A stretch of 64,000 nt of DNA from Olegusella massiliensis (GTDB lineage Bacteria > Actinomycetota > Coriobacteriia > Coriobacteriales > Atopobiaceae), in the NCBI RefSeq assembly GCF_900078545.1, contig NZ_FLLS01000002.1, forward strand, positions 620,001 through 684,000. The letters are read 5' to 3'. Numbering within the stretch: the first letter of the stretch is position 1; each line of letters opens with the position of its first letter. The position numbers were made by a program, and so were the translations under genes. This document shows, piece after piece, positions 1 through 64,000 of the stretch. Below the pieces are notes generated by a model. It was given only the letters and a program-made list of their open reading frames with translations, had not been told where the DNA came from and ran no database searches.

Positions 1-270
1 TCTGACGAGGCGTTCACCATCACCGTCAAGGGCGCACTCATTTACGACACCTACACCATTGAAGAGCAGCGATGCGATTCCAACGCAGACAGGGACCTAA
101 TCCCAACCTTCGACGTCACTGTCTACAAGGACTCTATAAAGATCGAACTCGGAACGCTCGTGAACTCCGAAGGGCCCAAGATCGGCACTACCGCAACCGG
201 TGCGGATGACGATGATCACGAGGCTGTCGCCGACGAGGATGTAATCGCACGATTCTCGACCCTCAATTGA
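1..270 (+). CDS. C-terminal fragment of a VaFE-repeat surface protein (5' end outside window)
   Basis: Frame 1 is open from the first base to TGA at 268-270 (89 residues visible). The last third has the signature PKIGTTATGADDDDHEAVAD, which resembles the start of VaFE repeats of pilin-like, isopeptide-bonded surface proteins of Gram-positive bacteria. In that family the repeat continues for roughly 100 residues and is followed by a sortase signal. Here the frame stops about 10 residues after the repeat start (ending FSTLN), so the protein is probably truncated and not wall-anchored. No terminator or downstream sortase gene is visible. The family assignment rests on this one motif; the upstream part, beta-rich with TITVKG and TFDVTVYKDS strings, is compatible with it. 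Confidence 0.5.
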   Translation, partial: SDEAFTITVKGALIYDTYTIEEQRCDSNADRDLIPTFDVTVYKDSIKIELGTLVNSEGPKIGTTATGADDDDHEAVADEDVIARFSTLN

Positions 271-522
271 GTTTTGGGAAGGTTTGTCACTCTTCGCTCT
301 GAACGGGCGCAACGCGAATTTCCCCCTTCCCAAAAACCGGGTGACTACACGATGACTACATGGAAAGCGGTTGCGATACGAGGCGGCTAAAAAGCGCTAT
401 GGAAGCACTCCAACGATGTTTGATACACATTCGCAACGAGCAGATTCTTTCTCCTCTAATAGCAACGCTTACCGCGACATGAGCGGAACGAAGAATATAA
501 ATGCATGTCAACACCTATAAGA

Positions 523-585
523 GAAGCTCTGAAATCGTTTGATTTCAGAGCTTCTGAGTTATTTCCACTCATCGAAAGTTCCGGT
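523..585 (-). repeat. Degenerate guaA-end attachment site (site E) with hairpin
   Basis: A 14-bp perfect inverted repeat (GAAGCTCTGAAATC, 523-536, and its complement 541-554) is followed at 559-585 by minus-strand codons reading T-G-T-F-D-E-W-K-stop. These resemble the guaA terminus PPATIEWE-stop at 19209. The same hairpin-then-core order occurs at site D (1448-1605), so I read this as an old attachment-site copy. It is the most diverged of the six. The stretch 271-522 to its left shows no gene or repeat that I can support. Confidence 0.45.
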
Positions 586-667
586 TGCTTTGTCCTATTC
601 CTACCACTGGATGCTAACCACCGCCACTAGACGGGAGGTTTGCAGCTAGATGGAACAAAAGCCCAGG

Positions 668-688
668 TCACTCCCATTCGATCGTCGA
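668..688 (-). repeat. guaA-end attachment site (site F)
   Basis: Read on the minus strand, 688-668 encodes S-T-I-E-W-E-stop, matching the A-T-I-E-W-E-stop end of the intact guaA at 19209. Both flanks resemble those of site D: CCACTAGA..GGGA-like text to the left, and about 170 bp to the right (690-860) containing TTTACTCACGGCAGC, a GAACTC/GAGTTC stem and GGGAAGTAAAT. This supports an integration scar rather than chance. Confidence 0.6.
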
Positions 689-689
689 T

Positions 690-860
690 ATCCAAACATC
701 CTGAACTCAGCACGCACTCTGACCTGTGCATGAATTTACTCACGGCAGCTCGAAAGCGTTCCAAAAACGGAACTCGACCGGAACTCCTCACTGAGTTCCA
801 CTACAGCACGCGCAAGCGCTGGGATGGTCACAGATTGCCGGGAAGTAAATCCCTGTCCTG
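690..860. repeat. Attachment-site right flank, copy at site F
   Basis: Shares a colinear pattern with 1620-1775 next to site D: GAACTCA, then TTTACTC-CGGCAGC, a GGAACTC..GAGTTCC stem, GGCACGCG-like text, then GGGA(A)GTAAAT. The similarity runs for about 150 bp with many substitutions. There is no coding potential I trust. The region 861-987 up to the CPBP fragment holds only the GGGAGTAAAC motif at 935-944. Confidence 0.5.
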
Positions 861-987
861 CGGGAATGTGAGAAGGTGCGCGCAACTGAGTCCACATCGG
901 CATCGAGGCTTCCTTATACGTCTCTGCTTTGCCCGGGAGTAAACGACCTGAACGGGCAAAACGGCGTCTTGCTCAATGCAGTCCGGT

Positions 988-1361
988 TCACGTAAGTCGA
1001 CCCGCGGCAGGCCCGTCCTGGCTTTCCACCCCCGTCGTTTTCAGCCAGCAGGCCACGCCCAGGATGAACAGCGGGATGCCTGCGACGTACCCGTAGGTGG
1101 ATGGCCCTGCCAGGGCCTGCCCGCCCGCGCAGAACATGAGGCCGATGTTGGCCGTGGCGTTGAACGCCCCATGCGCCAGGGCACATGGCCAGACGCTCCC
1201 CGCACGCGTTCTCAGCAAGCTCAGGAATGAGCCCATTGCAGTGCAGGTCGCGACCATCACGAGGACCCCCGTCCACGGGAAGCCGGCGTAGCCCATCCCG
1301 AAGTGATGGCCCATGGCGATGATCGGGGCATGCCATATCCCCCATGCGAGGCCGGACGCGA
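988..1361 (-). pseudogene. C-terminal fragment of a CPBP-family intramembrane protease
   Basis: Minus-strand reading from about 1361 to the stop at 988-990 gives a hydrophobic C-terminal half. It contains WGIWHAP, two residues before MGHH, and a later AHGAFN motif; these are the second and third conserved His-containing motifs of CPBP (Abi/CAAX-type) glutamic intramembrane proteases. The first motif (EExxxR) and the N-terminal membrane helices are missing. The reading frame is broken by an in-frame TAA just upstream, close to where the 1383 repeat begins. So the gene was cut by a recombination or deletion event at the repeat border and cannot make an active protease. Confidence 0.65.
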
Positions 1362-1382
1362 TTTAGCATCTCGGACAAACCA

Positions 1383-1459
1383 GTCGCATCCTGTGTAAGA
1401 AATGGAGATGACTAGGGAGTAAATGAGCAGGTCAATACGCAAAATGAAAGCCTCTGAAA
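1383..1459. repeat. 77-bp interspersed repeat, copy 1 (second copy 7094-7170)
   Basis: Begins GTCGCATCCTGTGTAAG and includes GGGAGTAAAT (1415-1424). About 85% of positions match the stretch starting at 7094. It abuts the truncated CPBP gene here and the truncated integrase gene at 7094, so in both islands it marks the edge between a broken gene and an attachment region. The hairpin 1448-1478 (14-bp arms, loop GAT) starts within it, and an inverted ATTTACTCACC follows at 1487. Confidence 0.7.
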
Positions 1460-1590
1460 TCGATGATTTCAGAGGCTTCGCGGAAAATTTACTCACCAAA
1501 CTGACCGGCAGTTTGCACCTTACCTGCTACTAGATGAGACCAGATGCCACTAGATGGGACAGATGATAAACTCCCAGTTCAGAGGCCTAT

Positions 1591-1605
1591 CTATTCCCAC
1601 TCGGT
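1591..1605 (-). repeat. guaA-end attachment site (site D)
   Basis: The minus strand reads T-E-W-E-stop (ACC GAG TGG GAA TAG), the same as the end of guaA. It is flanked on the left by GGGAGTAAAT (1415), a hairpin (1448-1478) and the inverted motif (1487). On the right lie an inverted motif (1658), a GGAACTCAG/CTGAGTTCC hairpin (1703-1722) and GGGAGTAAAT (1764). This symmetric layout is what a tyrosine-recombinase attachment site with arm-type sites would look like. Confidence 0.65.
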
Positions 1606-1775
1606 AGAAGAAAAACACAACACTATGAACTCAACGCGTACTCTAAACTGCGTTTATATTTACTCTCGGCAGCGTGAAATCGTCCCAAAATCGAGCTCAC
1701 TTGGAACTCAGTGCTGAGTTCCACTTCGGCACGCGATAGCGAGAGGATGGTTGCAGGTTGTTAGGGAGTAAATAC
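1606..1775. repeat. Attachment-site right flank, copy at site D
   Basis: Homologous to 690-860. It includes the perfect inverted repeat GGAACTCAGTGCTGAGTTCC at 1703-1722 and the perfect motif GGGAGTAAAT at 1764-1773. From 1776 to 1982 I see no gene; the next signal is the promoter at 1983. Confidence 0.5.
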
Positions 1776-1982
1776 TTTGTCCGTAGAAACACTGTCTACC
1801 CGCATGCGATTGAGTTCGCAATCGTGGAGATGAAAGATCGCCATAATCAATTTGTACTGCCCATCGGGCGTAGGGCGCGGGTCGGAATCGTCTAGCGATG
1901 AGTTGCCGACACATCTCTGCATTCCGATGCCCTACAGAGTAGAGCTATCCGTTGGCATAGGCGGTCGTTTCCATCTCCCCAC

Positions 1983-2011
1983 TCGACAACCAATATACGG
2001 TGTATTATACT
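1983..2011 (+). promoter_or_regulatory. Promoter of the GntR-ABC operon
   Basis: TCGACA at 1983-1988, a 17-bp spacer, and TATACT at 2006-2011. This is close to sigma-70 type consensus and about 45 bp ahead of the chosen regulator start. The -10 box overlaps the left arm of the operator-like palindrome at 2008-2029, which suits repression by the operon's own regulator. Confidence 0.6.
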
Positions 2012-2040
2012 GTATATGTATATACAGTACTGTACAGTAC
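2008..2040 (+). promoter_or_regulatory. Two overlapping palindromic operators for the YtrA-type regulator
   Basis: TACTGTATAT and ATATACAGTA (2008-2029) form perfect 10-bp arms around GT. GTACTGTACAGTAC (2027-2040) is a perfect 14-bp palindrome sharing three bases with the first. GntR-family repressors bind such symmetric sites, and the location between the -10 box and the ribosome-binding site points to autoregulation. Confidence 0.65.
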
Positions 2041-2056
2041 AGATGAGGTATTGCTT

Positions 2057-2431
2057 TTGGAAATCAGCATAAGCAACAAAGTGAGCCGACCTCTTTACGA
2101 ACAAATTGCAACTCAGGTCAAGGCCCAGATCATGAGCGGCGACCTGCAGGCCGGCGAAGCGCTCCCCTCCATCCGCTCGTTGGCCAGGTCCCTGCGGATC
2201 AGCGTGCTGACGGTGCAGAAGGCCTACGACCTCCTTCAAGCAGACGGCTTCATCGAGACGACGGCAGGAAAGGGCTGCTACGTCTCCTCCCAGAACCAGG
2301 ATTTCTACTTGGAGGAGCAGCAGAAGAAGATAGAAGGGCATTTCACAGAGGCGATCGAGGCCGCGCGCGCGAGCGGGATTCCCCTCGACAAGTTGATCGG
2401 GTTGCTGTCTTTGCTGTACGAGGAGGACTGA
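2057..2431 (+). CDS. GntR-family (YtrA subfamily) transcriptional regulator
   Basis: A 124-residue repressor. An N-terminal winged helix begins SRPLYEQIATQVKAQI and contains the GEALPSIRSLARSLRIS recognition region and VQKAYDLLQADGF. A short C-terminal dimerisation segment replaces the ligand domain of larger GntR proteins, as in YtrA. I prefer the TTG at 2057 because GATGAGG lies 8 bases upstream and it gives the usual family length. Upstream in-frame starts would run the protein through the operator. The ABC genes follow at once (start 2434). In this family the repressor controls a membrane-stress or peptide-antibiotic-responsive ABC exporter; the inducer here is unknown. Confidence 0.85.
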   Translation: MEISISNKVSRPLYEQIATQVKAQIMSGDLQAGEALPSIRSLARSLRISVLTVQKAYDLLQADGFIETTAGKGCYVSSQNQDFYLEEQQKKIEGHFTEAIEAARASGIPLDKLIGLLSLLYEED

Positions 2432-2433
2432 CC

Positions 2434-3288
2434 ATGAACGATGCTTTGACGATTTCGGGGCTTGCCAAAACGTTCGAAGATTTCGCGCTGGACGGAGTCT
2501 CGTTCAGCGTGCCGCGAGGCTCCATAGTCGGGTTGATCGGCGAAAACGGGGCCGGGAAGAGCACGACCATCAACGCCGTTTTGGGGTTGATCAAGAAAGA
2601 GGCGGGAGATGTCTCGGTTCTGGGGAAGAGCGAGCTGGACAACGACGTGAAGGAACGGATAGGCGTCGTGTTCGACGGCACCAATTACCCGGAAATCCTC
2701 TCCCCGAGAAAACTGAACCGAGTAATGAAGGGTATTTACAGCTCTTGGAACGAGCAGGCCTACATGGCCCTTTTGAAAAAGCTGTCCCTGCCGCTGGACA
2801 AGAGGATCGGCAAATTCTCGAAGGGAATGAAAACGAAGCTGGCAATTGCCGTCGCCCTGTCCCACGATTCGGAGCTTCTCATCTTGGACGAGGCGACGAG
2901 CGGGCTCGACCCCATCGTCCGAGACGACATCCTGGACATGCTGCTCGGATTCGTGCAGGACGAGAACCATTCCATATTGGTATCCTCCCACATCACCAGC
3001 GATTTGGAGAAGATAGCCGACTACATCGTGTTCATTCACGAAGGACAGGTGGCCTTCTCCAAGCCGAAAGACGAGCTGATGGAGCACTACGGCGTGATCG
3101 AATGCGGGACGGCGCAATTCAGAGCGCTGGATGAGGGCGATGTCGTTACGTACCGCGAGATGGACTTCGGGTGGCAGGTCTTGGTTTCGGACAGGGACAA
3201 GATTCGGAAGAAGTACCCGAAAGCGATGGTCGTGCCGACGACCATCGATGAAATCATGCTTCTCTACGTAAAGGGGGAAAGACGATGA
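2434..3288 (+). CDS. ABC transporter ATP-binding protein (YtrB-like)
   Basis: A 284-residue nucleotide-binding subunit with Walker A GENGAGKST near residue 37, signature FSKGMKTKLAIA, Walker B LLILDEATSGLDP and switch His in SSHI. It is thought to pair with the membrane protein encoded next, whose ATG overlaps this stop by four bases (ATGA at 3285). The gene starts 2 bases after the regulator stop, so the three form one operon. The closest functional class is the ABC-2 type exporters controlled by YtrA regulators, linked elsewhere to peptide antibiotic resistance or envelope stress. The substrate cannot be read from the sequence. Confidence 0.88.
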   Translation: MNDALTISGLAKTFEDFALDGVSFSVPRGSIVGLIGENGAGKSTTINAVLGLIKKEAGDVSVLGKSELDNDVKERIGVVFDGTNYPEILSPRKLNRVMKGIYSSWNEQAYMALLKKLSLPLDKRIGKFSKGMKTKLAIAVALSHDSELLILDEATSGLDPIVRDDILDMLLGFVQDENHSILVSSHITSDLEKIADYIVFIHEGQVAFSKPKDELMEHYGVIECGTAQFRALDEGDVVTYREMDFGWQVLVSDRDKIRKKYPKAMVVPTTIDEIMLLYVKGERR

Positions 3289-3914
3289 GGGGGCTTCTGA
3301 TCAAAGACCTGTACATTGCGAGGAGCAACATCCTCGTGACGATCGTGAGCCTGATCGCACTGGGATTCGGCCTTTCGTTTTTGCTGGAGCCCAGCATGCT
3401 TTTGATAGTGGCTCCCCCGTGCGCCACGACGGCGGTCTTCGTCAGCATAACAAGCGATGCGAGCTCGAAATGGAGCAAGAACATAATCACCATGCCGGTA
3501 TCCAGGGACCAGATTATCGGGGAGAAGTTCATCTTGTATATCGTGCTCTCCCTGTTGGGTACGGTGGCGGCTCTCATTCCCTGCGGCGCGCTCGCTATTC
3601 TCGGCTTCGAGATGGAGGCGGGATCTTTGTGTCTGTACGGGTCCATGGGGATAAGCGCTTCTTTATTGGCTGGCGGCCTCAGCCTCCCATGCGCCTACCG
3701 CTTCGATCCCGACAAGTCTCAGGTCGTGTTCATGCTATCGTTTATGGCCTCGACGGCCATCATTTTCGCGCTTGTCGTGCTCATCAACCTGTTTATCCCC
3801 GTAAAGGAGAACGCTCTTCCAGCTTTTGGCGTCGTCCTTGCCGTATCCGTCGTCTTCTTCCTCGTGTCGAACAGGACCGCGGTGTGGATGTTTCGGCAGA
3901 AAGAGATCTTTTAG
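3285..3914 (+). CDS. ABC-2 type transporter permease
   Basis: A 209-residue membrane protein with about six hydrophobic helices. It begins MRGLLIKDLYIARS, the typical cytosolic start of ABC-2 permeases, with SKNIITMPVSRDQIIGEKF after the second helix. It is translationally coupled to the ATPase through an ATGA overlap and is probably the membrane half of the exporter. Nothing about the substrate is visible. The ABC-2 fold is inferred from the helix pattern and neighbours. From 3915 to 4081 I see no intact gene. Confidence 0.8.
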   Translation: MRGLLIKDLYIARSNILVTIVSLIALGFGLSFLLEPSMLLIVAPPCATTAVFVSITSDASSKWSKNIITMPVSRDQIIGEKFILYIVLSLLGTVAALIPCGALAILGFEMEAGSLCLYGSMGISASLLAGGLSLPCAYRFDPDKSQVVFMLSFMASTAIIFALVVLINLFIPVKENALPAFGVVLAVSVVFFLVSNRTAVWMFRQKEIF

Positions 3915-4081
3915 TTCGAGTCGCTTTGTCCAATGGTACAGCGCTCCTTGTCGGGTAGCGAGCAAAACACGTTAGCTGCGACGGCGTTTTCCGAGAGGGA
4001 TCATGCTCTATGCGAAAAAGAACGCAGAGCATATAGCCGTATGCAGGTCATGCTGTTTGAGAGCCCGTTTATTCCTAGAAA

Positions 4082-4597
4082 CAGACCCTTCGCTTCGACC
4101 TGGAAGGACCATCTGACGAGATGGTCTTCAAGTGGGCATACAACAAGCGACATGGACGCTACCCCGAAGCAGGCGCAATCGACGTCATGGAATACGGCAC
4201 GCGCGGGAAACGAGCGTTGGAGCTTTCCAGCGCCATCGACCGTGGAAAAGTGGCGGTGCTGCGAGACAACGATAAAGCAGAGCCTGCCAACTGGCTTAAG
4301 GATGCGAGTGAGTTTACCAGCCCGGGCAAAAGGGAGATGTTCGTCGGATCGATTGAAGGCGGAGCGACGCTTGAACCTCAGATGGTCAAGGCAAACGAAT
4401 CATGCATAACCTGCTTGGCTTCCGTGATAGGCTCCGATACTAATGATGCAGACTCCTTGGTTGAGTATATGACAGGACACAAAACCGATTGGGCTCTCAG
4501 GCTCCTGCGTGACGTCGATGGCACGGAGACGCTAAGCGCCCCCCGCTACATCGAAAATGCCATTGACTTCATTGCTTCGAATAAGAACAAGGCATGA
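4082..4597 (+). pseudogene. C-terminal TOPRIM fragment of an OLD-family nuclease (GajA-like)
   Basis: The frame is open from 4079 (after a TAG at 4076-4078) and starts mid-domain: LEGPSDEMVFKWAY matches the first TOPRIM strand with its metal-binding Glu. VAVLRDND supplies the DxD motif, and FVGSIEGG..LEPQMV is typical of OLD nucleases with a downstream helicase. The N-terminal ABC-type ATPase (several hundred residues) is absent. The first ATG, 4121, lies after the catalytic Glu. I therefore call it a truncated gene. Its stop overlaps the helicase ATG by four bases, the gene order expected for class 2 OLD/Gabija pairs. Residual expression of the TOPRIM part cannot be excluded. Confidence 0.7.
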
Positions 4598-5736
4598 GCG
4601 AGAATTCGGTCGTCATCGCCGTAGCGGGAGCCGGCAAGACGGAGTTTGTCGCGGAGCGGATTGCGAACGAGCCCAACCTTGATAGGACGATGCTCCTCAC
4701 GTATCTGACCAGAAACCAAGTCGAAGGCTCAGCGCGCGTTGCCGAAAAAATCAGAATGAGCTCGGAATATCCCCGGGTCATGGGATGGTTCAGCTTTTTG
4801 CTCAACGAAATTGCGCGTCCCTACTCGAAGCTTTGCTGGCCCGAAATCGATGTCGGTACCTTGTGCACGCAAATCCCGAATAATTTCCAGTATCTGCAAG
4901 GCGACCTAAGATATTTCACCACAAGAGGCGATGTGTTCTCAGAGCGTTTAGCACTCGTGGCCGTCAAGGTAATCGACGGGAGCAAGGGAGCGGCGATTCG
5001 CCGCCTGGAATCCATCGTCGACGCAATCTATATCGACGAGGCGCAGGACTTACGGGGCAACGACCTCGTGGTACTCGAAAGGCTGATGCGCTCGAAAATC
5101 AGGGTTACAGTCGTTTGCGACCCGCGCCAATCCGTCATCAGCACATCACGATCGGACACAAAGTACAAGCAATATCGCAACGAGGGTATCGCTGACTTCT
5201 TCTTGGCTATGGAAAAGGCGGGCAATTGCAAGGTTCACTGGAAGAATGAGACGCATAGATTCATCCCACATATTGCCAAATTCTCGGATGCTGTCATTGC
5301 CTGCGCTCGTAAGTTTCCTCCTACGGTTTCAAACGTTGCACCCAATGGGTATTCCGGCTTGTATCTTATCGACAAGAAAGACATCGAAAAATACGCTTGG
5401 GCACATCATGCCACCGTGTTGAGAATTAACAAAACAGCGGGGAGCTTCGACGGGGTCGAAGTCGCCAATTTCGGTGAATGCAAGGGCATGACCAGGCGTG
5501 ATATCGTGGTAATTGCGACAGAGCCGATAGAAAAGTTTTTAAATAAGGGAGAGCGATTCAAATCCTCCGAGTCCGCAAGAAAGTTTTATGTCGCCGTTAC
5601 GCGCGCGCAGCAGTCGGTGGCCATGGCAGTCACAAATCCCATGAAGACCTATCAAAGCATGCTTTCGCCGAGCTCAGCCTGGCAGGAGTCCGGATTCCAG
5701 CTAGTGGACCAGACTTCTTCTGATAGGAACGGATAA
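4594..5736 (+). CDS. Superfamily 1 UvrD/Rep-like helicase (partner of the OLD fragment)
   Basis: 380 residues with motif I AGAGKT near residue 12, motif II YIDEAQD, motif III-like CDPRQS, and motif VI FYVAVTRAQ close to the C-terminus. It is compact compared with UvrD (about 700 residues), lacking long 1B/2B insertions, as do GajB-type helicases of Gabija anti-phage systems. It starts within the stop of the TOPRIM gene (ATGA). In Gabija the nuclease GajA and helicase GajB act as a complex; here GajA is truncated, so the system is probably inactive. A 24-base perfect stem (CCCCGGAA..TTCCGGGG, 5742-5765) separates it from the convergent YraN-like gene. Other OLD-helicase defence pairs remain possible. 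Confidence 0.72.
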   Translation: MSENSVVIAVAGAGKTEFVAERIANEPNLDRTMLLTYLTRNQVEGSARVAEKIRMSSEYPRVMGWFSFLLNEIARPYSKLCWPEIDVGTLCTQIPNNFQYLQGDLRYFTTRGDVFSERLALVAVKVIDGSKGAAIRRLESIVDAIYIDEAQDLRGNDLVVLERLMRSKIRVTVVCDPRQSVISTSRSDTKYKQYRNEGIADFFLAMEKAGNCKVHWKNETHRFIPHIAKFSDAVIACARKFPPTVSNVAPNGYSGLYLIDKKDIEKYAWAHHATVLRINKTAGSFDGVEVANFGECKGMTRRDIVVIATEPIEKFLNKGERFKSSESARKFYVAVTRAQQSVAMAVTNPMKTYQSMLSPSSAWQESGFQLVDQTSSDRNG

Positions 5737-5741
5737 AGACA

Positions 5742-5765
5742 CCCCGGAAATCGAAGCTTCCGGGG
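5742..5765. terminator. Stem-loop between convergent genes
   Basis: CCCCGGAA (5742-5749) pairs with TTCCGGGG (5758-5765). It lies between the helicase stop (5736) and the stop of the minus-strand YraN-like gene (5776). There is no T-run, so a terminator role is inferred from position. Confidence 0.45.
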
Positions 5766-5775
5766 CCGCTGGCGG

Positions 5776-6126
5776 CTAGAGCTCGCGGAGCGCGTTTTGA
5801 TGGTGGCGGAGAAGGGCCCTGTCGTCGCCGAGGACCAGCATGCTCACAGCATCGAACCTGACCGCGCAATCGCCGGAGTCGAGGTGCTCGGCAAGGTAGG
5901 CTGCCGCCAGTCGCTCGAGGGAGCCGCGGTCGAGAACTTCCTCGGGGAACCCCTCGCCGCTGTTCCGACGGAGTTGGCAGCTTACGAAGACCAGGTCGTC
6001 TCCTTCGTTGGCGATGAAGTCGATGATGTCACCGCCGTGCGCCCAGCTCTCTTCGAGGATTTCGAAACCCCTGCGCTCGAGATAGCTCTTGATGCCCTTC
6101 ATCGCTTTGGTGTTGACGGCTTCCAT
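5776..6126 (-). CDS. YraN-like (UPF0102) nuclease-fold protein with altered active site
   Basis: 116 residues from ATG at 6126, chosen because AGGAGG sits six bases upstream. The order KSYLERRGFEILEESW, GGDIIDFIANEGDDLVFV, then LAAAYLAEHL matches the YraN fold, a restriction-endonuclease-like fold often found beside rnhB in chromosomes. In typical members the core reads GEIDLIA..LVFVEVK; here it reads GDIIDFIA..LVFVSCQ. The Glu and Lys of the ExK motif are replaced by Ser and Gln, so cleavage is doubtful. Its place between a helicase and conjugation-type genes suggests an element-specific role. The region 6127-6491 upstream contains no gene I can support; GGCTC..GAGCC arms near 6443-6467 are the only notable structure. 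Confidence 0.62.
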   Translation of the reverse strand: MEAVNTKAMKGIKSYLERRGFEILEESWAHGGDIIDFIANEGDDLVFVSCQLRRNSGEGFPEEVLDRGSLERLAAAYLAEHLDSGDCAVRFDAVSMLVLGDDRALLRHHQNALREL

Positions 6127-6491
6127 GGTTGACCTCCTATGGTTTCGGCCCGCCTCTGTGGCGAACCTTGTGGCTCGCATGCCGTCGGGGTTCCCGGAGG
6201 CTGCAAGGGGGGAAAGCAAAACCCTCAAGGGCTCGAGTTTTCAAGCGCGGGTCTCCGAAGAGCGCTCGAAAAGTTTTTGCGGCCCTTGTGGCCGCAGGGG
6301 TCCTCGACGAGCCTGCGAAAGTCCAAGGAGCAGCCCGGGGAGCGAGCCGGCGCTAAGGAGGTTAGGAAGCACGCTCAAGGCATGGGGCGCGACGGGCTGA
6401 AGGGGCAGGGGGTTCGCTCGAAGATCTGGGCAACGGGGCCTCGTGGCTCAATCGCAAAAAGCGAGCCCGTCATCACCATGCAAGCTGGGCG

Positions 6492-6860
6492 TCAGCGACG
6501 CTCCAGCCCAATGATGCCCTCGAACCTCTCCGCCACGACATCGGCGGTTTCCTCACCACGCAGCTCGGCGAGCTCGCGCACGAGTCGGGTGACGGTCTCC
6601 ATGAGCTCGCCGCCGACCTCGCAGCCGGAGTGGATTCGCCTGAGCTCCCGGAGCACCTCGGCCATGCGGTCTCGCAAGGCCAGGAAGGTCCGCCTGTTCG
6701 GCACCACGGTGATGCCGTCCTCTCGCAGGCGGGCCATGATGAAGTCCTGCTTCGTCATCCCCGACTCCGCGACCACCTCGTCGAGCCATCTTGCCTGCGC
6801 CGGCGTCATGCGGAACGATACGGTGACGCTTTTCCTCCTTCGATCGTTGGGGCAGGGCAT
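6492..6860 (-). CDS. Ribbon-helix-helix mobilisation accessory protein (MobC-like)
   Basis: 122 residues from ATG at 6860, sharing one base with the stop of the integrase stump (TGATG). The N-terminal RRKSVTVSFRMTPAQARWLDE, then SGMTKQDFI, has the beta-strand/helix pattern of relaxosome RHH proteins. The paralogue at 17566-17886 has NKTVAFRVSPEEDEQIE and SGLTKQDYI in the same position, so the two islands carry versions of one backbone gene. In the family these proteins bind near oriT or regulate the element; the exact role here is inference. Confidence 0.7.
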   Translation of the reverse strand: MPCPNDRRRKSVTVSFRMTPAQARWLDEVVAESGMTKQDFIMARLREDGITVVPNRRTFLALRDRMAEVLRELRRIHSGCEVGGELMETVTRLVRELAELRGEETADVVAERFEGIIGLERR

Positions 6861-7093
6861 CAGTCCCTTCCTTCCTCGTCGAGCGCGCGTGCAATCTCCC
6901 CTTGCCTGTCCGGGAAGAGGTGCGCGTAGCGGAACGTGATGTCGGCGCTCTCGTGACCGAGCCGGTCGGCGATGGCCACGGCGGAGTAGCCCATGTCGAT
7001 GAGGAGGGACACGTGGCTGTGGCGCAGGTCGTGGATGCGGATGCGCTTCACGCCGGAGGCTTTGCAGCCCCTGGTCATCTCGTGGTGCATGCG
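6860..7093 (-). pseudogene. C-terminal remnant of a tyrosine recombinase (integrase), island D-C
   Basis: Only the last ~77 residues remain: HHEM, then RIRIHDLRHSH (second catalytic Arg region), LGHES (His/Trp box) and ITFRYAHL with the nucleophilic Tyr. It is very close to the stump at 17889-18292. Upstream of 7094 the integrase text is replaced by the 77-bp repeat shared with 1383. The N-terminal arm-binding and core-binding domains and the first catalytic Arg are gone, so it is inactive. Confidence 0.8.
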
Positions 7094-7170
7094 GTCGCAT
7101 CCTGTGTACGAAATGGAGTTAACTAGGGAGTAAATGAGCAGTTCAACAAGCAAAAAAGAAGCCTCCGAAA
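7094..7170. repeat. 77-bp interspersed repeat, copy 2
   Basis: The partner of 1383-1459. It begins GTCGCATCCTGTGTACG and includes GGGAGTAAAT at 7126-7135. It joins the integrase stump directly to the attachment region of site C. A palindrome, CCAATTGAACTGCCTCCCATTTCT..., made of AGAAATGGGAGGCAGTTCA and its complement, spans 7176-7219. Confidence 0.65.
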
Positions 7171-7214
7171 CCAATTGAACTGCCTCCCATTTCTTGGACA
7201 CGAGAAATGGGAGG

Positions 7215-7375
7215 CAGTTCACGCGGGAACGGAGACTCGATTACCGTATTTATCCACCGCCGTCGCTGGTGGCTTTGCCGTGAGTCGCATACGAAACGAA
7301 ACTCAGCGGCACAGTGCGGCACTCAAAAGTGCAGGTCAAAGCCCTATCGGATTATTCCCACTCGGTGGTTATAGT
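7215..7375. repeat. guaA-end attachment site C with conserved left flank
   Basis: 7215-7351 matches 12005-12104 and 19070-19208: CGTCGCTGG.GGCTTTG, ACGAAACGAAACTCAGCGGC, TGCGGCACTCAAAA, GCAGGTCA. The core at 7352-7375 reads on the minus strand T-I-T-T-E-W-E-stop, an alternative guaA C-terminus, as expected if an element brought its own end sequence. Confidence 0.7.
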
Positions 7376-7876
7376 TTTGCCGTCTCGTCACTCCAGTTGC
7401 ACCCAGTTTTCGGCGGCATCTCGAAGTGAGTGCCGCTGAATGACGCGACGTCGCGTTTCATCGGCTTCGGGGACAAAAGCTGGGACAACTTCAAAAACCA
7501 TTTTCAAACTCAGAGTATTGAGTTTTTATTTTTGTCCCAAGGGGCACGGAGAGCCGCCTTTGGAGGCTCGATATCGCCGAAAAACGCCCGTTTTGAAACT
7601 CAACCGCCTTTGAGCCTGCAAACCACCAGCTTCAACAGTAAGTGAGTCGACGCGGGTGGCTTACGAGCCGTTCACAAAACCGCAGGCCACAGGTCTTTGT
7701 CAACGATAAGCAAAGTGAATAGTCTCAGGTGGCTTGCCCATGAGTTGGCGTAAGCCTGTTTAGCAAAAGGCTAATCGGACACGACAGGCCGCCCGCATGG
7801 CGACGGCGTTTCCCGTGCGGGCACAAACAGCCCTGCGTGCCCTGTCGCGCGATATCCCAATGCGACGTTCAGAACC

Positions 7877-8102
7877 CTACCCGCCAAGCAGCCACCTCGC
7901 GAAATTCAGCACGAGCACGCCCTCCCGGGTATGGGGCTCATGCCTCGTGCGAGTGATGAGAATCTTCGGGAATGCATCCCCGATGGATAGAATCGGCGCA
8001 ATCTCCCTCTCGAGCGTCGAATCGGCGCCGATATCGTCGCTCACATACACTTTCCTTCCCGGTTTCGAAACTTGGAAGGCAGTATGCGCAAGGATGCGTC
8101 GA
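7877..8102 (-). pseudogene. C-terminal fragment of an AAA_14/DUF4143 ATPase
   Basis: The minus-strand stop is at 7877-7879. The preceding text, FQVSKPGRKVYVSDDIG, then GDAFPKILITRTRHEP, ending in FARWLLGG, follows the C-terminus of the large DUF4143 ATP-binding family (typically 400-450 residues; often FPKY/ARTRHP.Y..GI..IDLADWLL). Nothing recognisable remains of the ATPase part; neighbouring frames pick up pieces, suggesting frameshifts. It is a decay remnant without function. Confidence 0.5.
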
Positions 8103-8288
8103 GGTGCGATCCCAGTCGTACCATGCCAGCAGAGATGTCGAGGCACATTCGTTCATGCTGCAATGCGGGCATCGGAGATGAAAAACAGCCCGTCGGGTAG
8201 TCATGGGCGTGCGGGAGCCCGCATCAGTAACCTGCCTCCTCGGTTGTCCCTTCTTTGCATGGTCGTCTACATAAAGGAGGAACCAGCC

Positions 8289-8570
8289 ATGCAGATCAGC
8301 ATGCTTGCCCTTCTTGGGTCACGGACCGGGGAGGCGAGGGCCTCCGTCGGGACCGCCCCGAGCAACCGGCATATCCAAGGAATGACAAGGCTCGATCGCT
8401 GTGCTGGTCAGGATGCCGAAGCGGGCCGTCCGCCAATCGGAATGCGGGTCAGGATGCTGCAACGTGATTCCAGCTGCAGGATACGGCTCCTTTGCGGTTG
8501 CCGCAAAACCTGCTGGCAACATTCTTACTATCCGAATGATGTACGCATCCCTTGGGATCGTTTCGCCTGA
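8289..8570 (+). CDS. Hypothetical small ORF with a strong ribosome-binding site
   Basis: 93 codons starting ATG at 8289, eight bases after AAAGGAGG (8273-8280). The N-terminus MQISMLALLG looks native, but the rest is Arg/Cys-rich without a recognisable domain. I suspect a frameshifted or truncated gene whose original start is preserved. No partner or motif allows a function. Surrounding sequence (8103-8270 and 8571-8712) shows nothing else supportable. Confidence 0.25.
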   Translation: MQISMLALLGSRTGEARASVGTAPSNRHIQGMTRLDRCAGQDAEAGRPPIGMRVRMLQRDSSCRIRLLCGCRKTCWQHSYYPNDVRIPWDRFA

Positions 8571-8712
8571 CCAGGGCCATCTTCAGCGCCTCATCGGCCA
8601 GCTCGGCAGGCGCCTCTTCCACGCGTAATAGCCCTGGCGGGTCACCTATGCAACCAAAGATACAAAAGGAATCGAATGGCCAGAGAGGATTGCCCTTTCC
8701 GATGGTCGATTC

Positions 8713-8742
8713 TTGACAGGCAAACTCAAGCCTCGTTAATAT
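8713..8742 (+). promoter_or_regulatory. Promoter of the mef/msr-like operon
   Basis: TTGACA (8713-8718), an 18-bp spacer and TAATAT (8737-8742). It predicts a transcript starting near 8749, ahead of the leader peptide and terminator that precede the efflux gene. Confidence 0.6.
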
Positions 8743-8782
8743 TACATGGTTTGCCAGACCGAATTAACAAAGGAGGGGTGTC

Positions 8783-8818
8783 GTGGTTGGTCTTTTCCGC
8801 ACGTGGATGAGCGCCTAG
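8783..8818 (+). promoter_or_regulatory. Leader peptide of a macrolide-type attenuator
   Basis: An 11-codon ORF (GTG start, MVGLFRTWMSA, TAG at 8816-8818), six bases after AAAGGAGG. It sits between the promoter (8713-8742) and an intrinsic terminator (8822-8851) ahead of the mef-like gene. In known mef/msr operons macrolide-induced stalling on a short leader prevents terminator formation. The peptide sequence here differs from the leaders I know, so drug-sensing is inferred from architecture. Confidence 0.55.
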
Positions 8819-8821
8819 AAA

Positions 8822-8851
8822 GCGGCGCTGTTGTGGCGTCGCGCTGTTTTT
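8822..8851 (+). terminator. Attenuator terminator upstream of the mef-like gene
   Basis: GCGGCGC (8822-8828) pairs with GCGTCGC (8836-8842, one G-U pair), loop TGTTGTG, followed after GCTG by TTTTT (8847-8851). It lies 31 bases before the efflux start and 4 bases after the leader stop, so ribosome position on the leader should decide whether it forms. Confidence 0.55.
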
Positions 8852-8881
8852 CTGCACGCCATTTCACGATTGGACATAACC

Positions 8882-10168
8882 ATGATATTTGAAACCTCTC
8901 GGCGCAGGTCTGTTTCGCTGTGCCATTCATGGCAATTTAAGATTTGTTTCGTATGGGGCGGGGAGCTCGTGTCGACATTGACGAGCTTGATTCTCCAAAT
9001 GGGTCTCATTTGGCATATCGCCCTCACGACAGAATCATCTTCCCTCCTCTCCCTGGCATCGTTAGCAGGCTTTCTGCCGATTGCTTTGTTCGGAGTCCTT
9101 GCGGGCGCCGTTGTCGACAGGCTGCCTTTGAAACGTGTTCTCATCGGCGCCGACCTCTTCGTTGCCGCGGTGGGCGCCGCCTTGGCGATTGCCTCGTTGG
9201 CCGGCAGCTTACCTGCGTGGTCAATACTCATCGCCCTGTTTCTCCGCGCAGCTGGCACTTCGTTCTACACGCCGGCCTCCCAATCCCTCACGCCCCATCT
9301 CGCCCCGCCAGAGCATCTCGTTCGCCTATCGGGAGTGATGCAGGCGATTCAGTCCGCCGGATACATTCTTGGCGCCGCGCTCGCGGCAGTGATTTATCCT
9401 GTGGCGGGCATTACCGCCATGATTGCCCTCGACGTGCTGGGGGCGCTTTTCGCTTCTCTAGCTGTCCTCGCCGCTCAGATAGACGCAGGAGGACTCGACG
9501 AAGCCGACCGCAGCTCGTCCTTTTCCAATAAAGTTCGAGAACTTTTCTCTGAGATTTCGGACGGCTACAAGCTGATCAGGGGATACAGGGGGCTGTTCGC
9601 CCTTCTTTGGTGCGGGTTCGTCTTCGCTTTCGCGTTCTCCCCACTCGCGGCATTGTTCCCAATAATGACCTTGGGACATTTTGGCGGTAGCACGGGGGAT
9701 GCTGCTTTGGTGGAGGTCCTTTTCTCCGCAGGCATGCTGGCTGGGTCCGGCATTTTGGCGGCCACGGGAGGGTTCCGCAATAAGTCGCTCACCATGGTCG
9801 CCGCGATCGCCGGCTTCGGCGTCGTCGCAATCGCATCCGGATTGCTCGGCCCGTCGATGTTCGCCGTTTTCCTACCGGCGAGCTTTCTTATGGGCGCATG
9901 CTCCCCGTTGTACGCGGGAACCCAGACTGCCCTTATGCAGGAGCAGATACCTCCTGAGTACCTAGGCCGCGTTTTCGGCCTCTACGGAACCATCATGGCG
10001 TGGGCCATGCCCATGGGCCTCGCGGCCCCCTCCGTTTTTGCGGATCTGCTTGGAGCTCCGTTATGGTTCGTCGGCTCTGGAGCGACCATGGTACTGCTTG
10101 CGATGGCTATGCTGCTTGCTCCGAGCGTCCGAAACGTGGGGAAAAGAGATACCGGGCGGATTCAATAG
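8882..10168 (+). CDS. Mef-like major facilitator superfamily efflux protein
   Basis: A 428-residue MFS transporter with about 12 membrane helices. Conserved landmarks follow Mef(A)/Mef(E): LTSLILQMGLIWHI in helix 1; ASLAGFLPIALFGVLAG then DRLPLKRVLIGADL (the helix 2-3 loop); FLRAAGTSFYTPA; PPEYLGRVFGLYGTIMAWAMP near the C-terminus. Macrolide efflux is the usual role, exporting 14/15-membered macrolides across the cytoplasmic membrane. The start is uncertain: ATG 8882 gives family length but has no good ribosome site; TTG 8831 would add 17 residues inside the attenuator. The pairing with an Msr(D)-like ABC-F gene 260 bases downstream is the classic mef-msr order. Divergence from Mef(A) is large, so substrate is inference. 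Confidence 0.8.
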   Translation: MIFETSRRRSVSLCHSWQFKICFVWGGELVSTLTSLILQMGLIWHIALTTESSSLLSLASLAGFLPIALFGVLAGAVVDRLPLKRVLIGADLFVAAVGAALAIASLAGSLPAWSILIALFLRAAGTSFYTPASQSLTPHLAPPEHLVRLSGVMQAIQSAGYILGAALAAVIYPVAGITAMIALDVLGALFASLAVLAAQIDAGGLDEADRSSSFSNKVRELFSEISDGYKLIRGYRGLFALLWCGFVFAFAFSPLAALFPIMTLGHFGGSTGDAALVEVLFSAGMLAGSGILAATGGFRNKSLTMVAAIAGFGVVAIASGLLGPSMFAVFLPASFLMGACSPLYAGTQTALMQEQIPPEYLGRVFGLYGTIMAWAMPMGLAAPSVFADLLGAPLWFVGSGATMVLLAMAMLLAPSVRNVGKRDTGRIQ

Positions 10169-10299
10169 CCCAAGTATTCGAAAAAAAGAGGCGGCAGCCA
10201 TCGGTTCACGCGTCAGCCTTCAAGCCCTTGCGACGACGAGGTATTGCGCCGACATCCCACATCGCGCTCCTTATTCGTCGCCAACTATCATTTTCGGAT

Positions 10300-10346
10300 T
10301 TGCCGGCTTGCGCAAGGTCAAAACGCTCGCGCCGGCAATTGGGCAA
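10300..10346 (+). promoter_or_regulatory. Hairpin in the mef-msr intergenic region
   Basis: TTGCCGGC and GCCGGCAA form perfect 8-bp arms within the 260-base gap between the efflux and ABC-F genes. No T-run follows, so it may be an RNA processing or pausing structure. A second, weaker attenuator for the ABC-F gene is possible. Confidence 0.35.
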
Positions 10347-10429
10347 AGGCGAAAAATCGACGTGAGCAATCTTTTTTGGCATAGCTGCGCTTCCAGTAAA
10401 AGGCTAATACACAAAAGGCGGTTCAACCT

Positions 10430-11899
10430 ATGGAACTCATAGTCAAAGCTAAAGACATCTTTTTGGAATATGCCGGCCGCGATATCCTGGATATCGAAGA
10501 GTTGGAAATCTACTCCTACGATCGCATCGGCTTGGTGGGAGACAATGGCGCAGGCAAAACCAGCCTGCTTAAAATTCTGAGCGGCAATCTTACCATTGCG
10601 GACGCCGACGTCAGGCGCTTCGGCAGCATTGCCCTCATCGGCCAACTCGATGAACTCGACCTTGATGCGGCTCAGGACAGTGGTGAGATGCTCTCCCGTC
10701 TCAACGTCGCCGGAGTGGCGCAGGAGACGATGAGCGGCGGGGAGGAAACACGCGCCAAGATTGCCTCTGCACTCTCCCAGCATGCAAGCGCGATCTTCGC
10801 CGACGAGCCTACGAGCCACCTCGACCAAGACGGCATCCGCCTTCTCGTCGGACAACTCAAGGCATTTGATGGGGCTCTGCTCATCGTGAGCCATGACCGT
10901 CATTTTCTCGACCAGGTGGTAGACAAGATCTGGGAGCTCAAAGACGGCGGTATTTCCGAATTCTGGGGTGACTACTCCGACTATCTGCGACAGAAAGAAG
11001 AAGAGCGCAAAGCTCAGGCGACTCGATACGAAGAGGCGATGCGCGAGCGCGATCGCCTCGAAGCCGCCATCGAAAAACAACGGAAAAAAGCACGGCAGGT
11101 CGACGCCAAGCGGAAGGCTGCGAAAAAAAGCAACGAGTATGCAGGTCGATTGGGGCATCAGAAAGCAACCGGCACCAAACAGAAGAGGATGTACCAGGCG
11201 GCTAAGGACATGGAGAAGCGCCTCGAAGCGCTCGAAGGGATTGAGGCCCCAGATAGCATTCGCGCCGTGCGGTTCCGCCAGAGCAAGGCCCTGGAACTGC
11301 ATAGTAAATTTCCCATCTCGGCAGACGATTTCAGCTTGAGCTTCGGCAACTGCATGCTCTATGACCACGCGAAATTCGAGATACCGCTCGGTGCCAAAGT
11401 GGCCATCACCGGTGGCAACGGTACAGGAAAGACCAGCCTGCTGAAGGCAATCGCTCGACGCGCCGACGGTATCAACATCTCTCCCAAGGCAGAGATCGGT
11501 TACTTCGAGCAAACAGGCTACAAGTTCGACGCCCGTCAGTCTGCGATCTCGTTCATGCAGGATGGTTGCGAGTACAGCATGACCGAAATTCGAGGCATCC
11601 TCGCCTCTATGGGAATCGGACCGCGCGACCTGACAAAGGACGTTGGCGTTCTCTCGGGAGGCGAAGTCATCAAGCTGCTACTCGCGAAGATGCTGCTGGG
11701 CAGATACAACATCTTGCTCATGGACGAGCCTGGAAATTACCTGGACATCAAGAGCGCCGAAGCCCTCGAGCAGATGATGAGCGCCTATGCCGGAACGATA
11801 GTGTTCGTCTCCCACGATAAGAGGCTGGTCGAGAACGTCGCAGACATTGTCTACGAAATAAAGGACACCAAGCTAGTCAAAATCTTTCAGCGCGAATAG
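10430..11899 (+). CDS. Msr(D)-like ABC-F ribosomal protection protein
   Basis: A 489-residue soluble protein with two ATPase domains. Walker A motifs: GDNGAGKTS near residue 37 and GGNGTGKTS near residue 322. Signature motifs: MSGGEE and LSGGEV. Walker [12 protein letters not shown] and [11 protein letters not shown]. The basic linker after the first ATPase domain ([18 protein letters not shown]..., Lys/Arg-rich) is the antibiotic-resistance domain that reaches the ribosomal P site. [20 protein letters not shown] and [17 protein letters not shown] follow Msr(D) nearly residue for residue, and the length matches Msr(D) (about 487). Expected role: displacing macrolides/streptogramin B (and ketolides) from the 50S subunit. 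It has no membrane segment. The start ATG matches the Msr N-terminus. Confidence 0.87.
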
Positions 11900-11937
11900 C
11901 CCTAAATGAGCAAGAAATAATCCCCGAACGGAGACAA

Positions 11938-12122
11938 GGGAGTAAAACGGCAAAGAAAGAGCCTCCGTCCCAACGCAGGGAACGGAGGCTCTTTAATCGC
12001 TTTTACTCATCTCCGTCGCTGGTGGCTTTGTCATGACTCTCGTACGAAACGAAACTCAGCGGCATAGTGCGGCACTCAAAATCGCAGGTCAGAACCCTGT
12101 CGTCCTACTCCCACTCGACAAA
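11938..12122. repeat. guaA-end attachment site B with conserved left flank and terminator hairpin
   Basis: The GGGAGTAAAACGGCAAAGAAA motif region (11938) is followed by a GAGCCTCCGT/ACGGAGGCTC hairpin with trailing TTT (about 11960-11994, also a plausible terminator for the ABC-F gene). Then come TTTTACTCATC (12000), the conserved flank (AAACGAAACTCAGCGGC, TGCGGCACTCAAAA), and the core 12105-12122 reading F-V-E-W-E-stop on the minus strand. It is nearly colinear with 19043-19226 beside the intact guaA. Confidence 0.75.
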
Positions 12123-12309
12123 TTCAAGTATATGAGGAAGTATTTCTCTTGAATTTACAGGTAAAATATTCGCAAATTTGCTAATATTTTACCTGCTATT
12201 TTCGGCTGTCAATTTTCTTAGTATCAAAATAGTATCACAAGAGGCTGGAAAATGCAACAGAATTATGTGGAGCTCTACATAATTCTGTAACCTTCTTTGC
12301 TGTGGTGTA

Positions 12310-14229
12310 TCAAGTAATCTTACTGAACATATGGCGCACCTTGTCCAGGCGGCTGTTTGGACGGCGGGGCTGGATGACCGGCTCGCCGACAGCGGCCTGA
12401 TACCCTTTCAGTTCCGTCAGGCATACGCTCCGCCCGTTGGTGTAAAAGGCCAGATCAGTACGGTATGCCTGTATACAGCGGGCGGGAATCTCGCCAGTAA
12501 AGACAACTTCATCCTTTTTTACCTGGACCGTTTCGATGGTGGCACAGTATTTCGGTGCATCATGATAAGCCCTGGAAAGGTATTCCCGGGGCGCATAGAG
12601 GGTGAAGGAGAGATAAGGTTCCAGCAGTTGCGTCCCTGATTCCTTCAATGCCTGTTCCAATACAATCGGGGCCAATGAGCGGAAGTCCGCCGGCGTGCTG
12701 ACCGGACTGTAATAAAGCCCGTATTCAAAGCAAATCTTACAGTCCGTTACGTTCCAGCCGAACAAGCCCTGCTCCAGCCCGTAACGGATACCATCCCTGA
12801 CAGCGTTTTGAAAACTCTGGTTCAAGTATCCCAGCGAAACCCGGCTCTCGTATTGTACACCGGAGCCAAGCGGGAGTGGTGTAACAGACAGTCCGATGGA
12901 TGCCCAAAACGGGTTGGGCGGCACCTCGATATGGATGGTGTGGCTGGCTGCTTTGAGCGGCCGCTCCATATAAATGACGGTGGGTTCCTTTACCACTGTT
13001 TCAAGCTTGTATTTTTCCGACAGCAAAGCGGAAACGACCTCCAACTGCACCCGGCCCAAAAAAGAAAGAATGATCTCATGGGTGATGGAATCCACCTCGC
13101 AGCGCAAAAGCGGGTCAGTATCCGCAAGTTGCGTAAGAGCGTCCAGCAGCCGTTCTCTTTGCGCTGCCGTTTTCGGCGCAATCGACGTCCGCAGCATGGG
13201 GAGGGGGTCCTCACGCCACCTTTTACGAGGGAGCCGGGTTGGGTCCCCTAATACATCGTTTAACCTCACGCTGTCGCTGGGAAGGATAACAATTTCACCC
13301 GGATAAGCGGTGTCTGTCCGAACAATTTCCCCTTTGGATGGAATACGCATCTCTGTGATTTTCAGCTTTTCTCTCCCGGCCAGAGCCACCGTATCCCGCA
13401 GGCGCAGCGTTCCGCTGTATAGCCGCAAATAGATGAGCCGCTGGCCACAATCTGTATACTCCACCTTGAAAACGCTGCCGCATAGGGCGTCGCTCCCCTG
13501 TTCCCCAATCGGTTGGAACAGCCCTGTCACCGCATCCATCAACGGTTGAATGCCAAGGCCCTTTTTGGCGCTGCCATGATAGACCGGGAACAGGGAGGCG
13601 TCTTGAACCCGCCGCTGTTCCTCCTGCGCAAGTTCTTCCCGGCTGATTGGTTCTCCTGCGATATACTTTTCCAATAATTCATCGTTATTTTCGATGACCG
13701 CATCCCATGCTTCTATGTCGGTATTTTCCTCCAGGACTATTTCCGGGGACAGCGACACCGTCTGCTTGATGATAATATCGGCGGAGAGCTTATCCCGAAC
13801 AGACTGATACACGCCCTGCAAATCAACGCCAGCCTGGTCGATCTTATTGATAAAGATAACGGTGGGAATGTCCATTTTCCGCAGGGCATGGAACAGAATA
13901 CGGGTCTGGGCCTGCACACCATCTTTAGCGGAGATCACCAAGATGGCCCCATCTAAAACAGCCAAAGAGCGGTACACCTCCGCCAAAAAATCCATGTGGC
14001 CGGGCGTATCCACAATGTTGACTTTACATCTGTGCCACTGGAAGGAAGTGACTGCCGCTTGAATGGTAATCCCACGCTGCCGCTCCAAAAGCATGGTGTC
14101 CGTCCTCGTTGTCCCTTTTTCGACGCTCCCCGGTTCTGAAATGGCTCCGCTGGCATATAGCAGGCTCTCCGTCAAGGTTGTCTTTCCAGCGTCTACATGG
14201 GCAAGAATCCCGATATTGATAATGTTCAT
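12310..14229 (-). CDS. tet(W): Tet(W) tetracycline ribosomal protection protein
   Basis: A 639-residue EF-G-like GTPase that removes tetracycline from the 30S A site. G1 is AHVDAGKTT at residues 10-18, G3 DTPGH, G4 NKID. The N-terminus [19 protein letters not shown] and most of the body match Tet(W) as I remember it, with scattered substitutions; the last residues (HMFSKIT) differ from the common ending. ATG 14229 is chosen over the upstream in-frame 14253 because it gives the exact family length and has GGAGG at 14238-14242. A leader region with nested hairpins lies upstream (14240-14460). I cannot exclude a short mosaic patch from Tet(O)/Tet(32). Confidence 0.95.
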
Positions 14230-14239
14230 GTCTATCCTC

Positions 14240-14460
14240 CATACAAGGCCCAAATGGGCGCAAAAATCCCCAGCGGCTAATACTTTTACCGCTGGGGATC
14301 ATGACTTCGGACAAACAGAAGTATGACGGCTTACATGAGCCGCTGTCCGTCACGATATTTACTAAAAAGGCAAAAGTATTCTTAAATTGGGTACAAAAAC
14401 TAAGCCCCTGCAAGGGGCAATCATTTTTGCGCCCATTATCAAATTTTATTTAAGAATACC
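14240..14460 (-). promoter_or_regulatory. tet(W) attenuator leader
   Basis: The minus-strand leader contains AGCCGCTGGGGAT... paired with ATCCCCAGCGGTAAAA (14265-14300), a GACGGACAGCGGCTC/GAGCCG-type stem, and long outer arms GTATTCTTAAAT (about 14377-14388) and ATTTAAGAATAC (about 14447-14458). Such nested structures regulate tet(M)-class genes by transcription attenuation. Confidence 0.5.
14362..14436 (-). promoter_or_regulatory. Candidate leader peptide of tet(W)
   Basis: A 24-codon ORF (start 14436, alternative ATG 14424) ending TAG at 14362-14364, inside the outer arms of the leader. The product begins MGAKMIAPCRGLVF. Its end lies just before the downstream hairpins, as expected for ribosome-coupled attenuation. 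There is no strong ribosome-binding site. Confidence 0.4.
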
Positions 14461-14562
14461 TTGCCGCATATTTGGTAGACTCCTCAAATCAAGATAATAG
14501 CAGTATATCATAGTACACTCTAAAAAACAAGAAATTATTTTACCCGATTCCCCAAATAAATC

Positions 14563-14588
14563 AGGAGGGCATTCACTGGAACACCCTC
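14563..14588 (-). terminator. Stem-loop downstream of the relaxase gene
   Basis: GGAGGG and CCCTCC arms separated by 14 bases, 13 bases beyond the relaxase stop (14601). Only a weak T-rich tail follows, so termination is probable but not certain. Confidence 0.45.
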
Positions 14589-14600
14589 CGTTTTTGGTGA

Positions 14601-15944
14601 TTATCGTGCGCCTAATCTTGCTTTTTGCCTTGCGTCCCGTTTCCGTTCCTTTTCAGCCTGTTCCTGCTGGTAAGCGGCCTCTAATATTCTGTCCGCCTGT
14701 TCCGGGCCAATGGCCCGCCTGACCCGCTCATAGTCCCTGACCTTTCCCTTTAGACTGTCCCTCTCGGCGCAGACCTCGTAAATCCTTTCTGATAAGGAAC
14801 TATTTTTGCTGACCTCCCGGCCATAGTCCGCTTGCAGCCGCTCAAATTTGGATTTGAGGTCGCAGTAGGCCCGGTAGACAGACCGCAGCACCTTGACGAT
14901 CTTCGCCCATAAGGGCTTGGCCTTTTTCTCCCGGTAGGCCCTGGCCGATTCCAGCGGTCCCGCTTCTGGCAAGACCTGTTCCGGGTCGCTGGAAAATTCC
15001 TCCGCCAGCTTCTCCATGCCTTTCAGCATGTGGGCCACATCGTTTAGTTTGGCCTTGGCCTGGGCCGCTTCCTTTTCGGCAGCTGCCGCCTCCCTGTTCC
15101 TTCGGTCAACCTCGGCCTGGGCCAGCACAGCCGCCTCCTGAAGCTGTGCAAGCCGCTCCTGTTCACACTTCACCTTGAACTGCGTGACCGTCAGATGTTC
15201 CTCGGAACTGCCACGCTCTCCACGCTCCAAGTCCGTGTAGCCAGCGGAGCGCATCTGCTGAAAGAAATCATCCTGCAAGACGCTGTACGACTTTCTCAGC
15301 ACAGGCTTGCCCTTTGCTGTTCGTAATGGCTCCCCGGTGGCCTCGTCTACTGCGGGCTGGGATGCCCACTTTTTGCTCATGCTGACCTGCATAACGGTTT
15401 CTTTGACCTTGCCCACCAGGGATTTGTCCTTGCACCGCTTTGTCCATCGTATCTCCTTCTCCACCACCGGGATATAGACCACATGGAGGTGGTAGTGGTA
15501 CACGTCCTCTCCCAGCGCCTCGGACATAGCCCGGTTGCGTTCGTCGGCGTGCATGACCGCCGACAAAATATACTGCTCTCCACCTACGATTTTGATTGCG
15601 GATTTGTATGCGTCGGTGTATAATTGTTTTGCGAAGTCATAGCCGCCGTGATTGTAGAAGTAGGCGGAGTTCACATCAAAGACCAACTCACCGTATCGAA
15701 ATGCGTCCGCCTTAATGCCACGGGTGGAGATCACACCATCGGCCTCCATTTGGGAGAACATCTCCTGATACCCTGCGGATGGGACCTTGAAATGGACATT
15801 GAGCGACGTCCGCTCTGGTACAATGTCCTGGTTGACATAGGAATCCTTCTCGCGTTCGTTGTGCTGCTGGGTGTTGCCGATTTTAGCAGCGGTCAGCCTC
15901 ATATTTCTTGCGTTGGTGCGGTCAATGCCGTCGCCTCTCGCCAT
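14601..15944 (-). CDS. MobV-family relaxase (Mob/Pre)
   Basis: 447 residues from ATG 15944 (GGGAGG upstream). The N-terminus MARGDGIDRTNARNMRL, then NEREKDSYVNQDIVPERTSL, corresponds to motif I of Mob_Pre relaxases (N..R....Y.N.dId...s.lN). YHYHLHVVYIPV is the metal-binding His motif. The C-terminal half is a Glu/Ala/Lys/Arg-rich coiled coil (about residues 255-440), usual for this family. It nicks oriT and pilots single-stranded DNA during mobilisation by a co-resident conjugative system. The candidate oriT lies just upstream (16021-16067). No type IV secretion genes are present. Confidence 0.87.
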   Translation of the reverse strand: MARGDGIDRTNARNMRLTAAKIGNTQQHNEREKDSYVNQDIVPERTSLNVHFKVPSAGYQEMFSQMEADGVISTRGIKADAFRYGELVFDVNSAYFYNHGGYDFAKQLYTDAYKSAIKIVGGEQYILSAVMHADERNRAMSEALGEDVYHYHLHVVYIPVVEKEIRWTKRCKDKSLVGKVKETVMQVSMSKKWASQPAVDEATGEPLRTAKGKPVLRKSYSVLQDDFFQQMRSAGYTDLERGERGSSEEHLTVTQFKVKCEQERLAQLQEAAVLAQAEVDRRNREAAAAEKEAAQAKAKLNDVAHMLKGMEKLAEEFSSDPEQVLPEAGPLESARAYREKKAKPLWAKIVKVLRSVYRAYCDLKSKFERLQADYGREVSKNSSLSERIYEVCAERDSLKGKVRDYERVRRAIGPEQADRILEAAYQQEQAEKERKRDARQKARLGAR

Positions 15945-16020
15945 AGGCAAAAATCCTCCCATTTCAGATGTTTGGTTGTTGAAAATGGACGGGGGTTCGG
16001 GGAAGGCACTTCCTGCGGGA

Positions 16021-16067
16021 AGTGTAATAACCCACTATGACACTTTCGCCCCGTTGGTGCGAAAGTG
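16021..16067 (-). other. Candidate oriT of the MobV element
   Basis: An inverted repeat CACTTTCGC (16041-16049)/GCGAAAGTG (16059-16067) is followed on the minus strand by CATAGTG-GGTTATTACACTT (16040-16021). MobV plasmids such as pMV158 have an arm ending AAAGTATAGTG, the nick, and TGTTATACTTTAC; the layout here is closely parallel, which puts the nick after TAGTG near 16033. It lies 77 bases upstream of the relaxase start. Confidence 0.6.
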
Positions 16068-16404
16068 CCGTGGGCTCTCCGAGGGGGTGCGGGGGCTTTG
16101 CCCCCGGCAACTGCGGTTGCCTCCCCCAGCAGGGCCGCCCTTTGAAAAGGGCGCCCTGCACCCCGCCTAAACTTTTCCACTCGCCGTTGGGCAGGTGGAA
16201 AGGCACAGCCTTTCCACCACCCGGCAAGTGTCCTCCGTGGGCCAAATATCAAGGGGTTCGGGTTGTATTGCCTTGCGGCAATCTCCACCCACAGGTATGC
16301 CCCCTTGACATTTGACCCCGCTCCCCGTGACAGCCGTGACGACCGTGACGATGTTTTGGACACCGCCCCCGCTCTCAAAAAAGCCGTCACAGCCGTCACG
16401 GTCG
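16068..16404. other. Non-coding spacer with phased GTGAC repeats
   Basis: No gene is supported here. It contains GGGGGC-TTT-GCCCCC (about 16091-16105) and two arrays. GTGAC occurs at 16327, 16336 and 16345 (9-bp period); the inverted form GTCAC occurs at 16386, 16395 and 16404 (9-bp period). The arrays face each other across 36 bases. Such phased, inverted pentamers next to a replication-helicase gene could be iteron-like binding sites, or a stem-forming terminator in RNA. Confidence 0.5.
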
Positions 16405-16660
16405 TCACGCTTGGGGAGGATCCAGGGTCAGGCTGATACTTCTCCCGGCGTGGGTGCGGGTGTTCTCATAGCGGATATGATAGTCCGTTGCCAGTTTCCC
16501 GGCCCGGACGTTCAGCCGCATCGCCAGGGCATTGGGCTTCATATCCACTTGCAGGGCTGCCGCCAACTCCGTGGCCGTACCGCCCCAGGACGGCCTCTCC
16601 GCCGTGATAAAGGCGGCTACGGCCTCCAGCACCGGGTCGGGGGTTCTACCCACAACTCCG
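16405..16660 (-). pseudogene. Displaced C-terminal domain of the RepA-like helicase
   Basis: This frame continues the upstream helicase after a one-base shift: TPDPVLEAVAAFI, then ATELAAALQVDMKPNALAMRLN, a small winged-helix-like tail, stop at 16405-16407. The in-frame ATG at 16683 is inside the helicase gene and has no ribosome site. Inserting one C into the CCCCC run at about 16642-16646 would fuse both parts as ..WVEPPDPVLEAV.., so I treat it as the lost tail of the helicase. Confidence 0.6.
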
Positions 16661-17561
16661 TTTCCATCCGCTCCAGTGTCCATGTCAGGTGTTCCTTGTC
16701 CTTAATGAGATAGAGCCGCTGGTCTTGCTGGTCACGTCCTACCACATCCAAGGTGGCGGTGCCGTCCGTCCGCTTCTCCTTCTGAAGAAGAAAGGCCCCG
16801 TCTGCTGCCCCCGACAGGCCGTTGGTGCCGGAGATCATATCAAACTTGTCGTCGGCCTGCTGCTTCCGAGTGTGATGTACCAGTAGGAGGCAGACGCCGC
16901 AAGCGTCAGCAAGGCGTTTCAGCTTTCCTACCACCTCATAATCGTTGGCGTAGCTGTACTTATCCCCGCCAGCCTCCCGAATCTTCTGAAGGGTGTCAAT
17001 GATAATCAGTTTGGTGTCTGGGTGTTCCTGCACGAATCGCTTTAGCTGTTCCTCCAGCCCGTTGCCGACCTGCTTTGCGCAGATGGAAAAGAGGAGGTCG
17101 TTGGTGCCGTCCATGCCGAACATCCGGTAAAGCCGCTCCTGCAAGCGACGGTGATCGTCCTCCAGCGCCAGATAGAGGACAGTCCCCTTGTGAACGGGAT
17201 AGTCCCACAGGGGGAGGCCCATGCTGACGTGGTAGGCAAGCTGGGCCATCAGAAACGACTTGCCTACCTTGGGCGCTCCCGCAAAGAGGTACGTCCCCGG
17301 ATAGAGCAGACCGTCAATGACGGGCGGTCTGCTCTGATAGACGTTCTCGTACAACTCGTTCATGGAAATCGTGGGGAGATACGCCGGGTCGTTCATGCGC
17401 TGCATTTTCCGCAGCAGTTCCGCATAATTTTTTTCAGGGGGATTGTTTTCTGTCGTTTCCTCTGTTATACTTGCGGTAGGTGTTTGTGAAATGAGCTGTT
17501 CCCCGTCTGCGCCAACAGACGGAACCGGGACAGTCCTTTTCGTTTCTCTGGAATCCATCAA
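16617..17561 (-). CDS. RepA-like AAA (RecA-fold) replication helicase, frameshifted near the C-terminus
   Basis: 314 residues. TYLFAGAPKVGKSFLMAQLA (about 89-108) is Walker A; TVLYLALEDD and LIIIDTLQKI are the RecA-fold strands with Walker B; LLLVHHTRKQ is the sensor region. This matches plasmid RepA/KaiC-like hexameric helicases that mobile elements use to replicate excised circles. The gene follows the RHH gene by four bases. The reading frame ends early in non-family text (TRCWRP) at a run of five C; the expected tail is in the next frame (16405-16660). Either a real indel, a sequencing slip or programmed slippage would explain this. The ATPase core is intact. Confidence 0.75.
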   Translation of the reverse strand: MMDSRETKRTVPVPSVGADGEQLISQTPTASITEETTENNPPEKNYAELLRKMQRMNDPAYLPTISMNELYENVYQSRPPVIDGLLYPGTYLFAGAPKVGKSFLMAQLAYHVSMGLPLWDYPVHKGTVLYLALEDDHRRLQERLYRMFGMDGTNDLLFSICAKQVGNGLEEQLKRFVQEHPDTKLIIIDTLQKIREAGGDKYSYANDYEVVGKLKRLADACGVCLLLVHHTRKQQADDKFDMISGTNGLSGAADGAFLLQKEKRTDGTATLDVVGRDQQDQRLYLIKDKEHLTWTLERMETELWVEPPTRCWRP

Positions 17562-17565
17562 TCTA

Positions 17566-17886
17566 TCAATCCTCCTTCATGCCGCCCATGATAGCGGCGA
17601 TCATCTGAATGGTGTCCAGCAGTTCATCGTCCACGCCAGCCCCGTCCTCGGCCCGCCGCAGTTCGTCCAGAACGGCGGCAAGCTGGTCACGCAGGGCTTT
17701 GTAGACCTTGGGATTACCCTGTACCACTACGTCCCGGCACAGGAGGCGTCTTGTGATGTAGTCCTGCTTTGTCAGGCCGGAGAGCCGCACAGCGGCCTCG
17801 ATCTGTTCATCTTCCTCCGGGGACACCCGGAAGGCCACGGTCTTGTTCCTCCAGCGATTTTTGTTGTCTCGGTTTTTCAGTGACAT
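17566..17886 (-). CDS. Ribbon-helix-helix mobilisation accessory protein (MobC-like)
   Basis: 106 residues. NKTVAFRVSPEEDEQIEAAV gives the RHH strand and first helix, SGLTKQDYITRRLL the second helix. It begins two bases after the integrase stop and ends four bases before the RepA-like start, so it sits in a tight element backbone operon. It is the paralogue of 6492-6860. The likely role is DNA binding at oriT or as a copy/transfer regulator; not demonstrated. Confidence 0.72.
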   Translation of the reverse strand: MSLKNRDNKNRWRNKTVAFRVSPEEDEQIEAAVRLSGLTKQDYITRRLLCRDVVVQGNPKVYKALRDQLAAVLDELRRAEDGAGVDDELLDTIQMIAAIMGGMKED

Positions 17887-17888
17887 GG

Positions 17889-18292
17889 TTACGTTCCCAT
17901 CCTTTCAAAGTCCAGTTTGTCCGCCATCTCCGTCTGCCTTGTAGGAAACAGATGGGCGTAGCGGTAGGTGATATCGATACTCTCATGCCCCACCCGGTCA
18001 GCGATTGCCAGGGCGGTGAAGCCCATATCAATCAGCAGGGAAATGTGTGAATGTCGGAGGTCGTGAATTCTGATCCGCTTCACTCCCGCCGCTTTCGCAC
18101 CTCTGTCCATTTCATGGTGGAGATAGTGCTTGCTGACAGGGAAAATCCGTTCATTTGCCCCGGTGCTGTAAAACATCTTTAAGTAGTCCTCCATCTCTCC
18201 ACAGAGGAATTTGGGCATCTTAATGACACGGTTGCTCTTTTTCGTCTTAGGAGTGGTAATCACGTCCTTGCCCTTGAGCCGCTGATAGGATT
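17889..18292 (-). pseudogene. C-terminal half of a tyrosine recombinase (integrase), island B-A
   Basis: About 134 residues remain: SKSYQRLKGKDVITTPKTKKS (the active-site Lys hairpin), HHEMDRG, RIRIHDLRHSH (catalytic Arg/His), RVGHES and ITYRYAHL (Tyr nucleophile). The N-terminal arm and core-binding domains and catalytic Arg I are lost. At about 18292 the sequence switches abruptly to a plus-strand fragment of an XRE-type regulator, so a deletion joined two unrelated genes. The recombinase is inactive. Confidence 0.82.
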
Positions 18293-18294
18293 TG

Positions 18295-18591
18295 CTGATG
18301 GACAAGCCCGAGCTGCTCGAGTCCATCGCCGCAGCGCTCGGCGTGTCCGTCAACGCCCTCAAGGATTACGGCGTCGAGACCGCAGGCGACCTCATGTCGC
18401 TGCTCGTGCGGCTCGAAGACTCCTTCGGCATAGTTCCCTCAGCCGACGGTTCGGGCCTCTCCCTGAACCCCAAGGCGCCGCACGCGCCCAAAGCCGCGAT
18501 GGCGATCGAGTTGTGGGCAGAGAAGCGCGCACGGCTCGAGAACGGCGAGATCGACGCCGACGAGTACGAGGACTGGAAAGCCTTGCTGTAA
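18295..18591 (+). pseudogene. C-terminal fragment of a helix-turn-helix regulator
   Basis: 98 codons. DKPELLESIAAALGVSVNAL is the end of an XRE-type HTH domain; the remainder (LMSLLVRLEDSFGI, LNPKAPHAPKAAMAIELW, GEIDADEYEDWKALL) is a C-terminal extension. The first HTH helices are missing, cut at the junction with the integrase stump. Without them DNA binding is unlikely. An internal start at 18292/18298 might still yield a short protein. Confidence 0.6.
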
Positions 18592-19042
18592 CGGCTCCCC
18601 GCATTTCGCAATCAACGCAACCGAATCAGGACGCCAGGCTAGGCGGTGAGCTCCGCTCGCTCCTGCGTAAGCTGAGTTTTTACTCCCCATTGCATGCAAA
18701 GGCATTTCAAGCGTAAATGGGGAGTAAATGACGCGGTGGCTTACATGGCGGCACACGGCAGTACACTGCGGCATTTCCCCTGATTACTCCCGTTTTCATT
18801 GAGGCGGCGAGATTCTTTACTCCCCATTAACCACCTGGGGAAACGCCGTACGGAGACCGTAAAAACGCCCGTTGAGTTCGATTTGAGTTTCACGGGCCCC
18901 GAAACGGCCTCGTTTCGTTCTCGGGGACAAAAATCGCGCGTCTACTCATTCGGGATAAATCTTTACTCCCGTTCCTCCGAATACCGCCCCGTGCCTTGTC
19001 GTCTTGAAATACGGGGAGTAAATCGCGAAATCGCAGGTGAAA
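18592..19042. repeat. Motif-rich attachment region next to guaA
   Basis: No gene is supported. The 9-mer TTTACTCCC/GGGAGTAAA occurs at 18679, 18720, 18816, 18962 and 19014 (a sixth, 19043, starts the next feature). The first two form a perfect 13-bp inverted pair, TTTACTCCCCATT (18679-18691)/AATGGGGAGTAAA (18716-18728). An 8-base partial copy lies at 18784. The density suggests a recombinase arm-site cluster retained at the guaA-proximal end. Confidence 0.6.
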
Positions 19043-19226
19043 GGGAGTAAAACGGCAAAGAAAAAGCCTCCGTCCCAACGCGGGAACGGAGGCCAGATTA
19101 CCGTATTTACTCACCGCCGTCGCTGGCGGCTTTGCCATGACTCTCGTACGAAACGAAACTCAGCGGCACAGTGCGGCACTCAAAAGTGCAGGTCAGAACC
19201 CTATCAGCCTACTCCCACTCAATCGT
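19043..19226. repeat. guaA-proximal attachment site A (reference copy)
   Basis: GGGAGTAAAACGGCAAAG (19043), a GCCTCCGT..ACGGAGGC hairpin (about 19066-19093), ATTTACTCACC (19104), the conserved flank, then the guaA stop and last codons (19209-19226, A-T-I-E-W-E-stop). Near-colinear with 11938-12122 and partly with 7215-7375. Because the flank is non-coding and shared, it belongs to the element family, not to guaA. Confidence 0.75.
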
Positions 19227-20801
19227 CGCGGGTGGCTTGGGCGTGACATCATATACAACACGATTCACGCCAGCAACCTCGCCTACAATACGCCCACTGA
19301 TACGCCCTAACACCTCATAGGGCAGCTTGGCCCAGTCGGCCGTCATCGCATCGCTTGATTCTACTGCACGTACAATCACAGGACGCGCATAGGTGCGCTC
19401 ATCTCCCATCACACCAACACTCTTAATATCAGGCAGCACGGCAAAATATTGCCAGCAGCTATGCTCGCTATTCCTCTCGCCTGTCTTTTCAAAAAGATGT
19501 GCATTGTACGCATCTAGCTCCTCGCGCACAATAGCGTCGGCATCGCGCAGAATATCCAGCTTTTCGGGTGTTACTTCGCCAATAATGCGAATCGCCAATC
19601 CAGGGCCTGGGAAAGGTTGACGATACACCATATCCTCTGGCAGCCCCAAGCTCATGCCCAACTCACGTACTTCATCCTTAAAGAAGTGATCGAGGGGCTC
19701 AATCAAATCAAAATGCACACCTTCAGGGAACGGAATCAGATTGTGGTGACTCTTGATAGTACTTGCCTTCCCTCCCGTCTTGCGCGCACCACTCTCGATA
19801 ATGTCGGGATAAATCGTGCCCTGCGCCAGCATCTCGACATCGCCAATTTTCTTGGCCTCGTCGAAAAAGACTTTCCAGAACTCGGTACCAATCAAGCGAC
19901 GCTTTTCTTCTGGCTCAGTGACGCCAGCAAGCAGATCCGCATAGCGCTGCTCGGCATGTACATGTACCAGCGGCACATTGAACTGCTTGCGAAAGACCTG
20001 CTCGACCATTTCTGGCTCGCCTTTGCGCAGCATGCCATGGTTTACAAAAACGCAGGTCAGCTGATCTCCAATAGCACGATGCACCAGCGCTGCTACCACC
20101 GAGGAGTCTACTCCACCAGAAAGCGCCAAAATAACCTTACGCTTGCCTACCGCAGCGCGAATCTGATCAACTTTTTGCTCAACAATATTGTTCATTGTCC
20201 AATCTGCAGCTAAGCCACACACACTAAAGAGAAAATTCTCAAGCATCTGGCGTCCATACTCGGTGTGCCGCACCTCGGGATGAAACTGCATAGCGTAGAG
20301 CTTGCGCTCAGGACATTCCATCATCGCCACAGGACAGACATCTGTGTGGGCCGTCACCTCAAAGCCCTCTGGCGCACGAACCACGCGATCACGGTGACTC
20401 ATCCACACGGTCTGACCATCCACCGGCGTATCTGCAAGAATCGCCGAGCGACCATCCCGCAACAACAGCGCCGGGCCATACTCGCCTGTATCCGCATGTC
20501 CAACTTCACCGCCCAGCTTGACTGCCATGACCTGCTCGCCGTAGCAAAAGCCCAGTACAGGAACCCCAAGCTCAAAAATTGCTCCGTCCATATCTGGTGC
20601 GTCTTCAGCATAAACAGAAGCAGGACCACCGGACAAAATAATTGCTGAAGGCTTCATATCAGCAAGCTCAGAAGCGGGAATATCGCAGGGAACAATTTCC
20701 GAATACACCTGCAAATCACGCACCCGACGCGCAATGAGCTGACCATACTGAGCGCCAAAGTCCAGCACCGCAACCCACTGTTGAGGCTTGTTGTTTGCCA
20801 T
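19209..20801 (-). CDS. guaA: GMP synthase (glutamine-hydrolysing)
   Basis: 530 residues converting XMP to GMP with glutamine and ATP in the cytosol. An N-terminal glutamine amidotransferase (FCYGEQVMA with the nucleophilic Cys, MQFHPEVRHTEYG with the His-Glu pair) precedes the ATP-pyrophosphatase domain (ALSGGVDSSVVAAL) and the dimerisation domain (RQPFPGPGLAIRIIGE). It ends ..PPATIEWE, the canonical terminus. ATG 20801 follows GGAGGAAG and gives family length; the upstream in-frame start 20837 adds non-family residues. The gene is intact although its 3' end is evidently the integration target of the islands to its left. Confidence 0.97.
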   Translation of the reverse strand: MANNKPQQWVAVLDFGAQYGQLIARRVRDLQVYSEIVPCDIPASELADMKPSAIILSGGPASVYAEDAPDMDGAIFELGVPVLGFCYGEQVMAVKLGGEVGHADTGEYGPALLLRDGRSAILADTPVDGQTVWMSHRDRVVRAPEGFEVTAHTDVCPVAMMECPERKLYAMQFHPEVRHTEYGRQMLENFLFSVCGLAADWTMNNIVEQKVDQIRAAVGKRKVILALSGGVDSSVVAALVHRAIGDQLTCVFVNHGMLRKGEPEMVEQVFRKQFNVPLVHVHAEQRYADLLAGVTEPEEKRRLIGTEFWKVFFDEAKKIGDVEMLAQGTIYPDIIESGARKTGGKASTIKSHHNLIPFPEGVHFDLIEPLDHFFKDEVRELGMSLGLPEDMVYRQPFPGPGLAIRIIGEVTPEKLDILRDADAIVREELDAYNAHLFEKTGERNSEHSCWQYFAVLPDIKSVGVMGDERTYARPVIVRAVESSDAMTADWAKLPYEVLGRISGRIVGEVAGVNRVVYDVTPKPPATIEWE

Positions 20802-21023
20802 ACTTCCTCCATTTCGACACGTCATCCACGGACGCAATTATTTCCATCTGCACATAATAGGGCTATTGAGAGTGTTTACCATGGAGCAAGAACGTAATAT
20901 ATATGTTCATCGTGAGGGGATATGCGTCTGCTGATACCATTACGTGGTTAGGCTTTGCGCGCTTTGTCTGCATTAAAGGTTTTTTACGCGCAGACGCTCG
21001 GACCAGCGAAATGGGGGGCTGTT

Positions 21024-22121
21024 TTGTCTCGCAAACACAAGCAGCTTGATGATTCAGGCACGGGGCAGGAGTATTCACGATCTGATGCCACCGCCAAGTA
21101 TATGAAAAAACGGCACAAAAGGACACGTCATCACGTTTTTGCTGTTGTTGCAGTGACGCTTGTCGTTTCGCTTTTTGCCTTTGTTGGCGTTGCGTGGGCT
21201 TATATCAATGGTATTAACTCCCGTCTTGCTCGCGGCGTGAGTCAAGATACCTTAAAAGCTCTTACCGAGGTACAAGATGGTGAGCCTTTCTATATTCTTC
21301 TTTTGGGTATCGACAAAGACCAGGACCGCGCAAATGGTACTGAGTACGGTCCCTCTGATAGCAGCTATCGCTCTGACTCCATTATGCTCGCGCGCGTTGA
21401 CCCCAAAGAAATTAAAGTGACCTTGGTGTCGATTCACCGCGATATTCTTGTTGATTTAGATGAATATGGTCAACAAAAGATTAATGCTGCCTTTACCTTT
21501 GGTGGTGCTCCCTACTCCATTAAGACCATAGAGAAGCTTGCAGGCGTCAAGATTTCACACTACGCCGAAGTTGACATGGATGGCCTGGCAAAGGTTGTAG
21601 ACACTGTTGGAGGCATCGACGTTGATTTGCCCGTCGATGTCAAAGATTCCGAGTACACCGGTATTGACCTTAAAAAAGGGCATCAGCACATCAACGGTAA
21701 AGAAGCAACGCTTTTGTGTCGCGCACGTCATGCCTATGACGAATATGGCGATGGTGACCGTTATCGCGCCGCCAACCAGCGCATGGTCATTGGAGCTGTA
21801 GTTAAAAAAGTCTTGCGCAGCGACCCAGGCACCATGACTGCTGCGATTTCAAGCATGGCCGATATGGTTACTACCGATATGAATGTCAACTCTATCCTGG
21901 GTCTAGCTACCTCAATGTCCAGTCTTGATGTAGACAAAAATGTGATGGGTGGTATGACCCCCACCACCTCTGATGATTCAACAGGCACCTGGTATGAGAT
22001 TTTGGATGTTGAAGCATGGAAACACATGATGGAACGTGTTGACCAGGGACTGAGCCCTTACGACGGCAATAGCTACGACGATACCGCAGGCATTGCCGCA
22101 AAGATGGGCAAAGGCGACTAG
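21024..22121 (+). CDS. LytR-CpsA-Psr (LCP) family cell-wall ligase
   Basis: A 365-residue membrane-anchored enzyme that transfers undecaprenyl-linked glycopolymers to peptidoglycan. After a basic N-terminus (KKRHKRTRHH) comes one membrane helix (about residues 40-62), then the extracellular LCP domain: FYILLLGIDKD, YRSDSIMLARVDPKE, TLVSIHRDILVDL, INAAFTFGG, CRARHAYDEYGDGDRYRAANQ with the catalytic Asp/Arg set. I prefer TTG 21024 after GGGGGG; TTG 20955 would add 23 residues. It is convergent with ychF across a strong terminator. Confidence 0.85.
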   Translation: MSRKHKQLDDSGTGQEYSRSDATAKYMKKRHKRTRHHVFAVVAVTLVVSLFAFVGVAWAYINGINSRLARGVSQDTLKALTEVQDGEPFYILLLGIDKDQDRANGTEYGPSDSSYRSDSIMLARVDPKEIKVTLVSIHRDILVDLDEYGQQKINAAFTFGGAPYSIKTIEKLAGVKISHYAEVDMDGLAKVVDTVGGIDVDLPVDVKDSEYTGIDLKKGHQHINGKEATLLCRARHAYDEYGDGDRYRAANQRMVIGAVVKKVLRSDPGTMTAAISSMADMVTTDMNVNSILGLATSMSSLDVDKNVMGGMTPTTSDDSTGTWYEILDVEAWKHMMERVDQGLSPYDGNSYDDTAGIAAKMGKGD

Positions 22122-22150
22122 CCTCCAGACGCAAGCAAGACACCATCAAG

Positions 22151-22182
22151 AAAAGTGCGGTACCTTGCGGTACTGCACTTTT
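22151..22182. terminator. Bidirectional terminator between the LCP gene and ychF
   Basis: AAAAGTGCGGTACC and GGTACTGCACTTTT (14-bp arms with one G-U type mismatch, loop TTGC). A/T tails on both sides suit convergent transcripts. Confidence 0.8.
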
Positions 22183-22227
22183 TGTATACATACATGCCAG
22201 ATAAGGTCTGTGTTGAGAGCTCAGCGC

Positions 22228-23292
22228 CTAGACGTTAAACATGAATTCCATTACGTCACCATCTTGGACGACGTAATCTTTGCCTTCCATGCGCATACGG
22301 CCTGCCTCGCGAGCGCCGGCTTCACCGCCCAAGGCAACATAATCGTCAAAGCTAATCGTGCGCGCTTTGATAAAACCGCGCTCAAAGTCGGAATGGATAA
22401 CGCCAGCAGCCTCAGGAGCCGTAGCACCAATGCGTACGGTCCATGCTTTCACTTCCTTCTCACCAGCAGTGAAATAGCTCTGCAGTCCCAACAGGCGATA
22501 TGCTGCCTGAGCCAACGTCTCCAGTCCGCTGTGCTGCAGACCCAATGACTCCAGGTATTCAGCAGCTTCTGCCTCATCAAGCTCGGCAAGCTCTGCTTCT
22601 ACCTCAGCACAGATGGGAATAGGAGTCTGCCCATTGATAGGGGCAGGCGTCTCAGCAACCTTGTCCTCATCGACGTTTGCCACATAAAGCATGGGCTTCA
22701 TTGAAAGCAAAAACAGGTCGTGCGCTGCGGCACGCTCCTCATCGCTCATATCAAGGTCGGCCGCACGCTTGCCCTCACCAAGCCACTCTTGCAGACGCTT
22801 TGCAATAGCAAGGTTGCAAGCCTTATCTTTATCGCGCTTTGCTTCTTTCTCAAGCTTGGGAATAGCGCGCTCAAGCGTCCCCAGGTCGGCCAAGATAAGC
22901 TCTGTCTGAATAGTTTCTGCATCAGAGGCAGGGTCAACACGGCCGTCTACATGTACGACATCGGGATCAGAGAAATACCGTACGACCTCGCAAATAGCAT
23001 CGGTATTGCGAATGTTGGAAAGAAACTGGTTGCCCAATCCCTCACCTGCGTTTGCACCTTTGACCAACCCTGCAATATCAACAAACTCAACGGTTGCTGG
23101 CACAATACGTGCTGGGTGCACGATATCTGCTAGTTTTTGTAACCGCTCGTCGGGTACATCGACAATGCCGACGTTCGGGTCGATAGTTGCAAAGGGATAA
23201 TTTGCTGCAAGGCCACCCTTCTTGGTCAAAGCGGTAAAAAGAGTTGACTTACCGACGTTGGGCAATCCCACGATGCCGATAGATAGGGCCAT
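22228..23292 (-). CDS. ychF: Redox-regulated GTPase/ATPase YchF
   Basis: 354 residues of the Obg-like family. GLPNVGKSTLF is the P-loop at residues 8-18; FVDIAGLVKGA is G3; YVANVDED replaces the NKxD specificity motif, consistent with ATP preference. The C-terminal TGS domain (YFTAGEKEVKAWTVRIGATAPEAAG, then GDVMEFMFNV) is complete. The role is ribosome-associated translation or stress modulation. ATG 23292 gives the standard MALSIGIVGLPNVG start. The upstream polyferredoxin gene ends 82 bases before. Confidence 0.95.
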   Translation of the reverse strand: MALSIGIVGLPNVGKSTLFTALTKKGGLAANYPFATIDPNVGIVDVPDERLQKLADIVHPARIVPATVEFVDIAGLVKGANAGEGLGNQFLSNIRNTDAICEVVRYFSDPDVVHVDGRVDPASDAETIQTELILADLGTLERAIPKLEKEAKRDKDKACNLAIAKRLQEWLGEGKRAADLDMSDEERAAAHDLFLLSMKPMLYVANVDEDKVAETPAPINGQTPIPICAEVEAELAELDEAEAAEYLESLGLQHSGLETLAQAAYRLLGLQSYFTAGEKEVKAWTVRIGATAPEAAGVIHSDFERGFIKARTISFDDYVALGGEAGAREAGRMRMEGKDYVVQDGDVMEFMFNV

Positions 23293-23374
23293 GCTCGTAC
23301 TCCTTGTCTTTTTGCCCGCCTGTGCGGACACGCTCCTTGTATGGTCTTTGTCAGACCCATGCGATTAATCTAAG

Positions 23375-24649
23375 CTATTCTGGCTTGCTCAACTCGTCTG
23401 CAAACGTCTCAAGCGCAGAAAGTCCCGTCTTTAACATCTTTTTACTCTTCTTTTTGACAGCTTGAATCTGTGCCCGCTGTTTTGCCACTTGTTCGGCAGC
23501 AGGATCTGGCACAATCATCTTACGCGAGTTAATGCGTTTCATCTCTAGGGCATGCTCTGGACACGCCTGTGCGCACGCACCGCAGTTAACACAATAGGTA
23601 GGCTCTACTGAGAAATGCCCCGTTGCATCCAAACTGCATGCACGAACAGGACAAAGCTTGACGCAGTCACCACAAACCGTACAACGCGATGCGTCGCAGG
23701 CGGGAACTTCCCAAACCATTCTGTCAGCAAGTTTGGGATGAGATTGTAGCGTTGACAACACCAATTTGCGCTTTTGAGTAAGCTGACGGCGACGTAGCTC
23801 TTCATTTTTCATACCCGTGACCTGCTCAAGTGTGCGCTGTAGGGTATTAATCTGATTGCTATGCGCCTTGATACGGTTGGCCACCGCCTGTACCCCCGAA
23901 ACCGCAGGATTACCAGCGGTAACGAGCGTGGTACCCGCCTGAGCCATGCTGCTCATAAACTGACGACGTTTGAATGCACGGCTTTGCTCATGGGTCATAT
24001 TGGTTTCATCAACCTCAAGCCCCACACTAAAAATTGAATGCCCTTCGCCTTCTGCAATCGCTTCGGAATAATACTCTTCGCCCGTAACCGTACGACAGCG
24101 ATCGCAAATACCTAGCGGTAGATAGACGCTGATATTGGAGTACTCTGCAAGTAAAGAAAACCACAATTCCGAAGGCATAACCCCCACGCAGGGAAGCAAA
24201 ACTTCATTGTCTTTGGGCAGGCGCCCCAAGGCACGGGTACAGGTTATATAGCAATCATCATAGGTACTTGCCACTCGAGCAATTTCATCGTATAAATTGC
24301 GCGCCATCTGACGGCGAGCAATAAATGCTTCAGTGGGACATGCAGCAATACAAAGCCCGCACTTGCGGCAGTTATCCTCAATAATGACCTTCTTGCCGTC
24401 ATAGGTAATGGCTGCAACAGGACACACGCGAGCGCAGCGATCACACACATCCTGACCATCAGAAGTCGAACGCAGGCAAGAGGGCAAGCTTATACGCGGT
24501 TTGTCCTTGTAGTCAGCGGGGTTGTAATGAGGAATCGCATCAGGATCGCCCATCAGCTGATTGGCAACATTGCCCAAAGGATTGCGAACCGCCAAAAAAT
24601 TATCTTGCAAATCGATGATTTCATCGATCATGTCGCGCTCTTTAGCCAT
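23375..24649 (-). CDS. 4Fe-4S polyferredoxin-like protein
   Basis: 424 residues, unknown specific role. Four CxxC..C ferredoxin motifs are in two pairs: CDRCARVCP with CRKCGLCIAACP (about 70-115), and CTVCGDCVKLCP with CVNCGACAQACP (about 325-385). Between them, LLPCVGVMPSELWF and GICDRCR add further Cys residues, and FKRRQF is followed by a hydrophobic stretch without a clear membrane helix. The C-terminus is Lys-rich. It resembles electron-transfer subunits that carry several clusters, but no oxidoreductase partner is nearby. ATG 24649 follows GAGGGGGAG and gives MAKERDMIDE. Confidence 0.8.
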   Translation of the reverse strand: MAKERDMIDEIIDLQDNFLAVRNPLGNVANQLMGDPDAIPHYNPADYKDKPRISLPSCLRSTSDGQDVCDRCARVCPVAAITYDGKKVIIEDNCRKCGLCIAACPTEAFIARRQMARNLYDEIARVASTYDDCYITCTRALGRLPKDNEVLLPCVGVMPSELWFSLLAEYSNISVYLPLGICDRCRTVTGEEYYSEAIAEGEGHSIFSVGLEVDETNMTHEQSRAFKRRQFMSSMAQAGTTLVTAGNPAVSGVQAVANRIKAHSNQINTLQRTLEQVTGMKNEELRRRQLTQKRKLVLSTLQSHPKLADRMVWEVPACDASRCTVCGDCVKLCPVRACSLDATGHFSVEPTYCVNCGACAQACPEHALEMKRINSRKMIVPDPAAEQVAKQRAQIQAVKKKSKKMLKTGLSALETFADELSKPE

Positions 24650-24726
24650 GCCACTCCCCCTCTCGCATAGCGTATGCCAAAGAGTTATTGTAGCAGCGTA
24701 GCGGAAGTAAGAGCGGCCAGGAGCGC

Positions 24727-24840
24727 TTAGCCTTTGGTTAGCCCAATAAGGATGCCACCCAATGCAACCAAAACCACCCCTGCAACCACTAACTTGAGAG
24801 CGCACGTTGGACATCGCTCGTGCAGCAAAATCAGGACCAA
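24727..24840 (-). CDS. Possible 37-residue membrane peptide
   Basis: From TTG at 24840 to TAA at 24727-24729. It contains CPTC near residue 10 and a hydrophobic helix LVVAGVVLVALGGILIGL ending TKG. It lies between deoA and the polyferredoxin gene. The codon pattern and single clean helix look protein-like, but there is no good ribosome-binding site, and it might be the tail of a lost gene. Confidence 0.3.
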   Translation of the reverse strand: MVLILLHERCPTCALKLVVAGVVLVALGGILIGLTKG

Positions 24841-24886
24841 GAGATGCGCTCATAAACAAGCACCATCGCATCTCCATTTGAAAAGT

Positions 24887-26218
24887 CTAGGCGTCCAGAC
24901 GCTCAACACCATCGCGGGTCACGCGTGCATGGAAGAGAGGGATTGCTTTGGGACGATCAGGGCGAATATCCAAAGCAGAGCGGAAGATGCGCTCGCCTTC
25001 ATCACAAAGCTGTTCTGTTGCTGCATACAGCGTTGCCAACACATCACCTTGAACGATTGCGTCCCCGCTCTTCTTGCCCAAAACAATACCTGCGGAGTAG
25101 TCGATAGGATCTTCCTTCTTGGCACGACCTGCACCCAACGCAACAGACGCAATGCCACAACGCTCGGTATCCATGGCAAAGAGATAGCCTGCCTCCTGAG
25201 CAAGAACCTCACGCTTGGCGCGGGGCTCAATGAGCTGCTCAAAGGGATTGTCAAGCAGTGCTGCATCGCCACCCTGAGCTGCGACCATATCCTTGAGCTT
25301 TGCCAAGCCACAGCCATTGGCAATCTGTTGACGTGCCAATGCGCGACAATCATCCATCTCACCCTTACCCGCAAGGTAGAGCATGTTGCCTGCCAGCTCG
25401 ATGCAGATATCGCTAAGGTCTTTGGGACCCTTGCCCTGCAGCGTTGCGGCAGCTTCGGCAACTTCAAGAGCATTACCGATGCAATTACCCAAAGGCCGGC
25501 CCATATCGGTAATCATGGCAACAGTGGTACGACCCACATGCTCACCAATCTCGACCATAGCCTGTGCCAGCGCAATGGCATCATCAACAGTCTTCATAAA
25601 GGCACCGCTACCGCATTTAACGTCGAGCAAAATCTTGTCAGAACCAGCAGCGATCTTTTTGCTCATAATGCTTGAAGCAATAAGCGGCAAGCTATCAACC
25701 GTTGCGGTAACGTCGCGCAGGGCATAGAGTTTCTTGTCCGCAGGCACCAAATTGCCTGTCTGCCCAATGATGGCCACACCCACTTTGCTCACGATCTCAA
25801 CGAAGCGGTCACGCTCAACCGAGGTCGAAAGACCAGGAATAGACTCCAACTTGTCTAGGGTGCCACCCGTATGGCCCAAGCCTCGACCACTCATTTTGGC
25901 AGTCTTAACACCAAGGGATGCCACAAGAGGCGCAATGACCAGCGAAGTCTTGTCACCAACGCCACCGGTAGAATGCTTATCCACCTTAATACCGGGGATA
26001 ACAGAGAGGTCAACGACATCTCCTGAAGCCACCATTTCCATGGTCAACGTTGCAGTCTCACGAGCTGTCATGCCGCAAAAATAAATAGCCATACACAACG
26101 CAGATGCCTGATAGTCAGGGATATCGCCCGACACATACCCCTGAACAAAAAACTTAATCTGCTCGTCAGTGAGCTCTCCACCATTGCGCTTGGTCTCAAT
26201 AATGTCGTACATTCTCAT
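24887..26218 (-). CDS. deoA: Pyrimidine-nucleoside phosphorylase
   Basis: 443 residues splitting thymidine/uridine with phosphate to base and (deoxy)ribose-1-phosphate. GELTDEQIKFFVQGYVSG is the N-terminal helical domain; VDKHSTGGVGDKTSLV is the phosphate-binding loop; MSGRGLGHTGGTLDKLESIPG is the family signature. The length fits Pdp/DeoA. Its start overlaps the cdd stop by four bases, placing it last in the nucleoside-salvage operon. Thymidine- versus broad pyrimidine-specificity cannot be decided by eye; pdp is an alternative name. Confidence 0.93.
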   Translation of the reverse strand: MRMYDIIETKRNGGELTDEQIKFFVQGYVSGDIPDYQASALCMAIYFCGMTARETATLTMEMVASGDVVDLSVIPGIKVDKHSTGGVGDKTSLVIAPLVASLGVKTAKMSGRGLGHTGGTLDKLESIPGLSTSVERDRFVEIVSKVGVAIIGQTGNLVPADKKLYALRDVTATVDSLPLIASSIMSKKIAAGSDKILLDVKCGSGAFMKTVDDAIALAQAMVEIGEHVGRTTVAMITDMGRPLGNCIGNALEVAEAAATLQGKGPKDLSDICIELAGNMLYLAGKGEMDDCRALARQQIANGCGLAKLKDMVAAQGGDAALLDNPFEQLIEPRAKREVLAQEAGYLFAMDTERCGIASVALGAGRAKKEDPIDYSAGIVLGKKSGDAIVQGDVLATLYAATEQLCDEGERIFRSALDIRPDRPKAIPLFHARVTRDGVERLDA

Positions 26219-26658
26219 TGGACATTCTCCTCCATCTGCGCTGCTACCTTGAGATCTTGAGGTCCAAAACCCAGCGGCAATAATTCTTTTAATAGATATG
26301 TTTTGATGTCACTCTCAGAGCGAGCAAGTACAATCTCAAAAGTCTCGGGGTCACAAAACTCACGCATGACCTGACGACACACACCACAGGGCGCACACCA
26401 ATCGCTAATGGGCATGCCCGCTGCTCCACCCACAATAGCTATGGCTGAAAACGCAGTGCAACCCTCGCTGAGCGCTTTGAAAAAGGCAGTGCGCTCTGCA
26501 CAGTTAGTAGGGGTATAGGATGCATTTTCAATATTGCAGCCATGCCATACACTGCCATCAGCACCCAGCAGTGCCGCCCCTACCGCAAAATGTGAATACG
26601 GCATATAGGCCCTTTCACGCGCAACAATGGCTTCTTTCACTAAAGCCTGCTTGTCCAT
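26215..26658 (-). CDS. cdd: Cytidine deaminase
   Basis: 147 residues. YMPYSHFAVGAALL, NIENASYTPTNCAERTAFF (HAE-equivalent CAE with the catalytic Glu and a zinc Cys) and PCGVCRQVMREF (two zinc Cys) define the short homotetrameric cytidine deaminase. It hydrolyses cytidine/deoxycytidine to uridine forms feeding deoA. I place the start at ATG 26658; the frame is open for a further 51 codons upstream (to 26811), which encode a separate membrane-protein stump. Confidence 0.93.
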   Translation of the reverse strand: MDKQALVKEAIVARERAYMPYSHFAVGAALLGADGSVWHGCNIENASYTPTNCAERTAFFKALSEGCTAFSAIAIVGGAAGMPISDWCAPCGVCRQVMREFCDPETFEIVLARSESDIKTYLLKELLPLGFGPQDLKVAAQMEENVQ

Positions 26659-26811
26659 CTGATGCCTCCCAAACAAATACCCGCCCCGCCTGAGTGGCCG
26701 AGACGGGTAAGGATTTCTAAGCAAGTCCAACAGCTGATTCCAGGCAACGAAGAGAACCAAAACGATGAGGGTCAATACATAGGGCAACATTGCCATAAGC
26801 TGGCTGCGCAT
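26659..26811 (-). pseudogene. C-terminal stump of a nucleoside ABC-transporter permease, in frame with cdd
   Basis: 51 codons reading MRSQLMAMLPYVLTLIVLVL plus a basic tail. MLPYVLTLIVLV is the usual last helix of NupQ/YufQ-type permeases in nucleoside uptake operons, which commonly stand next to cdd/deo genes. The rest of the permease and its partner genes are missing. The frame has no stop before cdd, so read-through from 26811 would give a membrane-anchored deaminase. Confidence 0.5.
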
Positions 26812-26865
26812 CGCAGGTCAGATGTCTAAACACAGCTAACCGATTAGCCCAGCTGTTGTAAGCCG

Positions 26866-27588
26866 TTAGTTCTCAGGAATAGCTAAAGCGAGGGCGACTT
26901 CCATCATCTGTGTAAAGCTGGTCTGCCTCTCCTTGGCAGACAGTGCCTCGCCAGACAAAGGCAGGTCAGAGACCGTAAGCAAGCAGAGTGCGCGCTTCTT
27001 TGCATAGGCAGCATTCAGATAGAGAGCTACTGCTTCCATCTCAACAGCCAAAACGCCCATGGATGCCCAACGCTCGTTAACCGTGGGGTCTGCATTGTAG
27101 AAGACATCAGTGGATAGTATGTTACCAACGCGCGTAGGAACGCCCAGCTCCTCAGCCTTGTTAACAGCACGACGGAGCAAATCGTAGTCAGCAAGAGGAG
27201 CATAGGTGCCTGGCATATTGAACTGTGCTGCATAGTTAGAATCGGTGCAGGCACCCATGCCAATCACCAAGTCACGAAGCTGCACGCCCTCAGCAAGACC
27301 ACCTGCACTACCAATGCGAATAATCTGATCAACCTCGTAGAAATTAAAAAGCTCATAGGTATAAATGCCTACGGAAGGCATACCCATGCCACCACCCATA
27401 ACTGAGACAGGCTGGCCCTGGTAGGTGCCCGTAAAGCCCAACATATTACGGACGGTATTAAAGCAGGTCACATTCTCCAGATAGTGTTCTGCCACATACT
27501 GCGCGCGTAGGGGATCGCCTGGCATAAGAACGGTCTTTGCAATCTGGCCCTCAAGGGCAGCATTGTGCGGAGTCGGTACGTTAGGCAT
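26866..27588 (-). CDS. deoD: Purine-nucleoside phosphorylase, DeoD type
   Basis: 240 residues. PTPHNAALEGQIAKTVLMPG and GDPLRA at the N-terminus; GMGMPSVGIYTYEL, IIRIGSAGGL and VLAVEMEAVALY are the phosphate- and nucleoside-binding motifs; VSDLPLSGE carries the catalytic Asp. It phosphorolyses (deoxy)inosine, guanosine and adenosine. ATG 27588 after GGAGG is preferred; an upstream TTG overlaps. The start overlaps the deoB stop by 8 bases, so translation is coupled. Confidence 0.94.
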   Translation of the reverse strand: MPNVPTPHNAALEGQIAKTVLMPGDPLRAQYVAEHYLENVTCFNTVRNMLGFTGTYQGQPVSVMGGGMGMPSVGIYTYELFNFYEVDQIIRIGSAGGLAEGVQLRDLVIGMGACTDSNYAAQFNMPGTYAPLADYDLLRRAVNKAEELGVPTRVGNILSTDVFYNADPTVNERWASMGVLAVEMEAVALYLNAAYAKKRALCLLTVSDLPLSGEALSAKERQTSFTQMMEVALALAIPEN

Positions 27589-28783
27589 TATCAGCAACCT
27601 CCAAGATATCGTTCAAACGAGACATGCCATTTTCAAGAACAGGGACGCCAAGGTAGTCAAGAACCGTGGCAGAAACATCAGCAAACGTAGTACTGGTACC
27701 TAAGTTGGCACCAGGACGCACCTGAGGGCCGGCAATAACCCAAGGTACATATTCGCGAGAATGATCAGTCGAAGGTGTTACAGGATCGCAGCCGTGATCG
27801 GCAGCCACCATAAAGAGATCACCTTTGCGAAGTTTCCCCAAAATGGTCGGTATGTGCTCATCAAAATAAGCCAACGCCTTGGCATACCCATCAACATCAT
27901 TACGATGCCCATAAATCATGTCGGTATCGACAAGATTAACAAAACAAAGACCCTCAAAGTCGCGATCAAGCAGCTCGATAGTGCGGTCGATACCCTCAGG
28001 GTTGCCCGTAGTGGGGATGGACTCTTTGATACCACGTTGAGCAAAAATGTCATAAATCTTGCCAACGGAGATAACGTCAACGCCCGCCTTGGTCAGAGCA
28101 TCGAGCATAGTCTCGCCCGTAGGCTCCAGCGAGAAGTCGTGGCGACGCGAGGTTCTGGTGTAGGAGCCTTCCTCACCAATAAAAGGACGAGCAATAACAC
28201 GAGCAACCGCATGCTTGCCCGTCAAAATCTTGCGCGCAATGCGACAATACTCATAGAGCTGCTCACAGGAAACAACGTCTTCGTGTGCAGCAATCTGGAA
28301 GACGCTATCAGCAGAGGTGTAGACAATCAGTGAGCCGGTCTCAACCATCTCACGACCATAGTCACGAATAACATCGGTGCCAGAATAGGGCTTGTTGCAA
28401 AGCACTTTGCGCCCAGTCTGGCGCTCAAACTCCTCAATAATCTCTGCGGGAAAACCATCGGGATAGGTGGGGAAGGGATTAGGTGAAATAACACCTGCAA
28501 GCTCCCAGTGACCAACCGTAGTGTCCTTGCCCTGGGAAGCCTCACGCAGGCGACCAAATGCGCCGGTAGGTGCCTCGACAGGCTTTAGATCTGCGTCATA
28601 GGCTGAATCAAGTGCGCCGTCGATGTTGAATAGACCGAGTTTTTGAAGATTGGGCATAGCGAAGTAGGGGCTGGTTGCGCAGGCGCAAAGAGTATTGCTG
28701 CCCTCGTCACCGTACTCTGGAGCATCAGGCTCTTCGCCAATGCCAAAGCTATCCAGCACAACAATAAAGACCCTCTTCTTCAT
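27581..28783 (-). CDS. deoB: Phosphopentomutase
   Basis: 400 residues of the alkaline phosphatase superfamily. VFIVVLDSFGIGE starts with the metal-binding Asp; GKDTTVGHWE contains the phosphorylated Thr; ICFVNLVDTDMIYGHRND-like text and VAADHGCDPVTPSTDHSREY carry the remaining Mn ligands. It interconverts (deoxy)ribose-1- and 5-phosphate, linking deoD/deoA to deoC. Overlaps deoD; likely one transcript. Confidence 0.95.
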   Translation of the reverse strand: MKKRVFIVVLDSFGIGEEPDAPEYGDEGSNTLCACATSPYFAMPNLQKLGLFNIDGALDSAYDADLKPVEAPTGAFGRLREASQGKDTTVGHWELAGVISPNPFPTYPDGFPAEIIEEFERQTGRKVLCNKPYSGTDVIRDYGREMVETGSLIVYTSADSVFQIAAHEDVVSCEQLYEYCRIARKILTGKHAVARVIARPFIGEEGSYTRTSRRHDFSLEPTGETMLDALTKAGVDVISVGKIYDIFAQRGIKESIPTTGNPEGIDRTIELLDRDFEGLCFVNLVDTDMIYGHRNDVDGYAKALAYFDEHIPTILGKLRKGDLFMVAADHGCDPVTPSTDHSREYVPWVIAGPQVRPGANLGTSTTFADVSATVLDYLGVPVLENGMSRLNDILEVADNA

Positions 28784-29166
28784 CTAGTCACCGTACCCTC
28801 AACTTGCCGCCTTTTACAAACGTAATGGCATAGATATAAGTGAATCCATGATAGCGCGCGGGATAGAATCAGCTTCCAACGTTTTTTACACGCAGAGATG
28901 GCACACGACAGCTTGTTCTGCTTGAGCCAAGACGAAGAAGCGCAGCTGGTCTGGGTAGGAGGTCCTCTGCCACCTTTAAAAGAATTCCAAGATGCTTTGT
29001 TTACCAGCATTATCTGGGGATAGATCCAGGGATTTTCGGCAAAAATGCACCCAAGCAGGACTTATAGCTGCTGCCTATCACGCTCGCGCACGAGGCGCAA
29101 CACGCGTAACACTCGACAGTAAAAGCTTACGAGCCCACTTGGGTGCAGAATCAGACTAGCGAGAAC
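28784..29166. other. deoC-deoB spacer with a decayed plus-strand ORF
   Basis: 383 bases without a confirmed gene. On the plus strand 28898-29023 reads 41 residues (MAHDSLFCLSQDEEAQLVWV..., ending SIIWG). A second stretch in another frame ends GATRVTLDSKSLRAHLGAESD at about 29158. The two may be pieces of one broken gene. I do not recognise the family, and no ribosome site is evident. Confidence 0.3.
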
Positions 29167-29805
29167 TTAGCTTACGATTGCGATGCTTGCGCTTGTACCC
29201 AGACGATCAGCGCCAGCTTCGACCATGGCCAAAGCCTCTTTTTGATTGTGGATACCGCCAGCGGCCTTGATCTTACAGGCATTGCCTACGGTCTCGCGCA
29301 TCAGGCGCACATCCTCGATGGTAGCGCCACCAGTGCTAAAGCCAGTGCTTGTCTTGACAAAGGCAGCACCAGCCTTAACGCAGTCCTGGCAAGCACGAAC
29401 AATTTGATCGTGGTTAAGCAGGCAGCACTCAAGAATAACCTTGACAGGATGACCTTCGGCGGCCTTGACCACCTCAGCAATATCATTGATAACGTACTCG
29501 TCATCGCCATCAATGAGTTTGCCCACGTTGATAACCATGTCGATCTCGGTAGTACCATCCAGCACTGCTTGGCGCGCTTCAGCGGCCTTGCCTGCGGTAG
29601 TGGCAGCACCCAGAGGAAAGCCAATGCAGGTGGTAACACCTACGCCAGAATCACCCAGGCGCTCAACCGCAAACTTGGTCCAGCAACCGTTGATAGAAAC
29701 GGTGGCAAACTTATACTCCATAGCCTCATCGCAAAGCTTGGCAAGATCTGCCTGCGTTGCGTTGGCCTTTAGATTGGTGTGATCAATGCGCTCGTGAAGT
29801 TCCAT
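29167..29805 (-). CDS. deoC: Deoxyribose-phosphate aldolase
   Basis: 212 residues splitting deoxyribose-5-phosphate to acetaldehyde and glyceraldehyde-3-phosphate. IDHTNLKANAT is the N-terminal signature; EIDMVINVG holds the proton-relay Asp; VKVILECCLL and FVKTSTGFSTGGAT supply the Schiff-base Lys; KAAGGI the second Lys. ATG 29805 follows GAAGGAG. First gene of the nucleoside-catabolic cluster on this strand. Confidence 0.95.
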   Translation of the reverse strand: MELHERIDHTNLKANATQADLAKLCDEAMEYKFATVSINGCWTKFAVERLGDSGVGVTTCIGFPLGAATTAGKAAEARQAVLDGTTEIDMVINVGKLIDGDDEYVINDIAEVVKAAEGHPVKVILECCLLNHDQIVRACQDCVKAGAAFVKTSTGFSTGGATIEDVRLMRETVGNACKIKAAGGIHNQKEALAMVEAGADRLGTSASIAIVS

Positions 29806-30106
29806 GTTTTCTCCTTCTTCTCTAGGCGTATCCATGAGGCGAGATTGTAGCGCCGACTCACAATGCAGCACCCCTATCCCCGCCACACCTACACGCAAGT
29901 TAGCAGCAATCCCGTACAAACGGTATTATTTCACGCTCTAACGGTAGCTTACCTCACTTCACTTGGATGTTGTGCTTATCCGACAAAGCTGTTATCTAAA
30001 AAATTAACCTGTCCTCTGGTTAAGCAAAACATCGCAAGGCATGCAGGCAAAGCAAAGCGGAGCCGGTTGCGACACACAAGACGCCATATAACACGTCCTT
30101 TCGACA

Positions 30107-30168
30107 ATAAAAACTGCGCCCCGAATCTAAAAGACGCAGGCCATACGTCAAAGATTCGAAGGCGCAGC
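30107..30168 (-). terminator. Terminator downstream of groEL
   Basis: The minus strand reads CTGCGCC-TTCGAATCT ... AGATTCG-GGGCGCAG followed by TTTTTATT. Long paired arms (30114-30131 and about 30152-30167) and the T-tract at 30107-30113 make a strong intrinsic terminator. The stretch 29806-30106 upstream of deoC shows no gene I can support. Confidence 0.8.
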
Positions 30169-30247
30169 TCAGGTGAAGGGACTCACTCATTGCTCGGTAC
30201 TACGAACAATTATGAACCGCTTAGGCGATTGCATCTCGCCTAGTGGC

Positions 30248-31915
<1,668 letters not shown>

Positions 31916-31965
31916 TCAAAAAGTTTTGCGCTGCTTGTCAGCAAAGCGGCTAGTAAACGAGCTAC

Positions 31966-32256
31966 TTACTCGCTAATAATGGCGTAGATATCATCTGCAC
32001 GGAGCAGCAGGAAGTCCTCGCCATCAATTTTGACGTCGTTACCACCAAACTTGCCGTAGTACACCTCGTCGCCCTTCTGGACATCTACGGGGATACGATT
32101 GCCATTCTGGTCGCGCTTACCCTCGCCTACAGCAATAACCTGACCGCGCTGAGGCTTTTCCTGTGCGCCAGAGCTGATGTAGAGACCAGAGGAAGTCTTC
32201 TCCTCCTTGGGAGCGGGCTTAACGAGAATGCGATCACCCAGCGGCTTCAATGTCAT
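31966..32256 (-). CDS. groES: Co-chaperonin GroES
   Basis: 96 residues. LKPLGDRILVKPAPKEEKTSSGLYIS contains the signature strand and the mobile loop; DEVYYGKFGGNDVKIDGEDFLLL and DIYAII close the barrel. The heptameric lid of GroEL. ATG 32256 (AAGGAGG upstream) gives the standard length; the promoter is at 32342-32370. Confidence 0.97.
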   Translation of the reverse strand: MTLKPLGDRILVKPAPKEEKTSSGLYISSGAQEKPQRGQVIAVGEGKRDQNGNRIPVDVQKGDEVYYGKFGGNDVKIDGEDFLLLRADDIYAIISE

Positions 32257-32341
32257 GATTAAAACCTCCTTCTGCGCCATGCGGCGCTTGTTTGCAAGCG
32301 GTGCGGGCCAAGCCCGTCCTTCTTAACTGCCAACGCTAGGA

Positions 32342-32370
32342 ATAATACCCAGATATGCAAAATATAACAA
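32342..32370 (-). promoter_or_regulatory. groESL promoter
   Basis: On the minus strand TTGTTA (32370-32365), 17-bp spacer, TATTAT (32347-32342). No CIRCE element (TTAGCACTC-N9-GAGTGCTAA) is visible in 32257-32551. Confidence 0.55.
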
Positions 32371-32397
32371 CGGAATTGGAAAAAAATCTGCTATTGC

Positions 32398-32420
32398 CAC
32401 ACTTAGGTTTATTAAGTGTG
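32398..32420. promoter_or_regulatory. Inverted repeat upstream of groES
   Basis: CACACTTA (32398-32405) and TAAGTGTG (32413-32420), a perfect 8-bp pair with a 7-bp spacer, 28 bases upstream of the groESL -35 box. It may be an operator or activator site, or a small terminator for nadE. Confidence 0.45.
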
Positions 32421-32551
32421 CTTCTATGGTAAGTTCGGTGGAGCTTAGGCAGCAAGCTCTCTTGCTCTGCTTGGTTCCAGCATGGTGCAATTTTGCCAAG
32501 CAAAGCGCCTGAGAGGGGGATAAACCTCTACGAGCATAGGGCTATAGCGGG

Positions 32552-34495
32552 CTAATCATCAAGATGCTCGAGTTCGGCGAGCCAGAGGCTTGCCTGGGCA
32601 TCGGAGGGCATACGCAAATCGCCACGAGGACTTACTGCCACCGAGCCTACCTTTGGCCCATCAGGCAAACAGCTTCTCTTGAACTGCTGCGCAAAGAAGC
32701 GCCGATAAAACGTCTTCAACCACATCTTTATGGTCGCCGCATCATAACTGTCGCCGAGCGCATAGCATGCCAAACGGAACACTTTGCGCGGAGCAAAGCC
32801 ACGCCTCAACACTTGATACAAGAAGAAATCGTGCAGTTCATAGGGCCCCACCAAATCCTCAGTGCGCTGAGAAATTGTGCCATCAACTGAGGCAGGTAGA
32901 AGCTCTGGCGACACTGGTGTATCGAGCACGTCAAGCAAGACGCGCGACAGCGCAGCTGAGCTCGTGGTATCCGCTACATGGTTAACTAAGTATCTCACCA
33001 GCGTCTTTGGCACACCACCGTTAACACCATACATGCTCATGTGGTCACCATTGTAAGTGGCCCAGCCCAGCGCCAGCTCGGATAGGTCGCCCGTCCCAAT
33101 GACCAAGCCGCCGTCTTTGTTGGCAATATCCATCAAAATCTGTGTACGTTCACGCGCTTGGGCATTTTCGTAAGTCACGTCGTGTACCGTTTCATCCTGC
33201 CCAATATCGGCAAAATGCTGACGCACAGCTGCAGCGATGGACACTTCACGCAGCTCACAGCCCAAAGCATCTGCTAACTCCTGCGCATTGGAATGCGTGC
33301 GGTCGGTCGTGCCAAAACCAGGCATAGTTACCGCGATGATTCCCGCACAGTCAAGCCCCACCAGATCAAACGCGCGCGCCGTCACCAACAAGGCAAGCGT
33401 CGAATCCAGACCACCCGATACGCCTACCACCGCATGTGTCGAGCGCGTATGAGTCAGGCGGCGAGCCAAGCCATGTGCCTGAATCGACAGTACGTCTTCG
33501 CAACGCTGAGCGCGCGTTGCGGGATTGTCTGGCACAAAAGGATGGGGGTCTACAAAGCGCGTAAGCTTAGTTGCAGCCTTTTCCAAGGTAAAGGCGACAT
33601 GCACATAGCCCCCCTCAAGCTCAGAAGCATAACTTGGCTGGAAGGTAGACTGACGACGGCGCTCAGCTGCAAGCAGAGAAATATCCACCTCGCTTGCCGC
33701 ACAGCCATCACCAAAAGGCAGACTTTCAGCAAGCAAAACGCCATTTTCGGCAATCATGTCATGGCCAGAATAAACCACATCCTGGGTTGACTCACCTTCC
33801 CCAGCACTTGCATAAATATAGGCAGCTAGCAAACGTGCAGATTGGCTTGTGACAAGTCCGCGACGATAATCAGCCTTACCAACAATGGCATTACTCGCTG
33901 AAAGATTTACTATCACTGTTGCCCCAGCAAGAGCATGGTTGGTCGATGGGGGATTTGCCACCCAGAGGTCCTCACAAATCTCCACGGCAATTTTGAGCTC
34001 GGGCATCGATTCGCAAGTAAAAATTTGCTTGGCACCAAAAGCTATGCCAAACTCTCCTGCAAAAGGCAGGTCCACAATCATCCCGTCTTCACAACCAGCA
34101 GAAAAATAACGGCCTTCGTAAAATTCGTTGTAGTTAGGAATATTTTGCTTTGGCACGATGCCCAAAATCTCACCATGGCTCACGGCAACTGCACAGTTAT
34201 AAAGTTTTGCATTGCTGCGCAGGGGCGCACCAAAAAAGATAATGGCATCGTAGTCAGCTGTGGCTTCGGCAATTTTGCTAAGCGCACGCTCAGCTGCATC
34301 AAGCAGAGCGTCCTGCCAGAAGAGATCCGCGCACGTATAGCCCGTTACACAGAGCTCTGGCAAAACGATAATTTTTGCTCCATTGTGCTCATAGGCGTCA
34401 CGAATCTCCGAGAGAATCGCTTTGGTGTTATAGGCAACATCGGCAACGCGAATCTCAGGCGTACGGGCTGCAACCTTGACAAAACCGTCCTGCAT
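32552..34495 (-). CDS. nadE: Glutamine-dependent NAD+ synthetase
   Basis: 647 residues in two domains. The N-terminal nitrilase-type amidase (VLPELCVTGYTCADLFW with the Glu, KQNIPNY with the Lys region, AVEICEDLW with the Cys) passes ammonia to the C-terminal synthetase (GVSGGLDSTLALLV, the PP-loop; TGDLSELALGW). It makes NAD+ from deamido-NAD+ in the cytosol. ATG 34495 (GGAGGACT upstream) gives MQDGFVKVAART, typical for actinobacterial NadE of about 650-680 residues. Confidence 0.95.
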   Translation of the reverse strand: MQDGFVKVAARTPEIRVADVAYNTKAILSEIRDAYEHNGAKIIVLPELCVTGYTCADLFWQDALLDAAERALSKIAEATADYDAIIFFGAPLRSNAKLYNCAVAVSHGEILGIVPKQNIPNYNEFYEGRYFSAGCEDGMIVDLPFAGEFGIAFGAKQIFTCESMPELKIAVEICEDLWVANPPSTNHALAGATVIVNLSASNAIVGKADYRRGLVTSQSARLLAAYIYASAGEGESTQDVVYSGHDMIAENGVLLAESLPFGDGCAASEVDISLLAAERRRQSTFQPSYASELEGGYVHVAFTLEKAATKLTRFVDPHPFVPDNPATRAQRCEDVLSIQAHGLARRLTHTRSTHAVVGVSGGLDSTLALLVTARAFDLVGLDCAGIIAVTMPGFGTTDRTHSNAQELADALGCELREVSIAAAVRQHFADIGQDETVHDVTYENAQARERTQILMDIANKDGGLVIGTGDLSELALGWATYNGDHMSMYGVNGGVPKTLVRYLVNHVADTTSSAALSRVLLDVLDTPVSPELLPASVDGTISQRTEDLVGPYELHDFFLYQVLRRGFAPRKVFRLACYALGDSYDAATIKMWLKTFYRRFFAQQFKRSCLPDGPKVGSVAVSPRGDLRMPSDAQASLWLAELEHLDD

Positions 34496-34757
34496 GGAGT
34501 CCTCCTTGGGCAACAATAGCGAGCCTGTATCTATGATACCGCCTTGCCTGTCATCACAAATACCCAAGCGCCGACAAAGTTCGGTTGAAGTTGATATTCA
34601 ACCTGCCGTGGATATGTCATGGCAAAACCCCATTATTAAGATTTGTTGGATGACTTTTTATGTTTTTCTAGTAGAATTATAGCTAAGTCCGTTTACAGGG
34701 AACATCTGTCCTAGATATTCCCCAGCCCGTAAACAGCTAATAAAAGGAGAAGTGCAT

Positions 34758-35954
34758 ATGAACGTAAAGTCCGGAACTCTTGCAAAGGCAGCCGTTGCTG
34801 CCGCTCTGTCCTGCGCACTTGCTTCGCCCTTTGTTGCGGTAAATGCATATGCAGCAGAGGACGCACCTACCAACAATAATGACGCAATTGTTGCTACCGC
34901 CGTAGCAGCATCTGCTGAGGAAGCTCCCGAGGCCACTGCCGCCCCCGAGGCTGAGGCCGAAGCTCCTGAGACCTTCGCTGCAGCCACTCCTGAGGCCACT
35001 GCCACCCCCGAGGCTGAGGCCACTCCTGCCACCGAAGCTCCTGAGACCATCGCTGCAGCCACTCCTGAGGTCATTGTCGCCCCCGAGGAAAAGGAAACGC
35101 TTGATGGCGATTTGCTGATTAACGGTGATACCACCTCATCAAAACCGTACACGGTAAAGCAGGGCAGCACTTTTTCTGCCACAGGCAAACTTATTGTAGA
35201 CAAGATTGTTGGCCAGATGGACAAGATTGAGAAGAAGTACGGCGTCGGTGACACTAGTACCATTCAGCTTTCCGACGTCAACTCAACCTTTGAGATTACC
35301 TTGGAGCTAGGCGAGGATTTGAGCTTTACTCAAACTGACCTTGATGCTATCGAGCTGATTCATTTTGGTAAGTTCGAAATTGATGGTACTCCCATTTTTG
35401 AGGGCAATAAACTCACTATCAAGGTAAAACTCAATGCCGATACCATCAAAACCTACGCGGATTTGAAGACTGCGGTTAAGGCCTGCGCTTCTGAGATGAC
35501 CGCGAAAGTTTCTGGCATTAAGGTATCCGAAACTGCAGAGCCGGGTAAAAAGTCTGTCATTAAGGGCACGGTCAAAGGCCAGATGAGCGCCATTGCCACT
35601 TTGCATGGCCATACTATCCTTTTTCCTTTTACTTGGACCACTGTCCAAAATGAGAGTGGAAAAGATTCTGAAGCCACCGATCCCGAGGCTATCCAGGCAA
35701 CCGTTTTGGTTCAAAAGGCTGATCCCAAGCCCAATCCTGAGCCCAATCCCAAGCCCAATCCCAAGCCCGAGCCCAAGCCTGAGGCTAAGCCCCAGCCCAA
35801 GCACATTGCCCAAACCAAGGTCGTAAAGAAGCGCTCTGCTCTCCCTCAGACCTCTGATGTAGCTGCTACTGCTCTTCCTGCAGCAGCACTCGCTCTCGCT
35901 GGTGGTCTGCTTGCCGCAGCTGCAACTGTTTTGCGCAAGCGCAACGAGAACTAA
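34758..35954 (+). CDS. Sortase-anchored surface protein with one copy of a shared ~210-residue domain
   Basis: 398 residues. A signal peptide (about 1-33, ending VNAYAAED) is followed by a Glu/Ala/Pro/Thr-rich repeat (about 35-110, PEA/TPEA units). Then comes a globular domain (about 114-320) starting LDGDLLINGDTT and containing IVGQMDKIEKKY, NADTIKTYADLKTAV and IKGTVKGQMSA. A Pro/Lys spacer (PNPEPNPKPNPKPEPKP) leads to LPQTSD, a hydrophobic helix and RKRNEN. The sorting motif is LPQTS rather than LPxTG. The central domain recurs three times in the giant protein at 55002. ATG 34758 follows AAAAGGAGA. An inverted repeat GTTTAC..GTAAAC lies in its leader (about 34691-34735). Function unknown; likely wall-exposed. 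Confidence 0.8.
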   Translation: MNVKSGTLAKAAVAAALSCALASPFVAVNAYAAEDAPTNNNDAIVATAVAASAEEAPEATAAPEAEAEAPETFAAATPEATATPEAEATPATEAPETIAAATPEVIVAPEEKETLDGDLLINGDTTSSKPYTVKQGSTFSATGKLIVDKIVGQMDKIEKKYGVGDTSTIQLSDVNSTFEITLELGEDLSFTQTDLDAIELIHFGKFEIDGTPIFEGNKLTIKVKLNADTIKTYADLKTAVKACASEMTAKVSGIKVSETAEPGKKSVIKGTVKGQMSAIATLHGHTILFPFTWTTVQNESGKDSEATDPEAIQATVLVQKADPKPNPEPNPKPNPKPEPKPEAKPQPKHIAQTKVVKKRSALPQTSDVAATALPAAALALAGGLLAAAATVLRKRNEN

Positions 35955-35986
35955 TTCTTAAGTTTCATGAGTTAGTGGCCCCCAAC

Positions 35987-36018
35987 GGCCTCTGGCAAAT
36001 GCCAGAGGCCGTCTTTTT
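35987..36018 (+). terminator. Terminator of the surface protein gene
   Basis: GGCCTCTGGC (35987-35996), loop AAAT, GCCAGAGGCC (36001-36010), then TTTTTT from 36013. A textbook intrinsic terminator 32 bases after the stop. Confidence 0.9.
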
Positions 36019-36142
36019 TATGCCATCCACCTCTACGGCAACGCGTAATCACCCTATCGCTTGCCGCTATGGCTAAAGTGTCGTTTGGAATTTAGTATCC
36101 CACTCAAACCGATAGACATCAGGTTAGTTAAAAGAAGGTCAC

Positions 36143-37774
36143 ATGGCAGTCGAACTAGTTATTCGTTCAAAAAACGTCTTTACAGGTAAAACCAACAAAA
36201 CACAAGCACTTGCTTTGGGCATCACGCAGGGAAGCATCGCAGCAGTGCTTCCCTATGAGCGGGCTGATGAGCTCTGTGATTTTCAGACTCAGCTCATTGA
36301 TTACGGTGAAAAATTTATCTGTCCAGGCTTTCATGATGCGCATCAACACGTATTGCATTCTGCGCTTTTTCCCTCCACGCTTGCTGATCAATATGTTGGA
36401 ACAAGCGAAACGGACGAGGTGGCACATCTTGTTAGTTTTGCAACAACTCTGCCTGATACGCAGGATTGGGTACTTACGCATGGTTGGCGTCAATCCTTTT
36501 GGACAGACCCCACTGCTGCACCGACGCGCCATTCCCTTGATGCGGCCTTTCCCGATCGTCCTGTCGCGCTTTACTCAGGGGATGCTCACACGCTCTGGCT
36601 CAATTCGTATGGCATGACGGAGCTCGGTATAAGCGATGCTACTCAGCCACCTGCGGGTGGAAGTTTTGATCGTGATGCTCAGGGACATCTCACGGGAGTT
36701 CTCCGTGAAGCAGCTGGAATGGCCTATGTCGCTCGCCTTGTTGAACTACTGCCTGATGAGGCGCTCATGCAGGTATACCGCAGCTATTTTCAGCGCCTAT
36801 CCAGCATGGGTATCACCTCAGTTTGTGATATGGCGCTTTCACTTATCCCTGGTGCAGACTCCATTCGCCCTGACATCTACCAGCGTCTCCTCAATGCGGA
36901 TGAACTCACACTTCGCGCGCATCTCTTCCCCACTCTCACTGAAAACGAATCAAACCTTGAGGACATGCAGGGCGAACTCACAGGCACCATGCTCCAAGCC
37001 CCCGGCTTCAAGCAATTCTTTGACGGGGTCAGCTCTGCGCACACCGCCTGGTGCAGCGAGCCCTATACCAATGCATATTTTTCAGGAGATGTCGGACGAC
37101 CTACCGTTGCACCCGAGCGCATGCGTTCGCTCGTACTTTCAGCGGCTAGCCACGGCCATGCTGTGCGCATTCATACCATTGGCGACCAAGCCGTTCATGA
37201 AGCTCTCAATATTTTTGAGGAAGCAACTCGTCTTTATGGTCAACCAAAACAAGGCGCCCACACGCTTGAACATATTGAAGATATCCAACCCGCAGATCTT
37301 GACCGCTTTGCAAAGATACACGTTGTTGCCTCTGTGCAACCACCGCATGTGGTCATCGACCTGTCTCAGCCCGACCGTGACTTAGGATCTGAGCGCGCCG
37401 CCCGCATGTGGCCTTTTGAGGCGTTTCTACAGGCAGGTGCTACTCTTGCATTTGGTACAGATTCACCTGTGGTACCCCCTACCAGTCAGGACGTGCTGTA
37501 TTGCGCCATCACGCGTCAGATGCCCACAACTCACCTACCCCAAGGTGGTTGGCATCCCGAACACTGCATCAGTCACGCAGATGCTTTGCGCGCGTATACC
37601 TATGGCAGCGCAGCGGCAGTGGGCCGTGCGCATGAGTTAGGGTTGTTAGCACCCCGTATGCTTGCTGACTTAGCGGTATGGGACACAAACTTTCTCACCT
37701 GTGAGCCTGAAGAAATTCAGCAAGCACACTGCCTTGCCACCTATCTCGGAGGCAAGCAGATCTTTTCTGCTTAA
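36143..37774 (+). CDS. YtcJ-like metal-dependent amidohydrolase
   Basis: 543 residues of the amidohydrolase superfamily, YtcJ/N-substituted formamide deformylase group. Metal and catalytic landmarks: FICPGFHDAHQHV (HxH), GFKQFFDGV (bridging Lys), RIHTIGDQAV and LEHIED (two His), and FGTDSPVVPP (Asp). The N-terminal and C-terminal strands (LGLLAPRMLADLAVWD) form the composite beta-sandwich. It is probably cytosolic, with no signal peptide. Substrate unknown. It stands alone between a terminator (35987) and a repeat/hairpin region (37841-37960); AAGAAGG precedes the ATG. Confidence 0.85.
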   Translation: MAVELVIRSKNVFTGKTNKTQALALGITQGSIAAVLPYERADELCDFQTQLIDYGEKFICPGFHDAHQHVLHSALFPSTLADQYVGTSETDEVAHLVSFATTLPDTQDWVLTHGWRQSFWTDPTAAPTRHSLDAAFPDRPVALYSGDAHTLWLNSYGMTELGISDATQPPAGGSFDRDAQGHLTGVLREAAGMAYVARLVELLPDEALMQVYRSYFQRLSSMGITSVCDMALSLIPGADSIRPDIYQRLLNADELTLRAHLFPTLTENESNLEDMQGELTGTMLQAPGFKQFFDGVSSAHTAWCSEPYTNAYFSGDVGRPTVAPERMRSLVLSAASHGHAVRIHTIGDQAVHEALNIFEEATRLYGQPKQGAHTLEHIEDIQPADLDRFAKIHVVASVQPPHVVIDLSQPDRDLGSERAARMWPFEAFLQAGATLAFGTDSPVVPPTSQDVLYCAITRQMPTTHLPQGGWHPEHCISHADALRAYTYGSAAAVGRAHELGLLAPRMLADLAVWDTNFLTCEPEEIQQAHCLATYLGGKQIFSA

Positions 37775-37840
37775 CAACACGACAAATGCGTAGATGTCTG
37801 GCTGATTGCAGGCGATCTTCTCGCCCCGCTCACCGGAATA

Positions 37841-37960
37841 GTTAAAAGTATTAGCCCCGAGGAGGCATTTGAGGCGATTTTTTCACCTAACCGCTGAGAT
37901 AGTTAAAAGTTTTAGCCCCGAGGAGGCGTTTTTGGTCGGAATCCTACCAAAAACGCCTCC
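37841..37960. repeat. Direct repeat pair and long hairpin between convergent genes
   Basis: GTTAAAAGTATTAGCCCCGA and the following 10 bases (37841-37870) recur at 37902-37931 with two mismatches in 30. The second copy runs into a perfect 15-bp stem GGAGGCGTTTTTGGT (37922-37936)/ACCAAAAACGCCTCC (37946-37960). It separates the amidohydrolase (plus) from the ABC ATPase (minus), so a bidirectional termination role is plausible. The duplication could be a small repeat element. Confidence 0.6.
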
Positions 37961-38067
37961 ACTGCGCGCCTCACCCCAGAACTGTCAAAGCAAGGCGCAA
38001 AAATAAGACCACCTGAGATACGGTATCCACCCAAAACCAAAAGTGTGCCGTCCGGCTCGCGCCCATC

Positions 38068-38859
38068 TTATTCAGCGTTCGTATCTTCCAAATAGCGAGA
38101 CAAGAACGCACGCGTACGCTCGTATTGGGGATGGGTAAACATGTCTTTGGGATGGCCTTCCTCGGCAATAATGCCCTCATCCATAAAGACAACTTTGTCA
38201 GAGACATTTTTGGCAAAGTCCATCTCATGGGTCACAACCACCATGGTCATGCCCTGTTCGGCAAGACGACGCATAATTTCGAGAACCTCACCAACAATCT
38301 CAGGGTCAAGCGCACTTGTTGGCTCATCAAAAAGCATAAGGATAGGCTCCATGCAGAGCGCTCGCGCAATCGCGACACGCTGCTTTTGTCCACCCGAAAG
38401 CGTGTTTACCGCAGCGCCTGCAAAATCCTTGAGTCCAACCTCATCCAAACGTTGCAACGCCGTCTTTTCTGCCTCTGCTTTTGTCACCTTTTTAAGCAGA
38501 ACCGGCGCCAACGTGCAATTTCCCAACACGTTCATATTGTTGAACAGATTAAAGCTCTGAAATACCATACCGATGTTTTGACGCAGGCGATTGACATCTA
38601 CATGCTCAGCCGCAAGATCGCTGCCATGAAACCACACATGACCTGAATCGGGCGTCTCAAGCAAATTAATGCAACGCAGCAAAGTTGATTTGCCCGAACC
38701 AGATGCGCCGATAATGGTAACAACTTCGCCTCTGTTAACAGTTAGATTGATATCTTTGAGCACCTCATGATTGCCAAAACACTTGCGCAGACCCTCAATG
38801 CGCACCAGGAGCTCTTCAGCAGTATCCGGCTCACGAATGGTTTGAGTATTGATAGTCAT
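38068..38859 (-). CDS. Polar amino acid ABC transporter ATP-binding protein
   Basis: 263 residues. [16 protein letters not shown] at the start; Walker [25 protein letters not shown] signature; [15 protein letters not shown] Walker B; VTHEM switch. Length and motifs match GlnQ/HisP-type importers. It ends the operon of binding protein (40116), permease (38872) and this ATPase. Powers uptake of an amino acid; which one is not decidable. Confidence 0.93.
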
Positions 38860-38871
38860 CGCTACTCCTTA

Positions 38872-40062
38872 CTACTTGTCCGCAGCGACCGCGGCGTGAA
38901 TGGAGTCGGAGGTTTGCTCCAACCGAGGTGCATCCAAATACCTGGAAAGCCTATTGAGCAAATACGTTGCCACTGCCGTCAAAATCAGATAGAACACTGC
39001 GGCAACCAGGTAAACCTCGATATTCTTGTAATAAATACCAGCCATAGCACGAGACTCATACATCAGCTCGACCACACCAATAACAGATAGTACTGACGAG
39101 TCCTTGATATTAATAACGAGCTCGTTAGAAAGACCTGGGATAGCAAACTTAATACCCTGAGGAAACACCACACGCAGCAAAGTCTGCCACTGAGAAAGAC
39201 CGAGCGAACGTGCTGCCTCGGTCTGGCCTGCATCGACTGACTCGATACCGCCGCGCAACACCTCCATCATGTAGGCAGTGGAGTTGAGAGACACCGTTAC
39301 TAGGCCAGCGATAAACGTTGACCACACCAAGCGAATCTGTCCCGAACTCATACCCGTACCTAGCAACACGGCAAATCCTGCATTATAAATAATTAGCGCC
39401 TGTACCATCATGGGCGTACCGCGTACAACAGTTGAGTAAAGTTTGGCAAACCCAGATCCTACGGCCTTAAAGAAACGCACTAAATCATTGTCCGAGCGAT
39501 CAATCTTGAGCAAACGCAGTGTGGCCATTAACAGTGCCAAGAAAAACGCAATGACTGTGCCAAAAACAGCCAACTCAACCGTGGTAAGAATGCCCGTACG
39601 GAAAAGCGCACGCCCCTCATAGAGCATGTACAGCGCTGCTTCCAAACCGCTGTGTGGAATCTTGTCAGCCCCAATAGCGGTTGCTGCCGAAGATACCACG
39701 CCCATAACTGCACGGTCTACAAAGAGCACAGCTGCAATAAGAGACACCGCATAGGAAGCATAACGCTCCACGCTCACCAAAGGCTTACGTGCAAAAGGCG
39801 ATCGCTCGGCATAGTTGTGCCACATTGCAAGCTTGAACAGCAACGCTGCCGCAGCAAAAATCATCCATGCTAACAGCAGATAGTACATAAGCAGTTCAAG
39901 CGCATATACGGGCGCCAAAAAACTCATTCGTGAGCGAGGTTGCATTGAAAACCACAGACCGATTAGCGCAATGACGCTTGTAGCCAACACCACATAACGA
40001 TGGTCGGTCTGCACAAACTGGCACAGCCGCTTTATACGGCCCTGCGTGTGTGAGTCATCCAT
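38872..40062 (-). CDS. Polar amino acid ABC transporter permease
   Basis: 396 residues, longer than the usual 215-320 because of an extra N-terminal membrane region (about residues 20-125, 3-4 helices). The HisM/GlnP core includes TTVELAVFGTVIAFFLALL, RGTPMMVQALIIY, and the EAA loop EAARSLGLSQWQTLLRVVFPQ that contacts the ATPase. It lies 12 bases upstream of the ATPase gene. Role: membrane channel of the importer. Confidence 0.92.
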   Translation of the reverse strand: MDDSHTQGRIKRLCQFVQTDHRYVVLATSVIALIGLWFSMQPRSRMSFLAPVYALELLMYYLLLAWMIFAAAALLFKLAMWHNYAERSPFARKPLVSVERYASYAVSLIAAVLFVDRAVMGVVSSAATAIGADKIPHSGLEAALYMLYEGRALFRTGILTTVELAVFGTVIAFFLALLMATLRLLKIDRSDNDLVRFFKAVGSGFAKLYSTVVRGTPMMVQALIIYNAGFAVLLGTGMSSGQIRLVWSTFIAGLVTVSLNSTAYMMEVLRGGIESVDAGQTEAARSLGLSQWQTLLRVVFPQGIKFAIPGLSNELVINIKDSSVLSVIGVVELMYESRAMAGIYYKNIEVYLVAAVFYLILTAVATYLLNRLSRYLDAPRLEQTSDSIHAAVAADK

Positions 40063-40115
40063 CTGGATGTATCCTTCCGAAGAATGTATAGAAGCAAGCG
40101 AGGGATGCTATAGCG

Positions 40116-41066
40116 CTACTGAGGCATACGCTCGTTGCAGGCAGTCCACATTTCGTCGCGCTCCTTGGTAGGAACGTCGGCAATAGCAGCATTAATCTTC
40201 TTTAGGACATCATCTTGGCCCTTGGCAATAGCAGCGTTGTCGTTATTGGACTTATAGTCTCCAGTAAAGCCATCCTCAAGCTTGCAGACAACAAAATCTG
40301 TATATGTCTCAAGGAGTTTGGAGGCGCTCGCACCCGAATAGGTAATGGCCTCAACCTGATCGTTTTGTAGCTGCGCTACGACATCGGGGGCATACTCGAG
40401 ACCATCTACGTGATTCACATTGGGAATTTGGTCAATTGCCTCATCGTAGAAGGTGCTCTTCTGTCCCACTATCGTGGCGCCTGATAAATCCTTAAGACTG
40501 GTGGCGCCAGCAAACTGTGAGTTCTTCTTGGTGATAACAGCAACTGTGTCCTCAAGATACGGATCAGAAAAGTCAACGGATTCGGCGCGCTCAGGCGTCG
40601 CAGTCATACCAGCACAAATGATGTCAATCTGACCCTTTTTGCACGCCTCGACCAAACCATCAAAGCTCATAGCAACAACAACAGGCTCTAACTCCATGGC
40701 CTCAGCAATAATCTTTGCAAATTGCACGTCATACCCATCGGCATAAGCTCCCGAAACATTTTCAATAGGCAGCGTGTAATCACTAGGAGTATCCGTTTGC
40801 CAGTTATACGGAGCATAGTTGGCTTCCATACCCACACGCATTTTGCCCTCAGAGCCAAACGTATGCTTTGGGGAAGCAGAGCTGCTGGCAGCCGAACCAC
40901 TCGTACCTTCGGGAGCAGGTCCACAAGCCGTTAAAAATGCCATTCCGCCCAGGGTAATGGTCGCGAGTCCAGAGGCCTTGAGGAAACTACGGCGATTCAT
41001 ATGGTGCTTGTTTGGAGCAGAATCGCTGGTAGATGATGTGTCGATAAAGCAATTGGTGTACTTCAT
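40116..41066 (-). CDS. Amino acid ABC transporter substrate-binding lipoprotein
   Basis: 316 residues. The N-terminal segment has a twin-arginine style motif NRRSFLKASG, a hydrophobic stretch and a lipobox FLTAC at about residues 43-47, so export by Tat and lipidation of the Cys are likely. The mature part is a type 3 periplasmic-binding fold: MRVGMEANYAPYNW, GYDVQFAKIIAEAM, VEACKKGQIDIICAGMTATPERAESVDFSDPY. ATG 41066 follows AGAGGAA. First gene of the importer operon. Confidence 0.92.
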   Translation of the reverse strand: MKYTNCFIDTSSTSDSAPNKHHMNRRSFLKASGLATITLGGMAFLTACGPAPEGTSGSAASSSASPKHTFGSEGKMRVGMEANYAPYNWQTDTPSDYTLPIENVSGAYADGYDVQFAKIIAEAMELEPVVVAMSFDGLVEACKKGQIDIICAGMTATPERAESVDFSDPYLEDTVAVITKKNSQFAGATSLKDLSGATIVGQKSTFYDEAIDQIPNVNHVDGLEYAPDVVAQLQNDQVEAITYSGASASKLLETYTDFVVCKLEDGFTGDYKSNNDNAAIAKGQDDVLKKINAAIADVPTKERDEMWTACNERMPQ

Positions 41067-41205
41067 GGCTATTCCTCTTTTCTCTGGCTTTCGCCGGACC
41101 CCTTTCGCACGTACGACCGGATGGGCCCCATGCCCATCCCCCTTGCAACTTAATGCGTGAAAGTCCTACGTGGTGAGGTTATTATACATTTTTATGTGTA
41201 GAGAA
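41067..41205 (-). promoter_or_regulatory. Promoter and structured leader of the amino acid importer
   Basis: The minus strand has TATAAT (about 41190) and, before the start codon, a GGATGGGC/GCCCATCC hairpin (41111-41141 region) and a GGC-GAAA-GCC stem with a GNRA loop. The leader is about 110 bases long. I could not match it to a known riboswitch class; simple stability or attenuation elements are possible. Confidence 0.4.
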
Positions 41206-41272
41206 GCGAAAAATAAATAAAAGGAAACGCCCATGCAACACTTAGCGCACCTAAACGCCATAGTATTTAGCA

Positions 41273-42340
41273 CTATTTTTTCTTACGCAAAGACATTTTT
41301 GCATTGTGATGCATAAGATGTGCCCCAAAGCTTCCGCCCGCCATAAGCAGCGCAATATTGCGTGTACGAAGAGCCGCAAGCATCAGAAAATCCCAACGTC
41401 CCTCAGGTCGTGCCATACGCGCAGCTAGTTGTATAGCGTCGTCTGAAACCATCTGACGTACCAGCTTGCGCTTTTCAGCCGCCGGCATTTTGCAGGAGGA
41501 GTCACAAAGGCGCCTCATAAGGCCAAGAAAACCTTTGATGTAGAGTCGCTGGATAACCTCAATACTTGCAGGATCGCCATCAAGTCCCCAGTGATGGTAG
41601 AGTTCAAGCAGCTCCTTATGCTCATCTTGAAGCTGCTGATAGAGACTATCTCCCCACTGTCCACGATGGACAGTATTGCCCTCAATACAATGGTGATAGC
41701 GAGGCTGTGCCTCTGTGGCGACACGTTCAATATCGCGCACATAATCCAGCACAAAACACTGACCGTCAAAGCTTTGCTTGCGAAAATGAATATTGAGCTG
41801 CTTTACGCGATTGAGTTTGAAAAGCTTGCCCCAAAGATCATCCAACTGGCCTTCTTTAAATAAACGCCAGGCAGCAGTCCTAAAATCTGCTTGCGTATCA
41901 AAACTCTCCTCCGTGCACCTACATTGTTTGGAGATACACTCGCTTTGCCCAAAATAGCTATCAATGTAGTAGGAAGACAGCACAAGATCGGAATTGCTCT
42001 GCTCCATCACGTGGAGTAATTCTTCCAATGCAGAAGGCTCAAGCCAGTCATTGCCCCGTACAAACAGGAGATACGTACCTCTTAGCTGATCAAGCGCGCA
42101 ATTGAGCGCCAACTGAGAATCATCATCACTTTGATGCAAAATTGTGATTCGGATATCTCTATCTGCCATACGTTCGAGTATGTCGCTTGTACGGTCATCC
42201 GAATTCAGATCAACGGCAAGTAATTCAAAGTTCTCACAGGTCTGACGCTGAAGACTTTCAACAGCACGACAGATGCTGCCATCCACATTGTGGGCGGGCA
42301 TCACAATCGAAACTAAGGGCTTGTCAAAAAGCCTGCTCAT
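41273..42340 (-). CDS. Family 2 glycosyltransferase
   Basis: 355 residues. PLVSIVMPAHNVDGSICRAV opens the GT-A fold; the VDLNSDDRTSDI segment occupies the place of the first Asp motif; LLFVRGNDWLEP replaces the usual DxD (here GND), so metal binding may be altered. The C-terminal half is helical and basic, ending SLRKKK. Cytosolic, probably acting on cell-surface glycans. It stands alone; the acceptor is unknown. Confidence 0.82.
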   Translation of the reverse strand: MSRLFDKPLVSIVMPAHNVDGSICRAVESLQRQTCENFELLAVDLNSDDRTSDILERMADRDIRITILHQSDDDSQLALNCALDQLRGTYLLFVRGNDWLEPSALEELLHVMEQSNSDLVLSSYYIDSYFGQSECISKQCRCTEESFDTQADFRTAAWRLFKEGQLDDLWGKLFKLNRVKQLNIHFRKQSFDGQCFVLDYVRDIERVATEAQPRYHHCIEGNTVHRGQWGDSLYQQLQDEHKELLELYHHWGLDGDPASIEVIQRLYIKGFLGLMRRLCDSSCKMPAAEKRKLVRQMVSDDAIQLAARMARPEGRWDFLMLAALRTRNIALLMAGGSFGAHLMHHNAKMSLRKKK

Positions 42341-42364
42341 CTATCTGGAAGCTCCTTTTGAGCA

Positions 42365-42541
42365 ATGACTCAAAATACAAACGACACCACGAACAACAAC
42401 ATCTATATCGTCTTCTACTATTCTCCTCTTGATTATCGCGCCTCAAAGAATTTATATCAGCAAATCTTGCCACTGCTCACGGATATTCCAGCAATGTGGA
42501 TAATGCTTGCACAAGTTTTGCTTAGCTCAGGCATTACTTAG
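42365..42541 (+). CDS. Possible 58-residue protein
   Basis: ATG 42365 to TAG 42539-42541 on the plus strand, between the glycosyltransferase start and the LCP-like gene, overlapping the latter's end by 8 bases. The product begins MTQNTNDTTNNNIYIVFYYS and ends in a hydrophobic segment. Only a weak ribosome site (GGAAG) precedes. Unrecognised; could be spurious. Confidence 0.25.
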   Translation: MTQNTNDTTNNNIYIVFYYSPLDYRASKNLYQQILPLLTDIPAMWIMLAQVLLSSGIT

Positions 42542-43298
42542 CTGCTACCTGCGTACCCAAGGCCTCATTGAGCTTATTAGCATCAATAGATTTAGCTTGC
42601 GTGCCATCTTTGAGTTTGGCATCGGCAACAGGAGCCTCACTGCGTGCCAGCTTGTTAAGGCCAATAGAAAGTGCACGCTCGGCAAGATCAGTCATCTCAC
42701 CAAAAGTCATATCAGATTTAAGAGACTCCAAAATCTTTGTGGATGCACCAATAAGCGACTGCATGCCAGCATCTTTGACCTGGGCAATCTGCTCCCAAAT
42801 ATCATCTGTGCCTACGATTGCGTGAGTTACGTGCACATTCATCGCGCGTGACAAAGGGGCAATGCATTCCGAGGCGCCCAAAGCATCAAAGCGAGCAGAA
42901 AGCGTTGTGTCACCTTTATCAGTTGTAAGCTTTGTATCCGCAGGAATACTCACTAAACTACCCGTACCCTTGCTCACGTTAATCGATAGAAGCTGAATAG
43001 CATGTAGCTTGGGCTTTGCTGCATGGGGATTATCAACCGAAAAAATCACCACATTGGTAAAGTTGTCGCTGGAAGTTTTATAGCCTTTGGGTGCTGTAAT
43101 TTCACCTTGCGACTTGATAGATGCTTTGAGGGTTCTATCGCCTAGGTTGACATCGCGATGCGCCATAACCCAACTCCAGCGCAGTGAGATGACAAGACCA
43201 ATCAACACAAATGCGGCCGCAGCACAAGCTAAAACCAAGCCAGCCCTATCGCTACGAGGTACGTCTGTGCGCTCAAAGCGTTCGCGTTTGTGCAGCAT
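42534..43298 (-). CDS. Divergent LCP-like membrane protein
   Basis: 254 residues: basic N-terminus, one membrane helix (about 19-41), then an extracellular part. VVIFSVDN..PKLHAIQLLSINVSKGTGSLVSIPADTKL parallels the LCP core (ILLLGSD..SDTIMLVSINPKTKKVTLISIPRD), but the catalytic Asp/Arg residues and the RxRY motif are missing. So it may be a non-enzymatic relative of the ligase at 21024. It is separate from truA by 76 bases and is probably monocistronic. Confidence 0.5.
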   Translation of the reverse strand: MLHKRERFERTDVPRSDRAGLVLACAAAAFVLIGLVISLRWSWVMAHRDVNLGDRTLKASIKSQGEITAPKGYKTSSDNFTNVVIFSVDNPHAAKPKLHAIQLLSINVSKGTGSLVSIPADTKLTTDKGDTTLSARFDALGASECIAPLSRAMNVHVTHAIVGTDDIWEQIAQVKDAGMQSLIGASTKILESLKSDMTFGEMTDLAERALSIGLNKLARSEAPVADAKLKDGTQAKSIDANKLNEALGTQVAAK

Positions 43299-43374
43299 AA
43301 AAATCTCCTCGCCTTCAACACATACAATTTCTCTTGACTGAGTATAGCCGACCTTGCCGGATGTCTAGAGGTTC

Positions 43375-44208
43375 TTAATCCCAAGGTTTTAGCGCAGCTT
43401 GGGGATACCTTACTGCAGCAAAGCAGAGCCCTTCTGCAGGTGCTGTAGGACCCGCTGCGGTGCGGTTGCGCGCTTGCAGGGCTTCCGCAAGCCAGTCGGG
43501 CTCACGATGTCCGCGCCCCACTTCCACCAAAGATCCTGTAATGATGCGCACCATATTGTGCAAAAAAGCATTACCTGCCACATCTACAACAACGAGCTGC
43601 TCACCCGCCTCCTCGAGCTGTGATACCTCAAGCTTTGTCACGCAACGTGAGGTAGAGCGCCCTGCTTCATCAAGAAGAGCAACGGAGCTTGCCTTACAAA
43701 AACTGCGAAAATCATGCTCGCCCAGAAGCGCTGTGGCTGCATTATTCATCTGCTCCACATTAAGTGTGCGTGCACTACGCAGCCACCATGCATGTCCCCA
43801 TGACAATACGGGGCGCGCATTGCCTACGGAGATTCGATAGCGATAGTGACGCTCTATGGCATCAAATCGAGCTGAGAAACCCGCTGGAGCCTGATAGAGT
43901 CCTGCAATAGAAATATCATCTGGGGTTAGCGCGACAAGAGATGCTTTAAGGCGCCTTCCTTGCCGTTGAAGCTCGTTAGCATCAGCCAAAAAACTCACAT
44001 ACTGTGCCTGTGCGTGCACACCTGCATCCGTACGGCCCGCACATTCGAGCTCAACAGGACGCCGTAAAGCAGTTTCTAGAGCGCGCCGCAGCTCACCTGC
44101 AACGCTACGCTGTCCTGGTTGCTCAGCAAAGCCAGCAAAATCTGTTCCTCTATAGCCTAGGCACACAACAATGGTTCCTGCTGCCTCAGTTCCCGCTGCC
44201 TCAGTCAT
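43375..44208 (-). CDS. truA: tRNA pseudouridine(38-40) synthase TruA
   Basis: 277 residues. YRGTDFAGFAEQPGQRSVAGEL starts the first half; ECAGRTDAGVHAQ contains the catalytic Asp; FSARFDAIERHYRYRI and FLHNMVRIITGSLVEVGRG are family motifs. ATG 44208 follows AGGTGG; the N-terminal Glu/Ala/Gly duplication (TEAAGTEAAGT) is a small in-frame repeat. It lies just downstream of rplQ, its common neighbour. Confidence 0.94.
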   Translation of the reverse strand: MTEAAGTEAAGTIVVCLGYRGTDFAGFAEQPGQRSVAGELRRALETALRRPVELECAGRTDAGVHAQAQYVSFLADANELQRQGRRLKASLVALTPDDISIAGLYQAPAGFSARFDAIERHYRYRISVGNARPVLSWGHAWWLRSARTLNVEQMNNAATALLGEHDFRSFCKASSVALLDEAGRSTSRCVTKLEVSQLEEAGEQLVVVDVAGNAFLHNMVRIITGSLVEVGRGHREPDWLAEALQARNRTAAGPTAPAEGLCFAAVRYPQAALKPWD

Positions 44209-44252
44209 AGCCCACCTTTTACTCTTGCAAAAGTCTGGTATCTCCAGATGGC

Positions 44253-44280
44253 AAAAAGGGCCTGGCACAAGTCCAGACCC
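44253..44280 (-). terminator. Terminator after rplQ
   Basis: On the minus strand GGGTCTGG-ACTTGTG-CCAGGCCC is followed by TTTTT (44257-44253). It separates the alpha operon from truA. Confidence 0.75.
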
Positions 44281-44306
44281 CTTTGAACATACATAAAACG
44301 AGAGCT

Positions 44307-44771
44307 TTACTCAGCCGCCTCAGCGGTCTCCTCAGCCTCAGGAGCCTCTTCCTTAGCAGGAGCGGGCTCAACGACCTTGGTAACCTTAGCGGTAGCCTTG
44401 GGGGCAACGGGCTCGGTAACGAGCTCGATGATGACAACCTCAGCGCCATCGCCCTTGCGGGGGCCAAGCTTCATGATGCGGGTATAGCCACCATTGCGAC
44501 CATCCCACTGGCCCTGAGCTGCGCGGTCAAAGACCTCGGCAACAACGTTCTTGTCGCCCAGCTTGGCAATAGCCATGCGGCGAGCGGCAATGTCGCCACG
44601 CTTTGCCCAAGTAATGATCTTGTCAACCTCAGGACGGATCGCCTTGGCGCGCTGATCCAGAGTCTTAATACGATCGTTAGAAAGCAGGGCGCAAACAAGG
44701 CTCTTCTTCATTGCCTTGGTGTGGCTCGCATCGGTGCCGAGCTTCATACCCTTCTTTTTATTGTGTCTCAT
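44307..44771 (-). CDS. rplQ: 50S ribosomal protein L17
   Basis: 154 residues. The L17 core (KLGTDASHTKAMKKSLVCAL, then EVDKIITWAKRGDIAARR) covers about 115 residues; the rest is a Lys/Glu/Ala/Pro-rich tail (about 118-154), common in Actinomycetota and probably flexible on the ribosome surface. Last gene of the alpha operon, 32 bases after rpoA. Confidence 0.96.
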   Translation of the reverse strand: MRHNKKKGMKLGTDASHTKAMKKSLVCALLSNDRIKTLDQRAKAIRPEVDKIITWAKRGDIAARRMAIAKLGDKNVVAEVFDRAAQGQWDGRNGGYTRIMKLGPRKGDGAEVVIIELVTEPVAPKATAKVTKVVEPAPAKEEAPEAEETAEAAE

Positions 44772-44803
44772 GGTCTTGCTACTCCTCTAAAAGGTGCGGA
44801 CGA

Positions 44804-45745
44804 CTAGGCCTTAAGTCCCAGGCCCATATCCTCGAGCTTGTCTTTGACTTCCTCGATGGATTTGACGCCGAAGTTGCGAATGTTGAGCAGGTCGTTCTCA
44901 GAGAACTCGACAAGCTGGCGCACAGAGTGAATACCAGCACGCTTGAGGCAGTTGTAAGAACGCACAGATAGCTGCAGGCTCTCAATTGCCCTATCGAGGT
45001 CGGTGTTGTCCTCTTCCTCTTCGCCCGTCGCAAAGATGGAGGTGTCTTCAACAGGCTCCTCCTCATCAGTTAGCGTCATGAACGCAGCCATGTGCTGATT
45101 GATGATGTTGGCAGCCTCGACAACGGCATCGCGCGGGGAGATCGAGCCATCGGTCTCCACCTCAAGCACGAGGCGGTCATAGTCGGTATGCTGACCAACG
45201 CGGCACGGGGTAACAACTTTGGCACAACGACGAACAGGCGAATACAGAGAGTCAATCGCGATAACCCCAATAGGATTGCCGTGATCGTTGTCATCGCCCG
45301 ACACATAGCCACGACCACAAGCGATGCGCATAGACATCGTAAGGTGCTGGCCTTCGCCGAGGTGGCAAATAACCTGGCTCTTATTGACCAAATCAAACTC
45401 AGCAGGAATCTGGAAATCCCCGCCCGTGACGGTCATGGGGCCATCAACGTTGATGGTGGCAATAGCCTCATCACCCGTACCATTTGCACGGAACACAAGG
45501 CCCTTAACGTTAAGAACGATATCGGTGACATCCTCGTAGACGCCAGGCACGGTGGTGAACTCATGCTGAACACCATCGATTTTGATTGCCTCAACGGCTG
45601 CGCCCTCAAGAGAGGAAAGCAGAACTCGACGTAGCGAGTTGCCCAGCGTATCGCCATAGCCACGCTCCAGCGGCTCTGCGCTGATACGTGCGATGTGCTC
45701 GCTAATCTCTTCCACCGAAACTTCTGGCCGAATGAACTCGGACAT
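44804..45745 (-). CDS. rpoA: RNA polymerase alpha subunit
   Basis: 313 residues. The N-terminal dimerisation domain (EPLERGYGDTLGNSLRRVLL, VQHEFTTVPGVYEDV) and C-terminal UP-element-binding domain (LDRAIESLQLSVRSYNCLKRAGI, RNFGVKSIEEVKDKL) are joined by an acidic linker. Located between rpsD and rplQ as usual. Confidence 0.98.
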   Translation of the reverse strand: MSEFIRPEVSVEEISEHIARISAEPLERGYGDTLGNSLRRVLLSSLEGAAVEAIKIDGVQHEFTTVPGVYEDVTDIVLNVKGLVFRANGTGDEAIATINVDGPMTVTGGDFQIPAEFDLVNKSQVICHLGEGQHLTMSMRIACGRGYVSGDDNDHGNPIGVIAIDSLYSPVRRCAKVVTPCRVGQHTDYDRLVLEVETDGSISPRDAVVEAANIINQHMAAFMTLTDEEEPVEDTSIFATGEEEEDNTDLDRAIESLQLSVRSYNCLKRAGIHSVRQLVEFSENDLLNIRNFGVKSIEEVKDKLEDMGLGLKA

Positions 45746-45768
45746 GTAAATCCTCCTGACTTACCGGT

Positions 45769-46374
45769 TTAACGGGAGTACAGGTTGACGATCTGCTGCG
45801 GGTCGATTGTCTCGTCATTGACGAGGTCAATCTGATCGCGAGTCGGGACCTGAAGAACGGTGCCAGACAGCTTCTCGATGTCAACTTCCAGCCAGGCAGG
45901 AACAGTCATGTGCTCAGAAGCAATGACTGCCTCCTTGATGGGGAGAAGATCCTTGTACTCAGGAGCAACTGCAACAACATCGCCAGTCTGAACCTGATAA
46001 GAAGGAATATCGACACGCTTGCCGTTCACGATGATGTGACCGTGACGGACAGTCTGACGAGCCTCACGACGCGTGCGAGCAAAGCCGAGACGGAAGACAA
46101 CGTTGTCCAGACGGCTCTCGAGGAGTGCCATCAGGTTGTCACCGGTAATGCCCTCAACACGGATTGCGCGCTTGTAATAAATACGGAACTGCTTCTCAAG
46201 AACACCGTAGATAAACTTTGCCTTCTGCTTCTCGCGGAGCTGCTGGCCGTACTCAGACGGCTGGCGGCGAGACTGCTTGGGCTCGCGGTGAGACTTTTTG
46301 TTATAACCCATCACCGCGGGATCGATGTCGAGCGCGCGGCACCTCTTGAGGACAGGAGTCCTATCAACTGCCAT
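45769..46374 (-). CDS. rpsD: 30S ribosomal protein S4
   Basis: 201 residues; primary 16S rRNA binder and assembly initiator. KFIYGVLEKQFRIYYKRA and the S4 domain LDNVVFRLGFARTRREARQ are clear. The N-terminal zinc-type cysteines of some S4 proteins are absent apart from one (RCRALDID). Between rpsK and rpoA. Confidence 0.97.
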   Translation of the reverse strand: MAVDRTPVLKRCRALDIDPAVMGYNKKSHREPKQSRRQPSEYGQQLREKQKAKFIYGVLEKQFRIYYKRAIRVEGITGDNLMALLESRLDNVVFRLGFARTRREARQTVRHGHIIVNGKRVDIPSYQVQTGDVVAVAPEYKDLLPIKEAVIASEHMTVPAWLEVDIEKLSGTVLQVPTRDQIDLVNDETIDPQQIVNLYSR

Positions 46375-46392
46375 TTTGTCTGTCCTTCCTGA

Positions 46393-46794
46393 TTAGTTGC
46401 GGCGACGCTTGCGAGGACGGCAACCGTTGTGGGGGATGGGAGTCTTGTCCTGGATACCAGAAACCTCAAGACCTGCGGCCTGGAGGCTACGAACGGCGGT
46501 CTCGCGACCCGAACCAGGGCCCTTCACAAAAACGGTAACCTTACGCAGGCCGTGCTCCATAGCTGCCTTGGCGCAAGCCTCTGCTGCAACCTGTGCTGCA
46601 AAGGGCGTGGACTTACGAGAGCCCTTAAAGCCAACGGTGCCACCAGACTGCCAAGCAATTACGTTGCCCTGTGCGTCGGTAATCGAAATGATCGTGTTGT
46701 TAAAGGTAGACCTAATGTGTGCCTGGCCTACTGCAATGTTCTTGCGGTCCGCACGACGCACGCGCGTGTTGCGAACGTTTTTCTTCTGCGGCAT
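46393..46794 (-). CDS. rpsK: 30S ribosomal protein S11
   Basis: 133 residues. [20 protein letters not shown] and [20 protein letters not shown] are the family motifs; the basic end [11 protein letters not shown] binds rRNA. Four bases after rpsM, 18 before rpsD. Confidence 0.97.
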
Positions 46795-46797
46795 GCG

Positions 46798-47169
46798 TTA
46801 TCCCCTCTTCTTTCCACCGACCTGACGACGCGGACCCTTACGGGTGCGTGCGTTAGTGTGGGTGCGCTGGCCGTTTACAGGAAGGCCCTTGCGGTGACGC
46901 AGGCCCTTGTAGCAGCCAATCTCCATCAGACGGGCGATATTCGTACGACGCTCGCGGCGAAGGTCACCCTCCGTCGTAAAGTTTGCATCGATGTAATCGC
47001 GGATCTTGGTCACCTCGTCTTCTGTAAGGTCCTTAACGCGGGTCTCCGTGGAGATCTCGCAGGCCTCGCAGATTTTGGTGGCGCTTGTCTGGCCGATGCC
47101 ATAAAGGTAGGTGAGGCCAACCTCAACGCGCTTGTCACGCGGCAGGTCGACGCCGTTAATACGTGCCAA
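46798..47169 (-). CDS. rpsM: 30S ribosomal protein S13
   Basis: 123 residues contacting the small-subunit head and P-site t[23 protein letters not shown] start, [20 protein letters not shown] motif and a Lys/Arg/Gly-rich tail. 12 bases after rpmJ. Confidence 0.97.
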
Positions 47170-47181
47170 CTTGTTGCCCCC

Positions 47182-47295
47182 TTAACCTTGACGCTGCTTG
47201 TGACGAGGGTTTTCGCAGATTACAAAAACCTTGCCATGGCGGCGTACAATTTTGCACTTGTCGCACATCTTCTTGACCGAAGGACGTACCTTCAT
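47182..47295 (-). CDS. rpmJ: 50S ribosomal protein L36 (zinc-binding form)
   Basis: 37 residues, found by direct translation: [20 protein letters not shown] ... [10 protein letters not shown]. The CxxC, later Cys and His make the zinc-binding (C+) version. The start is at 47295 after GGAAGGAAAG. Between infA and rpsM, as in most bacteria. Confidence 0.96.
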
Positions 47296-47426
47296 TTTGT
47301 CTTTCCTTCCGGTAGTGCCGGTCCGAACTATGTCATCGCCCAGCCGCTGGCGTGAATTCCCGGCTGTGTCCTTGCATGGCTTGGCCTTGGCTGTGGCGAG
47401 TCAAGACGTCCGCCCGGACACATTGT

Positions 47427-47645
47427 CTACTTGTAACGGTAGGTAATGCGTCCTTTTGTAAGATCGTAGGGAGAAATCTCGACGACAACACGGTCGCCGG
47501 GCAGGATACGGATGTAGTTCATCCTAATCTTGCCTGAAATGGTGCACAGAATGGTCTTGCCGTTCTCGAGCTCGACGTTAAACATTGCATTCGGCAAAGG
47601 CTCAACGACCTTGCCTTCTAGCTCGATTGCGTTTTGCTTGCTCAC
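47427..47645 (-). CDS. infA: Translation initiation factor IF-1
   Basis: 72 residues from GTG 47645 (upstream AGGACAG). S1/OB-fold: [51 protein letters not shown]. It binds the 30S A site. The longer open frame to 47708 has no family match. A 131-base gap to rpmJ and a terminator after map suggest a separate promoter. Confidence 0.96.
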
Positions 47646-47903
47646 CTGTCCTGCTCTCTCCTCGCCAAATCTCACCACTGTCAGAGCAAAATCGCACAAT
47701 GACAGCAATAGTCAATAATAATCGCCTCTGCAACTAAAGTCGAGTTATCCCCCTCTGTTCTGCAAAGTCTTACTTGAATTTCACAAACTATTCGCAAGCT
47801 CTTCGCTTTAGGGTCGTTTTTCGTTGAAGGTTGCAGGTTCGCGGATAGCGCTGGGTAGCTCATGAGCACACGAGATAGTCACACACTCGTAAAGCTCGCG
47901 CAC

Positions 47904-47936
47904 AAAAAACCCAGCTCACAAGACATTGAGCTGGGT
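47904..47936 (-). terminator. Terminator after map
   Basis: ACCCAGCTCA (47909-47918) and TGAGCTGGGT (47927-47936) with a T-run on the minus strand (AAAAAA 47904-47909). It lies beyond the 61-bp repeats. The rest of 47646-47903 shows no gene. Confidence 0.8.
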
Positions 47937-47971
47937 TTGAGAAAAAATAACATCTAACTACAGAGGCAGAA

Positions 47972-48154
47972 CGGCAGTGCTATCGGGAGAAATGCTATCC
48001 GAAGCATCATCTGGCTCAGCCAGAGGTTTCTGCGGCAGTGCTATCGGGAGAAATGCTATCCGAAGCATCATCTGGCTCAGCCAGAGGTTTCTGCGGCAGT
48101 GCTATCGGGAGAAATGCCATCCGAAGCATCATCTGGCTCAGCCAGAGGTTTCTG
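47972..48154. repeat. Three 61-bp tandem repeats at the map 3' end
   Basis: Copies at 47972-48032, 48033-48093 and 48094-48154. The first two are identical; the third differs by one base (GCCATCC for GCTATCC). Unit length is not a multiple of three, so successive copies are read in different frames. The map stop (48077-48079) lies in the middle copy. Confidence 0.95.
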
Positions 48155-48991
48155 CGACACTTCTTGCTCGGGCCTTTCGGTATCGCGGGGTGCTTCTCCT
48201 TCGGACTCGATCCCGCCATGCATGGCACACCAGGGTCCCAACTCATCAGCCGTTAAGATGAGAGGTCCATCCGCCGTAATCGCAACGGTGTTTTCATAGT
48301 GCGCCGCCGCCAAGCCATCAGCGGTCTGCACGGTCCAACCATTGGACCAAATGCGCGTATCGTAGCTACCAAGCGTAATCATAGGCTCAATCGCAATAAC
48401 CATACCTACCTGGAGCTTTACGCCACGACCAGGACGACCGTAGTTAGGGACATTGGGATCCTCGTGCATTTTACGGCCTACACCATGGCCAACATATTCA
48501 CGCACGACGCCGTAGCCATGAGCCTCCGCGAGGCGTTGCACAGCATAGCCAATATCGCCCAGACGGTTGCCCGGCACTGCTTGTTCAATACCTGCCACGA
48601 GGCAGTCTCGCGTAATTTCGCATAAACCCTGTATTTCAGGCGCAACTTCGCCCACCAAAAAGGTCCATGCGTTATCCCCTACCCAACCATCCTTGGTAGC
48701 GCCCGTATCGATTGAAAGAATATCGCCCGCTTGTAAGACCGTATTCTCGCTTGGAATACCATGGACAATTTGAGCATTAGGAGATGCACAGATACTTCCC
48801 GGAAAGCCCCCATAGCCCTTGAAGGTAGGTTTTGCTCCCTGCGCCCGAATATAGTCTTCAACAGCACGGTCAATCGCTGCGGTTGTTACACCTGGAATGG
48901 CCATAGTGCCTGCTACGCGCAGAGCTGCTTTGGAGATAGCTCCTGCCACACGCATCTGCTGAATTTCATCAGGTCCTTTGATATGAATCAT
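48077..48991 (-). CDS. map: Type I methionine aminopeptidase with repeat-derived C-terminal tail
   Basis: 304 residues removing N-terminal Met. Metal ligands: DILSIDTGATKDG and VGDNAWT (Asp pair), GHGVGRKMHE (His), IAIEPM (Glu), HYENTVAI (Glu). The enzyme core ends about residue 260; the tail (EAPRDTERPEQEV, then QKPLAEPDDASDGISPDSTA, then AETSG-stop) is acidic and encoded by the 61-bp repeats. Its ATG overlaps the adk stop by four bases (ATGA). The tail is not needed for catalysis in the family. Confidence 0.95.
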   Translation of the reverse strand: MIHIKGPDEIQQMRVAGAISKAALRVAGTMAIPGVTTAAIDRAVEDYIRAQGAKPTFKGYGGFPGSICASPNAQIVHGIPSENTVLQAGDILSIDTGATKDGWVGDNAWTFLVGEVAPEIQGLCEITRDCLVAGIEQAVPGNRLGDIGYAVQRLAEAHGYGVVREYVGHGVGRKMHEDPNVPNYGRPGRGVKLQVGMVIAIEPMITLGSYDTRIWSNGWTVQTADGLAAAHYENTVAITADGPLILTADELGPWCAMHGGIESEGEAPRDTERPEQEVSQKPLAEPDDASDGISPDSTAAETSG

Positions 48992-49614
48992 AGACCAAGC
49001 TGCGCTTTCGTATCGACATACACCTCGTCCACAGGGCGATCTCCGTCAACCTTGAGAAGCTTGTTCTGCTTTTCGTAATACTCAACGAGCGGAGCTGTCT
49101 TGGACTGATAGGTATCTAGGCGCTTCTGAATAGTCTCAGGCTTATCATCATCGCGCTGATACATTTCGCCACCGCAACGAGGACATACCTTCGTCTCGGG
49201 GCCCGCAGTATAACCACAGCTACGGCAGGTACGACGAGAAGAAAGACGCTTAACAATAACATCAAAAGCCACGTCTACAAGCAGAGCTCCGTCAAGCTCA
49301 ACACCCATCTTTGCAAGCTCAGCGTCCAGCACCTCTGCCTGTGCAGTGTTGCGCGGGAAGCCGTCGAGAATCCAGCCTTTTTGCGCATCAGGTTCAGCAA
49401 GGCGCTCCTTGACCAAATCAATAACAAGGCTGTCAGGCACCAGCTGACCTGCGTCCATATAAGACTTTGCCTGAAGCCCAAGCTCAGACTCCGCTTTTAC
49501 CGCATTGCGAAGAAGGTCTCCTGTTGAGATGTGGGCTACACCAAAATCGGCAACGAGCTTCTGTGCCTGTGTGCCTTTTCCCGCTCCTGGTGCACCAAGC
49601 AAAACGATGTTCAT
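48988..49614 (-). CDS. adk: Adenylate kinase
   Basis: 208 residues interconverting AMP+ATP and 2 ADP. GAPGAGKGTQAQKL is the P-loop; GWILDGFPRNTAQAE the signature; the LID contains CRSCG and CPRCG, so it is the zinc-binding long form. Coupled to map by overlap. A terminator separates it from secY. Confidence 0.97.
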   Translation of the reverse strand: MNIVLLGAPGAGKGTQAQKLVADFGVAHISTGDLLRNAVKAESELGLQAKSYMDAGQLVPDSLVIDLVKERLAEPDAQKGWILDGFPRNTAQAEVLDAELAKMGVELDGALLVDVAFDVIVKRLSSRRTCRSCGYTAGPETKVCPRCGGEMYQRDDDKPETIQKRLDTYQSKTAPLVEYYEKQNKLLKVDGDRPVDEVYVDTKAQLGL

Positions 49615-49794
49615 ACGTGCCTCTTTCTTTGAAGTCAGGCAAAGACAAATACTCCTCTATTATCTACGAAACCTAGAAGAGTGTGCTAGAGGGCGTACAG
49701 CATATTTGTTAACTGCAGGACAAGTGAGCCATTTGTTCAGACGCATGCTCAATCCAACATTTTCCTAGCTGCTGGCATTTTCTCCCCACACATA

Positions 49795-49828
49795 CAAAAA
49801 AGGCGCCTCCCGCAAAAGAGAGGCGCCT
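49795..49828 (-). terminator. Terminator after secY
   Basis: AGGCGCCTC (49801-49809) and GAGGCGCCT (49820-49828) with TTTTTT on the minus strand (AAAAAA from 49796). adk-map therefore probably have their own promoter in 49615-49794, although none is clear. Confidence 0.85.
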
Positions 49829-49871
49829 GTGCTGGCATTATATACGCATATACGCTGCGTAAACGACTGAA

Positions 49872-51155
49872 CTACTTGAAGAACCCGTCGTAGTTGTGCA
49901 TCTTGAGCTGGGATTCCAAAGATGCAATTGTATCCATTGCAACGCCAACCATAATCAGAATCGACGTACCACCAAAACTCTGAATGAGACTATTGTTGGT
50001 AAAGGAGAACACAATCGAAGGCACTACAGCCAGTGCGGCCATAAAGATGGCGCCAGGCAGCGTAATGTGATCGAGGGTCGATTTGATATAGTCAGCCGTA
50101 GCTTTGCCCGGACGCACGCCAGGAATAAAGCCACCAGCTTTGCGCAGCTGATCTGCTGTTTCATCGGGATTAAACACCATTGCAGTATAGAAATACGCAA
50201 AGAACACGATGAAGACAATTGACAAAATCCAGTTAATCCAGCCAGTAGAAACTGAATTTGCAAAAGCCTGGACCCAGCCCACGCCAGGGAAGAATACCGC
50301 AACCTGAGCAGGCAAATACAAAATTGCCGAAGCAAAGATGATAGGTACGACGCCTGCAGTGTTAACTTTAATGGGCAGGTAGGTAGACTGACCACCCATC
50401 ATCTTGCGACCAACAACACGTTTGGCATACTGCACGGGAATACGGCGCTGACCACGCTCGATATACACGATAACGGGAATAATTGCCGCAACCACCGCCA
50501 CCGTCAAAATGGTCACCAAGATATTGCCCTCAGCAACAACAGACTGAATGATGGCGGCAGGGAGCCCTGCCATGATGTTGGCAAAGATGATGAGAGACAT
50601 GCCATTACCGATGCCACGCTGAGTAATAACCTCGCCCAACCACATAATGATGAGCGCGCCAATAACCAGCGTGAAGACAACAATAATGTCTTCAAGAAGC
50701 GACGGAATGCCCATCTGGGAGAAGTTCATTCCATATGTAGGGCTCTTGAAGAGGAAGAGATAGGCAATAGCAGAAATAAGGGAAAGAACAACAGTGAGGT
50801 AGCGCGTGTACTGCGTAATCTTGCGCTGACCAGACTCACCTTCACGCGCCAGTGCTCCCAGCGAAGGGATAACTGCCTGCATCATCTGCAGAATAATCTG
50901 CGCGGTGATGTAGGGCATGATGCCCAAGCTGAAGACAGAAACGCGCGACAGTGCACCACCTGAGAAGAGGTTGAGCACTGTAAGCGCGCCGCTACCTGCG
51001 GCTGCATTTTTATACGCTGCGAGCATAGCGGAGAAAGGAACTCCAGGAACAGGCAGATACGCCCCAAAGCGGTAGAGGGCAAGGATTGCGACGGTAATCG
51101 CAATCCTGCCCCTAAGCTCAGGGATACGAAGCGCGTTTTGGATCGCCTTTAGCAC
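49872..51155 (-). CDS. secY: Preprotein translocase subunit SecY
   Basis: 427 residues, ten membrane helices. YLPVPGV and [20 protein letters not shown] near the plug region; [19 protein letters not shown] is the cytosolic loop; the C-terminus ends YDGFFK. Core channel of the Sec system; it overlaps the rplO stop by seven bases. Confidence 0.98.
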
Positions 51156-51598
51156 GCTGCTTCGACCTTTCCTCCGGCGGCCTCGATCTTTGCCTTGGCA
51201 GAAGCGGAGACCTTGTCAACCTTGACAGTGAGGCTCTTGGTGAGCTCGCCATCGCCGAGGACCTTTACAGGCACATAGTCGTGCTTGATAACGCCTTTTG
51301 CCATGAGGCTCTCGGCATCAACGGTTTCGCCGGACTCATAGAGAGCCTCAAGACGAGCAACGTTGACGGGGGCGTACTCAACACGGTTGTGGTTGGTAAA
51401 ACCAGGGAGCTTGGGCAGGCGCATTGCAAGCGGCTGCTGACCGCCCTCAAAGCCAGCGCCTTTGCCGCCGCCAGCGCGGGAAAGCTGACCCTTGGAGCCA
51501 CGACCAGCAGTGGTGCCATGACCAGAGCTATTGCCGCGGCCGATGCGCTTACGCGCCTTCTTCGCGCCCTCTGCAGGGCGGAGATCTGTGAGCTGCAT
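51149..51598 (-). CDS. rplO: 50S ribosomal protein L15
   Basis: 149 residues. A Gly/Lys/Arg-rich N-terminus ([20 protein letters not shown]) threads into 23S rRNA; the globular C-terminal half ends [13 protein letters not shown]. 11 bases after rpmD. Confidence 0.97.
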
Positions 51599-51608
51599 TG
51601 GGTAACTC

Positions 51609-51797
51609 CTAGTTCTCTGTAACGTCGACGAGGTGCTTGACCTTGAAGATCATGCCTCGAACAGACGGATTGTCGGGCAGAACCGCGACGTCGTTAATCT
51701 TGCGCAGGCCCATGGCCTTGCAGGTAGCCGTCTGATCCTTCTTGACGGAGGCGACGGCGCTGCGTACGAGCTTGACAGTAATGGTCTTTTCAGCCAT
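51609..51797 (-). CDS. rpmD: 50S ribosomal protein L30
   Basis: 62 residues: [40 protein letters not shown]. Short bacterial type without C-terminal extension; four bases after rpsE. Confidence 0.96.
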
Positions 51798-51800
51798 CGC

Positions 51801-52322
51801 TTATGCCTCCTTCCCGGCAAATATCTCCTTGACGGAGAGACCGCGACGCTCTGCGGTAGCCTCGGGGCTCTCGAGCTCCTTGAGGCCCTCTGCGGCGGCC
51901 TTGATGATGTTCAGTGCGTTGTCAGTGCCTAAAGACTTGGCGATGACATTTTTGATACCCACGGCATCAAAAAGAGGACGGACGGGGCCGCCAGCGATAA
52001 CGCCGGTACCAGGAACTGCGGGCTTAAGCAAAACATTGCCAGCACCGTAGTGACCTTCGACAGTATGAGGAATAGAGCCCTCATCAGTCAGAGGCACGTG
52101 GAACATGTTTTTCTTGGCGTCTTCAACGCCCTTGCTAATAGCCAGAGGCACCTCGGTGGACTTACCCTGTCCGAGGCCTACATTGCCCTTACCATCACCG
52201 ACAACTACCAGGGCGACGAGAGACATACGCCTACCACCCTTGACGACCTTGGAGACGCGGTGGATGTAGACGACGCGCTCCTGAAGGTCGGAGTCCTGCT
52301 GGCGCTTACGATCACGTGGCAT
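51801..52322 (-). CDS. rpsE: 30S ribosomal protein S5
   Basis: 173 residues. DLQERVVYIHRVSKVVKGGR, the loop where spectinomycin-resistance changes occur in other bacteria, has the normal sequence. VGLGQGKSTEVPLAI follows. Helps decoding fidelity. Ten bases after rplR. Confidence 0.97.
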   Translation of the reverse strand: MPRDRKRQQDSDLQERVVYIHRVSKVVKGGRRMSLVALVVVGDGKGNVGLGQGKSTEVPLAISKGVEDAKKNMFHVPLTDEGSIPHTVEGHYGAGNVLLKPAVPGTGVIAGGPVRPLFDAVGIKNVIAKSLGTDNALNIIKAAAEGLKELESPEATAERRGLSVKEIFAGKEA

Positions 52323-52332
52323 TACATTCCTC

Positions 52333-52701
52333 CTAGAACTTCAGGCCCGCTGCGCGGGCGCCATCTGCGAGAGCCTTGACACGGCCATGATAGATACGGC
52401 CGCCGCGGTCAAACTTAACTGCGGTCACGCCTGCGGCGAGCGCACGCTCACCGATAAGCTTGCCAACAAGCTCAGCTGCCTCCTTGTTGGAGCCAATCTT
52501 GCCCGTGGCACGGAACTCTGCGGACAGCGTCGAAGCAGAGCAGATGGTCTTTGCATCTGCATCATCAACAACCTGAGCGTAAATATGAGCATTAGTACGG
52601 TGGACGGTGAGACGAGGAGCCTCTGCCGTACCGAAAATCTTGGAGCGGACACGGCGCTCACGGCGCTTCAGTCCGGCTCGCTTGGCCTGCTGCTTGTTCA
52701 T
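52333..52701 (-). CDS. rplR: 50S ribosomal protein L18
   Basis: 122 residues. [50 protein letters not shown]. Binds 5S rRNA with L5. Confidence 0.97.
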
Positions 52702-52762
52702 TCCTTCTCCTTTTCCGCGCCACTACCTAACGGGGTAGTGGTCTTGTTATGCAAAGCAAAGC

Positions 52763-53317
52763 TTACTTAGCAGCCTTGCCGAGCTTCCTGCGGATATGCT
52801 CACCTTCGTAGTGAATACCCTTACCCTTGTACGGCTCGGGAGGACGCTTGGCGCGAATCTCAGCGGCAACCTGACCGACCTGCTCCTTGGAAATGCCCTT
52901 CACCAGAATGTGGGTGTTGTCGGGGCACTCAAAGCTGATGTTGTCAGGTGCAGGATAAAGCACGGGGTGAGAGTAGCCGAGCGAAAGGTCAAGCGCGCTA
53001 CCCTTAAGAGCAACACGATAACCAACACCGGTGAGCTCAAGCTTCTTTACAAAGCCCTCGGACACACCAAGCACCATATTTTGCAGAAGCGTACGAGACA
53101 GGCCCTGCTGAGCATTGGAGTCTTGAGTCTCATCATTGCGAGTAACCTCAAGGTGTAACGGCATCTCGTCGCTTGCCTCAACTTGTGCAATAGAGACGAG
53201 ATGAGAGAAATCGCGCTCGAGCTTGCCCTTGGGGCCCTCGACGCTAACGTGGGTACCATCAACTGTCACAGTGACTCCAGCAGGAATCATGACAGGTTGT
53301 TTACCAATACGAGACAT
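52763..53317 (-). CDS. rplF: 50S ribosomal protein L6
   Basis: 184 residues. MSRIGKQPVMIPAGVTV start and the C-terminal signature PPEPYKGKGIHYEGE. Two alpha/beta repeats near the factor-binding site. Confidence 0.97.
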   Translation of the reverse strand: MSRIGKQPVMIPAGVTVTVDGTHVSVEGPKGKLERDFSHLVSIAQVEASDEMPLHLEVTRNDETQDSNAQQGLSRTLLQNMVLGVSEGFVKKLELTGVGYRVALKGSALDLSLGYSHPVLYPAPDNISFECPDNTHILVKGISKEQVGQVAAEIRAKRPPEPYKGKGIHYEGEHIRRKLGKAAK

Positions 53318-53343
53318 TGTCTCCTCCTATCGATTCCTAGGGT

Positions 53344-53742
53344 CTACCAGACGTAGGCGATGACCTCGCCGCCGAGACCCAACTTGCGGGCGTCGCGGTC
53401 GCACATCATGCCCTTGGACGTGGAGATGACGGCAATGCCGAGGCCACCCAAAACGCGGGGCAGATCGGCAGCCTTGCTATAAATGCGCAAGCCAAGCTTG
53501 GAAACGCGGCGGATACCGCGAATCGTGCGAGTGCGCTTGGGGCCATACTTGAGCACGATATGCAGCGTCTTTTGAGGCTTGGTGTCCTCGATGCTGTATG
53601 ACTCGATGTAGCCCTCCTCGCACATAACACGGGCGATCTCAGCGAGCACCTTGCTAGAAGGCATGGACACCTCGTCCTTACCTGCATTGCTCGCGTTGCG
53701 GATACGTGTCAACATATCTGCGATGGGATCGGTAACCTTCAT
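53344..53742 (-). CDS. rpsH: 30S ribosomal protein S8
   Basis: 132 residues from ATG 53742 (GAGAAGGATC upstream). [20 protein letters not shown] start; [21 protein letters not shown] signature. Primary binder of 16S helix 21; in many bacteria it autoregulates this operon, but no matching leader was seen. Confidence 0.97.
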
Positions 53743-53830
53743 TGATCCTTCTCCTTTGTTCGTGATGAATCTGCACGTGTGGTTCATCTAACCCCATGGG
53801 AAAGATGCCTCCACGACAGTGCCCTGTGTC

Positions 53831-54016
53831 CTACCAGCTTGCCTTGCGGACGCCAGGAAGCTCGCCTTTGAGCGCCAGCTCGCGGAAGCACACACGGCAC
53901 AGGCCGAACTTGCGATACACGGAGTGGGGTCGCCCACAACGCTGGCAACGGTCCTGCTTGCGCGTCGAGAACTTCGGCGTGCGGTTCGCCTTGACGATCA
54001 TCGATGTCTTAGCCAC
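53831..54016 (-). CDS. rpsZ: 30S ribosomal protein S14, type Z (zinc-binding)
   Basis: 61 residues from GTG 54016, five bases after GAGGAGG. The two CxxC motifs ([13 protein letters not shown]) bind zinc. Ends GVRKASW. The upstream ATG at 54040 would add eight non-family residues. Confidence 0.96.
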
Positions 54017-54083
54017 AAATCCTCCTCTACGAAATTCCACCGTTATCCCTCACTTTGGGGATAGCGGCATCGATGCCTAGTTA

Positions 54084-54671
54084 TTACTCAGCCTTAAACG
54101 GGAAGTGGAAAGCAGAAAGAAGTGCCTTGGCTTCCTCGTTGTTGGGTGCAGTGGTGACAATGGTGATATCCATGCCACGGGTGTGGTCGATCTTATCGAA
54201 GTCAATCTCGGGGAAGATGACCTGCTCAGTGACACCCATGGAGTAGTTACCATGTCCATCAAAAGACTTGGGGGACAGGCCACGGAAGTCACGGATACGA
54301 GGGATAGCAATTGCGATGAGACGGTCGAGGAACTCCCACATACGGTCGCCACGCAACGTCACCTTGGCGCCAATGGGCTGACCTGCACGCAAATGGAAGG
54401 TAGCAATGGACTTGCGAGCATGGGTAACGAGGGGCTGCTGGCCCGTGATTGCACGAAGGTCAGAAACAGCACCGTCAATTGCCTTGGAATCGGTAGCCGC
54501 CTCGCCAACACCCATGTTGACGACAATCTTTTCAATCTTGGGAATCTGCATGACGCTCTTGTAGTTGAACTGCTTGTTAAGCTCGTCACGCACGGTATCA
54601 AGATAGTGCTGCTTGAGACGCGGGGTCTCAGAGGCGTTTGCAACAGCTACGCCTTTTGTCTGCTTTGCCAT
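54084..54671 (-). CDS. rplE: 50S ribosomal protein L5
   Basis: 195 residues. [57 protein letters not shown]. Binds 5S rRNA and P-site tRNA. It starts 331 bases after the stop of the adhesin gene rather than next to rplX, so it needs a promoter in 54672-54936; I could not identify one with confidence. Confidence 0.97.
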
Positions 54672-54936
54672 GTAGTGCTCCTTCAAAATCGAACATGGAG
54701 GTTTACGTGCGGGGGCCGCCTCGCACCACCTGGGCTGGCACCCAGGAGCCTATGCGTCACTATATCGGGTCGAGACACAATCCTCCCCTAGAGCATAGTC
54801 ACGCAAATAGTAAGGATAGCCTCTTGGGCAAGAGATTTCCAGTAGAAGTTTTTCCTGCGTGGAGTACACACATTGTTTGCGCATCGATCTCATACTTCTA
54901 CGTCATTTTTGCCTGAGGGTATCTATCTTGCGCATA

Positions 54937-54976
54937 AGAAAAGCAGCTGGCGGGAACTGCTTCCCTACCAGCTGCT
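54937..54976 (-). terminator. Terminator of the adhesin gene
   Basis: AGCAGCTGG (54942-54950) and CCAGCTGCT (54968-54976) with TTTTCTT on the minus strand. It lies 26 bases after the adhesin stop and before rplE. Confidence 0.8.
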
Positions 54977-55001
54977 TGGGGCGCATTTATATGCTTGTTG
55001 T

Positions 55002-58000
55002 CTAATCCTTATTGCCGTTACGCTTGCGCAGAATAAGTGCCGCACCAACCACTACTATGCCGGCTACCGCAATGCCGCCCACAGGCAAAAGCAAATCACC
55101 AGTCTGAGGTGAAAGCTTGCGAATGACCTTCTTCGTCACTTTCTTGGTAACCTTCTTGCCAGTATTTGATTTGCCAGGTGTATTGGGCGTATGGGGCTTT
55201 TCTGGCTGAGTGGGATCTGCCTTTACCTCCACCGTAAAGCGGATGCTCGTGTCATTGGCAGGCGCCGTTGCGTCCTTGCCGTCTGCCCACTGCTTGCCAT
55301 CCCAATGGAATTTAAAGGCTTTGGTAGTGCCACTTTCAGAAGTAACCGTTGCCTGCATATCGCCTGCGACAGTGCCTACTACCGTAAGACGAGTGCCATC
55401 CTTAACGTCACCATTGACCTTTACGCCAGGAATAATGACCTTCATCCAGCCGTCAGCATCCCCTGCCTGCTGAACCGCTTTCTGCAAGTCAGCATATGTC
55501 TTGATGTTGGTGGTATCGAGTTTCATCGTAACCGTAACGGTCTTACCGTCAGGGCTCACCTTGGTTTGAGTAATAGAGAAGTACGGACCAAAGTCCTTAG
55601 CAGTGGCCTTAACTACGCTAGGTAGAGTCAAACCATCTGGAATAGTGAACGTAGCCGTAAAGGTGCAGTTAGGCACATCAACGGTAAGTTTAGTGTAATC
55701 CGTTACCTGCGGATAAAGCTTCTCGATAGAGCTCATCTGCTCTTGAATGCTCTGCTTGTTGAGCCAGCCAGCATAATCAAGCGTGGCATTGGGCTTGGTG
55801 GGATATACCGCCTCATACTCGGTCTCTTCACCAATACGAATATCGCCAGAAAGATCCTGGGTAATGGTGGTAGGAGTCTCAAGCGTCGCCTGAATCGTCT
55901 TATCGTCTGTCGCAATACTATCTTTGCCTTCTGCCCATTGCTCAGCTTTCCAGGTAAAGAGGAATCGACGATTCTTGCCGGAGTTCTGCGATGTAGCAAG
56001 GGCATCAAAGCTACCTTCAACCGTACCAGTAACGGTCAGTTGTTTGCCCTCTCCCGTGTTAGATTTAACCTCAACGCGAGGAATACTGATCTTCATCCAG
56101 CCATTTGCATCGCCCGCAGAGTCAACAGCATGTTCCAGCTGGTCATACGTTGTGATGTTATCGGCCAAGTCCATCTTGGCAACGACGGTGTTGCCTTCGA
56201 CCTTTACGTCAACAATCTTGAAGCCACCGAAGTTCTCAAGTTTTACATCATCTTTGGTAAGTGCAGGGAGCTTCATCTCATGAGGAACCGTAAACTTCGC
56301 TACGAAACCAAACTTGTGAATATCTACATCAATCTTGTTGTGGGCAACATTGGGATAGAGCTGTTCTATGCCCGCCATTTGATCTTTGATTGTCTTGACA
56401 TTCAACGCGCCCGTCACGTCAACTTTCTTACCAGGAAGTACGCCATAGGTGGAGGTATTGGTGGTGTTGTTGTTAACGAGAATATCGCCAGGGAGCGTGG
56501 ATGTGGCAGGAAGTGTTGCCGCAACGGTATAGCTAATAGTGTCGTTAGTTGCAGGCTTTGCATCGTTGACAGTCGTGCCCTGACCGGCCTCGTCATTGCC
56601 TTTTGCGTTCTGCTTTGCTTTCCAACTAAATACAAACTTCTTGGTTGAACTGTTATGAGTAGCATAAGAAGAGAAGTTACCTGTGAGCTTGCCGTCCATG
56701 TGGAAGAGCTTGCCGTCTTGTGTAACTTTATTGCTATCCAGCGTGAAGCCATCAATCATGATTTGAATTTTGGCAGGAGTGACCTGAGGATCACCAGCAC
56801 GGCGCATCTGCTTGAGAGTGCCCGTCTGTGTATCATTTTTGCCTACTGAGGCAACTGCATCCTGCAGCTCTTTGTAGGTACGAATACCGCTCTTCAAATT
56901 AAACTTCACGGTAATAGTATTTCCGGTCTGCGTAACATCGCCCAGAGTAAAGCAGTCGCCCAAACCTGTTGCTACAACCTTGGGGTTGTCGGTGACCTTT
57001 ACACCATCGGGCACGGTAAAGGTTGCCGTGAAGCTGGATTTCAGCTGGTCGAGCGTAATCTTGTCAGGCTCATTTGCTGCATCAGCAAAGAGCGCTTCTG
57101 TATTCTTCATCTGCTCTTGAATGGGCTGCGCATCAATCTGCCCCGTAATAGAGAAGGTCTCTTTGTCGGGACGGATGTATTGCAGCTTTGAACTCGTCTC
57201 CTCACTGATAGACCACAGGTCACCATTGAGAGCCAAGTCCTGCTTAATCTCCTTGATTTCAGGATCGGTTTTCCACCTAAGGTAGTAGGTAACATCTTTC
57301 GTGAGCGTGGGGTTGTGACCAGAAACCACAAAACCAAAAATCGTAAAATCATCAAATCGATAATTGGTGCCCTTGCCCGATGCACTTTCATTCCAATTGT
57401 TATTATCGGCAAGTACCTCATGGGCTTTCGTAGCTTTGGTGTCAGGCTTTAGCTGGTTGTAATCAAATGATCCAAGAATGTCATGCAAGGTCTGACCATA
57501 CTCAGCACCCTGCTTTACGACGGCAACATCTCCGCCCTTGGCATCCTGCTTTATTTCAAAAACGTCAGGATTCTTCTTAAAGACCGAATCATCAGAGAAC
57601 GTTCCGCCATTGGCAGAAAAAGATACGGTGTACTTCTGAGCATTCCACTTTGCATACAGATCAATCTGTGTCACGCCTTCTTTGAAGCTCAGCTCACTAC
57701 CCTCGGCAACGTCCTTGCCGCCATTTTCGGCAGTTGACCAGCTTATGAAGTCCTTGCCATCGCGTGCAAACTTATTATTAGCCTTGACTACTTCATCATA
57801 TGAGAGTGCCTGTGCGCTTGTTGCAGAGTTATCCAGCGTTTGGATATAGCTCTCACCATCACCGTTATGATAAATGACCGCCTTTGCATCCCACTTTGCA
57901 TAGACCTCAAGGTCGGTCGAAACCTTGTCACTATAGTTAAATGCGTGCTCGGTACCAGCAGAATCCTTATAGAACCAACCAAGGAATTTGACACCGTTCT

Positions 58001-59723
58001 TATCGCTTGGGGTCCCAGGATGCGTATTGCCCACTACTGCATCGGGCTCGTATCCACGGATGGTAGAAATTTGCTTATCAGCAGCGGTGTTATCAGCAAA
58101 CGTTGCATCTGCATTATTAAGCTTAAAAGTTATTTTAGCTGCAGGTACCCAAACATGCTTCTGTCCGTCACGAGAGGCCGTAGCCACCGGATAGGTATAT
58201 GTCGCGCCGTTTATATTGAGAGGATTAAGCGAACTGACGCTAGAGTCTGACAGCGTAAAAAGCGTGAGCCTTTCATTGCCATTTTTAGCACCATTAGTAG
58301 GAATCGTTTTTCCCGCATAATAGTTGGGCGCATACTTAACTAAGTGAGAGCCACCCACCACTACATAGCCATCTGCGCCAGCATCGTTAAGACCATTATC
58401 GGCATCTGTCTCAGCTGGCGTATTCACAACGGAATTGCCCTTAAAAATAAATTGGCCCTTTTGCACACCAAATTGAGAACCTGAATGAAGCGAGCTTTCA
58501 AGCGTTGCATTATCAAATATGGCAGTGCCCTCGTTGATATTAAAACCACCATTTTTATTGTTTGAAGCTACAAACTTGGCACCGTTATCAAAAATAATTT
58601 TTGTTCCATACCCTAGGGTAAGGCCCTTACTACGCCAATGCGTGCTGTAATTTTTTACTTCAAGCACCGAACCATTGGTTATATGGTAGTCGCCCAACTC
58701 CCAAGCATTAGCCATGTAGATGCCCGTTTGGTAGTTAACACCCGTTCCATCTGTGGACAAGGTGGAGTTGTCGAGCTCGATGGGACCCTTGAAATAAAAG
58801 GGCATGCGATACGTTTTAATTACTGAGTTCTTGGCTTTGAAGCCTGACCACTCATATAGCTCCCAGTGATTTCCCTCATAGCGCTGATCGATAGTAGTGT
58901 TTTCAATAATGCTATTTGAGCTAGAGCTCCGGAAGCAGCAATTGCTTAAACTCATTTTTACAGAGCCTTGCGAGCTACCTTGAATATTTCCCCGAAACTC
59001 AACTGCACAGGTATCGTTTGTCGAGGAAAATACATACGAGCCATCAGTGATAACTGCATTTTTGTCAATCTTTATAGCAATGCCAAATTCCTTCATCGTC
59101 AAGGTGGCGCCATGAGAAGTCCTGAGTTTTGAGCCGCCGTTGAGATGAAGGCCAGTTATGCCGCTGTTCGCATTCATTGTGGTGTCAGCTATGACATCAA
59201 TGGTGACGCCATCGGCAACTTTAATAGTCTTGGTAAGGGTAAAGCTGCCAGCAATATGTACTACGCCTTTCCCACTGGTGAGCGCTGCTTGGGCTTTCTC
59301 AATAGTTTTAAAGGGGTGATCACTCGTGCCATCACCAGTATCATCATTGCCGCTATCGCCATTTGCATATGTCTCGCTCAGAGAGGCAGGAATGCGGGCG
59401 GGCGCGTGGGCGCCAGCCTTGTCGGCAGGCTTGGCAGGCTCAGCAATCGTGGGGTCAGCGCTTTGCTTGTCTGAGGGGGCCTCATTTTGATCGGCTGCGC
59501 TGTCCTTGGATTTTGCCTCGGCTGTAGCCGTAGCATCCTGAGTAGACTCTGCGGTTGCCGCGTTGTCTGCAGGCTGGGAGACGGTAGCTACTTCTTCCTC
59601 ACCCTCAGGTACGCGCGCTAATGCTGGCGCAGGTACCAAAGACGTGCAAAGTAGCAAGCTCATAAAAAGCGTCGTCACCCGACACAATAAAGAGGTTTGG
59701 CTGGTGTGTACGTTTCTAGACAT
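55002..59723 (-). CDS. Giant sortase-anchored adhesin inserted between rplX and rplE
   Basis: 1573 residues from ATG 59723 (GAGG upstream). Signal peptide about 1-37 (ending PAPALA); Ala/Glu/Asp/Lys-rich spacer to about 105; a right-handed beta-helix-like region about 115-470 (GDGTSDHPFKTIEKAQAAL start, many short Asn/Ser/Thr-rich turns). InlB/Listeria-Bacteroides-type repeats follow, about 470-660 (VKFLGWFYKD..VYAKWD; DFISWSTAENGG..LYAKWN; YTVSFSANGGTF). Then three copies of a ~210-residue domain at about 830-1076, 1077-1290 and 1291-1501 (IQEQM..IE.LYP, ATFTIPDG, IKTYADLQKAV, GTV.G). A Lys/Thr spacer leads to LSPQTGD, a membrane helix and RKRNGNKD. Probably wall-linked by sortase and involved in adhesion. 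It has its own -10 box and terminator. Confidence 0.85.
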   Translation of the reverse strand: MSRNVHTSQTSLLCRVTTLFMSLLLCTSLVPAPALARVPEGEEEVATVSQPADNAATAESTQDATATAEAKSKDSAADQNEAPSDKQSADPTIAEPAKPADKAGAHAPARIPASLSETYANGDSGNDDTGDGTSDHPFKTIEKAQAALTSGKGVVHIAGSFTLTKTIKVADGVTIDVIADTTMNANSGITGLHLNGGSKLRTSHGATLTMKEFGIAIKIDKNAVITDGSYVFSSTNDTCAVEFRGNIQGSSQGSVKMSLSNCCFRSSSSNSIIENTTIDQRYEGNHWELYEWSGFKAKNSVIKTYRMPFYFKGPIELDNSTLSTDGTGVNYQTGIYMANAWELGDYHITNGSVLEVKNYSTHWRSKGLTLGYGTKIIFDNGAKFVASNNKNGGFNINEGTAIFDNATLESSLHSGSQFGVQKGQFIFKGNSVVNTPAETDADNGLNDAGADGYVVVGGSHLVKYAPNYYAGKTIPTNGAKNGNERLTLFTLSDSSVSSLNPLNINGATYTYPVATASRDGQKHVWVPAAKITFKLNNADATFADNTAADKQISTIRGYEPDAVVGNTHPGTPSDKNGVKFLGWFYKDSAGTEHAFNYSDKVSTDLEVYAKWDAKAVIYHNGDGESYIQTLDNSATSAQALSYDEVVKANNKFARDGKDFISWSTAENGGKDVAEGSELSFKEGVTQIDLYAKWNAQKYTVSFSANGGTFSDDSVFKKNPDVFEIKQDAKGGDVAVVKQGAEYGQTLHDILGSFDYNQLKPDTKATKAHEVLADNNNWNESASGKGTNYRFDDFTIFGFVVSGHNPTLTKDVTYYLRWKTDPEIKEIKQDLALNGDLWSISEETSSKLQYIRPDKETFSITGQIDAQPIQEQMKNTEALFADAANEPDKITLDQLKSSFTATFTVPDGVKVTDNPKVVATGLGDCFTLGDVTQTGNTITVKFNLKSGIRTYKELQDAVASVGKNDTQTGTLKQMRRAGDPQVTPAKIQIMIDGFTLDSNKVTQDGKLFHMDGKLTGNFSSYATHNSSTKKFVFSWKAKQNAKGNDEAGQGTTVNDAKPATNDTISYTVAATLPATSTLPGDILVNNNTTNTSTYGVLPGKKVDVTGALNVKTIKDQMAGIEQLYPNVAHNKIDVDIHKFGFVAKFTVPHEMKLPALTKDDVKLENFGGFKIVDVKVEGNTVVAKMDLADNITTYDQLEHAVDSAGDANGWMKISIPRVEVKSNTGEGKQLTVTGTVEGSFDALATSQNSGKNRRFLFTWKAEQWAEGKDSIATDDKTIQATLETPTTITQDLSGDIRIGEETEYEAVYPTKPNATLDYAGWLNKQSIQEQMSSIEKLYPQVTDYTKLTVDVPNCTFTATFTIPDGLTLPSVVKATAKDFGPYFSITQTKVSPDGKTVTVTMKLDTTNIKTYADLQKAVQQAGDADGWMKVIIPGVKVNGDVKDGTRLTVVGTVAGDMQATVTSESGTTKAFKFHWDGKQWADGKDATAPANDTSIRFTVEVKADPTQPEKPHTPNTPGKSNTGKKVTKKVTKKVIRKLSPQTGDLLLPVGGIAVAGIVVVGAALILRKRNGNKD

Positions 59724-59867
59724 GTTTTGCGCCTCTCTTTGTACCAATATCTCGATACCTTTTGCCTAAGCTCTTCCTGTAAGCTCAAGGTGTACAGTCA
59801 GGAGCATTTTGCCACCCAACACGCTTATTTACAAGCAAATTTCACCAATAAACGTGCTAGTCCTGCA

Positions 59868-59873
59868 ATTATA
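59868..59873 (-). promoter_or_regulatory. -10 box of the adhesin gene
   Basis: TATAAT on the minus strand about 145 bases upstream of the start codon; the -35 region (CTGCAA/TGCAAC) is weak. The leader of about 140 bases (59724-59862) has no obvious riboswitch. No other gene lies in 59724-60009. Confidence 0.45.
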
Positions 59874-60009
59874 GCGTGAAATGCTCTCAGTTGCAGTGAA
59901 TTAACATTTGTGAGATGCCAGATGTTGTCAGGGGCGGTACTTCTTTTATGGGTACGCGAGTCTCACTCACACCCGCTCATTTACCAAACGGCAGCAACCT
60001 TCACGTTGC

Positions 60010-60040
60010 AAAAAAGCCCGACCCTCTAAAGGGCCGGGCT
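60010..60040 (-). terminator. Terminator after rplX
   Basis: AGCCCGGCCCT-TTAG-AGGGTCGGGCT then TTTTTT on the minus strand (arms 60030-60040 and 60015-60025). It ends the S10/upstream spc transcript 62 bases after rplX. Confidence 0.9.
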
Positions 60041-60101
60041 AAAACATACGAAACTCTCGCACTGTACGCACAACAGCGCGCAGTGTCAACGCAAGAAAAC
60101 C

Positions 60102-60419
60102 TTAGAGCTCAGCTCCGGATTTCTTGGCGTAACGAACCTTCTTGCCATCCTCGGTAAAGCGATAGCCCACGCGAGTTGGCTTGTCAGTACTAGGGTCAAT
60201 CAAAGCAACGTTGCTTACATCGATAGGCATGGGCTTCTCGATGATGCCGCCTTGCTGATTGAGCTGGTTGGGCTTAGTGTGACGCTTCACAACAGCAACG
60301 CCCTCAACGACAACCTTGCCCTCTGCAGGCATGGCGCGCAGGACTTCGCCGCGAGTACCCTTGTCCTTGCCGGACAGGACCTCAACCATATCACCCTTGC
60401 GGATGTTCATCTTAGGCAT
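60102..60419 (-). CDS. rplX: 50S ribosomal protein L24
   Basis: 105 residues. [22 protein letters not shown] is the KOW motif; VKRHTKPN and [16 protein letters not shown] follow. Early assembly protein. Last gene before the adhesin; followed by a strong terminator, which is unusual for rplX. Confidence 0.97.
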
Positions 60420-60434
60420 GTCTTGTCCGCCTCC

Positions 60435-60803
60435 TTACAGCGTCTCGGGTGCGAGCGAGACGATCTTCATGTAGTGCTTCTCGCGCAGCTCACGAGCAAC
60501 AGGCCCAAAGATACGCGTGCCCTTGGGCTCGCCTTCCTTATCGACAACAACGCAAGCGTTCTGGTCGAAACGGATGTAGCTGCCATCTTTACGACGGGTC
60601 TCTTTGACCGTACGCACGACTACGCAGCGTACAACGTCGCCCTTCTTGATTGCACCATTGGGCGTCGCCTCCTGGACGGCGCACATGATGACGTCACCAA
60701 TGCCTGCATAGCGGCGCTTGGAGCCGCCCAGGACCTTGATGCACTTAACACGCCTAGCGCCACTGTTGTCAGCGACGGTAAGCATGGACTCCATCTGAAT
60801 CAT
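60435..60803 (-). CDS. rplN: 50S ribosomal protein L14
   Basis: 122 residues from ATG 60803 (GGAGGAATGC upstream). [20 protein letters not shown] start; the signature region around residues 60-86 ([20 protein letters not shown]) is present. 15 bases before rplX. Confidence 0.97.
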
Positions 60804-60865
60804 TGCATTCCTCCGTACTTGCCTCTCTGCAAGCAGTGCCTGCAGAGTTGACACGTGACCTTACG

Positions 60866-61132
60866 TTACTTGGCGCGCTCCACGATCTCCACTACGCGCC
60901 AGCGCTTGGTCCTGGACAGCGGACGGGTCTCCATGACGCGGACGGTGTCGCCAATGCCACACTCGTTCTTCTCATCATGGCAATGGAGCTTCTTGCTGAT
61001 GGTCATCATCTTGCCGTACTTGGGATGATGCTTACGGTAGGTAATCTGAACTGCGATGGTCTTGTCACCAGAGATCGAGACAACCTCACCGGTGCGAAGC
61101 TTTCGCGCGTTCCTGATTTCGGTATCTGCCAT
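60866..61132 (-). CDS. rpsQ: 30S ribosomal protein S17
   Basis: 88 residues from ATG 61132. OB-fold: [40 protein letters not shown]. The frame is open upstream to 61225 but without family match. Confidence 0.97.
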
Positions 61133-61145
61133 ATCTTTCTCCGGT

Positions 61146-61358
61146 CTAGTTCTTGGCAGCGGTGTCCGCTGCAATCTGACGTGCACGCATCTCGGTTTGA
61201 ACGCGAGCAATATCGCGCTTGACAAGCGTTACGCGAGCCGTATTGTCCAGCTGGCTGGTAGCCATCTGGAAACGGAGATTGAAAAGCTCCGTGCGACCCT
61301 CGTCCAGCTTCTGAGCCAGCTCAGCGTCAGAGAGCGCCTGAATATCCTTGTACTTCAT
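61146..61358 (-). CDS. rpmC: 50S ribosomal protein L29
   Basis: 70 residues. [20 protein letters not shown] and [14 protein letters not shown] helices. Near the exit tunnel, where targeting factors dock. Confidence 0.96.
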
Positions 61359-61363
61359 AATGG

Positions 61364-61789
61364 CTACTCCTCCTCGCCAAAGTCGGCGCGGGACACGATC
61401 TTGGTCTTGATCGGCAGCTTGTGCTGTGCAAGACGCAGAGCCTCGCGAGCAATCTCCTCGCTCACGCCACCAATCTCGAACATGACACGGCCGGGTTTAA
61501 CAACAGCTACCCAGTCCTCGGGGTTACCTTTACCCTTACCCATACGAGTCTCAGCGGGCTTCTTGGTAATGGGCTTATCGGGGAAGATGGTAATCCAGAC
61601 CTTACCGCCACGCTTCATGTAACGGGTCATAGCGACACGAGCGGCCTCAATCTGGCGGTTGGTAATCCAATCGCGCTCAAGAGCCTGGAGACCAAAATCG
61701 CCAAAGTAAATCTTGGTATTGCCTTTTGCCTGGCCCTTCATAGAACCACGCTGAACCTTGCGGTGACGAATGCGCTTAGGTGCCAGCAT
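61364..61789 (-). CDS. rplP: 50S ribosomal protein L16
   Basis: 141 residues. [57 protein letters not shown]. Organises the A site. Its start shares one base with the rpsC stop (TAATG). Confidence 0.97.
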
Positions 61790-62499
61790 TAGCGACCCCT
61801 CCTCTCATTACGACCGCGGCGAGGACGGCTAGAGCCCTCGAGCTCAGGGGTCGGGATGGGCTGACCAGCCAGACGCTCACCCTTGTAAATCCAGACCTTA
61901 ATGCCGCAGGCACCCATGGTGGTGCGGGCGGTTGCCTGACCAAAACCAATGGTTGCACGAAGGGTGTGCAGAGGCACGCGACCCTCGCGGTACCACTCGC
62001 GACGACCCATCTCGGCGCCGTTTAGACGGCCAGAGCACTGAATACGAATACCCTGTGCACCAGATTTGCGAGCGGACTGAACAGCCTTGCGCATTGCACG
62101 ACGGAAGGCGATACGGCCCTCAAGCTGGTCGGCAATGGACTGAGCGACAAGCTGAGCGTCAAGCTCGGGGCGACGAACCTCGATAACATCAACGTTAACG
62201 TTACCCTTGCCAACCTTGGCAATTCCCTCAAGCTGGGTACGCAGAGTGTCAATCTCAGCGCCCTTCTTGCCAATAACGATGCCAGGACGGCCAGTAAAGA
62301 TGGTGACCTTTACCTTTTCGCCAGCACGCTCAATCTCGACGCGGGAGAGAGCTGCACGTGCAAGTTTCTTCTCGAGGAACTTGCGGATAGCGAGGTCGTT
62401 GCCAAGCTTGCTGGCGTAGTCCTTGTCGGCGTACCAGCGGGAGTGCCACTGCTCGGTAATGCCGAGGCGGAAGCCGGTCGGCTGAACCTTCTGACCCAT
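61789..62499 (-). CDS. rpsC: 30S ribosomal protein S3
   Basis: 236 residues. [22 protein letters not shown] domain [20 protein letters not shown] (GxxG); C-terminal [16 protein letters not shown]. Forms the mRNA entry channel. An Arg/Gly-rich tail follows residue 215. Confidence 0.98.
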
Positions 62500-62502
62500 T
62501 TC

Positions 62503-62868
62503 CTACGCCTCCTTCCGAGGTGCGACGGTGACAGTGATATGGCTCGTGCGTTTGTTGATACGAGAAGCGCTGCCCTTTGCACGGGGACGAATACGCTTAA
62601 GCGTGGGACCCTCGTCAACGTAGGCATACTTTACGTAGAGATTATTGGCACGCAGGCCATTGTTGTTCTCAGCATTGGCAATCGCAGAGCGCAGAGTCTT
62701 TGCGACAGGTTCGGCGGCAGCACGAGAGGTGAAGGCGAGCTGCTCGAGCGCGCGATCAACCTGCTTGCCACGAATCTGATCGACAACCATGCGGACCTTG
62801 CGGGGTGCCATGCGGACGTACTTTGCGGTCGCGGAAATCTCGACCACATTGGTATCAGTATTTGCCAT
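62503..62868 (-). CDS. rplV: 50S ribosomal protein L22
   Basis: 121 residues. [20 protein letters not shown] and the extended hairpin [20 protein letters not shown], part of the exit tunnel where macrolides bind nearby. No deletion or insertion in the hairpin is evident. Confidence 0.97.
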
Positions 62869-62885
62869 GTGTCTCCCCTGCCCTT

Positions 62886-63146
62886 CTATTTGGCCTTGTG
62901 ACCACGGAAGGTGCGGGTCGGGCTAAACTCGCCCAGCTTGTGACCAACCATGGACTCGGTGACGTAGACGGGCACGTGCTTGCGACCATCGTGAACAGCG
63001 ATCGTGTGACCAACCATCTCGGGGAAGATGGTGCTGGAACGCGACCAAGTCTTGATGACGTCTTTCTTGCCGGACTCGTTCATTGCCGCCACGCGAGCGA
63101 GGAGGCGAGTCTCTACGAACGGGCCCTTCTTGAGGCTTCTGCTCAT
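62886..63146 (-). CDS. rpsS: 30S ribosomal protein S19
   Basis: 86 residues. [56 protein letters not shown]. Contacts A-site tRNA with S13. Confidence 0.97.
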
Positions 63147-63167
63147 TTTGAAAACTCCTACTCTGCG

Positions 63168-64000
63168 CTACTTGGAACGACGACGACGAATGATGAGGCG
63201 GTTACTTGCCTTCTTCGGATCGCGCGTCTTTGCGCCCTTGGAGGGCTTACCCCAAGGCGAGACGGAAGGACGACCAGAGGTGTGGTTTTTGCCCTCGCCG
63301 CCGCCATGCGGGTGGTCAACGGGGTTCATGACCGTACCACGGACTGTCGGACGGATGCCTACCCAGCGAGAGCGGCCAGCCTTACCGACAACGATGTTGC
63401 TATGCTCTGCGTTGCCAACAGTGCCGATGGTGGCACGGCAGGTAAGCAGAACACGACGCAGCTCAGAAGAGGGCATACGCAGGACGGCATAGCCGTTGTC
63501 CTTGCCCATGAGCTGGACGGAAGTACCTGCAGAGCGAGCGATTGCTGCGCCCTTACCAGGCTGGAACTCCACGGCGTGCACGAAGGTGCCGACGGGGATC
63601 TCGGACAGCGGCATAGCGTTGCCCGGCTTGATGTCGATATCCTTGGTACCAGAGACAACCTTGTCGCCTACCGAGAGACCCTCGGGTGCGAGGATATAGG
63701 TCTTGGCACCATCGACATAGTGAAGCAGTGCAATACGAGCAGAGCGGTTGGGGTCGTACTCAATGGTAGCGACCTTAGCCGGTACGTTGTCCTTGCAGCG
63801 CTTAAAATCAATGCGACGATACTTGCGCTTGTTGCCGCCACCCTGATGACGGGTGGTAATGCGGCCATTGTTGTTACGGCCTGCCTTTTTGGGCAGGGGC
63901 TCCAAGAGCGACTTTTCGGGGGTGTCGGTGGTGATCTCGGCAAAGTCCGAAATCGTCTGCCAACGCCTACCGGCGCTCGTGGGCTTGAGGTGCCTTACAG
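63168..64000 (-). CDS. rplB: 50S ribosomal protein L2 (first codons outside window)
   Basis: The frame is open from the window edge ([19 protein letters not shown] at 63998 downward) to the stop at 63168, about 277 residues, so only the start codon and about one further codon lie outside. [31 protein letters not shown] with the peptidyl-transferase-proximal His. Internal ATG at 63905 is not the start. Confidence 0.97.

Follow-up and report, generated by a model that had tools for sequence, protein, structure and literature searches.

A surface-protein gene at a recurrently opened rplX-rplE junction in Olegusella massiliensis and a conserved leader RNA before rplE in Coriobacteriia

The gene order rplN-rplX-rplE-rpsN is among the most conserved in bacteria. 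In the stretch of the Olegusella massiliensis genome analysed here (the window, 64,000 nt, G000:C2:620001-684000, from a genome of 1.8 Mb in two contigs), the minus strand reads rplX, terminator, an open reading frame of 1573 aa, a second terminator, rplE, rpsZ and rpsH (Table 1). Open reading frames and HMM matches place the surface-protein gene between rplX and rplE on one strand, as a sequence-only reading of this DNA had proposed, and both terminators named in that reading were recovered: the hairpin after rplX, a stem of 11 bp followed by six T residues, folds at -21.8 kcal/mol (z -4.7), with none of 200 shuffled sequences equally stable, and the hairpin after the surface-protein gene folds at -30.6 kcal/mol (z -5.1). 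The -10 box that the same reading assigned to the surface-protein gene is a weak match to the consensus, and promoter-like sites were fewer than in shuffled sequences. An alternative TTG start at 59747 would add 8 aa to the protein. The GC content of the gene is 45 to 50%, versus 56% in the flanking ribosomal genes. A promoter-like match (TTGACA, spacer of 17, TACAGT) at 60061-60089 on the minus strand, between the rplX stop codon and the rplX terminator, may be due to chance.

Table 1. Positions of genes, signals and predicted elements around the rplX-rplE junction (numbering of the window)
Feature	Position	Strand	Description and basis
rplX (uL24)	60102-60419	minus	closing gene of the proposed upstream ribosomal unit; ORF and HMM TIGR01079, E 2.8e-39
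Intrinsic terminator 3' of rplX	60015-60040	minus	11-bp stem, then T6
Surface-protein (cargo) gene	55002-59723	minus	ATG start, 1573 aa
N-terminal right-handed beta-helix	58434-59372	minus	~residues 118-430, presumed ligand-binding end; model and divergence from sister species
Three stalk repeats	55224-57248	minus	~215-240 aa each; alignment
Cell-wall sorting signal	55002-55112	minus	SPQTGD, hydrophobic stretch, RKRNGNKD; sequence
Terminator hairpin 3' of surface-protein gene	~54936-54977	minus	-30.6 kcal/mol, z -5.1
-10 box of rplE unit (predicted)	54813-54818	minus	TATCCT; column conservation in 51 family genomes
rplE leader RNA	54669-54806	minus	5' UTR, conserved TTGCG to ATG; alignments of 51 genomes
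Leader core	54695-54755	minus	covariance model R2
Leader hairpin P2	54727-54748	minus	CUCCUGGG..CCCAGGUG; double changes at 7 of 8 pairs within the family
Leader hairpin P3	54707-54726	minus	GUGCGAGG..CCCCGCAC; class-wide element; covariation; loop compared with 23S helix 84
rplE (uL5)	54084-54671	minus	head of the proposed downstream unit; PF00281, E 2.2e-27
rpsZ (uS14) and rpsH (uS8)	53344-54016	minus	usual order after rplE; ORFs and junction comparison

The product of the inserted gene is built like a sortase-anchored adhesin and is predicted to bind a ligand. It carries a signal peptide (MSRNVHTSQTSLLCRVTTLFMSLLLCTSLVPAPALA), Flg_new/InlB-type repeats, a modelled N-terminal beta-helix and a repeat stalk ending in the sorting signal. 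Confidence in the beta-helix model is high over most of the first ~150 residues (pLDDT 80 to 94) and lower thereafter, and the model weakly matches the P22 tailspike, rhamnogalacturonan lyase and lacto-N-biosidase; the stalk-repeat model (pLDDT 77) has its best matches among Gram-positive pilin/adhesin domains, at a TM score of ~0.35. A PDB sequence search with the protein gave no match. The sorting signal is of a variant type: curated LPXTG models scored it below their cut-off, and a weak match to an NCBIfam model of sortase-dependent proteins was found. Two sortase-like open reading frames lie elsewhere in the genome (L211 and L212, motifs TLSTC and LVTCS, E ~1e-5, just below the curated cut-off); with the SPQTGD-type signal, they bear out the earlier description of a sortase-anchored protein of 1573 residues. 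Residues 110-600 are 47% identical overall to those of the homologue in the sister species, with the beta-helix part far lower, and the final stalk repeat is ~90% identical, a pattern in keeping with a constant stalk that carries a variable, predicted binding head; the protein presumably serves adhesion. A second secreted protein of 400 aa, with one stalk repeat and an LPQTS tail, is encoded on the plus strand at 34752-35954, ~19 kb from the adhesin gene, and has a homologue in the sister species at G031:C38:38892-39737.

Of the named relatives identified, Atopobium sp. oral taxon 810 F0209 (G031; rplE 97% identical) is the closest, and comparison with it addressed whether a misjoined contig might account for the junction. 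In this separate assembly the order rplX, a homologue of 1566 aa (70 to 72% identical), rplE is unchanged, so that the gene order is no assembly artefact. A homologue that is 38 to 42% identical also occupies the rplX-rplE site in a related genus with a single-contig genome (G035). As a sister species' independent assembly keeps the order, and single-contig genomes carry inserts at this junction, the probability of an assembly error is practically negligible.

A separation of rplX from rplE is unusual beyond this class. In 70 named outgroup loci outside Coriobacteriia (Streptomyces, Mycobacterium, Corynebacterium, Vibrio, Alteromonas and others), alignment showed rplX and rplE to be contiguous, at distances of -33 to +26 nt. 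Among the 140 Atopobiaceae genomes surveyed, the distance forms a continuum from less than 200 nt to 32 kb; it exceeds 1 kb in 45 of the 102 in which the two genes share a contig and a strand, and in several further genomes of the family the two genes lie on different contigs. Within the window's own genus, the site is empty in another species (G032), and in G033 rplX and rplE are found inside two different long contigs. The Collinsella-type family has the two genes split in every checkable genome (22/22), either at least 13 kb apart or at unrelated places, and in the Eggerthella-type and other Coriobacteriia families the checkable genomes are compact at this point. In one genome of the Collinsella-type family (G271:C3), ~0.87 Mb separates rplX from rplE, which are encoded on opposite strands, and the leader described below still directly precedes rplE; spc is completely broken there. 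A literature search found no published account of an spc operon that is split in Collinsella or in Atopobium.

The opening is confined to one junction. Distances of more than 300 nt were found at rplN-rplX in 0 of 55 loci, at rplX-rplE in 37 of 55, at rplE-rpsZ in 0 of 53 and at rpsZ-rpsH in 1 of 52; these loci were picked partly for large inserts, and the value of 37/55 is thus not a frequency, as that of 45/102 is. The sole open rpsZ-rpsH junction is due to a tandem duplication in G043. In that genome the rplE leader occurs twice (L074 9508-9567 and 10445-10504), 937 nt apart and with equal score, together with two L5 matches, and the duplication of leader and rplE lies within a 2-Mb contig.

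What fills the site varies by lineage: adhesins and giant surface proteins are among the cargo, as are pilus genes accompanied by a sortase, dehydrogenases and transporters; surface proteins were found in roughly half of the filled sites read. Adhesins related to that of the window occupy the site in G000 itself, G031, G035 and G037. According to Pfam, the insert of G048 is a pilin cluster with FctA, GramPos_pilinBB and SpaA domains, and those of G061, G073, G128 and G135 encode large SpaA/Cna_B proteins; proteins of 3000 to 5000 aa are encoded in G044 and G064. Other inserts hold transporter genes (G058), D-2-hydroxyacid dehydrogenases (G131 and, by eye, G114, G051 and G133), a DUF4282 zinc-ribbon protein (G114 and, by eye, G082 and G007) or a Schlafen/AlbA-type protein (G101). 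The locus in G128 (L084 1766-11298) is pilus-like, with large SpaA and LPSTG proteins and a sortase gene, and is complete within the rplX-rplE gap. A single junction that takes up unrelated cargo in different lineages while the adjacent junctions stay closed has the properties of an insertion hotspot, and comparison of the genomes shows that the arrangement recurs independently, is specific to this junction and is diverse in cargo.

The sequence-only reading had offered two interpretations of the adhesin gene, a link to growth rate and a tolerated insertion. If read-through from rplX expressed the adhesin in step with growth rate, it would be coupled to ribosome synthesis; the gene is indeed adjacent to rplX on the same strand, and a homologue is kept exactly at rplX-rplE in four genomes of three genera. 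Such coupling is nonetheless very unlikely in our view: a strong terminator follows rplX, in most lineages the site is empty or holds something else, and adhesin homologues, present in 19 of the 140 family genomes, are at rplX-rplE in only 4 of these and elsewhere in most. Because many lineages have the junction open and filled with unrelated genes, nothing ties the adhesin to growth rate, and a tolerated insertion is the better of the two interpretations.

A further possibility is that the junction serves as the attachment site of a mobile element, with a target in the leader or the terminator and cargo arriving by site-specific integration. Recurrent insertion of changing cargo at a single junction would agree with this, as would a serine recombinase gene in G033 (L036 4464-5954), ~2.2 kb upstream of the rplE leader. 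We consider this explanation improbable, since no recombinase was found among the main cargo open reading frames of the other genomes scanned by Pfam, a scan that covered part of the open reading frames, and the inserts differ widely in size. The window insert, a single open reading frame, contains no integrase or transposase, and neither flanking direct repeats or a target duplication nor other signs of a mobile element were found in the window. The adhesin gene is best described as ordinary cargo, one tenant of a permissive site.

The signals on either side of the gap indicate how the site could be permissive. Before rplE, a -10 element of the form TAnnAT is conserved in family genomes with and without inserts, its T, A and T being kept in 48, 49 and 50 of 51 genomes, respectively; the window's own copy (TATCCT) matches the consensus weakly, and a -35 box was not conserved before rplE in the family genomes compared. 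Of the 59 loci read, 39 have a hairpin and T-run after rplX and none (0 of 59) has one after rplN; the other 20 lacked a hairpin with at least 4 T after rplX by the criterion used, the T-run being interrupted in some of them. Where the rplX-rplE site is empty, the terminator after rplX is likewise present, and the -10 box and a structured leader stand directly before rplE. From these patterns we infer that the -10 box of rplE probably acts as a promoter and that transcription probably terminates after rplX.

The core of the leader is formed by hairpins P2 and P3; a short conserved stretch comes next, and then the ribosome binding site and the ATG. The family alignment, from which covariance model R2 was built, comprised 38 family members, with the window and its sister left out. 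In this alignment 93.6% of cells were paired and 9 of 15 pairs showed double changes, and there were 65 double-change cells versus 20.4 in shuffles; structures slid along the same alignment were only 35 to 58% paired. Across the whole genome of the window, R2 gave a single strong match (62.7 bits, E 4.7e-20), the next best reaching 13.3 bits. Among the family loci read, with or without cargo, R2 also placed the leader before rplE in nearly all; the exceptions were G030 and G040, which had no recognisable leader there. In the other Coriobacteriia families, every checkable R2 match of at least 25 bits lay 85 to 101 nt before the L5 domain, and the leader stays before rplE even where rplX is tens of kilobases or more away. 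Eight weaker R2 matches in other families of the class lay away from rplE and were treated as chance. No leader match was obtained in the 70 named outgroup loci outside Coriobacteriia; the best match in the phylum outside the class (G417) was not near rplE and was also taken as chance. Searches of the window (E up to 5) and of ten leader loci against Rfam 15 gave no match.

Folded alone, the window leader is not unusually stable (z -1.7), and the case for the leader rests on comparison. In rplE upstream regions from several families of the class, P3 proved to be the element shared class-wide, with a stem that covaries freely and is closed by GG-U[C/U][G/A]G[A/C]AA-[U/C]C; over 19 diverse sequences, 95.5% of cells were paired, 5 of 7 pairs had double changes, and 31 double-change cells were counted versus 7.4 in shuffles. 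The P3 loop of the window is shortened (CGGC), as in many Atopobiaceae. A covarying structure, a steady 5' UTR position before rplE and specificity on a genome-wide scale are the properties of an r-leader. Comparison of the genomes shows this leader, its covariation and its constant position before rplE; previously undescribed, it is present across class Coriobacteriia. Two other ideas about its elements were set aside: sequestration of the ribosome binding site by a conserved CC-CC element, since the pairing is not consistently kept, and a likeness of P2 to 5S loop C, noticed by eye, since the P2 stem covaries freely and few letters are shared.

Our combined comparisons suggest, with good probability, that the Coriobacteriia spc operon is organised as two units, one ending in rplN-rplX and the other beginning with rplE-rpsZ-rpsH, the second with its own promoter and leader, and that the gap between them admits cargo. 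With a complete unit on each side of it, the gap could take up DNA without damage. In Atopobiaceae the gap has become a recurrent insertion site, and in the Collinsella-type family the halves have moved far apart; the adhesin itself is probably expressed as a separate unit with a terminator on either side. Because the leader and the -10 box precede rplE class-wide, at filled and empty sites alike, the boundary predates the insert. The earlier conclusion that rplE must start from a new promoter is therefore right as to a promoter of its own and wrong as to its being new, since the same -10 box and leader are there with or without an insert. Nor does the adhesin split a transcription unit; it sits between two units. 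It had also been reasoned that an insertion found throughout the order would be old. By that measure two families of the order have an old break, and the adhesin at the site is confined to a few genera. The adhesin insertion is a symptom of an older and wider, class-wide break of spc at the leader-bearing rplE.

The leader itself may be an autoregulatory site, and the leading idea for its ligand is uL5, because P3 resembles helix 84 of 23S rRNA, which uL5, the product of rplE, contacts (PMC10531944). A likeness to the rRNA site of the presumed ligand is frequent among r-leaders, though not universal, and here the loop and its closing pairs match helix 84. The apical hairpin of helix 84 is GGUCGGCAACC in the window genome and GGU[C/U]GGCAA[C/U]C in at least nine other Coriobacteriia; helix 84 in 10 Coriobacteriia thus reads GGUYGGCAAYC, compared with GGUYGGMAAYC for the leader loops. 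The E. coli counterpart in helix 84 is GGUCGGACAUC, at ~2303 when anchored on A2450. The covariance model of P3 (R3) did not rank helix 84 among sites of the rRNA operon, and in a naive mismatch scan with the P3 consensus other rRNA sites matched better than helix 84. We know of no earlier r-leader for uL5. If uL5 is the ligand, excess uL5 might bind the leader of its own mRNA and thereby lower translation of the rplE unit. In a fuller form, the idea would be that a class-wide uL5 autoregulatory leader imitates helix 84, and that its gain made rplE self-sufficient, letting the cluster break and become a docking site for surface genes; we put this forward tentatively, as possible rather than probable.

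The main rival ligand is uS8, because in E. coli uS8 acts at the start of rplE, the same position, where it represses the spc mRNA (PMC10931766). Its gene, rpsH, belongs to the rplE unit; on this reading the Coriobacteriia leader would be regulated by uS8 as in E. coli, not by uL5. Judged by eye, helix 84 is a better likeness of the leader hairpin than 16S helix 21 is, and the E. coli structure was not found in B. subtilis (PMC10931766); regulation by uS8 seems to us rather unlikely. A recent review describes control of spc outside gamma-proteobacteria as unknown and its phylogeny as unstudied (PMC10931766), and the leader offers a concrete RNA with which such control can be tested. Should the uL5 reading be true, the spc region would be controlled in a manner different from the uS8 system of E. 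coli. More generally, a downstream half that owns a promoter and a regulatory leader would be a visible reason why one lineage could break a conserved order. The repeated storage of Atopobiaceae surface proteins at one permissive site may also aid the finding of variable adhesins and pili.

With its signal peptide, repeat stalk, LPXTG-like signal and variable N-terminal domain, the surface protein is like those of the MSCRAMM, SpaA and FctA types; it differs from them in that its N-terminal domain is a predicted beta-helix instead of the Ig folds of MSCRAMMs, and in that its stalk repeats match known pilin domains weakly (TM ~0.35). Insertions and separations of genes are known from published cases in the universal ribosomal cluster, which, in the portions of that literature considered here, lie mostly between operons or are single-gene losses in Gammaproteobacteria and Bacilli; unlike these, Coriobacteriia open one junction inside spc repeatedly across a family. 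The leader is similar to the r-leaders of Eckert and Weinberg 2020 (PMC7247131) in being a covarying 5' UTR structure of a ribosomal protein gene in one lineage, whereas the only leader given for Coriobacteria in the sections of their list used here is one for L31, with none for L5/rplE. Another close parallel is the E. coli uS8 operator (PMC10931766), also a cis-acting RNA at the rplX/rplE boundary that controls the unit headed by rplE. In E. coli, however, a single transcript carries both rplX and rplE, and the operator RNA imitates 16S helix 21 (PMC10931766), whereas rplE of Coriobacteriia appears to have a promoter of its own and a leader of another kind, with two hairpins.
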